From: an uncultured Oscillospiraceae bacterium
GTDB lineage: Bacteria > Bacillota > Clostridia > Oscillospirales > Oscillospiraceae
Length of the DNA stretch: 37,633 bases
Direction: 5' to 3'
Assembly (NCBI GenBank): GCA_947627285.1
Contig: CANQVL010000026.1
Location: 1 to 37,633, forward strand
Below are positions 1 through 37,633 of the stretch, piece after piece. Each line of letters starts with the position of its first letter. Position 1 is the first letter of the stretch. Made by a program: the position numbers and the translations under genes. The notes beneath the pieces are model-generated. The model ran no database searches and was not told where the DNA came from. It saw nothing but the letters and a program-made list of their open reading frames with translations.

Positions 1-1183
1 TCCATGGAGGAAAACATCGCCCTTGCAAGGCAATTTTTGTTGGACGAGTTTGTAAGCCGGGGCATGACCGTGGACTTTGCGATTCACCAGCCTGACAGGG
101 AAGAAGGAGGAATCCCCAATCCCCACGTCCATGTGATGGGTCCCATCCGTCCGCTGGATGAGCATGGGCAGTGGGGAGCAAAACAGCACCGTGTCTATGA
201 GCTTGACGAGAACGGAAACCGTATCCGCGACGAGGCGGGCAACTATGTGTTCAACGCCGTCCACACCACTGACTGGGGAGATTCGGAAACTCTGGAGCAT
301 TGGCGCGAGGAATGGGCGAACCGCTGCAACGCAAAGTTTGAAGAAAAGGGACTGGATGTCCGTGTCGATCACCGCAGTAATGAACGCCGGGGCATCGACC
401 AGCTTCCAACAATCCATGAGGGACCTGTTGTCCGGCAGATGGAGGCAAAGGGCATCCGCACCGACAAGGGCGACCTCAATCGGTGGATCAGAGCCACCAA
501 CAGCATGATAAAGAAAGCCAAGGAACGCGCCGCTGAGCTGATGGGAAAGCTCAAAGACCTGATCGCAAAAATGCGGGAGCCGCAGTCACCAAACCTTGCC
601 GCCCTGCTGGGTCAGTATTACTCCATCCGCAACGCCGGAGCATATTCGGACAAGGCGAAAGCCGGTAATCTGAAACGCTATTCCGAGGACTTCAGTTTCC
701 TGCAATCCAAAGGATTATTCAGCGTGGAGCAGCTTCACGATTATGTCTCCGAGCTGAGCGGCAAGCTCTACGACATGAACGCTGCCAGCCGGAAAAAATC
801 AGACCGCATGAAAGAATTGAAAGAGCTGCTGCGTCTGGCAGACGATTACACCCGCCTCAAACCAATCTATGACGGCATCCCGCCAAAAGGCGGTTTCGGG
901 AAGAAACGCGAGAAGTATATGGCGGAACATGAAAGCGAGATCAGCCAGTACCACGCCGTCCGGCGCAAGCTGGATAATCTTCTGCCGGAGAAAAAGTTTG
1001 CAACGAAAGCATGGAAGTCCGAGCTTGACCGGCTTGCTGATGAATACGCCGCCATGGGCAGAGAGATTTCCACCATCAACGCTGACCTGAAAAAGCTATG
1101 GAGGATTCAAAGTAACGTAGACAATACCCTGCGCCAGCAGGAGCAGTCACAAAACCTGAACAAAAATCAAAGGAGAGATCACG

Positions 1184-1194
<11 letters not shown>
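1..1194 (+). CDS. MobA/MobL-family relaxase, 5'-truncated by window edge
   Basis: C-terminal part of a plasmid or transposon mobilization relaxase, which nicks the transfer origin and pilots the single strand into a recipient. The frame is open from base 1, so the true start and the N-terminal region with the catalytic tyrosine lie outside the window. Near visible residue 40 the NPHVHVM sequence gives the HxH metal-binding part of the HUH motif, followed by GPIRPLDEHGQWG, which is typical of the MobA/MobL family. The remainder (about residues 170-396) is lysine- and glutamate-rich, probably helical or coiled coil. It overlaps the next gene by 11 bases, which suggests translational coupling. 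Together with the two following genes it forms the module seen in Tn4451/Tn4453-type mobilizable elements. The family call is firm; the exact element is not identified. Confidence 0.88.
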
Positions 1195-3297
<2,103 letters not shown>

Positions 3298-3386
3298 CCT
3301 TGAAAACACAAGGTTTTCAGATTTTGCAATTTTACTGTTTTACGACCACCCGGCAATCGGACGGGAGCCGCTTTTTCGTTGTGTAT
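3298..3386. other. probable right end of the mobile element
   Basis: Short AT-rich non-coding stretch between the last element gene and the intact chromosomal flavodoxin-type gene. The attachment site should lie here, because recombinases of this family usually sit at one end of their element. I see no tRNA gene or obvious duplication, and the core dinucleotide cannot be placed without the other end. Confidence 0.4.
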
Positions 3387-4010
3387 TTACCTTATAAAGT
3401 TCGTGCTGACTCTGGGCTCCGGTTTGGGGCACTCTATCCCCGCCTTTTTCCCTGCCTCTATGCACTTTAAAAGCCACGCCATATTAGCGCCCAAAAGCCT
3501 CATTATCTGCATACCCTCCAGGTCCTGCGCCGCCTCCTCCGGGCGGTTGCCGTGGACCATGGGCCAATACTGGCTGGTGGGGATGGGCATACCGCTGATG
3601 TAAAAATACTTGTTCAGCTGGTCCAACGCCGCCGTGGTGCCGCCGCGCCGCGCGGACACGACTCCCGCGCCGGGCTTTCCCCTGAGGCGCGAGCCGGCGG
3701 AGTAGAATACCCTGTCCATGAAGCAGGTGGCAGCCCCGCCCATGGCGGCGTAGTGCACCGGAGAGCCGAAAACGAACCCGTCATATTCATCGCAGATGTC
3801 GATGAAGCTCGTCACCGGGTCGCCGCCGAATACGCACCTGCCTGTTTTTCTGCACGAGCCGCAGCCTATACAGCCGGCTATGGGCTTGCTGCCTGTCCAG
3901 AAGAAGTCCGCGTGGACCCCCTCCTCCTCCAGCGTTTTTTTGACCTCCGAAAGCGCGGTGTAGGTGCATCCGTGCTCGTGCGGGCTCATGTTCACAAGAA
4001 GTACCTTCAT
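3387..4010 (-). CDS. flavodoxin-fold NAD(P)H-dependent oxidoreductase
   Basis: A 207-residue cytoplasmic flavoprotein predicted to bind FMN. The N-terminus MKVLLVNMSPHEHGCTYTAL is the phosphate-binding loop seen in NADPH-dependent FMN reductases and iron-sulfur flavoproteins. CIGCGSC near residue 47 is the short cysteine motif often present in this group. GSPVHYAAMGG...FMDR (about 80-98) is the conserved flavin-contact segment. The start ATG has a GAGGTGAT site 6 bases upstream. It lies 19 bases downstream of the aldo/keto reductase gene on the same strand, so the two are probably co-transcribed and may share redox partners. The gene appears complete despite bordering the mobile element. Its physiological substrate is not evident; quinone, nitro-compound or disulfide reduction are all possible. 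Confidence 0.85.
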   Translation of the reverse strand: MKVLLVNMSPHEHGCTYTALSEVKKTLEEEGVHADFFWTGSKPIAGCIGCGSCRKTGRCVFGGDPVTSFIDICDEYDGFVFGSPVHYAAMGGAATCFMDRVFYSAGSRLRGKPGAGVVSARRGGTTAALDQLNKYFYISGMPIPTSQYWPMVHGNRPEEAAQDLEGMQIMRLLGANMAWLLKCIEAGKKAGIECPKPEPRVSTNFIR

Positions 4011-4029
4011 TTTTATATCACCTCAAGAT

Positions 4030-5151
4030 TTAATTTTCAAGCTCCGCCGCCACGTCCCTGAGGAGCTTAACAACGGGGAGGTGCTGTGGGCACGCGCCCT
4101 CGCACTGGCGGCACTGTACGCAGTCCGATGCCTTGGGGTGCTCGGTTATGTACTCCCGATAGCCCTCCTTGGACTTGTCGCCCCAGCTGTGGAGAAGCTT
4201 CGCCTTCATGTGGGCGTTGTACATTGAGAAAATATTCGGAATGTCGATCCCCATGGGGCACCCCTCCGTGCAGTACCGGCAGGCGGTGCAGGGCACGGCG
4301 GTGTAGTTGTTGATGATGTCCGCGCACCTTTCCAGCATGGCCCTCTCCTCCCGCGTGAGGGGCACGAGGTCCGCCATGAAGGAGGTGTTGTCCCGAAGCT
4401 GAGCCATACTGCTCATGCCCGACAGGACCACGTGGACCTGGGGAAGTGACGCGGCGAACCGCACCGCCCAGGACGCGATGGACGCCTCCGGGTCCGCCGC
4501 CTTCAAAAGCCCCTCCGCCTCCTCGGGGAGCTTCGCCAGCGCGCCGCCCTTCACCGGCTCCATGATTATGACCTTCTTGCCGTGGCGAACAGCCGTCTCA
4601 TAGCACAGTCTCGACTGTACCCTCTCCGACTCCCAGTCCAGATAGTTCACCTGGAGCTGTACAAATTCCGTCTCCGGGTGGGCGGTGAGAATGGTGTCCA
4701 GCATCTGGGCGTTGTCGTGGAAGGAAAAGCCGATGTGCCTTATCTTCCCCTCCTCCTTCAGCCCTCTCAAAAAGCCGAAGGAATCAAGCCTCTCCGCCGT
4801 CTCGTAATTTCTCCTGTTAAGGTTATGCAAAAGGTAGTAGTCAAAGAACTCCACCCCGCACTTCTGCCTCTGCTCCTCAAAGATCCGCTCCTGCTCCCCC
4901 GGCTCCTTCAGCATCATTGTGGGGAGCTTTGTGGTCAGCGTAAAGGAGTCCCTGGGGTATCGCTTCACCAGCGCCTCGCGTATGGCGATCTCGCTCTGGT
5001 GGTCGTGGTACATATACGCCGTGTCAAAATATGTATAGCCCCTCTCCAGGAAAAGGTCCACCATGTCCCGAAGCTTTTCCATATCTATGCTGGCGCCGTT
5101 CTCGGGGTCGGTGACAGGCAGTCTCATGAGCCCGAATCCCAGCTTTTTCAT
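4030..5151 (-). CDS. aldo/keto reductase with C-terminal 4Fe-4S ferredoxin domain
   Basis: A 373-residue predicted oxidoreductase. Residues 1-270 form the AKR TIM barrel: the opening LGFGLMRLP, then YTYFDTAYMYHDHQSE with the Asp and Tyr of the catalytic tetrad, and HIGFSFHDN later in the barrel. The C-terminal part carries two cysteine clusters, CTACRYCTEGCPMGIDIP (about residue 290) and CVQCRQCEGACPQHLP (about 345), typical of dicluster ferredoxin domains. Such fusions are common in anaerobes and suggest electron transfer by ferredoxin as well as NAD(P)H. The start has AAAGGAGGG six bases upstream. The flavodoxin-like gene follows after 19 bases. The substrate cannot be inferred. Confidence 0.9.
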   Translation of the reverse strand: MKKLGFGLMRLPVTDPENGASIDMEKLRDMVDLFLERGYTYFDTAYMYHDHQSEIAIREALVKRYPRDSFTLTTKLPTMMLKEPGEQERIFEEQRQKCGVEFFDYYLLHNLNRRNYETAERLDSFGFLRGLKEEGKIRHIGFSFHDNAQMLDTILTAHPETEFVQLQVNYLDWESERVQSRLCYETAVRHGKKVIIMEPVKGGALAKLPEEAEGLLKAADPEASIASWAVRFAASLPQVHVVLSGMSSMAQLRDNTSFMADLVPLTREERAMLERCADIINNYTAVPCTACRYCTEGCPMGIDIPNIFSMYNAHMKAKLLHSWGDKSKEGYREYITEHPKASDCVQCRQCEGACPQHLPVVKLLRDVAAELEN

Positions 5152-5184
5152 AACATTCCCTCCTTTTAGAAATTATATATATTT

Positions 5185-5213
5185 ATTATACGATTAAAGC
5201 ACCCAAAACGCAA
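5185..5213 (-). promoter_or_regulatory. possible promoter of the aldo/keto reductase operon
   Basis: On the minus strand a perfect TATAAT (5185-5190) lies about 34 bases before the start codon. A TTGCGT-like -35 stands 18 bases upstream. The -10 is good and the -35 poor, so this is tentative. Confidence 0.4.
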
Positions 5214-5274
5214 GCGATTTTGATTTATCCGCAAATATTGCAACAATTTTTTGCCCAAAAATGAAAATTAATGC

Positions 5275-5303
5275 TTACATTCGGGCAAAATCTGTGTTAT
5301 AAT
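5275..5303 (+). promoter_or_regulatory. sigma-A type promoter of the CarD-like gene
   Basis: TTACAT at 5275-5280, a 17-base spacer and TATAAT at 5298-5303, with TG one base before the -10 (extended -10). The transcription start would be near 5310, leaving a leader of about 50 bases before the ATG at 5363. Confidence 0.7.
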
Positions 5304-5362
5304 CATATTTAGACGGGAGCTGACAAATCATTATCGGGCGGAAAATTTGGGAGAGTGCTTTT

Positions 5363-5890
5363 ATGTTTGACACTGGGGCGTATATCATATATGGCGGCGA
5401 GGGGGTCTGTGTCGTTGAGGACATAGGCTGTCCCAACGTGTCCGGCGCCAATAAGGACAGGCTGTATTACACCCTCTCCCCCCTTTACCGCACCGGCAAG
5501 GTCTTCGCGCCGGTGGATACCCCTGTCTTCATGCGCCCCGTCATATCCCGAGACGAGGCCATCGACCTCATCCGCTCCATTCCGCGTGTGAGCGGCGAGC
5601 TCTATGAGCCCATGAACCTGCGCTTCCTCACCGAGCACTACCAGCAGACGATTCAAAAATACGAGTGCATCAGCCTTGTGAAGCTCATAAAGGACGTGGC
5701 GGAAAAGCGCCGGTACGCCGCCGAGAACGGTAAAAAGCTCGGCCAGATAGACGAGCGCTACATGAAGCGCGCCGAGGATATGCTCTACGGCGAGCTCGCC
5801 GTAGCCCTGAATATCGACCGCGACGACGTAGACGCCTACGTAAAAAACGCCCTCGCAGCCATAGAAGCCGGCGAAGAATTCAACGGCTGA
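5363..5890 (+). CDS. CarD/CdnL-type transcription regulator
   Basis: A 175-residue protein of the CarD_CdnL_TRCF family. These proteins bind the RNA polymerase beta subunit and stabilise open promoter complexes. The N-terminal RNA polymerase-interacting domain is clear: MFDTGAYIIYGGEGVCVVEDI, then YYTLSPLY and KVFAPVD (residues 1-60). The rest is helical and basic (about 65-165), matching the C-terminal DNA-contact domain. Length is normal for the family. GGGAGAG precedes the ATG at suitable spacing, and a good promoter lies upstream. It is a single gene, followed by hairpins and a repeat cluster. In other bacteria CarD proteins affect rRNA transcription and stress responses; the targets here are unknown. 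Confidence 0.9.
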   Translation: MFDTGAYIIYGGEGVCVVEDIGCPNVSGANKDRLYYTLSPLYRTGKVFAPVDTPVFMRPVISRDEAIDLIRSIPRVSGELYEPMNLRFLTEHYQQTIQKYECISLVKLIKDVAEKRRYAAENGKKLGQIDERYMKRAEDMLYGELAVALNIDRDDVDAYVKNALAAIEAGEEFNG

Positions 5891-5912
5891 AAAAAATCCC
5901 CCAATCATATAT

Positions 5913-5939
5913 TTTTCCGACGGCATGTACGTCGGAAAA
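5913..5939 (+). terminator. 10-bp stem-loop after the CarD-like gene
   Basis: Arms TTTTCCGACG (5913-5922) and CGTCGGAAAA (5930-5939) with a 7-base loop, 23 bases after the stop codon. There is no T-run beyond the stem, although the arms themselves are A/T-rich at the base, so it could work as a bidirectional terminator. Confidence 0.55.
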
Positions 5940-5975
5940 TCACCTCTTGTCGCGCAAGTGTGCCGCCTTATGGGG

Positions 5976-6003
5976 TCCCCACGCAATCATGATTGCGTGG
6001 GGA
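5976..6003. repeat. 28-bp perfect palindrome
   Basis: TCCCCACGCAATCA (5976-5989) is followed directly by its exact reverse complement (5990-6003) with no loop. It stands at the left edge of the inverted-repeat cluster upstream of the sigma-factor gene. It could be a REP-like hairpin or a dimeric protein-binding site. Confidence 0.75.
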
Positions 6004-6012
6004 GAGGAGGCG

Positions 6013-6085
6013 CGAAGCCTGCGCCTGAGCCCTGCCGCTTGCGGCGGGGCGAGGTTAAGCGGCTTCAGCGACGACGAGTGCGCGA
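6013..6085. repeat. structured dispersed repeat, family 1, copy A
   Basis: About 70 bases aligning with 36395-36465. Both copies have CTGCG..TGAGCC, a 10-bp stem with a TT loop (here 6029-6038 and 6041-6050), then a GCGGCTT...GCGACGACG block. The stem sequences differ between copies but remain fully paired, with a T-G wobble at the same position in both. I do not recognise the family. Confidence 0.6.
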
Positions 6086-6097
6086 ACCGTGACAGCA

Positions 6098-6141
6098 GGA
6101 AACGCCCTCTCGAATTCCGCAGAATTCGAGAGGGCGTTTCC
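6098..6141. repeat. 20-bp perfect inverted repeat (family 2, copy A)
   Basis: Arms 6098-6117 and 6122-6141 pair perfectly around the 4-base loop CGCA. The right half continues into a 38-base core (6117-6154) that recurs at 8184-8220 beyond the sigma/membrane-protein operon. Confidence 0.75.
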
Positions 6142-6153
6142 GCACGTTCTCCT

Positions 6154-6184
6154 TGTCGGCAAAGGCCTCCGGCCTTTGCCGACA
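6154..6184. repeat. 14-bp perfect hairpin following the family-2 core
   Basis: Arms TGTCGGCAAAGGCC (6154-6167) and its complement (6171-6184) with a TCC loop. In the second copy the core is also followed at once by a 14-bp perfect hairpin with a 3-base loop, but of unrelated sequence (8221-8251). Confidence 0.7.
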
Positions 6185-6302
6185 GGCTTACATCCGACTC
6201 TCTCAAAAAAATTGTAATGTATTGGAGTATGCAATAATTTTCACGAAAACTACGTCTATTTAGATAGAAGTGTCTCAAGATACCGTTGAAAGGAGGAGCT
6301 CT

Positions 6303-6857
6303 GTGGATGATAACGAGATAGTTGACCTGTTTTACAAAAGGGAAAGCCGATCCATAAGTGAGTGCGAGAGGAAATATTCAAAATACTGCCTTCTCATAGC
6401 AAACAACATTCTACATTGCTATGAAGACAGCGAGGAGTGCGTCAATGACACTATGCTTCGCGCTTGGAATTCCATCCCGCCGGCAAAACCTGTGAGTCTC
6501 AAATTTTACCTTGGAAAAATAGCGCGAAATCTGGCCATTGATAGGTACAGAAGCCGCGCCACTACCAAGCGAGGAAACTGCACGGTAGAGGAGGCCTTGG
6601 AGGAACTGAGCGAATGCATACCGACAGAATGCGTCGATTTGACAGACAGGCTTGCCCTTTCCGAAGTGGTCAACGGATTTCTGGCGAAACTAAGAGCACC
6701 CGAGCGCGTGGTTTTCATAAAGAAATACTGGTATTTATACTCCGTTGGCGAGATTGCGAAAACGGAGCATATGAGAGAGGGAACGGTGTTATCAATGCTC
6801 TTTCGCACTCGAAAAAAATTCAGAAGTTATCTTGAGAAGGAGGAGATAGATGTATGA
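6303..6857 (+). CDS. ECF-type RNA polymerase sigma factor
   Basis: Sigma-70 family factor of the extracytoplasmic-function type, about 184 residues. I take GTG 6303 as the start because AAAGGAGG lies 6 bases before it; an in-frame upstream start at 6270 would place that ribosome site inside the gene. Region 2 spans about residues 15-85: NNILHCYEDSEECVNDTMLRAW corresponds to region 2.2 and FYLGKIARNLAIDRYR to the DNA-melting segment. Region 4 (about 125-180) contains ERVVFIKKYW...SVGEIAKTEHMREGTVLSMLFRTRKKFRSYL, a helix-turn-helix. The stop overlaps the start of the next gene (ATGA), so the two are translationally coupled, as is usual for a sigma factor and its membrane regulator. Target promoters are unknown. 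Confidence 0.9.
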   Translation: MDDNEIVDLFYKRESRSISECERKYSKYCLLIANNILHCYEDSEECVNDTMLRAWNSIPPAKPVSLKFYLGKIARNLAIDRYRSRATTKRGNCTVEEALEELSECIPTECVDLTDRLALSEVVNGFLAKLRAPERVVFIKKYWYLYSVGEIAKTEHMREGTVLSMLFRTRKKFRSYLEKEEIDV

Positions 6858-7975
6858 CAAACATGGATTTACTGTACGCCATAGGACAGGCGGAGGACAA
6901 ATATATCGCAGAGGCGGGCGGAGCCTCTTCCGCCCGCAGACTGCGGGTAAAGCGGTGTGTACCCGCTGTCACAGCCGGTGTGGCGGCGGTGCTAATGGTG
7001 TGTATATTTGCCTCCCGTGCCGGCACAGGCACCCCGGGAGAGATTCCCGACGAAACGTTCCTGCCGTCGGGAGCAGAGGCATTTGAAAGTTTACCGGGGG
7101 AGGATTCGTTGGAAAACCGCACACCTCAGTCGCCGACATATCCGGAGGGAGATTATTATTACATTTCCTACAGAGCATCGAACCAGGAGGTGGAAATCGA
7201 TTTCCCATCACTTTTTGACGCTTTAACAGAGAACCCTGGGGTATCTGATTACACGCCGGAGAATCTCATTGCCGCAAACCCAGCGGCATATGATGAGCTT
7301 ATGTCCCATGGAGAAGAGACATTGTTTTACTGTCTATGCCTCTCAGCACGGAATTTGAACTTAATTGGGAAGGACCAGTGCGATGCTAAAACTGCTCTTG
7401 CTGTGCATATCGTGAAGGATATGACTCGGGATGATGAATATGTGTCCAGGTTCTTGGCCGACGGGGATTCCGATTCCAATAACTTTAATATGCTGTGGAG
7501 GATTATTTTGAGCGACTACCTCAGATACGGCAATGAATGGCTTGCAGAGGTCTCTCCAAATGTGTATCAGTTTGTCCGGGCTGTGGTTTCGGTGCCGGAT
7601 CTTCGATTGAGCACCATGAAATGTGACGGAGAAACATATCATGATGTTGCTGCGTTTCATGCCACGTTAGCGTTTGCGTACGTGCTTGATAGGGCAGATA
7701 CGGAAAGTTCGCGAAAGCTGGCGAATGATACGCTGCCCGAACCGCCGGAAGATGTGTGCAATGAATATACAGCTTGGTCAATGACTCAAGCAGAGGACGG
7801 CACCGTAACACTTACATTCACGAATGTGACTGATGGGTCTTTCAAGGGAGCATTGACCTACTTCCCTACTGAAGATGAGATGATTCTCGTGCCGGATAGT
7901 GATGGCAACATGGCTGAAGACCTGCGAGCACCCGTAGCCGGATATGTTAAGGTGACATATGCGAATACCTTGTAA
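6854..7975 (+). CDS. single-span membrane protein, probable anti-sigma partner
   Basis: A 373-residue protein coupled to the sigma factor by a 4-base overlap. Residues 1-33 are cytoplasmic (MTNMDLLYAIGQAEDKYIAEA, the sort of short N-terminus found on proteins that follow ECF sigma genes in Clostridia). Residues 34-54 form one membrane span (CVPAVTAGVAAVLMVCIFASRAG). The remaining 320 residues are predicted extracellular: a Pro/Glu-rich linker, then a globular region rich in aromatic and acidic residues. I do not recognise the outer domain. The inferred role is to hold the sigma factor at the membrane and release it on an external signal. No zinc-binding anti-sigma motif (HxxxCxxC) is visible, so the assignment rests on topology and coupling. 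GC content is lower than in the neighbours. Confidence 0.6.
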   Translation: MTNMDLLYAIGQAEDKYIAEAGGASSARRLRVKRCVPAVTAGVAAVLMVCIFASRAGTGTPGEIPDETFLPSGAEAFESLPGEDSLENRTPQSPTYPEGDYYYISYRASNQEVEIDFPSLFDALTENPGVSDYTPENLIAANPAAYDELMSHGEETLFYCLCLSARNLNLIGKDQCDAKTALAVHIVKDMTRDDEYVSRFLADGDSDSNNFNMLWRIILSDYLRYGNEWLAEVSPNVYQFVRAVVSVPDLRLSTMKCDGETYHDVAAFHATLAFAYVLDRADTESSRKLANDTLPEPPEDVCNEYTAWSMTQAEDGTVTLTFTNVTDGSFKGALTYFPTEDEMILVPDSDGNMAEDLRAPVAGYVKVTYANTL

Positions 7976-8058
7976 CTTGATGGCACGTTTATACCATCTG
8001 CAAATGTAATCCGTGCTGTGATAGGAGTTCAGGGAAAGCGTTTGCTTTGGCAAGCGGG

Positions 8059-8170
8059 GCATCAAGGGTCCTTGATGCAAATTTTGGGCGATTTCCGTGA
8101 ACGCGGAAATCGCCCAAAACGCTTGTTGGGGCACCATCCCCAAACCCCTTTAACGTGGGTTTCACCCACG
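8059..8170. repeat. cluster of four inverted repeats downstream of the sigma operon
   Basis: Four hairpins in 110 bases: GCATCAAGG arms (8059-8067/8070-8078), a 16-bp perfect stem (8082-8097/8104-8119, 6-base loop), TTGGGG arms (8126-8131/8138-8143) and CGTGGGT arms (8154-8160/8164-8170). The space between 7976 and 8234 contains no gene on either strand. Confidence 0.65.
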
Positions 8171-8183
8171 GCTGCGCCCCTCT

Positions 8184-8220
8184 CCGCAGAATTCGAGAGG
8201 GTTTTCCGCACGTTCCCCTT
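8184..8220. repeat. family-2 repeat core, copy B
   Basis: 37 bases matching 6117-6154 with only two small differences, in direct orientation. The left arm is reduced: only CCCTCT (8178-8183) remains to pair with AGAGGG (8196-8201), whereas copy A has a 20-bp stem. Confidence 0.7.
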
Positions 8221-8251
8221 ATTTCAAAAAAGGCTATGCCTTTTTTGAAAT
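8221..8251 (-). terminator. 14-bp hairpin overlapping the end of the ydcF-like gene
   Basis: Arms ATTTCAAAAAAGGC (8221-8234) and its exact complement (8238-8251), loop TAT. On the minus strand the left part encodes the last residues and stop of the ydcF-like gene, so it probably serves as the terminator of that operon. It is also the hairpin that follows family-2 core copy B. Confidence 0.6.
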
Positions 8252-9031
8252 AATATATACCCATATCGCCGGTATCTCCCGAAGGTAGTAGTTGAGCTCC
8301 AAAACCGGGTAGCCGGTGTAGGCCGCGCGGGCGGACACATGGGTGTAGCCCAGGTCCTCCGCCATTAGCTTCGCCCTGCATATGTGGTAGCCCGCCGTGA
8401 TTATTGTCACGTTCTCCGGCTCCGCGCCCAGCTCCCTCAGCTTCTCGGCTGAGAAGGTCAGATTTTCCTCGGTGCTGGTTGACTTTTCCTCCAAAATCAG
8501 CCTTGAGGGGTCAACGCCCCTCTCGGTGAGCCAGTTATACATGCACCGCGCCTCGGAGATGTCCTCCCCGCTCCCCTGCCCGCCTGAGAGGACGAGCACC
8601 GCCTCCGGCTCCTCCCGCGCGAAATCAAGCGCGGCGTTGAGCCTCGCCCAAAGCGCCCTGGAGGGCACGGTGCCGTTGACTCCCGCCCCCAGCACCACGG
8701 CATACGCCCCGCTTCCGCCGGCGCCGATGACCTCGGTGACTATTACCGCCTCCGTAACCGCCCCGGCAAGACAACCGAGGACGATGGCATACACAAGTAT
8801 CCTCTTCAAAACAAACGCCGCTTTCTCACGCCTTTTGCCCAGCGCCTTTATCCCCGCAAAGGCAAGCGCAAGGCACGCCGCGGCAAAAAAGCAAAGCCCC
8901 AGGAACCTGTACCCCGACATGGCGAACACGAAAAACGCCGCAAGCACCGCCAGCACCGCCACGGTAATAAAATATCCCCTGTACCCGCTTTCCCTCGCGT
9001 GTGCGCCCCCGCGCCGCCTCTTTTCCTTCAT
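8234..9031 (-). CDS. YdcF/ElyC-like DUF218 membrane protein
   Basis: A 265-residue protein: a basic N-terminus, three predicted membrane helices (about residues 17-35, 37-60 and 72-98), then a DUF218 domain. The domain shows AVVLGAGVNGTVPSRALWARL, LVLSGGQGSGEDISEA and LEEKSTSTEENLTFS (about 110-210), the three conserved blocks of the family. E. coli ElyC takes part in envelope integrity; other members are uncharacterised. I start it at ATG 9031, which overlaps the stop of the ABC-F gene (ATGA) and has GGGAGGAGG just upstream; an in-frame start 18 bases earlier has no such site. It is the last gene of the minus-strand block that begins with efp. A cell-wall role is inference from the family. 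Confidence 0.85.
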   Translation of the reverse strand: MKEKRRRGGAHARESGYRGYFITVAVLAVLAAFFVFAMSGYRFLGLCFFAAACLALAFAGIKALGKRREKAAFVLKRILVYAIVLGCLAGAVTEAVIVTEVIGAGGSGAYAVVLGAGVNGTVPSRALWARLNAALDFAREEPEAVLVLSGGQGSGEDISEARCMYNWLTERGVDPSRLILEEKSTSTEENLTFSAEKLRELGAEPENVTIITAGYHICRAKLMAEDLGYTHVSARAAYTGYPVLELNYYLREIPAIWVYIISKKA

Positions 9032-10899
9032 ACGCTCGCCTCCTCCCACTGCCTGTACAACTCCTCCAGCCTCTCCGTGAGCTCCCCGTGCTCCTCAGTA
9101 AGCTCCATTAGCCTCTGGTAGTCCGTGGCGGCCGCCTCCTGTGCCCTCTCGTTTTCCGCCAGCTTCTCCTCCAGCTGCCCTATCTCCCGCTCAAGCCTCG
9201 CCGCGGACTTTGCCTGCGCGGGAGGCGTTTTTTTCGGCTCCTTTTTTGGTTTTTCCGCCTTCTGCGCCGCCGTCTGCGCAAGCTGCTTTTGCCGCTCAAG
9301 GTACTCCCTGTACTCCTCGTACCCCATTCGGTAGTCCCTCAGCTCACCGCCGCCCATCGCCCAGATCCTCGTGGCAAAGCGGCTTATGAACCACCTGTCG
9401 TGGGAGACGAACAGAAGCGTCTCCCCGTAATCGGAAAGCGCCTCCTCAATCCACTCGCGGCTCGCCACGTCCAGATGGTTTGTGGGCTCGTCAAGTATCA
9501 AAAGGTTTATGTCCGACCTCATGAGCATACAGAGCTTCAGCCGGCTCCTCTCCCCGCCCGACAGCGCCGAGACGCGCGTCTCCACCCCGTCGCCCCGGAA
9601 AAGGAACGCCGCCAGCCTGTCCCGCGCCTCCTGCTGGGAGCATTTGCCCTCGTACATCATTGTCTCCAGCACAGAAAGCTCCTCGTCCTCAAATGTCACG
9701 GTCTGGGGAAGATACGCCGCCTTTACCGCGGGACCCAGGCGTATGAATCCCGCGTCCTCCGGCTCCAGCCCCATTATCATTTTGATGAGCGTGGATTTTC
9801 CAGTACCGTTGTCGCCGATGAGCGCCACCCGCTCACCCTGCTCCACCAGAAGGCGCGTGCCGGAGAGTATCCGCTTGTCCCCGAAGGACTTCTCAACGCC
9901 CTCCGCCACAAGCACCTCGTCCCCGCGAAACTGCGTCTCGCCGAAGCGCGATCTCATTCTCGCCTCCTGCTGGGGGCGGTCCGTGACGCGCATCTTCTCA
10001 ATGCGCTTTTCAATGGAAAACGCCCTCTTGTGCAGCTTGTCAGCCCCCATGAACGCCCACAGGTGCAGGTCGTCCGCCGCCTTCTGGAGCTGGGCGATCT
10101 TCGCCTCCTGCTTCTCGTACTGCCTCAGCCTCTCCTCGTATCTCCTTCGCTTTTCCGTGAGATAGAAGCTGTAATTCCCGCTGTAAAACTCAGGCTTCCC
10201 GTCAACTATCTCGATTATCCTCGATACCGTCCTGTCCAGAAAATACCTGTCGTGGGATATGGCGAGCACCGTCCCCTTGAAGCGGTTTATATAGTCCTCC
10301 AGCCACTCGGCGGCGGACATATCCAGGTGGTTCGTGGGCTCGTCCAGCAACAGTATATCCGTATCCTCCAAAATGAGCCGCGCCAGATTGAGCCTCGTCT
10401 TCTCCCCGCCGGAGAGCTGAGCGTACTCCTGCTCCCTCTGCCGCGCCGGTATCCCCAGCCCGTTGGCAACGGTGTCCCGAAAGCGCTCGAGCTCATATCC
10501 CCCCAGGCGCAGGAACTCAGCCGAGAGCCTATCATAGACCCTCAGCGTGTCGGTAGAGGAATCCCCGGCTGCCATTTTTGCCGCCAGCTCCTCCATCTCC
10601 CCGCCCATCTTAACGATCCTCTCCTGGGCGGCGCGCAGCACGTCCTCGCCGGTAAAACCGTCGGGGTAAACCGGCAGCTGGCTCAGCACCCCCACCCGCT
10701 TGTCCGGCGGCGTCACGATCACGCCCTCGTCAGCGGCGAGCCGCCCCGAGATCACCCGGAAAAGCGTGGTCTTCCCCGCGCCGTTCCTCCCAAGTATCCC
10801 CACATGCTCGCCGGAATTTACGTCAAAGGAGATCCCCTTCAACACATCGTTCCCCTGCTCAAAGGCTATTCTTATATTCTGTACAGAAACATCAATCAT
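9028..10899 (-). CDS. ABC-F family ATPase (ribosome-associated)
   Basis: A 623-residue protein with two ATP-binding cassettes and no membrane segment, the ABC-F layout. Cassette 1: Walker A GRNGAGKTT, signature LSGGEKTRL, Walker B DILLLDEPTNHLD. Cassette 2: Walker A GDNGTGKST, signature LSGGERSRL, Walker B NLLILDEPTNHLD. The linker (about residues 235-310) is rich in Arg, Lys and Glu, as expected for the P-site tRNA interaction motif. A charged C-terminal coiled coil spans about 545-623. ABC-F proteins rescue or protect translating ribosomes. No target-specific feature marks this one as an antibiotic-resistance type, so a housekeeping translation role (YfmR/Uup-like) is more likely. ATG 10899 is used; a TTG 21 bases upstream lies within the terminator hairpin. 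Confidence 0.93.
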   Translation of the reverse strand: MIDVSVQNIRIAFEQGNDVLKGISFDVNSGEHVGILGRNGAGKTTLFRVISGRLAADEGVIVTPPDKRVGVLSQLPVYPDGFTGEDVLRAAQERIVKMGGEMEELAAKMAAGDSSTDTLRVYDRLSAEFLRLGGYELERFRDTVANGLGIPARQREQEYAQLSGGEKTRLNLARLILEDTDILLLDEPTNHLDMSAAEWLEDYINRFKGTVLAISHDRYFLDRTVSRIIEIVDGKPEFYSGNYSFYLTEKRRRYEERLRQYEKQEAKIAQLQKAADDLHLWAFMGADKLHKRAFSIEKRIEKMRVTDRPQQEARMRSRFGETQFRGDEVLVAEGVEKSFGDKRILSGTRLLVEQGERVALIGDNGTGKSTLIKMIMGLEPEDAGFIRLGPAVKAAYLPQTVTFEDEELSVLETMMYEGKCSQQEARDRLAAFLFRGDGVETRVSALSGGERSRLKLCMLMRSDINLLILDEPTNHLDVASREWIEEALSDYGETLLFVSHDRWFISRFATRIWAMGGGELRDYRMGYEEYREYLERQKQLAQTAAQKAEKPKKEPKKTPPAQAKSAARLEREIGQLEEKLAENERAQEAAATDYQRLMELTEEHGELTERLEELYRQWEEASV

Positions 10900-10919
10900 T
10901 ATCGCACCAAAAAACGCCA

Positions 10920-10948
10920 AAAAAGACCGTCCATTGGGCGGTCTTTTT
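10920..10948 (-). terminator. bidirectional intrinsic terminator upstream of the ABC-F gene
   Basis: Arms AAAAAGACCG (10920-10929) and CGGTCTTTTT (10939-10948) around a 9-base loop, with T-runs at both ends. On the minus strand it stands between the CD1247-like and ABC-F genes, only 20 bases from the ABC-F start, so it could terminate or attenuate entry into the ABC-F and ydcF-like genes. Confidence 0.8.
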
Positions 10949-10963
10949 AATTGTTAAATGTTT

Positions 10964-11485
10964 TTAGTCTTCCGGCTCCAAATCCTCGTCGTCGTACTCC
11001 TCGTAGTCGTCGTCATCGTCGTCCCCGTCCTCGTCCTCATCGTCCATCTCGGTGAGGTCAAGCTCCAGGGTCTCGCCGCACTCGGGGCACTGGATTACGC
11101 CCTGCTCAAGGTCGCCCTCCTCAAGCACCAGCTCGGCGCCGCAGGCGGGGCACTCCACCTCGTACTCATACTCCTCGTCCTCATCCTCGTCCTCAGGCTC
11201 ATGGTGATGGGGGTGGGGGTGATGATGGTGGCAGCAGCACTCGTCGGCGTCGTCAATATCCTCCTCGCCGTAGACCAGATCCTCCACCAGCTCCAAATCG
11301 TCGGACACGGCGTCAAGACCGTCGCCCAGCTCCTCGATGGAGGACTGAAGGTCCTCGTGCTCCAGGGCAAGGTCCTCCAGAACATCGACTATCTGCGCGA
11401 GTATCTTCCCCTCGCCCTTCTCGGTGTCAAGTCCCATACCCTCCATAAGTCCCTTGATATAAGCTACTTTTTCGGCAGGCGTCAT
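10964..11485 (-). CDS. CD1247-type acidic zinc-ribbon protein
   Basis: A 173-residue very acidic protein. Residues 1-75 are helical (MTPAEKVAYIKGLMEGMGL...LAQIVDVLEDLALEHEDLQSSIEELG), matching the N-terminal domain named after C. difficile CD1247. A Cys/His-rich stretch follows (CCCHHHHPHPHHH, near residue 85), then a two-CPxC zinc ribbon (CPACGAEL and CPECGETL, about 110-138), and a tail made almost wholly of Asp and Glu. Function is unknown. I infer zinc binding by the ribbon and possible extra metal binding by the His cluster. ATG 11485 is preceded by AAGGAGG. It lies 47 bases after efp, a neighbour relation that suggests a translation-linked role. Confidence 0.75.
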   Translation of the reverse strand: MTPAEKVAYIKGLMEGMGLDTEKGEGKILAQIVDVLEDLALEHEDLQSSIEELGDGLDAVSDDLELVEDLVYGEEDIDDADECCCHHHHPHPHHHEPEDEDEDEEYEYEVECPACGAELVLEEGDLEQGVIQCPECGETLELDLTEMDDEDEDGDDDDDDYEEYDDEDLEPED

Positions 11486-11532
11486 TTTATTTTCCTCCTT
11501 TTCCACAAAAAGCGTATTTCCGCTTAAAGGGC

Positions 11533-12102
11533 TCAGCCCTTCGCGCGCTCAAGATATTCGCCGGTGCGGGTGTCAATGCGTATCCTGTCGCCCACGTTGA
11601 TGAAAAGGGGCACCTTTATCTCGGCGCCGGTCTCCAGCGTGGCGGGCTTTAAGGTGTTGGTTGCGGTGTTACCCGCAAAGCCGGGGTCGGTATCGGTGAT
11701 CTCAAGCTCCACAAAGTTGGGGGGCTCCACGGAGAAGACGTCGCCCTTGTAGGAGCTGATGACGCAGATCATATTCTCCTTGACAAAGCGGAAGTTGTCT
11801 CCCAGCTTCGAGCCGGAAACAGGCTCCTGCTCGTAGGTCTCCGGGTCCATGAAGTAGTAAAGGTCCCCGTCCTGATAGAGGTACTCCGCCTCCTTGCGCT
11901 CCACAAACGCCTCCTCGAACTTGGCGGTGGGGTTGAAGGAGGTCTCTGTCACGGCGCCGGTAATGAGGTTCTTCATCTTGGTCCTGACAAAGGCCGCGCC
12001 CTTTCCGGGCTTGACGTGCTGGAACTCCACGACCACGACGGGCTTGCCCTCGTACTCAAATGTCTTTCCGTTTCTGAAATCGCTGGCGGTAATAGTTGCC
12101 AT
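11533..12102 (-). CDS. efp: elongation factor P
   Basis: A 189-residue EF-P, which binds between the ribosomal P and E sites and relieves stalling at polyproline. The three beta-barrel domains are visible: the KOW-like N-terminal domain ([38 protein letters not shown]), the OB domain starting near residue 65, and the C-terminal OB domain ending [19 protein letters not shown]. The loop KPGKG places a lysine at residue 34, the position modified in many bacteria. No gene for a modifying enzyme is visible nearby. GGGAGG precedes the ATG at 8 bases. It follows pepP and is followed by the CD1247-like gene, a typical Clostridial order. Confidence 0.97.
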
Positions 12103-12150
12103 TTTGTTTATCCTCCCGTAGAGTATTATACATGATAGAATATCTGATTT

Positions 12151-12179
12151 ATTCTACCGCACATTTTCCCTTTTTGCAA
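12151..12179 (-). promoter_or_regulatory. probable promoter of efp
   Basis: On the minus strand TTGCAA (12174-12179), a 17-base spacer and TAGAAT (12151-12156). It lies in the 106-base gap between pepP and efp. A second -10-like TATAAT occurs closer to the gene but lacks a -35. Confidence 0.5.
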
Positions 12180-12208
12180 GAGAAATTATGCTTTTATACC
12201 AAAACTTT

Positions 12209-13279
12209 TCAGTCGCAGAACACCAAAAGCTCCTTGGGCAGCTCCGTAAGGTCAAAGCACCCGTCCTCTTTTATCTCGATGACGTCCTCGATACGCACGC
12301 CGAACCTCCCCGGAAGGTATATCCCCGGCTCCATGGAGATTACGTCCCCCGCACGGAGCACGTTGTCGCTCTTTGGCGAGCAGCTGGGGTACTCGTGGAT
12401 GTCGATGCCCACGCCGTGGGAGAGGGAATGGGTGAAATACTCCCCGTAGCCCGCGTCGGCGATGACCTTGCGCGCGACGCCGTCCAGCTCCTTACCCGTG
12501 AGCCCCGCCTTCGCTGCGGAAATCGCGGTCACCTGGGCGTCCAGAACGGTGCTGTATACCTTCTCCATCTCCTTCGTGGGCGCGCCGATGGAGACGGTGC
12601 GGGTGGTGTCGGAGCAGTAGCCCTTGTAGAGCGCCCCGAAGTCCATGGTCAAAAAGCCTCTCTGGAGCTTCACGTCCCTGGGCTTGCCGTGGGGCACGCT
12701 GGAGAGCGGGCCGGACACGACTATGGGGTCAAAGGACTTGTCCTGCGCGCCGAGCTTCAGCATCTGGCAGGTGAGCTCCGCCGCCAGCTCCCTCTCGGTG
12801 ATGTCGGGCGTGATGAGCTTCAGCGTATTCTCAAACGCCCTGTCCGCTATCCTCTGCGCCGCCACAAGGTACTCCATCTCCTCCGGCGACTTAACAGCCC
12901 GAAGGTCCCGGAGGATGTCCTGCCCCGCCGTAAATTCCGGCTCCAGCTTCCCCCGGAGCGAGGTGTATGCGGCGTAGCTGAGCCACCGCTCCTCCACCGC
13001 CAGCTTCGTGACACCGTGGGCCTTGAAGTAGTCGTTCATCAGCTCATAAACCGGCTTGTCATTGGAGCATATGACCTCCACCTCGGAGATTGACCGGCTC
13101 GCCTCCTCAAAATACCTGGCGTCGATAAAAAGCGCCGCCGAGCCGTCGGCGCAGATTATAAGCTCCCCCGCCGAGGACCCGAACCCCGTGGCGTAATACC
13201 TGTTCTGGTCGGAGGTGACAAAGATCGCCTGCGCCTCCCTCCCCGTCAGCGCGGCGGAGATCTTCTTTACGTTGTTCAT
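12209..13279 (-). CDS. M24 family Xaa-Pro aminopeptidase
   Basis: A 356-residue cytoplasmic metallopeptidase predicted to remove N-terminal residues that precede proline. The creatinase-type N-terminal domain covers about residues 1-125. The pita-bread catalytic domain follows with the five metal ligands in the usual order: Asp in FLTMDFGALYKGY, Asp in CSDTTRT, His in HSLSHGVGIDIHE, Glu in SMEPGIYL and Glu in GVRIEDVIEI. Length is typical of the Clostridial YqhT/PapA group. ATG 13279 is used, with AAAGGGG upstream; it follows the YqeG-like stop by 14 bases. Its position before efp is a frequent gene pair and fits a shared interest in proline-containing proteins, although that link is inference. 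Confidence 0.93.
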   Translation of the reverse strand: MNNVKKISAALTGREAQAIFVTSDQNRYYATGFGSSAGELIICADGSAALFIDARYFEEASRSISEVEVICSNDKPVYELMNDYFKAHGVTKLAVEERWLSYAAYTSLRGKLEPEFTAGQDILRDLRAVKSPEEMEYLVAAQRIADRAFENTLKLITPDITERELAAELTCQMLKLGAQDKSFDPIVVSGPLSSVPHGKPRDVKLQRGFLTMDFGALYKGYCSDTTRTVSIGAPTKEMEKVYSTVLDAQVTAISAAKAGLTGKELDGVARKVIADAGYGEYFTHSLSHGVGIDIHEYPSCSPKSDNVLRAGDVISMEPGIYLPGRFGVRIEDVIEIKEDGCFDLTELPKELLVFCD

Positions 13280-13293
13280 TTTAAAAACCCCTT

Positions 13294-13812
13294 TCAATTG
13301 TGTTTGCGCTCCCTGCGGAAGGGAAGCTCAAAAAAATAACGTATCGCCAAAAATATATTCGTGAACCTTATGGGCTCCACCAAAAGCATATGTACCCCCG
13401 CAAGGCTCGCGGCGATTGTGTCTGTATATATCTGGTCCCCCGCCAGCGCCGCCCTCTCCGGCGGTATGCCCGAAAGCTCCAGCGCCCGCCGCACACCGCG
13501 CGGGCTGGGCTTTCCGGCGCGCTTCAAAAAAGGTATGTCCAGGAGCCTCGCGAACACCTCCGGCCTCTCGCCCTTGTTGTTGGAGACGATAAAAAGCCCG
13601 ATCCCCGCGTCCCTGACCCTCGCCGCCCAGTCGGTGACCCGTTTTTCAAGTGTCAGCGTCTTGTAGGGCGCTATGGTGTTGTCCACGTCAAGTATCAGCA
13701 GCTCCACGCCCATGGAGCGCAAAAGCTCCGGCTCAATATCCGTCACGCTGTCAAATTTTCTCTCCGGCAGCAGGGAAAATCTCATATCCTTGCACCCCGC
13801 GCATAAAATCAT
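13294..13812 (-). CDS. YqeG-family HAD phosphatase (subfamily IIIA)
   Basis: A 172-residue hydrolase of the haloacid dehalogenase superfamily. Motif I is LLILDVDNTIAPY (nucleophile Asp), motif II FIVSNN, and the later motifs KRAGKPSP and ALAGDQIYTDT supply the lysine and the metal-binding aspartate. YqeG proteins are cytoplasmic; some act on phosphatidylglycerophosphate (GEP4-like) and the rest are uncharacterised. The C-terminus carries a short hydrophobic, aromatic stretch (IFLAIRYFFELPF) that could touch the membrane. The start is uncertain: ATG 13812 has a GGGGA site at reasonable spacing, while an internal ATG at 13785 would match shorter relatives. It begins the minus-strand block and is divergent from the unknown gene at 13863. 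Confidence 0.87.
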   Translation of the reverse strand: MILCAGCKDMRFSLLPERKFDSVTDIEPELLRSMGVELLILDVDNTIAPYKTLTLEKRVTDWAARVRDAGIGLFIVSNNKGERPEVFARLLDIPFLKRAGKPSPRGVRRALELSGIPPERAALAGDQIYTDTIAASLAGVHMLLVEPIRFTNIFLAIRYFFELPFRRERKHN

Positions 13813-13862
13813 ACAGGTTGTCCCCGACAATGGCAGTATAGCATACTTTGGGTGAAATGTAT

Positions 13863-14609
13863 ATGTCTGAAATGAAAATTTATCTCTCCGCTCCCCCCGG
13901 GCTTATAGCCGAGGCGTCAAAAATCGGTCCCGTCTGCGCCATGACCCACCGCCTGGGCAGGGACCTGCGCCTTTACCGCTCCCCCATGCCGGCGGCGCGG
14001 CCCGAGCTTATCGACGTGGATATGTCCTCCTTCACCGGCCGCGGTCCACTGGACGCCATAGCCGAGGAGCTCACAGGCGAATGTGTCCGCGTCGGCGCCT
14101 CCGGCCTCGTCCTCGGCCTGCCACGCCCAAATCCCGCCCTTCTCTCCTTCTGCTCCGCTCTCTCGGAAAAAGCCGTCCGGCGCGGCATACGCCTCTACCT
14201 TCCCGAGCCCTACGCCGCCGTCCCCGGCTGCCGTATCGCGCTCCCCGCGCAAAATACACGCGGCTCCTTCGAGGGCAGATTAAAGCGCCTCGCCGCCCTT
14301 TACGGCGCCGAACGGCTCGCCCTCGAGCTGGAGCTGACCTACACCGAATACACCCTCCCCTGCCCCACGGGCCTCGGCTCCCTTGTCTCCCCAAAAGCTC
14401 TCCCGCCCCTGCGCCCCTTTTACTCCCCCCGCCTTTGTGCCAACTACGCCACCTACCTCAAAAACCGCCGCCTTCGCCTCCTCCTCTGGAACACCCCCCA
14501 AACCCTGGCGAAAAAGCTCCGCCTCGCCTCCGCCCTCGGCATAAAGGAATTTTTCATCTACTACCCCCACATATCCTCCCTGCCCCCCATAACGCAAAAA
14601 AATCTGTGA
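13863..14609 (+). CDS. protein of unknown function, TIM-barrel-like
   Basis: About 248 residues, cytoplasmic, no signal peptide or membrane segment. I do not recognise the family. The pattern of alternating strands and helices (KIYLSAP, GLVLGLPRP, IRLYLPEP, LALELELTYTEY, LRLLLWN, KEFFIYYPH) resembles a small TIM barrel such as those of polysaccharide deacetylase-like or glycoside hydrolase-like proteins, but no catalytic motif is visible. The third codon positions are extremely C-rich, more than in neighbouring genes, yet the frame is clearly maintained. ATG 13863 has a weak GGGTG site; two other ATGs lie within 12 bases. It is divergent from yqeG across a gap of only about 50 bases and ends inside a strong terminator. 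It is a single gene. Confidence 0.6.
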   Translation: MSEMKIYLSAPPGLIAEASKIGPVCAMTHRLGRDLRLYRSPMPAARPELIDVDMSSFTGRGPLDAIAEELTGECVRVGASGLVLGLPRPNPALLSFCSALSEKAVRRGIRLYLPEPYAAVPGCRIALPAQNTRGSFEGRLKRLAALYGAERLALELELTYTEYTLPCPTGLGSLVSPKALPPLRPFYSPRLCANYATYLKNRRLRLLLWNTPQTLAKKLRLASALGIKEFFIYYPHISSLPPITQKNL

Positions 14610-14632
14610 ATCCCGCAGGGATCCACAGATTT
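14600..14632 (+). terminator. intrinsic terminator of the unknown gene
   Basis: 15-base arms (14600-14614 and 14618-14632) with one mismatch and a GCA loop, followed by CTTTTT. The left arm includes the last codons and TGA of the gene at 13863-14609. Confidence 0.85.
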
Positions 14633-14653
14633 CTTTTTCCCGTCTTCCCCGTG

Positions 14654-14684
14654 CCCCCGGACCGGAATTTCACCGGCCCGGGGG
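14654..14684 (-). terminator. GC-rich hairpin after the SLH protein gene
   Basis: Arms CCCCCGGACCGG (14654-14665) and CCGGCCCGGGGG (14673-14684), one mismatch, 7-base loop, 34 bases beyond the stop of the minus-strand SLH gene. It lacks a T-run but the stem is very stable. Confidence 0.55.
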
Positions 14685-14717
14685 TGGGAATTTGAGGTGA
14701 TAAAGAAGAAAGCTGAG

Positions 14718-17681
14718 TTATTTCGCGAGTTTATCGTAGAGGGCGAGGATAGTGGCGAGGTCCGACCTCTTGGACGTGTCGGCGGGGGTGAATTTGTTGT
14801 TGTCGCCCGTGATGACGCCCTTCATGGAGCACCATGCCACAGCCTCCTGCGCCCAGTCGGAGATCTGGTCGGCGTCGTCAAAGGTCAGGTCAAACGTCTC
14901 GTCCTCCGCGAATCCGCCGGAGCCGATCTTCTGCTCGTAGAAGTACAGCATCGCCGCCATCTGCTCGCGGGTGATGGTGTCCGTGGGCTTAAACGTTCCG
15001 TCGCCGCAGCCGCTGATAACGCCCGCGCTCGCCGCCCAGCGGATCGCCTCGGTGTACCACTCGTTTTCGGGGACGTCGGGGAAGGGTATCTCGGCTTCGA
15101 CCTCGGGTTGACCCTCAAGGTTCCAGAGGATCCCCGCCATCTCCGCGCGGGTGACGGTCTTTTCGGGTGCGAACACGACCACGTCAATGCCCCGCATGAG
15201 GTTGTGGGCTATGGCGTAGTCCACGTATTCATGATACCACTCGGTAACGTCGATGTCGGGGAACGCCAGCGACGGGCACTCGTAGACCTCTGCCGTAACT
15301 GTGACGTTGGAGGCGGGCATGGTGAAGGTGTAAGTCCCGTCCTCGTTGTCCGTGACAGCGACTGCCGCGCCGTTGGCGGCGGTGACGGTGAGGCCCGAGA
15401 CGTGGTAATTCTCGTCAGGGGTGACGGTGACGGTGATCTCTGTCCCCGCCGTTGCGCTCGTGGCGGAAAGCTCCACCTCGGCGTTCTCCACCTCCTCAAC
15501 CTTCACAGAGTAAGACGAAGGCGCAGGCGGCACATACGCGTCGCGCTTGATGGTAACGATGTAGGTCGTCTCGGCGCTTTCATGCGTAACCTTTATTGTG
15601 ACCGTATTTTCGCCCACCTCAAGGTCGGGGACGGTGATTGTGGTGCCGCTTGTTCCGCTAGATCCGCCGGTGACGGCAACCTCCCCTTCCTCGCGCTCAG
15701 CGGTGACTGTATCCGCAGAGGCTACCTTTGTGGCGGTAAGAGTCAGCTCCTTGACGCTGTAAGGAACGCTGACAGTGTAGGTCTTTTCCTCCTTGCTGGG
15801 GTCAAACGTCTCCATAGTTCCAGCGGAGGAGGTCAGGTCCTTTAACGTTCCGTTTTTCAGCGCGATCAGCTTGAAGGTGGAAAAACCGTCAATTGTAAAG
15901 GTCACCTTTTTGTTTAGAACTGTAACATCATAACGGTTAATTTTCCCATTGTGCTCATGGAGGACAATTATATTGCCAATGCTTCCGTTAAATCCATCGG
16001 GTACGGGAATCGACATCTCCACCGGCGTGGTGACGTTCAGCACGGTTTTCTCTTTCAGGGTAACAGCGTTCTTCGTATCCTCGCCAACAGTAGTCAGGTG
16101 TATATCGTCCCTGTCAGGGGCTGTGGAAGCAATTACCTGATAATACGGGGTGATGTCCAGCGTGAGGATACCGGCGGTCTTGTTGTATTCCTCCACCTTG
16201 GTCTCCACTGTGGTGAGGACATGGACATAAATCTCCTCATTCTCAACATTAACAGCGTTGCCAAACTCTGCCTTGACGCTGTCCGGTTCCTGCGCAAAAC
16301 TTTTGGCGGCTGTTGCCTGTTCCTCAGTGGGAAGATCTGCCGTGATACCGCCAACGGCAGTTTTAAGCTCCGTCCTGCTATCCTCGGATATGCTGTCATC
16401 AAATTCCGGCTCCACGACCTCCGTCGCGTCTACCTTGGGGATCAGGTCTCCCTCGTTTTCCTTCTCGACAAGGAATCCACCGTTGTCCACAAAGGCGTCC
16501 GCCACATCTCCAACGGTGTGCGTCTTTCCGTCAGAGGTTGTCACCTTTGCGCCCTTTTCAAGATCAACGGCTTTGTCGCCATCGCTCGTGACCGTGCTAC
16601 TGCCGGAGAGTGTCAGACTGGAACCTGCCTCACACTTGACGGCAGGGGTTTCATCGGTGACGGTGATGTTGGAGGGTGCGCCGTTACTATAGGTCTTGCC
16701 GTCCTCAACCGTCAGCGAGCCATTCTCCCCGACGGTAACAAGGTTCTTGCCTGCGGGCGCTGTTCCCTCGACCTGCACGCCGTCGAGCGCAACAGCGCCG
16801 CCGTTGGAAACGGTCATAGACGCGTTGTTGAATTTCAGGTATGTGCTGCTGGGCCATTCATAGTGTTGTGAATAACCTTCATTAAAGATAAAATTCAATC
16901 CACTGAGATTGAGCTTGCCGCCGTTGACAGTCAACCCTGCGCCGGCACCGTCTTCTTCACCAATCGTTACAATGCACCGATGTGATGCAGAGTCGCTGCT
17001 CTCGCCCAGAACGTGATCTGTTTTAATGTTTAGCACAGCGCCGTCCCGGATTTCCAGCCCCTTAGTGAAGTTGATCTGATTTTCCTCTGGAGGATATTCA
17101 ATCGTTCCTGTACTGTGCCACATACGGGAAGATCTGCTTGTAATCGTTATCCCTTCCACGCTTCCGTTATAGACGGTAATAACTTCCTCTCCGTTAAGTG
17201 CGCCGATACCGTCTTCTTCCTTATTGCCGGTGAGCACAACCTTTTTATCGAATGTGTTGACGATACTTGCGTAGTTACTTTGCTGGCTAGAGGAAAAACT
17301 AATCATAATGGGAGCGTCCTTGTCAATAACATATTCAGACTTAACCCATTTCTGATTCTCCGGCATAAAATCATAATCCCAATATTCCCACTCGCTCCTA
17401 GGTACTACGCCCTTCATAAGGATTTCAAATATTCCCTGTAAAGTATCTGCTTCTAGCCTGAGAATTGCTGTTTGTTTGCTGGCTACCGATTGCGTTATGC
17501 TATTTTCGTCTCTCGAGTCTTTACTACCTCCAGCATAATAAGTAACCTCTTGATACGTACAGGAAAATTGGACATTATCTAATGTGGATTTGACCTCTTG
17601 ATTATCAGAAGCCGCAAGCGCCGTGGTGACAAAGGAACACAGCAAAGCCACCGCCAGCAAAATCGGTAAAATTTTTCGCAT
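14718..17681 (-). CDS. secreted SLH-domain surface protein
   Basis: A 987-residue cell-surface protein. A signal peptide covers about residues 1-23 (MRKILPILLAVALLCSFVTTALAA). Residues 24-400 are rich in short strands with Gly, Asn and Asp turns (LTVNGGKLNLSG, MTVSNGGAVALDGV), suggesting a beta-helix. Next comes a Val/Glu-rich region, a cadherin-like sandwich domain (about 620-720) and a bacterial Ig-like repeat (about 725-800). Three C-terminal SLH domains follow (FPDIDVTEWYHEYVDYAI, FPDVPENEWYTEAIRWA, FDDADQISDWAQEAVAWC) that anchor proteins to pyruvylated wall polymers. ATG 17681 is chosen because GAGGAGG lies 9 bases upstream. No proper promoter is fixed next to the gene: a TATAAT at 17703-17708 overlaps the leader and lacks a -35. 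The putative invertible promoter segment lies at 17759-18026. The ligand is unknown; adhesion or S-layer roles are possible. Confidence 0.9.
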   Translation of the reverse strand: MRKILPILLAVALLCSFVTTALAASDNQEVKSTLDNVQFSCTYQEVTYYAGGSKDSRDENSITQSVASKQTAILRLEADTLQGIFEILMKGVVPRSEWEYWDYDFMPENQKWVKSEYVIDKDAPIMISFSSSQQSNYASIVNTFDKKVVLTGNKEEDGIGALNGEEVITVYNGSVEGITITSRSSRMWHSTGTIEYPPEENQINFTKGLEIRDGAVLNIKTDHVLGESSDSASHRCIVTIGEEDGAGAGLTVNGGKLNLSGLNFIFNEGYSQHYEWPSSTYLKFNNASMTVSNGGAVALDGVQVEGTAPAGKNLVTVGENGSLTVEDGKTYSNGAPSNITVTDETPAVKCEAGSSLTLSGSSTVTSDGDKAVDLEKGAKVTTSDGKTHTVGDVADAFVDNGGFLVEKENEGDLIPKVDATEVVEPEFDDSISEDSRTELKTAVGGITADLPTEEQATAAKSFAQEPDSVKAEFGNAVNVENEEIYVHVLTTVETKVEEYNKTAGILTLDITPYYQVIASTAPDRDDIHLTTVGEDTKNAVTLKEKTVLNVTTPVEMSIPVPDGFNGSIGNIIVLHEHNGKINRYDVTVLNKKVTFTIDGFSTFKLIALKNGTLKDLTSSAGTMETFDPSKEEKTYTVSVPYSVKELTLTATKVASADTVTAEREEGEVAVTGGSSGTSGTTITVPDLEVGENTVTIKVTHESAETTYIVTIKRDAYVPPAPSSYSVKVEEVENAEVELSATSATAGTEITVTVTPDENYHVSGLTVTAANGAAVAVTDNEDGTYTFTMPASNVTVTAEVYECPSLAFPDIDVTEWYHEYVDYAIAHNLMRGIDVVVFAPEKTVTRAEMAGILWNLEGQPEVEAEIPFPDVPENEWYTEAIRWAASAGVISGCGDGTFKPTDTITREQMAAMLYFYEQKIGSGGFAEDETFDLTFDDADQISDWAQEAVAWCSMKGVITGDNNKFTPADTSKRSDLATILALYDKLAK

Positions 17682-17758
17682 AATATATAACCTCCTCAAA
17701 AAATTATAATTGAGTAACCGATTTTAACTCCACCTGTCGCGCGCCGCCTCCTTCCGTG

Positions 17759-17794
17759 ACGTTCAATACGAAATTACAATTTTGTATTGAGCGT
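17759..17794. repeat. left recombination-site-like palindrome
   Basis: 36-base imperfect palindrome: 17-base arms (17759-17775 and 17778-17794, two mismatches) around a central AC. Its inner 18 bases (ACGAAATTACAATTTTGT) match the reverse complement of the right site at 17 of 18 positions. It is of the right size and symmetry for a tyrosine recombinase core site. Confidence 0.7.
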
Positions 17795-17853
17795 CGTGCG
17801 GAGCAACGCCAATAATTGGTAATCGTCCGGCTTTTAGGCTGATTTTTGGCATG

Positions 17854-17910
17854 ACAACGAGGACCGACGAAATTTTTTCGTTTGCGGTCCTGTTCGTTGT
17901 GCAATTTTTT
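17854..17910 (+). terminator. hairpin with T-run inside the invertible segment
   Basis: The left arm is ACAACG-AGGACCG-ACGAAA (17854-17872). It pairs with TTTCGT (17876-17881), CGGTCCT (17885-17891) and CGTTGT (17895-17900) with small bulges. Six T residues follow at 17905-17910. It precedes the internal promoter, so it could insulate that promoter from upstream transcription in either orientation of the segment. Confidence 0.55.
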
Positions 17911-17932
17911 GCGATTTTCTTTGTCAAACGAC

Positions 17933-17961
17933 TTTACATTTTCGGATTACCGTGATAAAAT
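17933..17961 (+). promoter_or_regulatory. promoter inside the invertible segment, facing away from the SLH gene
   Basis: TTTACA (17933-17938), 17-base spacer, TAAAAT (17956-17961), with TG at the extended -10 position. On the plus strand it drives only antisense transcription into the recombinase gene; after inversion it would drive the SLH gene. Confidence 0.7.
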
Positions 17962-18008
17962 CCTCATGTATAAGGCTTTTAGGCCCTGTACGTTTTCCTA
18001 TGTAGGCT

Positions 18009-18026
18009 ACAAAATTGTAATTTTGT
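18009..18026. repeat. right recombination-site-like palindrome
   Basis: 18-base perfect palindromic arms ACAAAATT (18009-18016) and AATTTTGT (18019-18026) around a central GT. It starts one base beyond the stop codon of the recombinase gene. The centre is GT here and AC in the left site, so the two sites are in inverted orientation. Confidence 0.7.
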
Positions 18027-18027
18027 C

Positions 18028-18858
18028 CTAACTCACCAGCCCCAGCCGGTCAAGCACCCGCGCGTGTTCCTCGCCGGTGGAGATGAGGTAGATACGGGTG
18101 GTTTCGATGGAGCTGTGGCCCAATACGTCCGCCAACTTCGCTATATCGCGGGTGACGCGGTAAAATGTCCGGGCAAACAGATGTCTTAAATTGTGGGGGA
18201 AGACCTTTCGCGGGTCCACCCCCGCTTTTTTGCACACGGCCTTCATCTCAGCCCAGATCTGACCGCGCGTCAGGGGCTTGCCGTTTCCGGTGAGAAATAT
18301 CTCGCCGGAGGCGGTTTTCTGCTTTTTGGCGTATTTGAGCAGCTTCCGGCACAGCTTTCCGGGGAGTAGGATCGTGCGGATCTTGCCCTTCAGTCGTATC
18401 TCCGCGCTGCCTGACCGCGCCGCCTCCACGGTGATATACCGAAGCTCCGAAACGCGGATTCCCGTGGCACAGACAGTCTCCATGATGAGCCCCGTACGCT
18501 CCGGCGCGGCGGCGAGGAGCTTTTCGTACTCCTCCCTTGTCAGCTCCCGCTCCTTCGCGCGAAAGACGCGGCGCTGGAGCCTCAGCGCCTTTACCCGGCA
18601 CTCCTCCCGCCCCAAAAACCGCAGCAGGGCATTCACCGACGCCACCATGGAATTGACCGTCACCGGCGCGTACCCCCGCGCCGCCAGCCCGTCCCGCCAC
18701 GCGGCTACGGCGTCCCTCGTGAGCTCCGCCCCGCCCATATACGCGGCAAACCCCGCCGCGTCCCGGACATACTTCTCCACCGTCCCCGGGCTCTTGTCCT
18801 CCCGCCGCAAAAATTCGCCAAAATTTCTCAAATCCACTTTTACCGTTCTCATTTCCAT
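18028..18858 (-). CDS. tyrosine site-specific recombinase, probable DNA invertase
   Basis: A 276-residue phage-integrase-family recombinase. The SAM-like N-terminal core-binding domain spans about residues 8-90 (FLRREDKSPGTVEKYVRDAAGF). The catalytic domain spans about 105-276 with a full set of active residues: Arg135 in ATGIRVSELR, Lys157 or Lys159 in RLKGK, His222 and Arg225 in HNLRHLFA, His248 in LGHSSIETT and the nucleophile Tyr257 in TRIYLIS. It is short, like XerC/D and like invertases that flip surface-gene promoters (compare C. difficile RecV). GGAGG precedes ATG 18858 by 5 bases. The gene ends one base from the right recombination-like site and no other phage or transposon gene is nearby, which favours a dedicated invertase over an element integrase. 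Confidence 0.88.
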   Translation of the reverse strand: MEMRTVKVDLRNFGEFLRREDKSPGTVEKYVRDAAGFAAYMGGAELTRDAVAAWRDGLAARGYAPVTVNSMVASVNALLRFLGREECRVKALRLQRRVFRAKERELTREEYEKLLAAAPERTGLIMETVCATGIRVSELRYITVEAARSGSAEIRLKGKIRTILLPGKLCRKLLKYAKKQKTASGEIFLTGNGKPLTRGQIWAEMKAVCKKAGVDPRKVFPHNLRHLFARTFYRVTRDIAKLADVLGHSSIETTRIYLISTGEEHARVLDRLGLVS

Positions 18859-18872
18859 AACTGCCTCCGTAA

Positions 18873-18895
18873 AAAATAGGTTACCCCCCTATTTT
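18873..18895 (-). promoter_or_regulatory. inverted repeat before the recombinase gene, possible operator
   Basis: Perfect arms AAAATAGG (18873-18880) and CCTATTTT (18888-18895), 7-base spacer, just upstream of the recombinase ribosome site. On the minus strand it includes a TAAAAT that could be the recombinase -10, although no good -35 is visible. Confidence 0.5.
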
Positions 18896-18935
18896 ACCTG
18901 ATAAGACAGCCGATGATTTCATCTGAACAGGTTTG

Positions 18936-18964
18936 TTGACACGCGTAATATTTTTTGCTAAAAT
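18936..18964 (+). promoter_or_regulatory. strong promoter of the LytTR two-component operon
   Basis: Perfect TTGACA (18936-18941), 17-base spacer, TAAAAT (18959-18964). The start point would be near 18971, about 37 bases before the response regulator start codon. Confidence 0.85.
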
Positions 18965-19007
18965 ATAGGAATCCCACCGCGTTTGGATAGGAAAAGGGGC
19001 GAAAACC

Positions 19008-19754
19008 TTGCGGATTGCGTTATGTGACGACGAAAAAACATACCACGAAACAATAAAAAACCTGCTTGTACAGTACAAGCAGATAAATCCCGGCCTCTCG
19101 CTTTCGATGTCGTCCTTCTGCTCCGGGAAGGAGCTTTTGAACCACGTGGACGAGTACGGCGGCTTTGACCTCTATATTCTCGATTGCATCATGCCGGAGA
19201 TGGACGGCATAGGGCTTGGAGCGGCTCTGCGCGGGCGTGACGATCGGGGTATGCTTATCTACCTGACCACGTCTCCCGACTTCGCGCTGGACTCCTACCG
19301 GGTGGACGCCCTCGATTACCTCCTGAAGCCCGTGGATAAGCCGCTGTTCTTTCGGAGCCTCGACAAGGCGTTCTCCTCCTTTTCCCGGACCGCGCGGGAG
19401 ATTATCTCCGTCAAAACCGCGGACAGCGTCCGCATCCTCTCCGTCGCCGATATCCGGTACGCGGAACGCACGGGAAAACGGATCTGCTACCATATGACGG
19501 ACGGCAGCGTCATACCCGGCATCACCTTCAACGGCTCCTTTATTGACGCGGTGTCGGACCTACTCTCCCACAACGGCATGCTCCTTGTGGGCACCTCGTT
19601 CGTGGTCAACCTCTCCCATGTTACGGAGGTGACGAAAACGGACATGGTTTTGACGGGAAACCTGCGCGTCCCCATCCCGCGCCGCATATATGATTCCGTC
19701 AAAAAGGAATGGGCGGCCTTCTGGCTGAACGGAGGAAAATACAGTGCTTTTTGA
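19008..19754 (+). CDS. LytTR-family response regulator
   Basis: A 248-residue two-component regulator. Receiver domain at residues 1-118: acidic pocket Asp7/Asp8 in MRIALCDDEK, phosphoacceptor Asp59 in LYILDCIMPEMDG, Thr near 87 in LTTS, and Lys in LLKPVDK. The C-terminal LytTR DNA-binding domain (about 135-240) shows ISVKTADSVRILSVADIRYAERTGK, FVVNLSHVTEV and RVPIPRRIY. LytTR proteins bind pairs of short direct repeats one face apart. TTG 19008 is the likely start, with GGGGC nine bases upstream; no ATG is suitably placed. It overlaps the first sensor gene by 11 bases. The best candidate target is the repeat pair at 30872-30904. Confidence 0.92.
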   Translation: MRIALCDDEKTYHETIKNLLVQYKQINPGLSLSMSSFCSGKELLNHVDEYGGFDLYILDCIMPEMDGIGLGAALRGRDDRGMLIYLTTSPDFALDSYRVDALDYLLKPVDKPLFFRSLDKAFSSFSRTAREIISVKTADSVRILSVADIRYAERTGKRICYHMTDGSVIPGITFNGSFIDAVSDLLSHNGMLLVGTSFVVNLSHVTEVTKTDMVLTGNLRVPIPRRIYDSVKKEWAAFWLNGGKYSAF

Positions 19755-21039
19755 GGATAACGTCACCTTTTTGGTCCTGAAGGTCCTGATAATCTTCGCG
19801 GGCACGCTCGCCATGATGGCGTCTACGACAAGCTTTAAGCCGATCCGGAACAAGACCGCGTTGATCGCGGTCATTTTGGGTTATGCCGTTTTTGTCGTTC
19901 TCTCCACATATTTGATAATCAAATATCTCGGTTACGACTTTTTTCTGCGGGTCTTTATCCTCACCATATCATGCCCGGCGGTCCTTCTTTTGCGCAAAAT
20001 CTCCGACGAGCCGTTTGCGAAGCTCGTCTTTACCGGGGCTACACATATTCTGGCGTCCCTTTACATTTCCGCCACAGTCACCCTTTTAAATACCGCCCTG
20101 CGCGGAAACGAGCTGTCGGACATTCTGCTGCGCCTGCTTTTCTATCTGCTGACGGTGCTGTTTGAATTTTACTTTGTACGGCGAATATGGCTTGAATCGG
20201 TCGGCACGATCAAAAAGGGCTGGGGCGTCCTTTCCCTGATCCCCTGCGCGTTCATCATACTTTCCGTGACAGCCGCCATTTACCCGGAGCATTATACGAT
20301 ACGTCCGTTGAGCGTCGTCACGCTCTACCTGCTGGGCGCCGTCATCGCTGCCGTCTACTTTTCCATCGGACGCTACCTGTCCGTGCGGAACGCCAGGCTG
20401 CGGTCAGAACAGAACAGAGAGATTTTGGAGCTTCAGCTTGAAAACATACGCAGGGAAAACGCCGATATGGAGGCCCTTGAGAAGCAAACGAGGATCCTTC
20501 GGCACGACCTGCGCCACATCCTCTCCACAGTCGCCGCCCTCGCGGAAAGCGGCGACACGCGGGCGATCCTTGATTTTGTTGAAAATACGGCGGAGATGTC
20601 CGAGGACGTTCCAATGCCGCGCCCGTATTGCCGCGACCCCATTTTGGACGCCACGCTCTCCGGTTATCTCGCGTCCGCAAGGGAGGCGGGCATCGCGCTT
20701 GAGACTTCCCTTTCCGTTCCGGACGTCCTCCCGGTGGACTCCTCCGATCTTTCCGTCTGCTTTGCCAATATGCTGGAAACCGCCATCCGCGCCTGCGCAA
20801 AGCTGCCTGAGGGCGAAAGGAAGATGAGCGTCCGGTGCGCCAGCAGTCAGAAGCTGACGCTTGAGGTCGCTTTTCCCGTTCACGGCAAAATACCTTTGGA
20901 CAAAAAGGGGCTCCCGAAGCCGCCGGACGGAGGCTTCGGGAGCGGCTTTCGCTCCATAGCGTCCTTCTGCGAGAGGCATAACGCCGTATATTCGTTTACC
21001 GCCGAAAATAACCTGTACCGGATCGCGGTGGCATTATAG
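19744..21039 (+). CDS. GHKL-type sensor kinase 1 (histidine kept, ATP site altered)
   Basis: A 431-residue membrane sensor of the AgrC/LytS-like GHKL group. About seven hydrophobic helices fill residues 7-210, followed by a coiled coil and the dimerization helix LRHDLRHIL with the phosphoacceptor His254. The ATP-binding part deviates: the N-box reads NMLETAIRA (Asn342, but Thr346 where Asn is expected). The strand that usually carries an Asn reads LEVAFPV. The glycine box GFGSGFRSI is recognisable. GTG 19744 is used, with GGAGG eight bases before it. It is a paralogue of the next gene, sharing length, topology and many residues. I infer that it accepts phosphate and passes it to Asp59 of the response regulator, perhaps phosphorylated by its partner. 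Confidence 0.85.
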   Translation: MLFEDNVTFLVLKVLIIFAGTLAMMASTTSFKPIRNKTALIAVILGYAVFVVLSTYLIIKYLGYDFFLRVFILTISCPAVLLLRKISDEPFAKLVFTGATHILASLYISATVTLLNTALRGNELSDILLRLLFYLLTVLFEFYFVRRIWLESVGTIKKGWGVLSLIPCAFIILSVTAAIYPEHYTIRPLSVVTLYLLGAVIAAVYFSIGRYLSVRNARLRSEQNREILELQLENIRRENADMEALEKQTRILRHDLRHILSTVAALAESGDTRAILDFVENTAEMSEDVPMPRPYCRDPILDATLSGYLASAREAGIALETSLSVPDVLPVDSSDLSVCFANMLETAIRACAKLPEGERKMSVRCASSQKLTLEVAFPVHGKIPLDKKGLPKPPDGGFGSGFRSIASFCERHNAVYSFTAENNLYRIAVAL

Positions 21040-21065
21040 CTTTGAAGGGAGAAGATGAGGAAGGC

Positions 21066-22352
21066 ATGATTTTTGATAACGATACCGCGTACCAGACCTA
21101 CAGGGTCCTTGTCTCCATCTTCGGCACCCTCGGCATGGTCGTCTCCGTCAGCAGGCTAAAGGAAAATAAGAGGAAAAATCTGCTTATAATCGTGGGGTAC
21201 GCGGTTTATACGATAGCTTTTTCCGTCCTCTGCATACGGTTTTTCGGCTTTCTGCCCTTCCTGCGCGGCTCCGTGCTCACCATCTCCATACCCGGAGTCA
21301 TCGTAACCTTTCTGATCGCGGACGAGTCCCTTTCAAGGCATATTTTCTGCTGTCTGTCGGAGCTTCTCCTGTCCCTTTACCTGATAGTCGGTGTTACGCA
21401 GCTGAGTACGCTTTTCGGCGGCAGTCCCGCGACAGATCCCCTGCTGCTCCTTTTTGTCTACATAACGGTAATTTTGCTGGAAGCCCTCCTTCTGCGGACC
21501 GCTTTCCTAAATATCGCGGACACGGTCGCCGGCGGCTGGGGGATCCTCGCCCTGATCCCCTGCTCTTTTTTCATCCTCACCATGGTACTGGCGCTATACC
21601 CCGCGCATTATACGCAGAATACGTCCTTTTCCATCCTGTTTGCCATGACGGGCGTTGTGCTCCTCATAATCTACTATGCCATCTTCCAATATCTGTGGCT
21701 CCAGTACCAGTACAGGATGGAGGAGCAGGACCGCGATCTTTTGAGACTGCAAATAGAGAACATCAAAAAACAGGCAAAGGACGCAGAAAGAAAAGCGCTG
21801 GACGTGCGCAACGCACGGCGGGACATCCGGCAAACGCTGTCTACAGTCGCCGGTTTTGCGCGGGAGGGAAACGCCGAAGCGATCCTCGCTTACATAAATG
21901 AGGCGTCCACCCAAAACGATGCCGCCGCGCCCGTCCGCTTCTGCAGCGACCCCATCTTAAACGCCACGCTCGCCGCCTATTTACGCCGCGCGGAGCGCTC
22001 CGGCGTTGCGGTGGAGCAGAGGCTTTCCCTTCCGGAAACACTGCCCGTCGATTCCGCCGAGCTTGCCATCTGCTTTTCCAACGCGCTGGAAAACGCCATA
22101 AACGCCTGTGAACAGCTCCCGGAAAGCCAGCGGAAAATCGTCATCCGGTGCATCCATAAGCCGCAGTTCATGCTTGAGATCAAAAACACCTGCCGCAGAC
22201 GGATCTCCTTTGGAAAAAACGGGCTCCCGCAATCGAACAGATCCGGTCACGGGATCGGCACACGCTCCATTGTGGCCTTCTGCGAAAAGCATAACGCTTT
22301 TTATTCGTTCAGCGCGGAGGACGGCTGGTTCAGGCTTGTGATCGCGTTATGA
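21066..22352 (+). CDS. GHKL-type sensor 2 (ATP site intact, histidine lost)
   Basis: A 428-residue paralogue of sensor 1, with the same seven-helix membrane region and coiled coil. The dimerization helix reads ARRDIRQTL: Arg252 stands where sensor 1 has the phosphoacceptor His, and the second histidine is Gln. The ATP-binding domain is canonical: N-box NALENAINA (Asn339, Asn343), LEIKN and the glycine box SGHGIGTRSI. ATG 21066 aligns with the start of sensor 1 (MIFDND against MLFEDN) and has GAGG upstream; an in-frame TTG at 21042 is less likely. The gene follows sensor 1 by 26 bases and overlaps the convergent cstA-like gene by 6 bases. It cannot autophosphorylate in the usual way, so it may be the ATPase half of a heterodimer. 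Confidence 0.83.
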   Translation: MIFDNDTAYQTYRVLVSIFGTLGMVVSVSRLKENKRKNLLIIVGYAVYTIAFSVLCIRFFGFLPFLRGSVLTISIPGVIVTFLIADESLSRHIFCCLSELLLSLYLIVGVTQLSTLFGGSPATDPLLLLFVYITVILLEALLLRTAFLNIADTVAGGWGILALIPCSFFILTMVLALYPAHYTQNTSFSILFAMTGVVLLIIYYAIFQYLWLQYQYRMEEQDRDLLRLQIENIKKQAKDAERKALDVRNARRDIRQTLSTVAGFAREGNAEAILAYINEASTQNDAAAPVRFCSDPILNATLAAYLRRAERSGVAVEQRLSLPETLPVDSAELAICFSNALENAINACEQLPESQRKIVIRCIHKPQFMLEIKNTCRRRISFGKNGLPQSNRSGHGIGTRSIVAFCEKHNAFYSFSAEDGWFRLVIAL

Positions 22353-23786
22353 CAGCTCCCACCGTTTCGCGCGCCCCGAGCGGATCATATACATCAAAAA
22401 CACAATAAGCAAGAGAGCCGCCGCAACAGCGCCCGACGGATAGGCTATTTTTGTGGAGAGCCTGAAGCCCTCGTCCGCCATGAGGATATATGTAAATGAA
22501 ACCGCGCTCATAAACGCCGCCGGGACCGCCGCGACCAGGGAATACCACTCTTTTTTCGCGCTTTGAACAAGATACGCGGACATCGCCCACAGCACGATCA
22601 TGGCAAGCGTCTGATTTGACCAGGAGAAATACCGCCAGATGATGTCAAAGTCGATCTGCGTCAAAAAAGCGGCAGCTCCGATCAGAGGAAGCGCCAAAAC
22701 AAGCCTTTTCCCAAGGCTCGACTGATCAAGCTTCAGCCAGTCCGCAAGCGTAAGCCGCGCGCTCCGAAACGCCGTGTCACCTGTGGAGATAGGGCAGACG
22801 ACCACTCCGATGACAGCCAGCACCCCGCCGACCTTTCCCAGCACTCCAACAGAAATATCATAGACCACTCCCGACTGACCCAGCGACGCCAGAGCACCCG
22901 ATAAGCTGATTGTATTGCCGTAAAAGCCCAGGCCCGCCGCCGCCCACACCAGGGCGATCACGGCCTCCGCAAGCATCGCGCCGTAAAAGATGGCGCGCCC
23001 CTGCTTCTCGCTTTCTATGCACCTTGCCATCATGGGCGACTGCGTGGAATGAAAGCCCGACACCGCGCCGCAGGCCACCGTGACGAACATGTAGGCCCAG
23101 ATCGGCTTCCCCTCCGGGTGCAGGTTGGCAAGCGTCTCGTATGTGAGCTCGGGGAGCGTATAGCCTCCGAAAATAAGTCCGCCCACGATCCCCACCGCCA
23201 TGAACATAAGCACCACGCCGAACACGGGGTAGAGCTTCCCTATCACCTTGTCAATGGGGAGCAGAGTCGCCAGCACATAATAGGCCATGATGACGACGAT
23301 CCAGAATGTGGTGTTCATAAAATCCGGAGTAAGCCTCGCCAGGAGCCCTGCCGGGCTTGTGGTAAATACCGCCCCAACGCACACGAGCAGGACTATCGAG
23401 AAAATACGCATGACCTGCTTTGCCGCGGTGCCCAGGTATTTCCCGACGATCTCCGATATGGACGCGCCGTCATTTCTTACCGATACCATCCCGGAGAGGT
23501 AATCATGCACGGCTCCGCCGAGGATGGAGCCGATCACTATCCACAAAAACACCACCGGTCCAAAGACCGCCCCCATCAGCGGTCCGAAAATCGGTCCCGT
23601 TCCGGCTATATTGAGTAGCTGGATCAAAAACACCCGCCACTTCTTCATTGGCGTAAAGTCCACCCCATCAGGATGCGCCATCGCCGGCGTGGGATCGTCG
23701 CTTGGAGCGACGATTTTTTCAACTACGCGCCCATATATTAGATACCCCGCCAGCAAAACAAGCAGAGCTATGATAAATGTGACCAT
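22347..23786 (-). CDS. CstA-family transporter (pyruvate/peptide type)
   Basis: A 479-residue integral membrane protein of the carbon starvation CstA family with over ten predicted helices. Family blocks are clear: YGRVVEKI near the N-terminus, DGVDFTPMKKWRVF, IAGTGPIFGPLMGA, GAVHDYLSGMVSVRNDGASI, GFHSTQSPMMARC, and CPISTGDTAFRSARL. It is shorter than E. coli CstA (about 700 residues) and matches the compact Firmicutes form. E. coli CstA and BtsT import pyruvate, and peptide uptake has also been proposed. GAGGAAG precedes ATG 23786. It is the last gene of a minus-strand operon starting at the lipoprotein gene. It ends tail-to-tail with the LytTR sensor genes, echoing the BtsSR-BtsT pairing of a LytTR system with a CstA-family protein. 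Confidence 0.92.
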   Translation of the reverse strand: MVTFIIALLVLLAGYLIYGRVVEKIVAPSDDPTPAMAHPDGVDFTPMKKWRVFLIQLLNIAGTGPIFGPLMGAVFGPVVFLWIVIGSILGGAVHDYLSGMVSVRNDGASISEIVGKYLGTAAKQVMRIFSIVLLVCVGAVFTTSPAGLLARLTPDFMNTTFWIVVIMAYYVLATLLPIDKVIGKLYPVFGVVLMFMAVGIVGGLIFGGYTLPELTYETLANLHPEGKPIWAYMFVTVACGAVSGFHSTQSPMMARCIESEKQGRAIFYGAMLAEAVIALVWAAAGLGFYGNTISLSGALASLGQSGVVYDISVGVLGKVGGVLAVIGVVVCPISTGDTAFRSARLTLADWLKLDQSSLGKRLVLALPLIGAAAFLTQIDFDIIWRYFSWSNQTLAMIVLWAMSAYLVQSAKKEWYSLVAAVPAAFMSAVSFTYILMADEGFRLSTKIAYPSGAVAAALLLIVFLMYMIRSGRAKRWELS

Positions 23787-23807
23787 ATTTTTTCTTCCTC
23801 TTTATCT

Positions 23808-25502
23808 TTATTTGATTACTATCCTACCCTGCGGCAGAGCGTACTCGTCCCCCACAGTTCCGTTGAGCTCATTCTTAAGATAGGTCATAAGTATCTCATA
23901 ATCTATCATTCCCTCATCAACCGTCAGCTCGTTGTCCATGAACATATTAATTCCGTCACCGCCCTGCTTGATGAGGTAATTGTGGGAGGCTACCGTATAT
24001 ACCTTATCCGGCGCAAGCTCCGTATAGCCGCCGTCCGCCTCAAGGACCATGACGTCCCTTACTCTCCGGTTGTCCCCGCAGGAGAGGAAATTGCCCTGCT
24101 CGTCCGTCTCCACCGTGGGCTCCACGGATGTATCAACGGTATATCGAAGCCCCGACACCTGCAAAAAGCCTCCGTTCTCGCCCAACGCGTTCTCCCCATC
24201 GTCCGCGTTTGGCAGGCAGGAGCGGCTCGCCATCTCCAGTGCGTCCAGTATCTCCTGCCCCATGGCCTTTGCCACGCAGAGCGTATTCCCGTAGGGGTGT
24301 ACGCTCAAAATGTCGCCGTAGGTGATCTCCCCGGCGGAAATATCCGCCCGGATGCCGCCGCCGTTCACAAGCGCTATATCCGCCCCCGATACGGCCCGGT
24401 ACGCGTCCGCGCAGAAATCCCCCAGGTTTGTCTCCCTGTTGCGTACAAGGCGCAAACCGGAATCGGATACCGTCGTAAGCGCTGTCTCCGATACGCCGAT
24501 GGTTTTTGTGAGCTCAGCGTCAAACCTCTCCTCCATGCTCTCTATGCAGTCGGTCATCTCGCTGTCCGTCTCCGGGTACGTCCCGATCAGCCCGGTCTCA
24601 ATATTCCCGCTGGCGGTGATGGTGAGGCGCCCGATATTGCTAAGCCCCGTGCCCGTGGAGGACAAAAGCACATTCTCCCCGTCCGCGTTTTTTACAATAT
24701 CGCAGGGGATGACGGTGTGGGAATGACCGTCCAGCACGGCGTCGATCCCCCTTGTGTTTTCGATAAGCTCCCGGGATGTAAACGGCGAGGAGGACTCGTC
24801 CGTCCCGAGATGGGCAAGGACCACCACGTGGTCCGCGCCCTCCTTCACACAGGCGTCCACGTTTTCCTGAACGCGTCCGTACAGCTCCTCCCCGCTCTCC
24901 CCGCAGAAGTCGTATACATAGTTCCCGGACTCGTCGCAGAAGTATGCCGGAACTGATTTTACGATGCTCTCCGGCGTTGACACCCCGATAAACGCGACCT
25001 TCACCTTGCCGTAGGATACTATCTTGTACGGCAAAAGCCTGGAGAGGAACGCCGCCTCGTCCTCGCCTGTACAGCTGATATTACAGCCAAGATACTGTGC
25101 TCCGCTTATCTCCATAAGCCGGTCCAGCTGCTCCATTCCATAGTCGAACTCATGGTTTCCCAGCACCGCGAAGTCATATCCCACGCGGCTCATAAGCTCC
25201 GCCGGATATTCCCCGTCGGAGACCGCTCCGATCACATCCCCCTGCAGGGCGTCTCCGCAGTCCACCAGCGTTACATACGGGGTGCCCTTCTCGCACCACT
25301 GCCTGTATGCCGCAAGCCCGGCGTAGCCGATGTCCTTATCCACGGCGCAGTGTACATCATTGGTGTATAAAATGACGATGTCATCCGCCTTCGCCTGACC
25401 CGCAAAAACCATCGCGGCGGCGCACACGCCCAAAATCAGCACGACCGCCAGTATAACGGCAAGAAGGCGCAGCTTTTTTATCTTATTTGTCCTGATATCC
25501 AT
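23808..25502 (-). CDS. secreted 5'-nucleotidase / 2',3'-cyclic phosphodiesterase
   Basis: A 564-residue UshA-like enzyme. An N-terminal signal or anchor is present (LRLLAVILAVVLILGVCAAAMVFAGQAKA). The metallophosphatase domain (about residues 35-290) has IVILYTNDVHC, DCGDALQGD, GNHEFDYGM, VVLAHLGTDE and GHSHT. The nucleotidase C-terminal domain (about 320-560) has NGGGIRADIS, HPYGNTL and ASHNYLIKQGGDGINMF. It would release nucleosides and phosphate from nucleotides outside the cell. No LPXTG motif or SLH domain is present, so it is either secreted or tethered by an uncleaved signal. GGAGAGG precedes ATG 25502. It lies 21 bases both after the ABC transporter gene and before the cstA-like gene, so it belongs to the same operon, giving that operon a scavenging character. 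Confidence 0.93.
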   Translation of the reverse strand: MDIRTNKIKKLRLLAVILAVVLILGVCAAAMVFAGQAKADDIVILYTNDVHCAVDKDIGYAGLAAYRQWCEKGTPYVTLVDCGDALQGDVIGAVSDGEYPAELMSRVGYDFAVLGNHEFDYGMEQLDRLMEISGAQYLGCNISCTGEDEAAFLSRLLPYKIVSYGKVKVAFIGVSTPESIVKSVPAYFCDESGNYVYDFCGESGEELYGRVQENVDACVKEGADHVVVLAHLGTDESSSPFTSRELIENTRGIDAVLDGHSHTVIPCDIVKNADGENVLLSSTGTGLSNIGRLTITASGNIETGLIGTYPETDSEMTDCIESMEERFDAELTKTIGVSETALTTVSDSGLRLVRNRETNLGDFCADAYRAVSGADIALVNGGGIRADISAGEITYGDILSVHPYGNTLCVAKAMGQEILDALEMASRSCLPNADDGENALGENGGFLQVSGLRYTVDTSVEPTVETDEQGNFLSCGDNRRVRDVMVLEADGGYTELAPDKVYTVASHNYLIKQGGDGINMFMDNELTVDEGMIDYEILMTYLKNELNGTVGDEYALPQGRIVIK

Positions 25503-25523
25503 TCTTTTCCTCTCCAAACGGTT

Positions 25524-28500
25524 TTAAAATACAACGGTCACCGTGTTGACCCCGTCGGCATAGGCGTGAGAACTGCTCTTAGTCCGGCTGAGAGCCAGCG
25601 CCGCGCCGAGCTTATCTCCCTGCGTCAGCGGATCGAATTCCTCCCCGCTCCAACGGATGACGGCCTCACATTCGCTTCCGTCCTCACTGCAAAGTGCGTC
25701 GAAGCTCAGACTGCACCCGTCCTCCGGCAGGGTCGGCAAAATGCTCGTCACGCACAGCTCCTCAAATATCTGCTGGTACTTGAGGGACTGGGGCGCGCCC
25801 AGCAGCTGCTTGCGGGCAAAGCGGTCGATGTCGGTCGCCGCTCCGATAAAGTCAAACTCCTTGGAGGCGATATCGAGGTGCAGGGTCTTCAGGCGGTGTA
25901 CAAACGCCCGGCAGCGGTCGGTCTTCGGGTGGTCGAACACCTGCTCCGGCGTCCCGCCCTCGTAAACCACGCCCTGGTCCATGTAAAATACCCGCGTGGA
26001 TACATCCCTGGCAAACTTCATCTCATGCGTGACGATGAGCATGGTCAGCCCCTGCTCCGCAAGGCCCCGGATGACCGCCAGCACCTCTCCCACCATTGTG
26101 GGATCCAGCGCGCTTGTTGGCTCGTCAAAGAGCACGATCTCCGGCCTCATCCCCAGAGTGCGGGCAATTGCGACACGCTGTTTTTGACCGCCGGAGAGCT
26201 CGTCGGGATAGTTGAGCTCCTTTTCCGCCAATCCCACGCTTGCCAGCAGCCGCATTCCCCGTTCGTAAGCCTCCTGCCGGGTACAGCCAAGCAGCTCCAC
26301 CTGCCCCAGCATGATATTTTCGATCACCGTCAGATGCGCGAACAGGTTAAAGCTCTGGAACACCATCCCCATGCGGCGGCGCACGGCGCCAAGCTGTGAC
26401 GGCTTCACGCCTGTCACCGGCTGACCAAGCACCTCGATTTGTCCCTCCGTCGGCGTCTCCAGCCGGTTTATACAGCGCAGGAGCGTGCTTTTTCCCGTGC
26501 CGGAGGGTCCGATTATGGAGATAACGTCCCCCTGGTTTATGACGGCGTTTACGTCCTTCAGGGGCGTCGCGTTGGGAAATACCTTCTTCAAATGGGAGAT
26601 AGTTATCACCGGTCCCCCGTTTTGCCGAGCCTTTGGTTCCTCCGCAAGCTCCGGTATGGAGACCTTCCTGTCTACCCCCTTCGGTTCCCGGCGCCGGCGG
26701 CGCGGATCTATCTTCCGCTCCAAGAGGCTCAGCAGAAGGGTCAGGCACCACGCCAGCAGGAAATACAAGACCGCGGTGAGTATCAGCGGGAAAAACGCCT
26801 CAAAGGTGCGGCTGCGTATAAGGTCGGTGGCCTTTGTCAGGTCCTGCACCGCGATATACCCCACCACAGACGTCATTTTTACCATGGAGATAAATTCGCC
26901 CCTGTATACCGGCAGGATGTGCCGCGCCGCCTGGGGAGCGATGATCTTTGTAAACGTCTTGACCCGTCCGAAGCCCATGGCGGACGCCGCCTCCCACTGT
27001 CCGGCGTCCACGGCGTTGATGCCGGTGCGGATCATTTCGGAGACATAGACGCCAAAGTTGACGGTGAAGCCGACGATGGCGACCACGACCCCGTCCAGCA
27101 TAGCCCCGGCGAATACCACGTAGAACAGCACCATCAGCAGTACCAGGACAGGGACCCCCTGGACGAGCCTGACAAAGCCCGCCGTGATGCCGGAGGCTAT
27201 TTTGCTCCGACTGCGGCGCAGAAGACACAGACCAAAGCCCAGCACCGTGCCGAACAGAGCCGAAAATACCGATATGACGAACGTGACGCCGAGGCCAGAG
27301 AGGATCATCTTCCACCGGTCCTCCTGGATGAAGTTCTTATAAAAGCTGTTTTTCAGCCCGGTCCAGAAGTCCGTCTTTTCCTGCTCCACGGCCTTGCCCA
27401 CGTCCTCTCCCCGGACAACGAGTACCGTGCCGCCCACATAGTGTGCGGGGGAAAAATCTATGCTCTCCTTCCGCTCGTCGGTGATGCTGATGGAACCTGA
27501 TGCGATGTCCGCCCGTCCGCTGGTCAGCATCTGGATCAGCGAATTGAAGGTGCTTTGGGTGATCTCCAGCTTCATCCCCAGCTCCTTCGCGATGAGCGAG
27601 ACAAGCTCCACCTCGTATCCCAGGGACTGCCCGTTGCCGCCCACATAGCTCATGGGCTCCATCGTGGAGTCATGTGCATACCGCAAGGTGCCGTTGGGCG
27701 CGTCGTACTCCCCCACATCGATCGTCTTTATGCTGTCGTCGGCGCCCAGCCACTTCTCCCGCAGGGCGTCCAGCGTGCCGTCCTGCGCGTATCTCTCAAT
27801 GATGGCGCTTATCTCACCCGTCAGCGGGCTGTCCTTTTGAAGGCCCAGGCCGTAGGTGTCGGACGCCACCGTTTCGGGGAATATCGTCAAATCGGGATGT
27901 CTTGCCACCGCAAGCTGTGCCACAGGCATATCGTGCGCCACAGCGTCAAGCGTGCCGGACGAAAGCGCCAGAAACGAATCGGCAGCGTCGTCGTAATACT
28001 TGAATTCACAGCCGCTTACCACGTCGCTCACAAGCCTGTCGGAAATGCTGCCCGACATAACGCCCACGGTCGTGCCCGCGAAATCCTCCAGCGTTTTGAA
28101 GCGCGCCTCAAACTGCCCGCGATTCGCCACCACCGCCACCACGCCGCCGGTGTAGCTCGGCTGGGCAAAATTCACGCTCTCCGCCCGCTCCTCCGTCACA
28201 GTCATGCCGGTTGCCGATACGTCGTATGTACCGGTGGACAGACCCGCGAAAATGGACGCGATCTCCGCGCTGGTCACCTCCAGCCCGTAGCCGCGTGCCT
28301 TGCAGAAGCGGACGACAATATCAATATCATACCCGACGATCTGGTTGTCCTTTATATAGCTGAAGGGAGCCACGTCCGTCTTTACCGCCATGCGGATGAC
28401 GCCGTTGTCCGCCGGGAAGGACTTCCAGTCCTCCACCACCTTTTTGTTCTCGTCGGTGCCCAGCCAGATCCCGTCGATCTCCTCCAGCGTGCCGTCCGCG

Positions 28501-28919
28501 GTGATCTGCGCCAAAAAATCGTTGTACTCGTCCCTCAGCGCCGCGCCGCGCTCATTCTTGGAAAAGGCGGCGGCGTAGCTCTCCTCCACCAGCACATCCG
28601 GCAGGTACGTCACCGCCGGGTTTTCCTGGCACAGCAGACGCGCGATGGGCTCGTCCATCAAAAAGCCGGCGATCTTCCCCTGCTCCACTGCCAGAGCCAG
28701 ATCCGGCACCCGGTCGTAATACTGCTTGTCCGCGTCCTCGATGAGAGCGTCGGTATGTACGTCAAAGCTGGAGCCGGTCATCACGCCGATGGCCTGTCCG
28801 TCAAGCTGGCGGACGTCGGTTATCTGCTCGACCTTCCCGCCGCTCCCCGCGCAGCCCGCCAAAAGCAGGCATATAAGAACGACCGGCAGGGACAGACAAA
28901 GGAGAATCCTCTTTTTCAA
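25524..28919 (-). CDS. all-in-one amino-acid ABC transporter with C-terminal HATPase-like domain
   Basis: One 1131-residue polypeptide carrying a whole polar amino-acid transporter. It starts with a lipoprotein signal (lipobox LAGC, Cys23). Substrate-binding lobes follow in the unusual order II-I-II-I: a lone lobe II (about 30-155, [16 protein letters not shown]), a full SBP (about 170-400) and a lone lobe I (about 405-520, [14 protein letters not shown]). Next is a HisM-type permease with about five helices (about 535-750, EAA loop [14 protein letters not shown]). The ATPase follows (about 775-1015: [35 protein letters not shown]). The last 110 residues resemble a degenerate RsbW-like HATPase ([30 protein letters not shown]). 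TTG 28919 is preferred (AGAGGAG 8 bases upstream); GTG 28928 overlaps that site. It follows an orphan sugar-type binding protein. Confidence 0.88.
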
Positions 28920-28952
28920 TCTTATCACTCCTCTTTTTTACTGTATTTGCTC

Positions 28953-30077
28953 TTATGGTTGATCCTTGATCGCGGACTCCATCCAGTCGCAGGACGGCAT
29001 AAAGCTGGCGTCGGTATAGGCATCGTCCGCCACATCGGAAAGATTTTTTACCGTAATATCCCGCCCTGACATAATCTGCTCCTGCGTCACAACAACGGAC
29101 GGTATCTCCATCCACATCCCCGGACTTTCATAGTAGCTGGGAGCCGCCTTGATGACGTCATACTGTCCCGCCATTTCCAAAGCCAGAACCCGGCAGGCAA
29201 ACTCCCCGTTCAACGTCCAGTTGGTCGTGGCGCACGCCTTCCAGTTTTTGCCCTCCGCCATAAGCCGGATATCCTCGTCGCAGATATCTACCGACACCAT
29301 GGGAATGTCGCTGTCCAATTCCCGCAGGGCTTCATATACTCCCCTGGCATAGGCGTCATAGCAGCACCATATGGTGTCTATTTCGCCGTCATTGTATTTT
29401 CCGATGATGCTTTCCGCCGCTTCACGCATGGAATCCTCGGGGCTCAGATGGTCCTCCGGGGCGACCTGAGCCAGCGTCCTGATCTGTCCCGACGCTTCAT
29501 AAGGCTGATAACCGGCCTGGCGGCGGTCAAAAGCAATAATGTAGTTCTCCTCCTGTACCTGAAGGATATTCACCGGCTCATTATTCGCCGCCTTTTCCGG
29601 GTACATGGCAAGTATCTCTTCCACCAGAGCCGCCGCAAGGCCGGAATCCTGCTGGAACAGCTGTACCACGCCGTCGATGGTTTTCGTTTCCCCGTTTTCG
29701 TCCCTGAAGGAGGTGTCAAAGGCCGCTATTTTCAGATCCGGGTGATCCTCCAAAACGCCCGACAGGAATTCCCACGCGTAATCCACTCCGCCATGCGACA
29801 CCAGCAGTCCGTCATAGCCGTCCTCCGCGCATTGCAGGATCCTGTTTTTCCACTCCTCGTCGCTGTCCTGGCAGAAAAAAGTGTCCGCCTCCATGCCCAG
29901 GTCCTCCGCCGTCCTTGTGAAGGACTCCGACCACAGCTCAAAAATGGGCGAGGAGGACATATACATGATATACGCCACCCTTTTCCCCTCCACCGGATTA
30001 TTGACTCTCGGGGAACAGCCCGCAAGACAGACCGTTATCAAGGCGGCAATTATAAATAATGTATTTATTTTTCGCAT
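28953..30077 (-). CDS. sugar-type periplasmic-binding lipoprotein (Peripla_BP_4-like)
   Basis: A 374-residue lipoprotein: signal peptide with lipobox CLAGC (Cys21), then a ribose/galactose-binding-type fold. KRVAYIMYMSSSPIFELWSESF is the first strand and helix, GYDGLLVSHGGVDYAW and IDTIWCCYDAYARGVYEAL match the inter-lobe segments, and PMVSVDICDEDIRLM is near the hinge. Ligands of such proteins are sugars, purine nucleosides or autoinducer-2, and many act as sensors. No sugar-type permease or ATPase is encoded nearby; the next gene is an amino-acid-type transporter. A nucleoside ligand would suit the neighbouring 5'-nucleotidase, but that is inference. GGAG precedes ATG 30077, 5 bases after the upstream gene. 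Confidence 0.82.
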   Translation of the reverse strand: MRKINTLFIIAALITVCLAGCSPRVNNPVEGKRVAYIMYMSSSPIFELWSESFTRTAEDLGMEADTFFCQDSDEEWKNRILQCAEDGYDGLLVSHGGVDYAWEFLSGVLEDHPDLKIAAFDTSFRDENGETKTIDGVVQLFQQDSGLAAALVEEILAMYPEKAANNEPVNILQVQEENYIIAFDRRQAGYQPYEASGQIRTLAQVAPEDHLSPEDSMREAAESIIGKYNDGEIDTIWCCYDAYARGVYEALRELDSDIPMVSVDICDEDIRLMAEGKNWKACATTNWTLNGEFACRVLALEMAGQYDVIKAAPSYYESPGMWMEIPSVVVTQEQIMSGRDITVKNLSDVADDAYTDASFMPSCDWMESAIKDQP

Positions 30078-30082
30078 TTTAT

Positions 30083-30790
30083 CTACTCCGTTGTTCTTAA
30101 ATATTCTACAAGCTCATCTGTTGTCAGGGTAAACTCGATCTCCGTCCGCGACGGGTCGCGCACAAGAAATTCCGTCAGCCCATATTCCTGTGTCCCGCCC
30201 CAGTCGTATGTATAGCCCAGTCTTGTCCAGGGGTAATCGCTTTCAAAATAGGAAAACAGGATGTTGGAATCAAACCATTCCTTCCACTCTCCGGTGACAA
30301 GGCTGTAATCATTTACCATTTGCTTCGTCACGTCAGTTACAAAAGCCGGACGCACAACATCCTGCGGCGATACCCAGAAGGCGGTAAATCTGGTGTATCC
30401 CTCATCCTCGTGTACGCCGAGAAGCTGTGAAAACCGAAGCTCCCAATCCGTTATCTTTTCTCCGTTATCCTTAAACCAGCTCTTCATTTCGCCCAGCGAG
30501 GTCGCCCAAATGTCGCCGTATTCTCCGATTGATGTTCCGGGGTCGCACGTACTCGGATAATCGTGCCATGTTATGAGAAGGACCCTTTCACCGGCGCCGT
30601 CCCAGATAACGCGGTTGTCCTCAGCCGTCAGGGTGACAAGCGGACGGATCTCCTCGTCCTCGGCGAATACCGCGTCGCTCATAGCCGTTTGCCACGGTGT
30701 AGAAGCCTCGGTATCCGTTTCCTGCCCACAGGAGGTCAAAAGCATCATGAGAAGAAGCACAGCCGCCCAAAGCCTACATCGTTTTTTCAT
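30083..30790 (-). CDS. lipoprotein of unknown function
   Basis: A 235-residue predicted lipoprotein. The signal peptide MKKRCRLWAAVLLLMMLLTSC ends with a lipobox (LTSC, Cys21). The mature part is rich in Trp, Tyr, Asp and Glu, without repeats or membrane segments. I do not recognise the domain. A WHDYPSTCDPG stretch near residue 75 and a C-terminal LTTDELVEYLR helix are the most distinctive parts. It is the first gene of the transport operon, with only 5 bases to the sugar-type binding protein, so it may be an accessory binding or sensing protein at the cell surface. ATG 30790 has GGGAGGCGG upstream; a GTG one codon earlier is possible. Confidence 0.7.
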   Translation of the reverse strand: MKKRCRLWAAVLLLMMLLTSCGQETDTEASTPWQTAMSDAVFAEDEEIRPLVTLTAEDNRVIWDGAGERVLLITWHDYPSTCDPGTSIGEYGDIWATSLGEMKSWFKDNGEKITDWELRFSQLLGVHEDEGYTRFTAFWVSPQDVVRPAFVTDVTKQMVNDYSLVTGEWKEWFDSNILFSYFESDYPWTRLGYTYDWGGTQEYGLTEFLVRDPSRTEIEFTLTTDELVEYLRTTE

Positions 30791-30835
30791 CACTGTCCGC
30801 CTCCCGCCTCAACAGCTCTTAAAATTCGACAGTAT

Positions 30836-30841
30836 ATTTTA
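30836..30841 (-). promoter_or_regulatory. -10 element of the transport operon
   Basis: TAAAAT on the minus strand, with an overlapping TATACT just downstream. No good -35 is present 17 bases upstream, as expected for an activator-dependent promoter. The start point would be near 30829. Confidence 0.5.
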
Positions 30842-30871
30842 ACAGTAATTTCCTCCGAAATGCTTTTCATG

Positions 30872-30904
30872 GCGAATTTGGTATCATTTTTTGCGAATTT
30901 GGTA
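30872..30904 (-). promoter_or_regulatory. direct-repeat operator, probable LytTR binding site
   Basis: Two perfect 12-base direct repeats, TACCAAATTCGC on the minus strand, at 30893-30904 and 30872-30883: a 21-base period, two helical turns. They fall at about -75 to -64 and -54 to -43 relative to the predicted start. LytTR proteins such as YpdB and AgrA bind direct repeats with this spacing. Confidence 0.65.
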
Positions 30905-30948
30905 AAAACGGCGGCTATTGTAACCGGATAACCGCCCTGAAAAGCCGC

Positions 30949-30973
30949 GTCCGCCCCCCGGTGAGGGGCGGAC
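30949..30973 (-). terminator. GC-rich hairpin after the MBL nuclease gene
   Basis: Arms GTCCGCCCC (30949-30957) and GGGGCGGAC (30965-30973), 7-base loop, just beyond the stop of the minus-strand nuclease gene and upstream of the transport operon operator. No T-run. Confidence 0.55.
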
Positions 30974-30978
30974 GAAGC

Positions 30979-32589
30979 TCATTTGCGCATCTTCTCCGTC
31001 AGCGACGTGACCATACCAGTGAGCTTTGCAAGCTCCTTCGTCGCCATACCGTCGCAGTCCTGGGCGGCGAGTACGAGGCGGTTTACGGCGTCCATGAGCC
31101 GGCGGAAGGCGTCGTCCGCCCGCTTCCTGGCGGGACTTGCCGGCTTCTCCTTCCTCACCCGAACGCCCTCGGTTATGCGTACAAACTCGCCGGTGAGAAG
31201 GTCAAACTCCGTGCCGGAGTAAGGCGCGTAGGCCTTTATGCCCTTCTCCTCATTGAGAGCTCTTGCCAGCTCCTCGCAGGCTCCCTCGTCCCCGTGGTTC
31301 ACAAATACAAGCTTCGGCTTGGGGTCAAACCCGCCGATCCAGTCCAAGAGCCCGCCCTTGTCGGCGTGTCCCGAGACGCCAGGAAGGTACTGGATCTCGG
31401 CGTTTACCGCCACGTCGTCGCCGAAAAGCTTCACCGACTTCGCCCCGTCGTAAATCAACCTGCCCAGCGTCCCCGCCGCCTGGTAGCCGACAAATAATAC
31501 CATGCACTCCGACCGCCACAGGTTATACTTGAGGTGGTGCCTGATCCTGCCCGCGTCGCACATTCCCGAGGCGGAAATGATTATTTTCGGCTCCATATCG
31601 GTATTCAGCGCACGGGATTCCTCGGTTGATGTAGTGAGGTAAAGTCCGTCGAACACCAGCGGGTTCTCCCCCGCCGCCATCACCGCGCGCGTCTCCTCGT
31701 CAAGGTAGCGTGTGTCGCACTGCATAAATACGCCTGTCGCCTCGTTTGCAAGGGGGCTGTCAACGTACACCGGGAATCCCTGGTGATTTTTTACAAGCCC
31801 ATTATTCTTTATTTCCCTTATAAAGTACAGTATCTCCTGAGTTCTTCCCACGGCAAATGAGGGGATTATCACATTCCCTCCCCTGTCCAGGGTCCTTTGA
31901 ATGAAGCCCGCAAGCGTGTTTATGTACTCCCTCCGCTCGCCGTGGAACCTGTCGCCGTAGGTGGATTCCAGCAGAACGTAGTCCGCCTCACTGACCTTTT
32001 CCGGGTCGCATATTATCGGCTGGCAGGTATTCCCAACATCGCCGGAAAACACCATTTTCCGCGTGTTTTCCCCCTCAACGAGCCATGCTTCTATGCAGGC
32101 GGAGCCTAAAAGATGACCTATATCGGTGAATCTGACGGTGAGGTTTTCGTTTATGCGGATGGGTCTGCCGTATTCACAGCCCCGAAAGAGCTTCAGGACA
32201 TTTTCGGCATCATTTATGTCAAAAAGCGGCTCCACCTCGGGCTCTCCGGCACGCTTCGCCTTCCTGGATTTATATTCCGCCTCGGACATCTGGATATTGG
32301 CGCAGTCGCGGAGCATTATTTCGCACAGGTTCCTGGTGGCCTCCGTGGTGTATATCGCCCCGCGAAAGCCGTTTTTGTAAAGAAGTGGAAGATTACCCGA
32401 GTGGTCAACGTGGGCGTGAGTGAGTAAAACGCACTCAATATCCCCCTCCTTGACCGGTATGGAAACGTTTTCAAAGGCCGTAGAACCCTGCTTCATACCG
32501 CAGTCAATGAGGATATTATGCCCCCCAACCTCCAGTAAAGTGCAGCTTCCGGTGACGTCATGAGTGGCGCCTATAAATGTAATTTTCAT
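30979..32589 (-). CDS. MBL-fold beta-CASP ribonuclease-like protein
   Basis: A 536-residue metallo-beta-lactamase-fold protein of the CPSF/YSH1 group, predicted to cleave RNA. Metal motifs: LLTHAHVDHSG (motif 2), GHLLGSACIEAW (motif 3) and FSGDVGN (motif 4). The beta-CASP insertion has LLESTYGDRFH, VIIPSFAVGRTQEIL and PKIIISASGMCDAGRIRHHL. The RMMBL part has VSGHADKGGLLDWI and FVNHGDEGACEELA. The last 65 residues form a charged helical extension. ATG 32589 is chosen because GGAGGTG precedes it; an upstream in-frame start at 32628 would overlap the divergent promoter. Homologues are common in anaerobes as stand-alone genes; substrates are not known. It is divergent from the flavin reductase-like gene. 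Confidence 0.92.
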   Translation of the reverse strand: MKITFIGATHDVTGSCTLLEVGGHNILIDCGMKQGSTAFENVSIPVKEGDIECVLLTHAHVDHSGNLPLLYKNGFRGAIYTTEATRNLCEIMLRDCANIQMSEAEYKSRKAKRAGEPEVEPLFDINDAENVLKLFRGCEYGRPIRINENLTVRFTDIGHLLGSACIEAWLVEGENTRKMVFSGDVGNTCQPIICDPEKVSEADYVLLESTYGDRFHGERREYINTLAGFIQRTLDRGGNVIIPSFAVGRTQEILYFIREIKNNGLVKNHQGFPVYVDSPLANEATGVFMQCDTRYLDEETRAVMAAGENPLVFDGLYLTTSTEESRALNTDMEPKIIISASGMCDAGRIRHHLKYNLWRSECMVLFVGYQAAGTLGRLIYDGAKSVKLFGDDVAVNAEIQYLPGVSGHADKGGLLDWIGGFDPKPKLVFVNHGDEGACEELARALNEEKGIKAYAPYSGTEFDLLTGEFVRITEGVRVRKEKPASPARKRADDAFRRLMDAVNRLVLAAQDCDGMATKELAKLTGMVTSLTEKMRK

Positions 32590-32617
32590 TGAAAACACCT
32601 CCGTGTTGAAGTATAAT
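32589..32617 (+). promoter_or_regulatory. promoter of the flavin reductase-like gene
   Basis: TTGAAA (32589-32594), 17-base spacer, TATAAT (32612-32617). It overlaps the start codon and ribosome site of the divergent nuclease gene, so the two genes may interfere with each other's expression. Confidence 0.8.
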
Positions 32618-32648
32618 ATAGACATCAAATTTGATAAGGAGGAACCTT

Positions 32649-33122
32649 ATGGAACTCAAAACCGACATTTTCTCCCTGTTTGACCGGGAATGGGCACTGG
32701 TCACCGCCGGAACGTGGGAGCGGTTCAACACCATGACCGTCAGCTGGGGCGGGGCCGGGACACTGTGGGGAAAGAGCGTCGTCACCGTCTATGTCAAGCC
32801 AGTGCGCTACACCCACGGATTTTTGGAGGAAAACGACTTTTTCACCGTGAGCTTTTTTCCCGAGGCGTACCGGAAAGCCCTGCTGCTCCTGGGCTCCGAG
32901 TCAGGCCGGGACGGGGACAAGGCAGCAAAGGCCGGTCTCACCCCCAAATTTCTCGAAAACGCCGTGACCTTTGAGGAGGCCCACACCACCCTGCTTTGCC
33001 GGAAAATTTACCGGCAGGACATGGACACCGCCGCCATGCCGGAGAAGGTCGTCAGTGCCTTTTATAAAACCGAGGCGCCGCATACCATGTATATCGGGGA
33101 AGTGGAGGAAATCATCAAATAA
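32649..33122 (+). CDS. flavin reductase-like FMN-binding protein
   Basis: A 157-residue protein of the flavin reductase-like split-barrel fold. Typical elements are WALVTAGTWERFNTMTVSWGGAGTLWGKSVVTVYVKPVRYTHGFLEENDFFTVSFFPEAYRKALLLLGSESG, given here in outline only: the substrate-free cofactor loop (FNTMTVSWG), the RYTHGFLE strand-helix and the SFFPEAYR segment (about residues 20-80). Members bind FMN and act as NAD(P)H-dependent flavin or quinone reductases, or as electron carriers in anaerobes. ATG 32649 has GGAGG 6 bases upstream and the promoter lies 30 bases before. The next gene in the same direction starts 59 bases later. Partner enzyme unknown. Confidence 0.87.
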   Translation: MELKTDIFSLFDREWALVTAGTWERFNTMTVSWGGAGTLWGKSVVTVYVKPVRYTHGFLEENDFFTVSFFPEAYRKALLLLGSESGRDGDKAAKAGLTPKFLENAVTFEEAHTTLLCRKIYRQDMDTAAMPEKVVSAFYKTEAPHTMYIGEVEEIIK

Positions 33123-33181
33123 AGCGGCAGGACTTGCAAAATTCTATGCCTTGTGATACGATTCTTTCCGAGGTGACATGT

Positions 33182-33664
33182 ATGAACACACGGCAAAAAA
33201 TCAAAAACTCCGCCGAGGCGAGGGCGTACAGCTCTGACCTCAAGGTCCTGACTGCGTCCTACCTCTTTCTGCTCATTTTTATGGCAGTCGTAGTCTGCGT
33301 CTGCATGGCGGGATCCCCCGGCTACAGGAATACCGTTCTTTTCATCTCCCTCGGAGTCCTTACGGTGTGGTATGTCCCCTTCGCCGTCTACTACGGGGTG
33401 AGGTACGCGGCCCTTTTCAAATCGCTGGAAAGCTATGTCTTCTCCAATCAGGTGATAGAGGAATTTGAGCACACTGGCATTTTTGGGAATCGTGTTACCT
33501 TCCCCATCGCCGTACAGGACGCAGCCGGAAACACTGTTAAGGTCCGGACGAGGCCCATCTACTGCACGAATTGGAAACGACCGCACTATGAGGACTTTTT
33601 CCGAAGAAAGGTCACCGTTGGGTACAACACCGCAACAGGTGAGGTCATTCTCATCGCAAAATAA
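33182..33664 (+). CDS. two-helix membrane protein of unknown function
   Basis: About 160 residues. Two hydrophobic helices (YLFLLIFMAVVVCVCMAG, about 26-44, and TVLFISLGVLTVWYVPFAVYYG, about 50-72) are followed by a soluble domain of about 85 residues. That domain has beta-rich character (GIFGNRVTFPIAVQD, VKVRTRPIY, KVTVGYNTATGEVILIAK). The C-terminus resembles small intracellular beta domains of Firmicutes membrane proteins, without a recognisable motif. I start it at ATG 33182 (GAGGTG six bases before) rather than an in-frame start 48 bases upstream. It ends two bases from the convergent asparaginase gene. Confidence 0.65.
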   Translation: MNTRQKIKNSAEARAYSSDLKVLTASYLFLLIFMAVVVCVCMAGSPGYRNTVLFISLGVLTVWYVPFAVYYGVRYAALFKSLESYVFSNQVIEEFEHTGIFGNRVTFPIAVQDAAGNTVKVRTRPIYCTNWKRPHYEDFFRRKVTVGYNTATGEVILIAK

Positions 33665-33666
33665 CC

Positions 33667-34650
33667 CTACCTCGGGAACATATCCATCGCCACGGGGGTG
33701 TAGAACAGGCGTTCCACCTCCGGGGCGGTTTTTGTTTGGGATAGGACCCACATGAGCTTTGCCACCACCGCCTCGGTGGTCATGTCGTAGGCCTCCAAAA
33801 CCTTCAAATCGCGCTTCAGCCTGCTTCCAACGTGGTAGACCGCCAGGTCCGAGCCCTCGTTCTCCACCTGGGTGGTGAGTACGGCTGTGCGTCCCTTTTT
33901 CTTCCATTCCTCGACGCACTCAAAGAACCCGCCCGCCTCGGGAAGCCCGCCCACGCCGAAGCTCTCAATCACCACGGCGTCGCTGCGCTCAAAGAGGAAG
34001 TCCAGCACCTCCCTGCCCGTTCCGGGGATGAGCTTCAAAAGCGCCACTTTGGTGTCCAATTTCGTGGAAAACTCCGGCTTTTCGCCGCTTTCCTGGCGAA
34101 TAAATACCACAAGCTCCCCATCGCGTATGACGCCCAGCTCCGGATAGTTGATGCTCTCAAAGGCGGAGTAGCTCTTGGAGCGCGTCTTTTTCGCCCTGGT
34201 GCCCAAAATGACCCTGTGGTCAAAAACTATGGCAACGCCCGGCATATCCGAGGACGCCGCGAGTATGGCGTCCCGCAGGTTGTCCTTTGAGTCGGTGGAG
34301 TCATAGCCGATGGGCCTCTGGGCGCCGGTGAGGATTATGGGCTTGGGGCTCTTGCGTATGAGGTAGCTCAGCGCCGCGGCGGTGTAGGCGAGGGTGTCGG
34401 TGCCGTGGGTTATGACGAAGCCGTCGTAGCTGTCATAATTTTCCTCCACACAGCCGGCGATCATGAGCCAGTGCTCAGGGGTTATGTTGGTGCTGTCCAG
34501 CGCCAAGAGCTCCCGGCTGTCCACATGAATATCCCCGGTCCCTCCCAGGCTTGAAAGGAGCCCCGAAGCGGGTATCCCGGGCGCCAGCCCCTCCCCCGTC
34601 TGCCGCGAGGCGATAGTCCCCCCGGTGCCTATCAAAAGTACCCTTTTCAT
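33667..34650 (-). CDS. type I L-asparaginase
   Basis: A 327-residue cytoplasmic enzyme that hydrolyses asparagine to aspartate and ammonia. Both catalytic threonine motifs are present: VLLIGTGGTIASRQTG at the N-terminus and DGFVITHGTDTLAYTAAALSYLI (about residues 75-100), which also holds the Asp-Lys-type triad neighbourhood with SKDNLRDAI later. No signal peptide, consistent with the low-affinity type I (AnsA) group. GGGGGTG precedes the ATG. It lies 41 bases after the acetyltransferase gene on the same strand, so the HD hydrolase, acetyltransferase and asparaginase may be one transcription unit. Confidence 0.93.
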   Translation of the reverse strand: MKRVLLIGTGGTIASRQTGEGLAPGIPASGLLSSLGGTGDIHVDSRELLALDSTNITPEHWLMIAGCVEENYDSYDGFVITHGTDTLAYTAAALSYLIRKSPKPIILTGAQRPIGYDSTDSKDNLRDAILAASSDMPGVAIVFDHRVILGTRAKKTRSKSYSAFESINYPELGVIRDGELVVFIRQESGEKPEFSTKLDTKVALLKLIPGTGREVLDFLFERSDAVVIESFGVGGLPEAGGFFECVEEWKKKGRTAVLTTQVENEGSDLAVYHVGSRLKRDLKVLEAYDMTTEAVVAKLMWVLSQTKTAPEVERLFYTPVAMDMFPR

Positions 34651-34691
34651 ATCTTTTTCACCCCCAAAAGGCGCTTTTTATGTTCAAAAGG

Positions 34692-35477
34692 TTACCTGTC
34701 TCTGTTCATGCCGTCAACGAAGCTTCTGGATTTTACCGTCAGCTCCACCCATGCGGGCTTGAAGCCGGAGGAGAGGGCGTTGCGGACGGAGGCTATATTT
34801 GACCAAGCGGCGCAGTAGAATGGGACCTTTCCCCTGTCAAGTATCTCCAGCGCCAGCCTGGAGGTCAGCGCCGTGGCGAGGCCCATTTTTCTGTACTCCG
34901 GCAGTACGTCCACCCCGATCTGCCACATGGTATCGCAGTCGGCTGAGCAGCCCGCCAGCGCCGCCATTTTTCCGCCGTCGAACGCGCCTACGCCCAGCAC
35001 GTCAAGCTGAGGTCTTTGGTCGCACAGGGCGTTGGACCACTGAGGTATGTAAAGCGGCGGGAAATCCTCGCGTCCCAGGAGCCTCAGCTCAAGGGGGCAG
35101 GGCTTTTCCCTCAGGGCGGCAAGGTCCGGCAGGAAGTATTCCGCCATGAAGCATATACTGCCGCCGTAGGGGGCGAACGCCTCCTCCACCAGGTGCGCGC
35201 CGGGGGTCTCAAAAAGCCTGTAGGGCGACCTGCCGCAGGGGAATTTCTCAAGGCACTCCCCCGCCGGCTTACCGTACCCCTCCCCCGCCGAGGCGACGAT
35301 TCCCGCGCCGTAGGTGACGAAATTGCAGATGTGGGGGAGGTTTAAATATCTCCTCGCCTGAGGAGACGACTGGGAGCGGGTCAGGGTGTGCTCGGTTTTC
35401 TTAAAATCCTCCGGGGAGCAATTGCAGTCCCAGGCGGACTGACGGAGGGCTGTATTAATTATATCACTGTTTGTCAT
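34692..35477 (-). CDS. GNAT-family N-acetyltransferase
   Basis: A 261-residue protein with the acetyl-CoA-binding GNAT core at its C-terminus. WQIGVDVLPEYRKMGLATALTSRLALEIL (about residues 185-215) contains the RxxGxA pyrophosphate loop, and FYCAAWSNIASVRNALSSGFKPAW is the following strand-helix-strand. The N-terminal 150 residues are specific to this subgroup and hold several cysteines and a Gly/Tyr-rich segment; I recognise no separate domain there. The start ATG overlaps the stop of the HD gene by 4 bases, so the two are translationally coupled. The acceptor substrate is unknown. Confidence 0.83.
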   Translation of the reverse strand: MTNSDIINTALRQSAWDCNCSPEDFKKTEHTLTRSQSSPQARRYLNLPHICNFVTYGAGIVASAGEGYGKPAGECLEKFPCGRSPYRLFETPGAHLVEEAFAPYGGSICFMAEYFLPDLAALREKPCPLELRLLGREDFPPLYIPQWSNALCDQRPQLDVLGVGAFDGGKMAALAGCSADCDTMWQIGVDVLPEYRKMGLATALTSRLALEILDRGKVPFYCAAWSNIASVRNALSSGFKPAWVELTVKSRSFVDGMNRDR

Positions 35478-36151
35478 TTAAGTAAATTCTCCAAAATGCT
35501 CCTGCCGCGAATGTACGGCGAACGGGACTCGTCCAACAGGGCGAGGTAAAAGCTTTCAGCAGCGTTCCTGCGCTTTTCCGCAAGCTCCCGCCCCCTGGCG
35601 GTGTGGAAGCCGGAATAAAGCTTTTCCAATTTGAATTTGTACTCCTGGAAAAATGAGGGAGTGGTATCACCAACGCCGTCGGAGGGTATGCCGTCCTTGC
35701 CAAGGTTATAGATTGGGTCGCCTATGCCGCCCTTGTAGAGAAAAGTCCGGGCAATGCCCATGGTCCCCACAGCGTCCAGCTTGTCCGCGTCAAAGAGGAT
35801 TCTTGCCTCCGTCGTCTCCGGCGGGCACGCCCTGCGGTAGCGGTGTGTGCGGACGCAGTCGCGGACGTGGGCGGCAAAGTCCTGGGAATAGCCGTTTTCC
35901 GTAAGAAATTTGTACGCCTTTTCAGCTCCGACAACGGCGTGGCAGAGCTTTGGATCAGAAAGCTGGTCCGGGCGGCCGATATCATGGAGAAGGCAGGCGC
36001 AAACCAACACGCCCATATCGGCGCCGACTTCACAGGAGGCGATATCCAGGGCGTTGTAAAGCACCCTGTATACGTGCTCCCTGTCATGGGCGCTGTCGCT
36101 CATGATTTTATTCATATAGGTGTCCCAGAGGATGTAATCAGATGTGGTCAT
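35474..36151 (-). CDS. HD-domain hydrolase
   Basis: A 225-residue metal-dependent phosphohydrolase of the HD superfamily, YedJ-like. The motif residues are in order: His and Asp/Glu of SAHDREHVYRVLYNA, the HD pair in CACLLHDIGRPDQ, the His of VRTHRYRR and the Asp in LFDADKLDAVG. The segment FFQEYKFKLEKLYSGFHTARGRELAEKR after the core is typical of the group. Likely substrates are nucleotides, but no activity can be assigned. ATG 36151 follows GGAGG by 6 bases. It is the first gene of the HD-acetyltransferase-asparaginase set. Confidence 0.87.
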   Translation of the reverse strand: MTTSDYILWDTYMNKIMSDSAHDREHVYRVLYNALDIASCEVGADMGVLVCACLLHDIGRPDQLSDPKLCHAVVGAEKAYKFLTENGYSQDFAAHVRDCVRTHRYRRACPPETTEARILFDADKLDAVGTMGIARTFLYKGGIGDPIYNLGKDGIPSDGVGDTTPSFFQEYKFKLEKLYSGFHTARGRELAEKRRNAAESFYLALLDESRSPYIRGRSILENLLK

Positions 36152-36182
36152 GCGGTACCTCCGTATAGACATGGATTAAGTC

Positions 36183-36240
36183 ATTCTAAGTTAAAATTTA
36201 TGCCTGTCATGAGACTTCCATATCATTTTTGACTTAGAAT
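36183..36240. repeat. 9-bp inverted repeat
   Basis: ATTCTAAGT (36183-36191) and ACTTAGAAT (36232-36240) separated by 40 bases, at the boundary between the intact HD gene and the decayed right-hand region. The right arm overlaps the gene fragment described next. Confidence 0.4.
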
Positions 36241-36385
36241 TAGGTCGGCGATCAGGTCAACATAGTCGGCTCCGTTTTCCCACTGTTTCAGTATGTCCAG
36301 CAATACGTCCGCGTTCCTCCGGCACCAAGCTGACATCTCATGATTGTACGGTCCCCCGCTCTTCGGTTTACCCGTACTGAAAGGA
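36223..36385 (-). pseudogene. C-terminal fragment of an unrecognised gene
   Basis: An open frame of about 54 codons ending in TGA (36223-36225) encodes a protein-like helical tail: SGGPYNHEMSAWCRR, NADVLLDILKQWENG and ADYVDLIADLILSQK. There is no ribosome site and no good start; an internal ATG at 36336 lacks one too. The fragment stops where the structured repeat (36395-36465) begins, suggesting that the rest of the gene was lost there. Parent gene not identified. Confidence 0.4.
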
Positions 36386-36394
36386 TAGGAAGAA

Positions 36395-36465
36395 CAAAGT
36401 CTGCGAGTGAGCCTTCACGCTTGCGTGGAGGCGAAGATTGCGGCTTTCGCGACGACGGTGCGGCG
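36395..36465. repeat. structured dispersed repeat, family 1, copy B
   Basis: Aligns with 6013-6085. Stem GCCTTCACGC (36411-36420), loop TT, GCGTGGAGGC (36423-36432), then the conserved GCGGCTT...GCGACGACG block. The stem differs from copy A at several positions on both sides, always keeping pairing. Confidence 0.6.
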
Positions 36466-36480
36466 AAGGAACGGGATCAT

Positions 36481-36915
36481 TTAAGTCAGCGCTTTTCTCA
36501 TAAAAACGTATCCGTCTTCAACTGTATCGGATATAGAAAAGCCCAGTCTTTTCCAGAATTCCTGAGCGGCAGCGTATTCCAGCTTTACGGGAGCGGAGAC
36601 TCTGCGCGCGCCAAATTCGCTTTACAGGTAATCAATACACTGCTTTGCCGCCTTTGTGCCGAATCCTTTTCTTTAAAACTCGTCATCAATTAGAAAATTG
36701 ATGATTTGACAGTTTTCTTCTCCGACATACATCGAAACAAACCCAATCAATACGCCATCGTTATAAATGGCAAACGGTCTTGTGTCCCGATAATATACCC
36801 ACGCCTCCGCCAAAGAATATGTAACAGTATCAACAAAGCTGGTGTCTTGAACGCTTGCGTGTAAGCTCAGGCATTGTTGAAAATTATCTTCGGTAATCGC
36901 TCTTAATTCTACCAT
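36481..36915 (-). pseudogene. GNAT acetyltransferase pseudogene with two in-frame TAA codons
   Basis: A 145-codon frame, ATG 36915 (preceded by TTAGGAG) to TAA 36481, is intact in length and frame but has TAA at 36673-36675 and 36622-36624. Before the first stop it reads MVELRAITEDNFQQCLSL and later IGFVSMYVGEENCQIINFL. After it come RKGFGTKAAKQCIDYL (acetyl-CoA loop), then SEFGARRVSAPV and EFWKRLGF, a normal GNAT C-terminus. The stops occupy positions where Gln or Lys is usual, so single C-to-T or A-to-T changes would explain them. The gene is more AT-rich than the rest of the window. It is probably a decayed acquired gene. Confidence 0.8.
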
Positions 36916-37423
36916 AGATTCTCCTAATAAAAACACGACCGGAACGCTAAGTCGAATCGGTCCAAACATATTGCCCGACAAGTGCCAACAAAGCTCAGCA
37001 AAGTTAACCGGAAGGTCACAGACGCTTCTGCCGACCCAAAGCGGTGGCGGCTTGCGCCGAGATTGGAACCTGCCGATTACTTCACCCCAGCGCCCAAAGG
37101 CAAAGCCGAGGGCGCGGATGTAGGAGTAAGGCGCTGGATTCTCACCGCGGCAGCACACGATGTGTAGGAGCTGTGCTGAAACATTCTGCCCGACACCACC
37201 CACAAAGCGCGGCGTTATTGGATGGTAGGGCGTACTGACACCCGACCACGTTAAGCGGCTAAGCGGGTTCGGAGACTGTGGAATTCAGTTCTTGAACCCG
37301 CGCGCCGTATCTTCTGCCCGTGCGTGAAACATTCAGACTGCGGGAGCCGACGTGCCGACTATACGGTGAGACAAAGCAAGCTTCTGACGACCCCAAAAAG
37401 AAAAATTCTTTTTCTCTCTTTTG
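36916..37423. other. non-coding stretch without recognised features
   Basis: About 500 bases with no frame that has a ribosome site and protein-like composition. It is GC-rich, unlike the AT-rich pseudogene beside it. No tRNA, insertion-sequence end or promoter is evident. It may be the remains of other genes or a structured repeat I do not recognise. Confidence 0.4.
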
Positions 37424-37474
37424 CTTCTTTTACTCGTCTTTTTCTCATTTCTGAGAAAAAGATGAGAAAAGAAG
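37424..37474 (-). terminator. long AT-rich stem-loop after the window-edge gene
   Basis: Arms 37424-37447 and 37452-37474 pair over 23 positions with one bulged base and one wobble, loop TTTC. It lies 18 bases beyond the stop of the partial minus-strand gene and is probably its terminator. Confidence 0.6.
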
Positions 37475-37491
37475 ACGTTCCCCCGCGCCCT

Positions 37492-37632
37492 TTAAGGGCG
37501 CGGTCCTGTCAGGAGCGCGACCGTCTCGACATGTTTATCATTGTCCAAACTCAATCCCATATCCCCCTCAATAATAGGGAGCTTGAATTTCATGGATTTG
37601 AGCCATTGACCGTTAGGCTGCCTGTCCTCAAA
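37492..37632 (-). CDS. C-terminal end of an unidentified gene (partial)
   Basis: An open frame enters from the right edge and ends at TAA 37492-37494. The 46 visible residues look like genuine protein (FEDRQPNGQWLKSMKFKLP, then MGLSLDNDKHVETVALLTG). The HVETVALL tail recalls the C-termini of some RNA methyltransferases of the RlmD/RumA type in Clostridia, but too little is present to assign it. Confidence 0.5.
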   Translation of the reverse strand, partial: FEDRQPNGQWLKSMKFKLPIIEGDMGLSLDNDKHVETVALLTGPRP

Positions 37633-37633
37633 A

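Follow-up and report, generated by a model that had tools for sequence, protein, structure and literature searches.

A predicted invertible promoter beside a tyrosine recombinase gene and an SLH surface protein gene, one of at least sixteen similar cassettes in an Oscillospiraceae genome

The window (the whole 37,633-nucleotide stretch of DNA analysed here, from an uncultured Oscillospiraceae bacterium) very probably carries a self-contained phase-variation cassette, in which a tyrosine recombinase would flip a promoter segment controlling a neighbouring SLH surface protein gene. Judged from sequence comparison, the locus is one of many copies of a module of putative invertible promoters that is widespread in Clostridia. 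Three features demonstrated by that comparison carry this reading: the anatomy of the locus, the complementarity of the paired site cores, and the occurrence of both segment orientations among homologues.

Results

Anatomy of the window locus

The original prediction described two inverted palindromic sites matching at 17 of 18 core positions, and we confirmed such a pair (Table 1), in which the one mismatch is an arm position in one site. On the plus strand, the cores read TTACAA on the SLH side (left site) and TTGTAA on the recombinase side (right site). The left site is embedded in a longer imperfect palindrome (about 17758–17795, by eye). Together, these inverted repeats bracket an intergenic segment, and no ORF of at least 80 aa in the window's ORF list overlaps it. 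The left site, placed about 80 bases before the SLH gene in the prediction, measures 86 bp from its ATG, and the right site is one base from the stop codon of a complete recombinase gene, as had been claimed. A whole-genome scan for the site, allowing up to one mismatch, gave 39 places, against 15 with a reversed control pattern.

Table 1 Features of the cassette in the window.
Feature	Position	Strand	Description
SLH surface protein gene	14718–17681	-	987 aa from ATG 17681; three SLH domains, cadherin-like, InlB B-repeat-like; signal peptide by eye
SLH-side recombination site (putative)	17768–17785		core TTACAA; 17/18 inverted match to partner
Invertible segment (predicted)	17786–18008		223 bp; homologous segments in both orientations between such sites
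Terminator-like hairpin and T6 tract	17849–17910	+	upstream of the promoter, same polarity; conserved in most of 13 aligned rows
Promoter (predicted), TTTACA-N17-TAAAAT	17933–17961	+	10/12 to consensus; TG before -10; directed away from the SLH gene
Recombinase-side recombination site (putative)	18009–18026		core TTGTAA; perfect ACAAAA-N6-TTTTGT arms
Tyrosine recombinase gene, Xer-like	18028–18858	-	276 aa; Pfam Phage_integrase 1.4e-24

The segment holds one good promoter match, which faces away from the SLH gene, in agreement with the claim that this assembly represents the OFF state. Between 17600 and 19050, we found three promoter-like sites scoring at least 9/12, all on the plus strand (shuffle mean 0.7), and none at that threshold directed at the SLH gene as assembled. 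At a looser threshold there is a single SLH-directed site, scoring 8/12, and a TATAAT-like string in the fixed leader of the gene, noticed by eye, is without a good -35; the SLH gene had indeed been described as having no good fixed promoter. When the segment was reversed in silico, the 10/12 promoter faced the SLH gene with the end of its -10 element 151 bp before the ATG, close to the predicted 150. As judged from consensus match and conservation, the segment promoter thus faces the gene in one orientation only.

The T-run hairpin that had been noted before the promoter was also found (hairpin at about 17849–17902, then T6), albeit not among the sites listed by a terminator scanner. We aligned 13 segments in promoter orientation, leaving out one identical to the window's (L010) and one that has diverged (L013). 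The strongest conservation fell on the GC-rich hairpin, the T tract behind it, TTTACA, and TAAAAT with its preceding TG. The -35 is TTTACA in 10/13 segments (TTTACT in two, GTTACA in L073), and the -10 is TAAAAT with TG in 10/13 (variants in L015, L068 and L073); L068 is without part of the hairpin. RNAalifold predicted 13 pairs, 0 with double changes, so that the case for the hairpin is one of conservation only. As it lies upstream of the promoter on the same strand, in the ON state it would stop read-through from the recombinase gene into the target gene. The promoter and hairpin presumably function as such.

The recombinase has a Phage_integrase domain, and it shares R (ATGIR), HxxR (HNLR), H (LGHS) and Y (RIY) with 4a8e and XerD (1a0p) in an alignment; we take these to be the catalytic residues of tyrosine recombinases. 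It is Xer-like yet scores far below the NCBIfam equivalog cut-offs for XerA (131 vs 220 bits), XerD (107 vs 329.6) and XerC (98.2 vs 335.15), as well as below those of the tyrosine-type DNA invertase models NF007370 and NF007371 (28.8 vs 221 and 22.7 vs 222 bits), presumably the Fim-type invertases. Beside it, and divergent from it, begin genes for a LytTR response regulator and two GHKL kinases (19008–22352). No such genes were found within 6 kb upstream of the orthologous recombinase at L094, a locus in the related genome G015.

The proposed mechanism is as follows. The tyrosine recombinase, which we infer to be the window's own, would bind the ACAAAA/TTTTGT arms of both sites, and strand exchange across the 6-bp cores would invert the 223-bp segment. 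In the OFF state, as assembled, the promoter would face the 3′ end of the recombinase gene instead of the SLH gene, and might transcribe the recombinase antisense strand. In the ON state, some 150 bp would separate the promoter from the SLH start downstream of it, and the hairpin behind the promoter would insulate the SLH gene. Two terminator-like hairpins lie on the path of the OFF promoter (18210–18225 and 18280–18315), such sites being not clearly above chance. The idea of antisense terminators inside the recombinase gene was dropped, since the region has four terminator-like sites where shuffled sequence has 2.3 on average, which is a weak signal at most.

Sixteen cassettes in one genome

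The 2.8-Mb genome from which the window comes has 15 recombinase paralogues at E < 1e-60, of which 10 are 69–86% identical and 5 are 45–47% identical to the window's, and two more distant ones (1e-16 and 1e-10). This makes at least 16 cassettes, all with a site pair; the 15 others have the same anatomy, which backs the originally proposed switch. Eleven have ACAAAA-N6-TTTTGT sites, with SLH or secreted targets in 8 and the other 3 lost to contig ends before the target. The remaining five (L019–L023) have ACATTA-N6-TAATGT sites and pilin-like targets; this second module class, with ACATTA arms and pilin-like (N_methyl) genes, also includes L059, L087–L089 and L092. By a scripted promoter score, 11 of the 16 are OFF, 4 are ON and 1 is undecided.

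For the 11 close cassettes, sites were searched for by their arms alone, allowing up to 2 mismatches. Site 1 lies 5 or 9 bp past the recombinase match and site 2 at +179 to +247; extra arm hits occurred in L013 (one) and L018 (two), and the background was 6 sites in 166,796 bp outside cassette regions. In 11/11, the two cores are exact reverse complements, with 8 different cores among them. Across all 16 cassettes, the cores take 11 different values. A core of its own is found in 8 cassettes, and the other 8 fall into three groups with a common core (TTACAA in the window and in cassettes on contigs C1 and C27, TTGATA in three, TAATCA in two).

The window, L010 and L011 have 291-bp switch regions that are 99–100% identical, while their recombinases are 83–86% identical and their SLH bodies differ (for L010 vs the window, 100% and 84–86%). 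This pattern points to homogenisation or recent exchange. Two further cassettes, L016 (G000:C27:37175-37420) and L018 (G000:C56:11863-12113), appear by eye to be three-site variants: a spacer of about 45 bp is to the right of the segment in L016 and inverted on the left in L018, and the L016 contig ends inside a further site. Nested inversions involving three sites could have left this arrangement.

Cassettes with the same core, such as the three with TTACAA, might also recombine with one another and rearrange the chromosome as part of their function. The sharing of cores by 8/16 cassettes would allow this, the window, L010 and L011 share a core together with a near-identical stretch from recombinase 3′ end to SLH start in front of differing SLH bodies, and the apparent nested inversions of L016 and L018 point the same way. 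However, recent duplication or gene conversion could explain the near-identity, and no rearranged chromosome was seen, so we regard such exchange as rather unlikely.

A same-family site was also seen at base 6 of a contig (G000:C56:6-23), with a large secreted SLH gene about 50 bp further on. Allowing up to one mismatch, no partner was found in the rest of the assembly, and the site probably marks a 17th switch, cut by the assembly.

Related loci and the complementarity of cores

A recombinase match (E <= 0.001) is present in 32/34 genomes of the genus, including the window's own, and 32 of 120 genomes drawn evenly across the family have one at E <= 1e-60. Among those 32, the window's genome has 16 copies, G018 has 15 (41–46% identical to the window's recombinase), and the other 30 carry 1–4. 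From a collection of named genomes, 80 of 130 loci were kept, mostly Clostridia by title; among them are isolates of Hungatella, Robinsoniella, Christensenella, Butyricicoccus, Agathobaculum and Neglectibacter. The 136 records analysed (16 from the window's genome, 40 genus stretches, which are a subset of the genus matches, and 80 named) comprise 129 unique loci, 103 of them with at least 700 bp downstream.

A pair search that demanded matching cores reached a score of at least 24 in 86/103 loci and in 0/515 dinucleotide shuffles (3/515 at a score of 22). As this search is circular for any claim about cores, as is its re-check (85/90), we used an arm-only test instead. It found two sites in 86/103 loci, and the 6-bp cores were exact reverse complements in 82/86 of these pairs, compared to 92/7310 cross-locus pairings (1.3%), which supports the predicted recombination between the two sites. 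The exceptions are L091, L113, L132 and L171. Within the window's genome, 13/13 cores match their partner, as do 12/156 cross pairings, the latter because of shared cores. Of the 17/103 loci without an arm-only pair, some have pairs with other arms (L081, L121, L124, L130) and others have none.

The cores are diverse (53 different ones) and 0/90 are palindromic, so each site has a polarity. Arm type tends, by eye, to track the recombinase tree, whereas the core differs in 112 of the 131 recombinase pairs that are at least 75% identical and is the same in 19. The cores of a cassette's two sites thus seem to change jointly, which continued recombination between these sites would explain.

These results bear on two other explanations. 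First, the palindromes could be operators or terminators for the recombinase gene, as they are near-palindromic and one is at its 3′ end. This leaves reverse-complementary, cassette-specific, non-palindromic cores unexplained, and it is refuted in substance by inverted homologues, where the inversions end at the sites (see below); we rejected it as having next to no probability. Second, the recombinase could be the integrase of a small mobile element with the sites as its ends, considering its Xer/integrase family and the 16 copies in the genome. However, the recombinase is outside the segment and has both sites on its downstream side (in the window and in 86/103 loci, this side being the one searched), and the orthologous locus in G015 keeps its downstream neighbours: genes beyond the SLH gene are 91% identical over 253 residues and 98% identical over 83 residues, where the locus ends. 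On these grounds we rejected this explanation too, as very improbable. Among viral contigs, there was one recombinase relative, only 24% identical, and an exact 48-base pattern from the segment had 0 matches. Recombination sites flanking an invertible segment are thus the reading we retain.

Both orientations among homologues

The prediction proposed searching related genomes for inverted copies. In a blastn comparison among 94 segments (E <= 1e-8), 113 pairs matched in the same orientation, 20 were inverted and 0 were both; the 20 inverted pairs form six groups of related cassettes and are not 20 independent events. The closest inverted pairs align all the way between the two sites: within G015, L056 (OFF) and L057 (ON) share 152 bp at 97%; within the window's genome, L021 and L023 share 289 bp at 93%; and L061 and L077, which come from two further species, share 224 bp at 84%. 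In addition, a homologue of the window's own segment in another species, L073 (G019:C92), is inverted with its flanks unchanged (149 bp, 68%, E 3.7e-15). L073 has an inverted match to 12 segments, 5 of which also match on the same strand over 56–80 bp, which we put down to the palindromic hairpin. Homologous cassettes therefore occur in both orientations in nature, in support of recombinase-driven promoter inversion as the control of the SLH protein. We infer that flipping would also take place in the window's own strain.

Two weaker indicators of orientation were considered. By the scripted promoter score, a home-made measure that is only a guide, 52 of the 94 segments are OFF, 13 are ON and 29 are undecided. 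Contigs end within 300 bp of the recombinase on the downstream side in 14/75 loci (these include three near-identical copies from a single genome and two more from another) and on the upstream side in 0/75; this pattern fits either mixed orientation or breaks at repeats and was not used as proof.

The copy in the window could nevertheless be a fossil or locked: the module would switch elsewhere but not here, leaving the SLH gene silent or dependent on a weak leader promoter. The nearest relatives of the window segment (L009–L012, L055 and L094) all have the same OFF orientation, and one site has its single arm mismatch. Against this, the recombinase ORF is intact with R, HxxR, H and Y in place, the sites, promoter and hairpin are conserved, and the switch region is fully identical in L010 despite the divergence of the recombinases. 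We therefore consider a locked copy improbable and an active cassette the better reading. Interrupted recombinases were observed beside otherwise recognisable switches in L073, which also has a weaker -35 and -10 (GTTACA, AAAAAT), and in L093 (G009:C105); these are possibly locked states.

Target genes

On sequence grounds, the target of the switch in the window is predicted to be the adjacent SLH gene, whose product matches Pfam SLH (1.4e-30, 3 stretches), Flg_new_2 (1.1e-9) and Cadherin-like (5e-9). The genome has 37 SLH-domain ORFs (a hand count over 92 matches), of which 8 occupy the first or second position downstream of an intact switch and 1 comes after the C56 site. At L094, the switch and the SLH gene are separated by an extra secreted-protein gene, and the SLH protein shares 46% identity with that of the window; such divergence is as expected for what may be a fast-changing surface protein.

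More broadly, target ORFs were called after site 2 in 91/94 cassettes, and 76/91 were scanned (35 from the genus and 41 others), leaving out 15 short or doubtful ORFs. Among the 35 genus targets, SLH domains were found in 9, an N-terminal methylation (pilin-like) motif in 10, and adhesin-type repeats in others. Among the 41 non-genus targets, counting over the 25 of 50 families listed, at least 5 have DUF4379, at least 5 List-Bact repeats, at least 4 an integrase N-terminal domain, at least 3 SLH, at least 2 polysaccharide biosynthesis and at least 1 sortase.

Discussion

Switches in which an invertible promoter adjoins a tyrosine recombinase gene are well established. The fim switch of E. coli serves a fimbrial operon, has two recombinases and is a single switch, in all of which the window cassette differs. 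Like the window cassette, it is a promoter-bearing invertible element next to recombinase genes, and its orientation affects termination of the fimE transcript (PMC2784873); by analogy, OFF-state antisense transcription in the window may recall this coupling. In the cwpV switch of C. difficile, which lies 57 bp ahead of a cell-wall protein gene, 21-bp inverted repeats enclose 195 bp (PMC2784873). Its recombinase, RecV, is of the XerC/XerD family, as is the window's, but recV is distant from the switch whereas the window recombinase adjoins its own, and the cwpV promoter is outside the segment, with the OFF state modelled as a terminator, rather than inside it (PMC2784873). C. difficile R20291, like the window's genome, has several invertible sites in one clostridial genome: there are seven, with repeats unrelated between sites except for the identical pair Cdi2 and Cdi5 (PMC5903667). 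The C. difficile switches are similar in size to the window's (PMC2784873, PMC5903667), and Clostridia made up 14/15 of signature-positive Firmicutes samples (PMC5903667).

The closest parallel is inverton group 139, in which 32/33 invertons are from Clostridia and nearly all are beside a tyrosine recombinase of invertase group 35 (PMC11892184). The member in Clostridium sp. D5 has 26-bp repeats starting 231 bp apart, and its inversion ratio shifts with passage (PMC11892184). Geometry and the adjacent tyrosine recombinase are alike; likened by description, the two groups are probably the same family as the window module, although the accessible part of that report makes no mention of SLH targets, cassette-specific cores, a terminator cartridge or 16-fold copies (PMC11892184).

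Within the open-access literature (most subscription papers falling outside this scope), we found no account of the window locus, of Oscillospiraceae switches of this type that target SLH genes, of cassette-specific cores, or of 16 parallel copies with 11 different cores, 8 cassettes having their own. Phase variation is less mapped in gut Firmicutes than in Bacteroides. As the compact module (recombinase, two 18-bp sites, terminator-promoter cartridge) is recognisable from sequence alone, surface switching should be predictable across uncultured Clostridia.

Taken jointly, the data tentatively suggest, though we would not yet bet on it, at least 16 switches of one design, whose recombinases act across cassettes by arm class, whose 6-bp cores choose partners, and whose OFF-state antisense RNA couples the state to recombinase level. 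If true, the 11 cores over 16 cassettes would divide the surface repertoire into many units that flip independently, the two cores within a cassette would change jointly as cassettes duplicate and diverge, and paralogous recombinases of the same arm class, of which there are two, could act on one another's cassettes. At least sixteen units may allow many combinations of surface variation. The most interesting question is whether the 16 switches owe independence to their differing cores even as recombinase specificities overlap. In engineered lox variants with changed spacers, the arms are shared and spacer identity picks the partner; those spacers are man-made, whereas the cassette cores are natural. 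If differing cores insulate parallel switches, the cassettes would form a naturally orthogonal set of recombination systems, in which the way that duplicated switches gain independence could be tested directly.

Some related loci suggest other uses of the module. In Hungatella (L167, L169), the same module is upstream of large genes, which are probably the two polysaccharide biosynthesis matches, and this suggests switched surface sugars. In five loci (L082, L085, L108, L120 and L121), the first downstream ORF overlaps a second recombinase-like match (30–35% identical to the window's), possibly one cassette controlling another recombinase.
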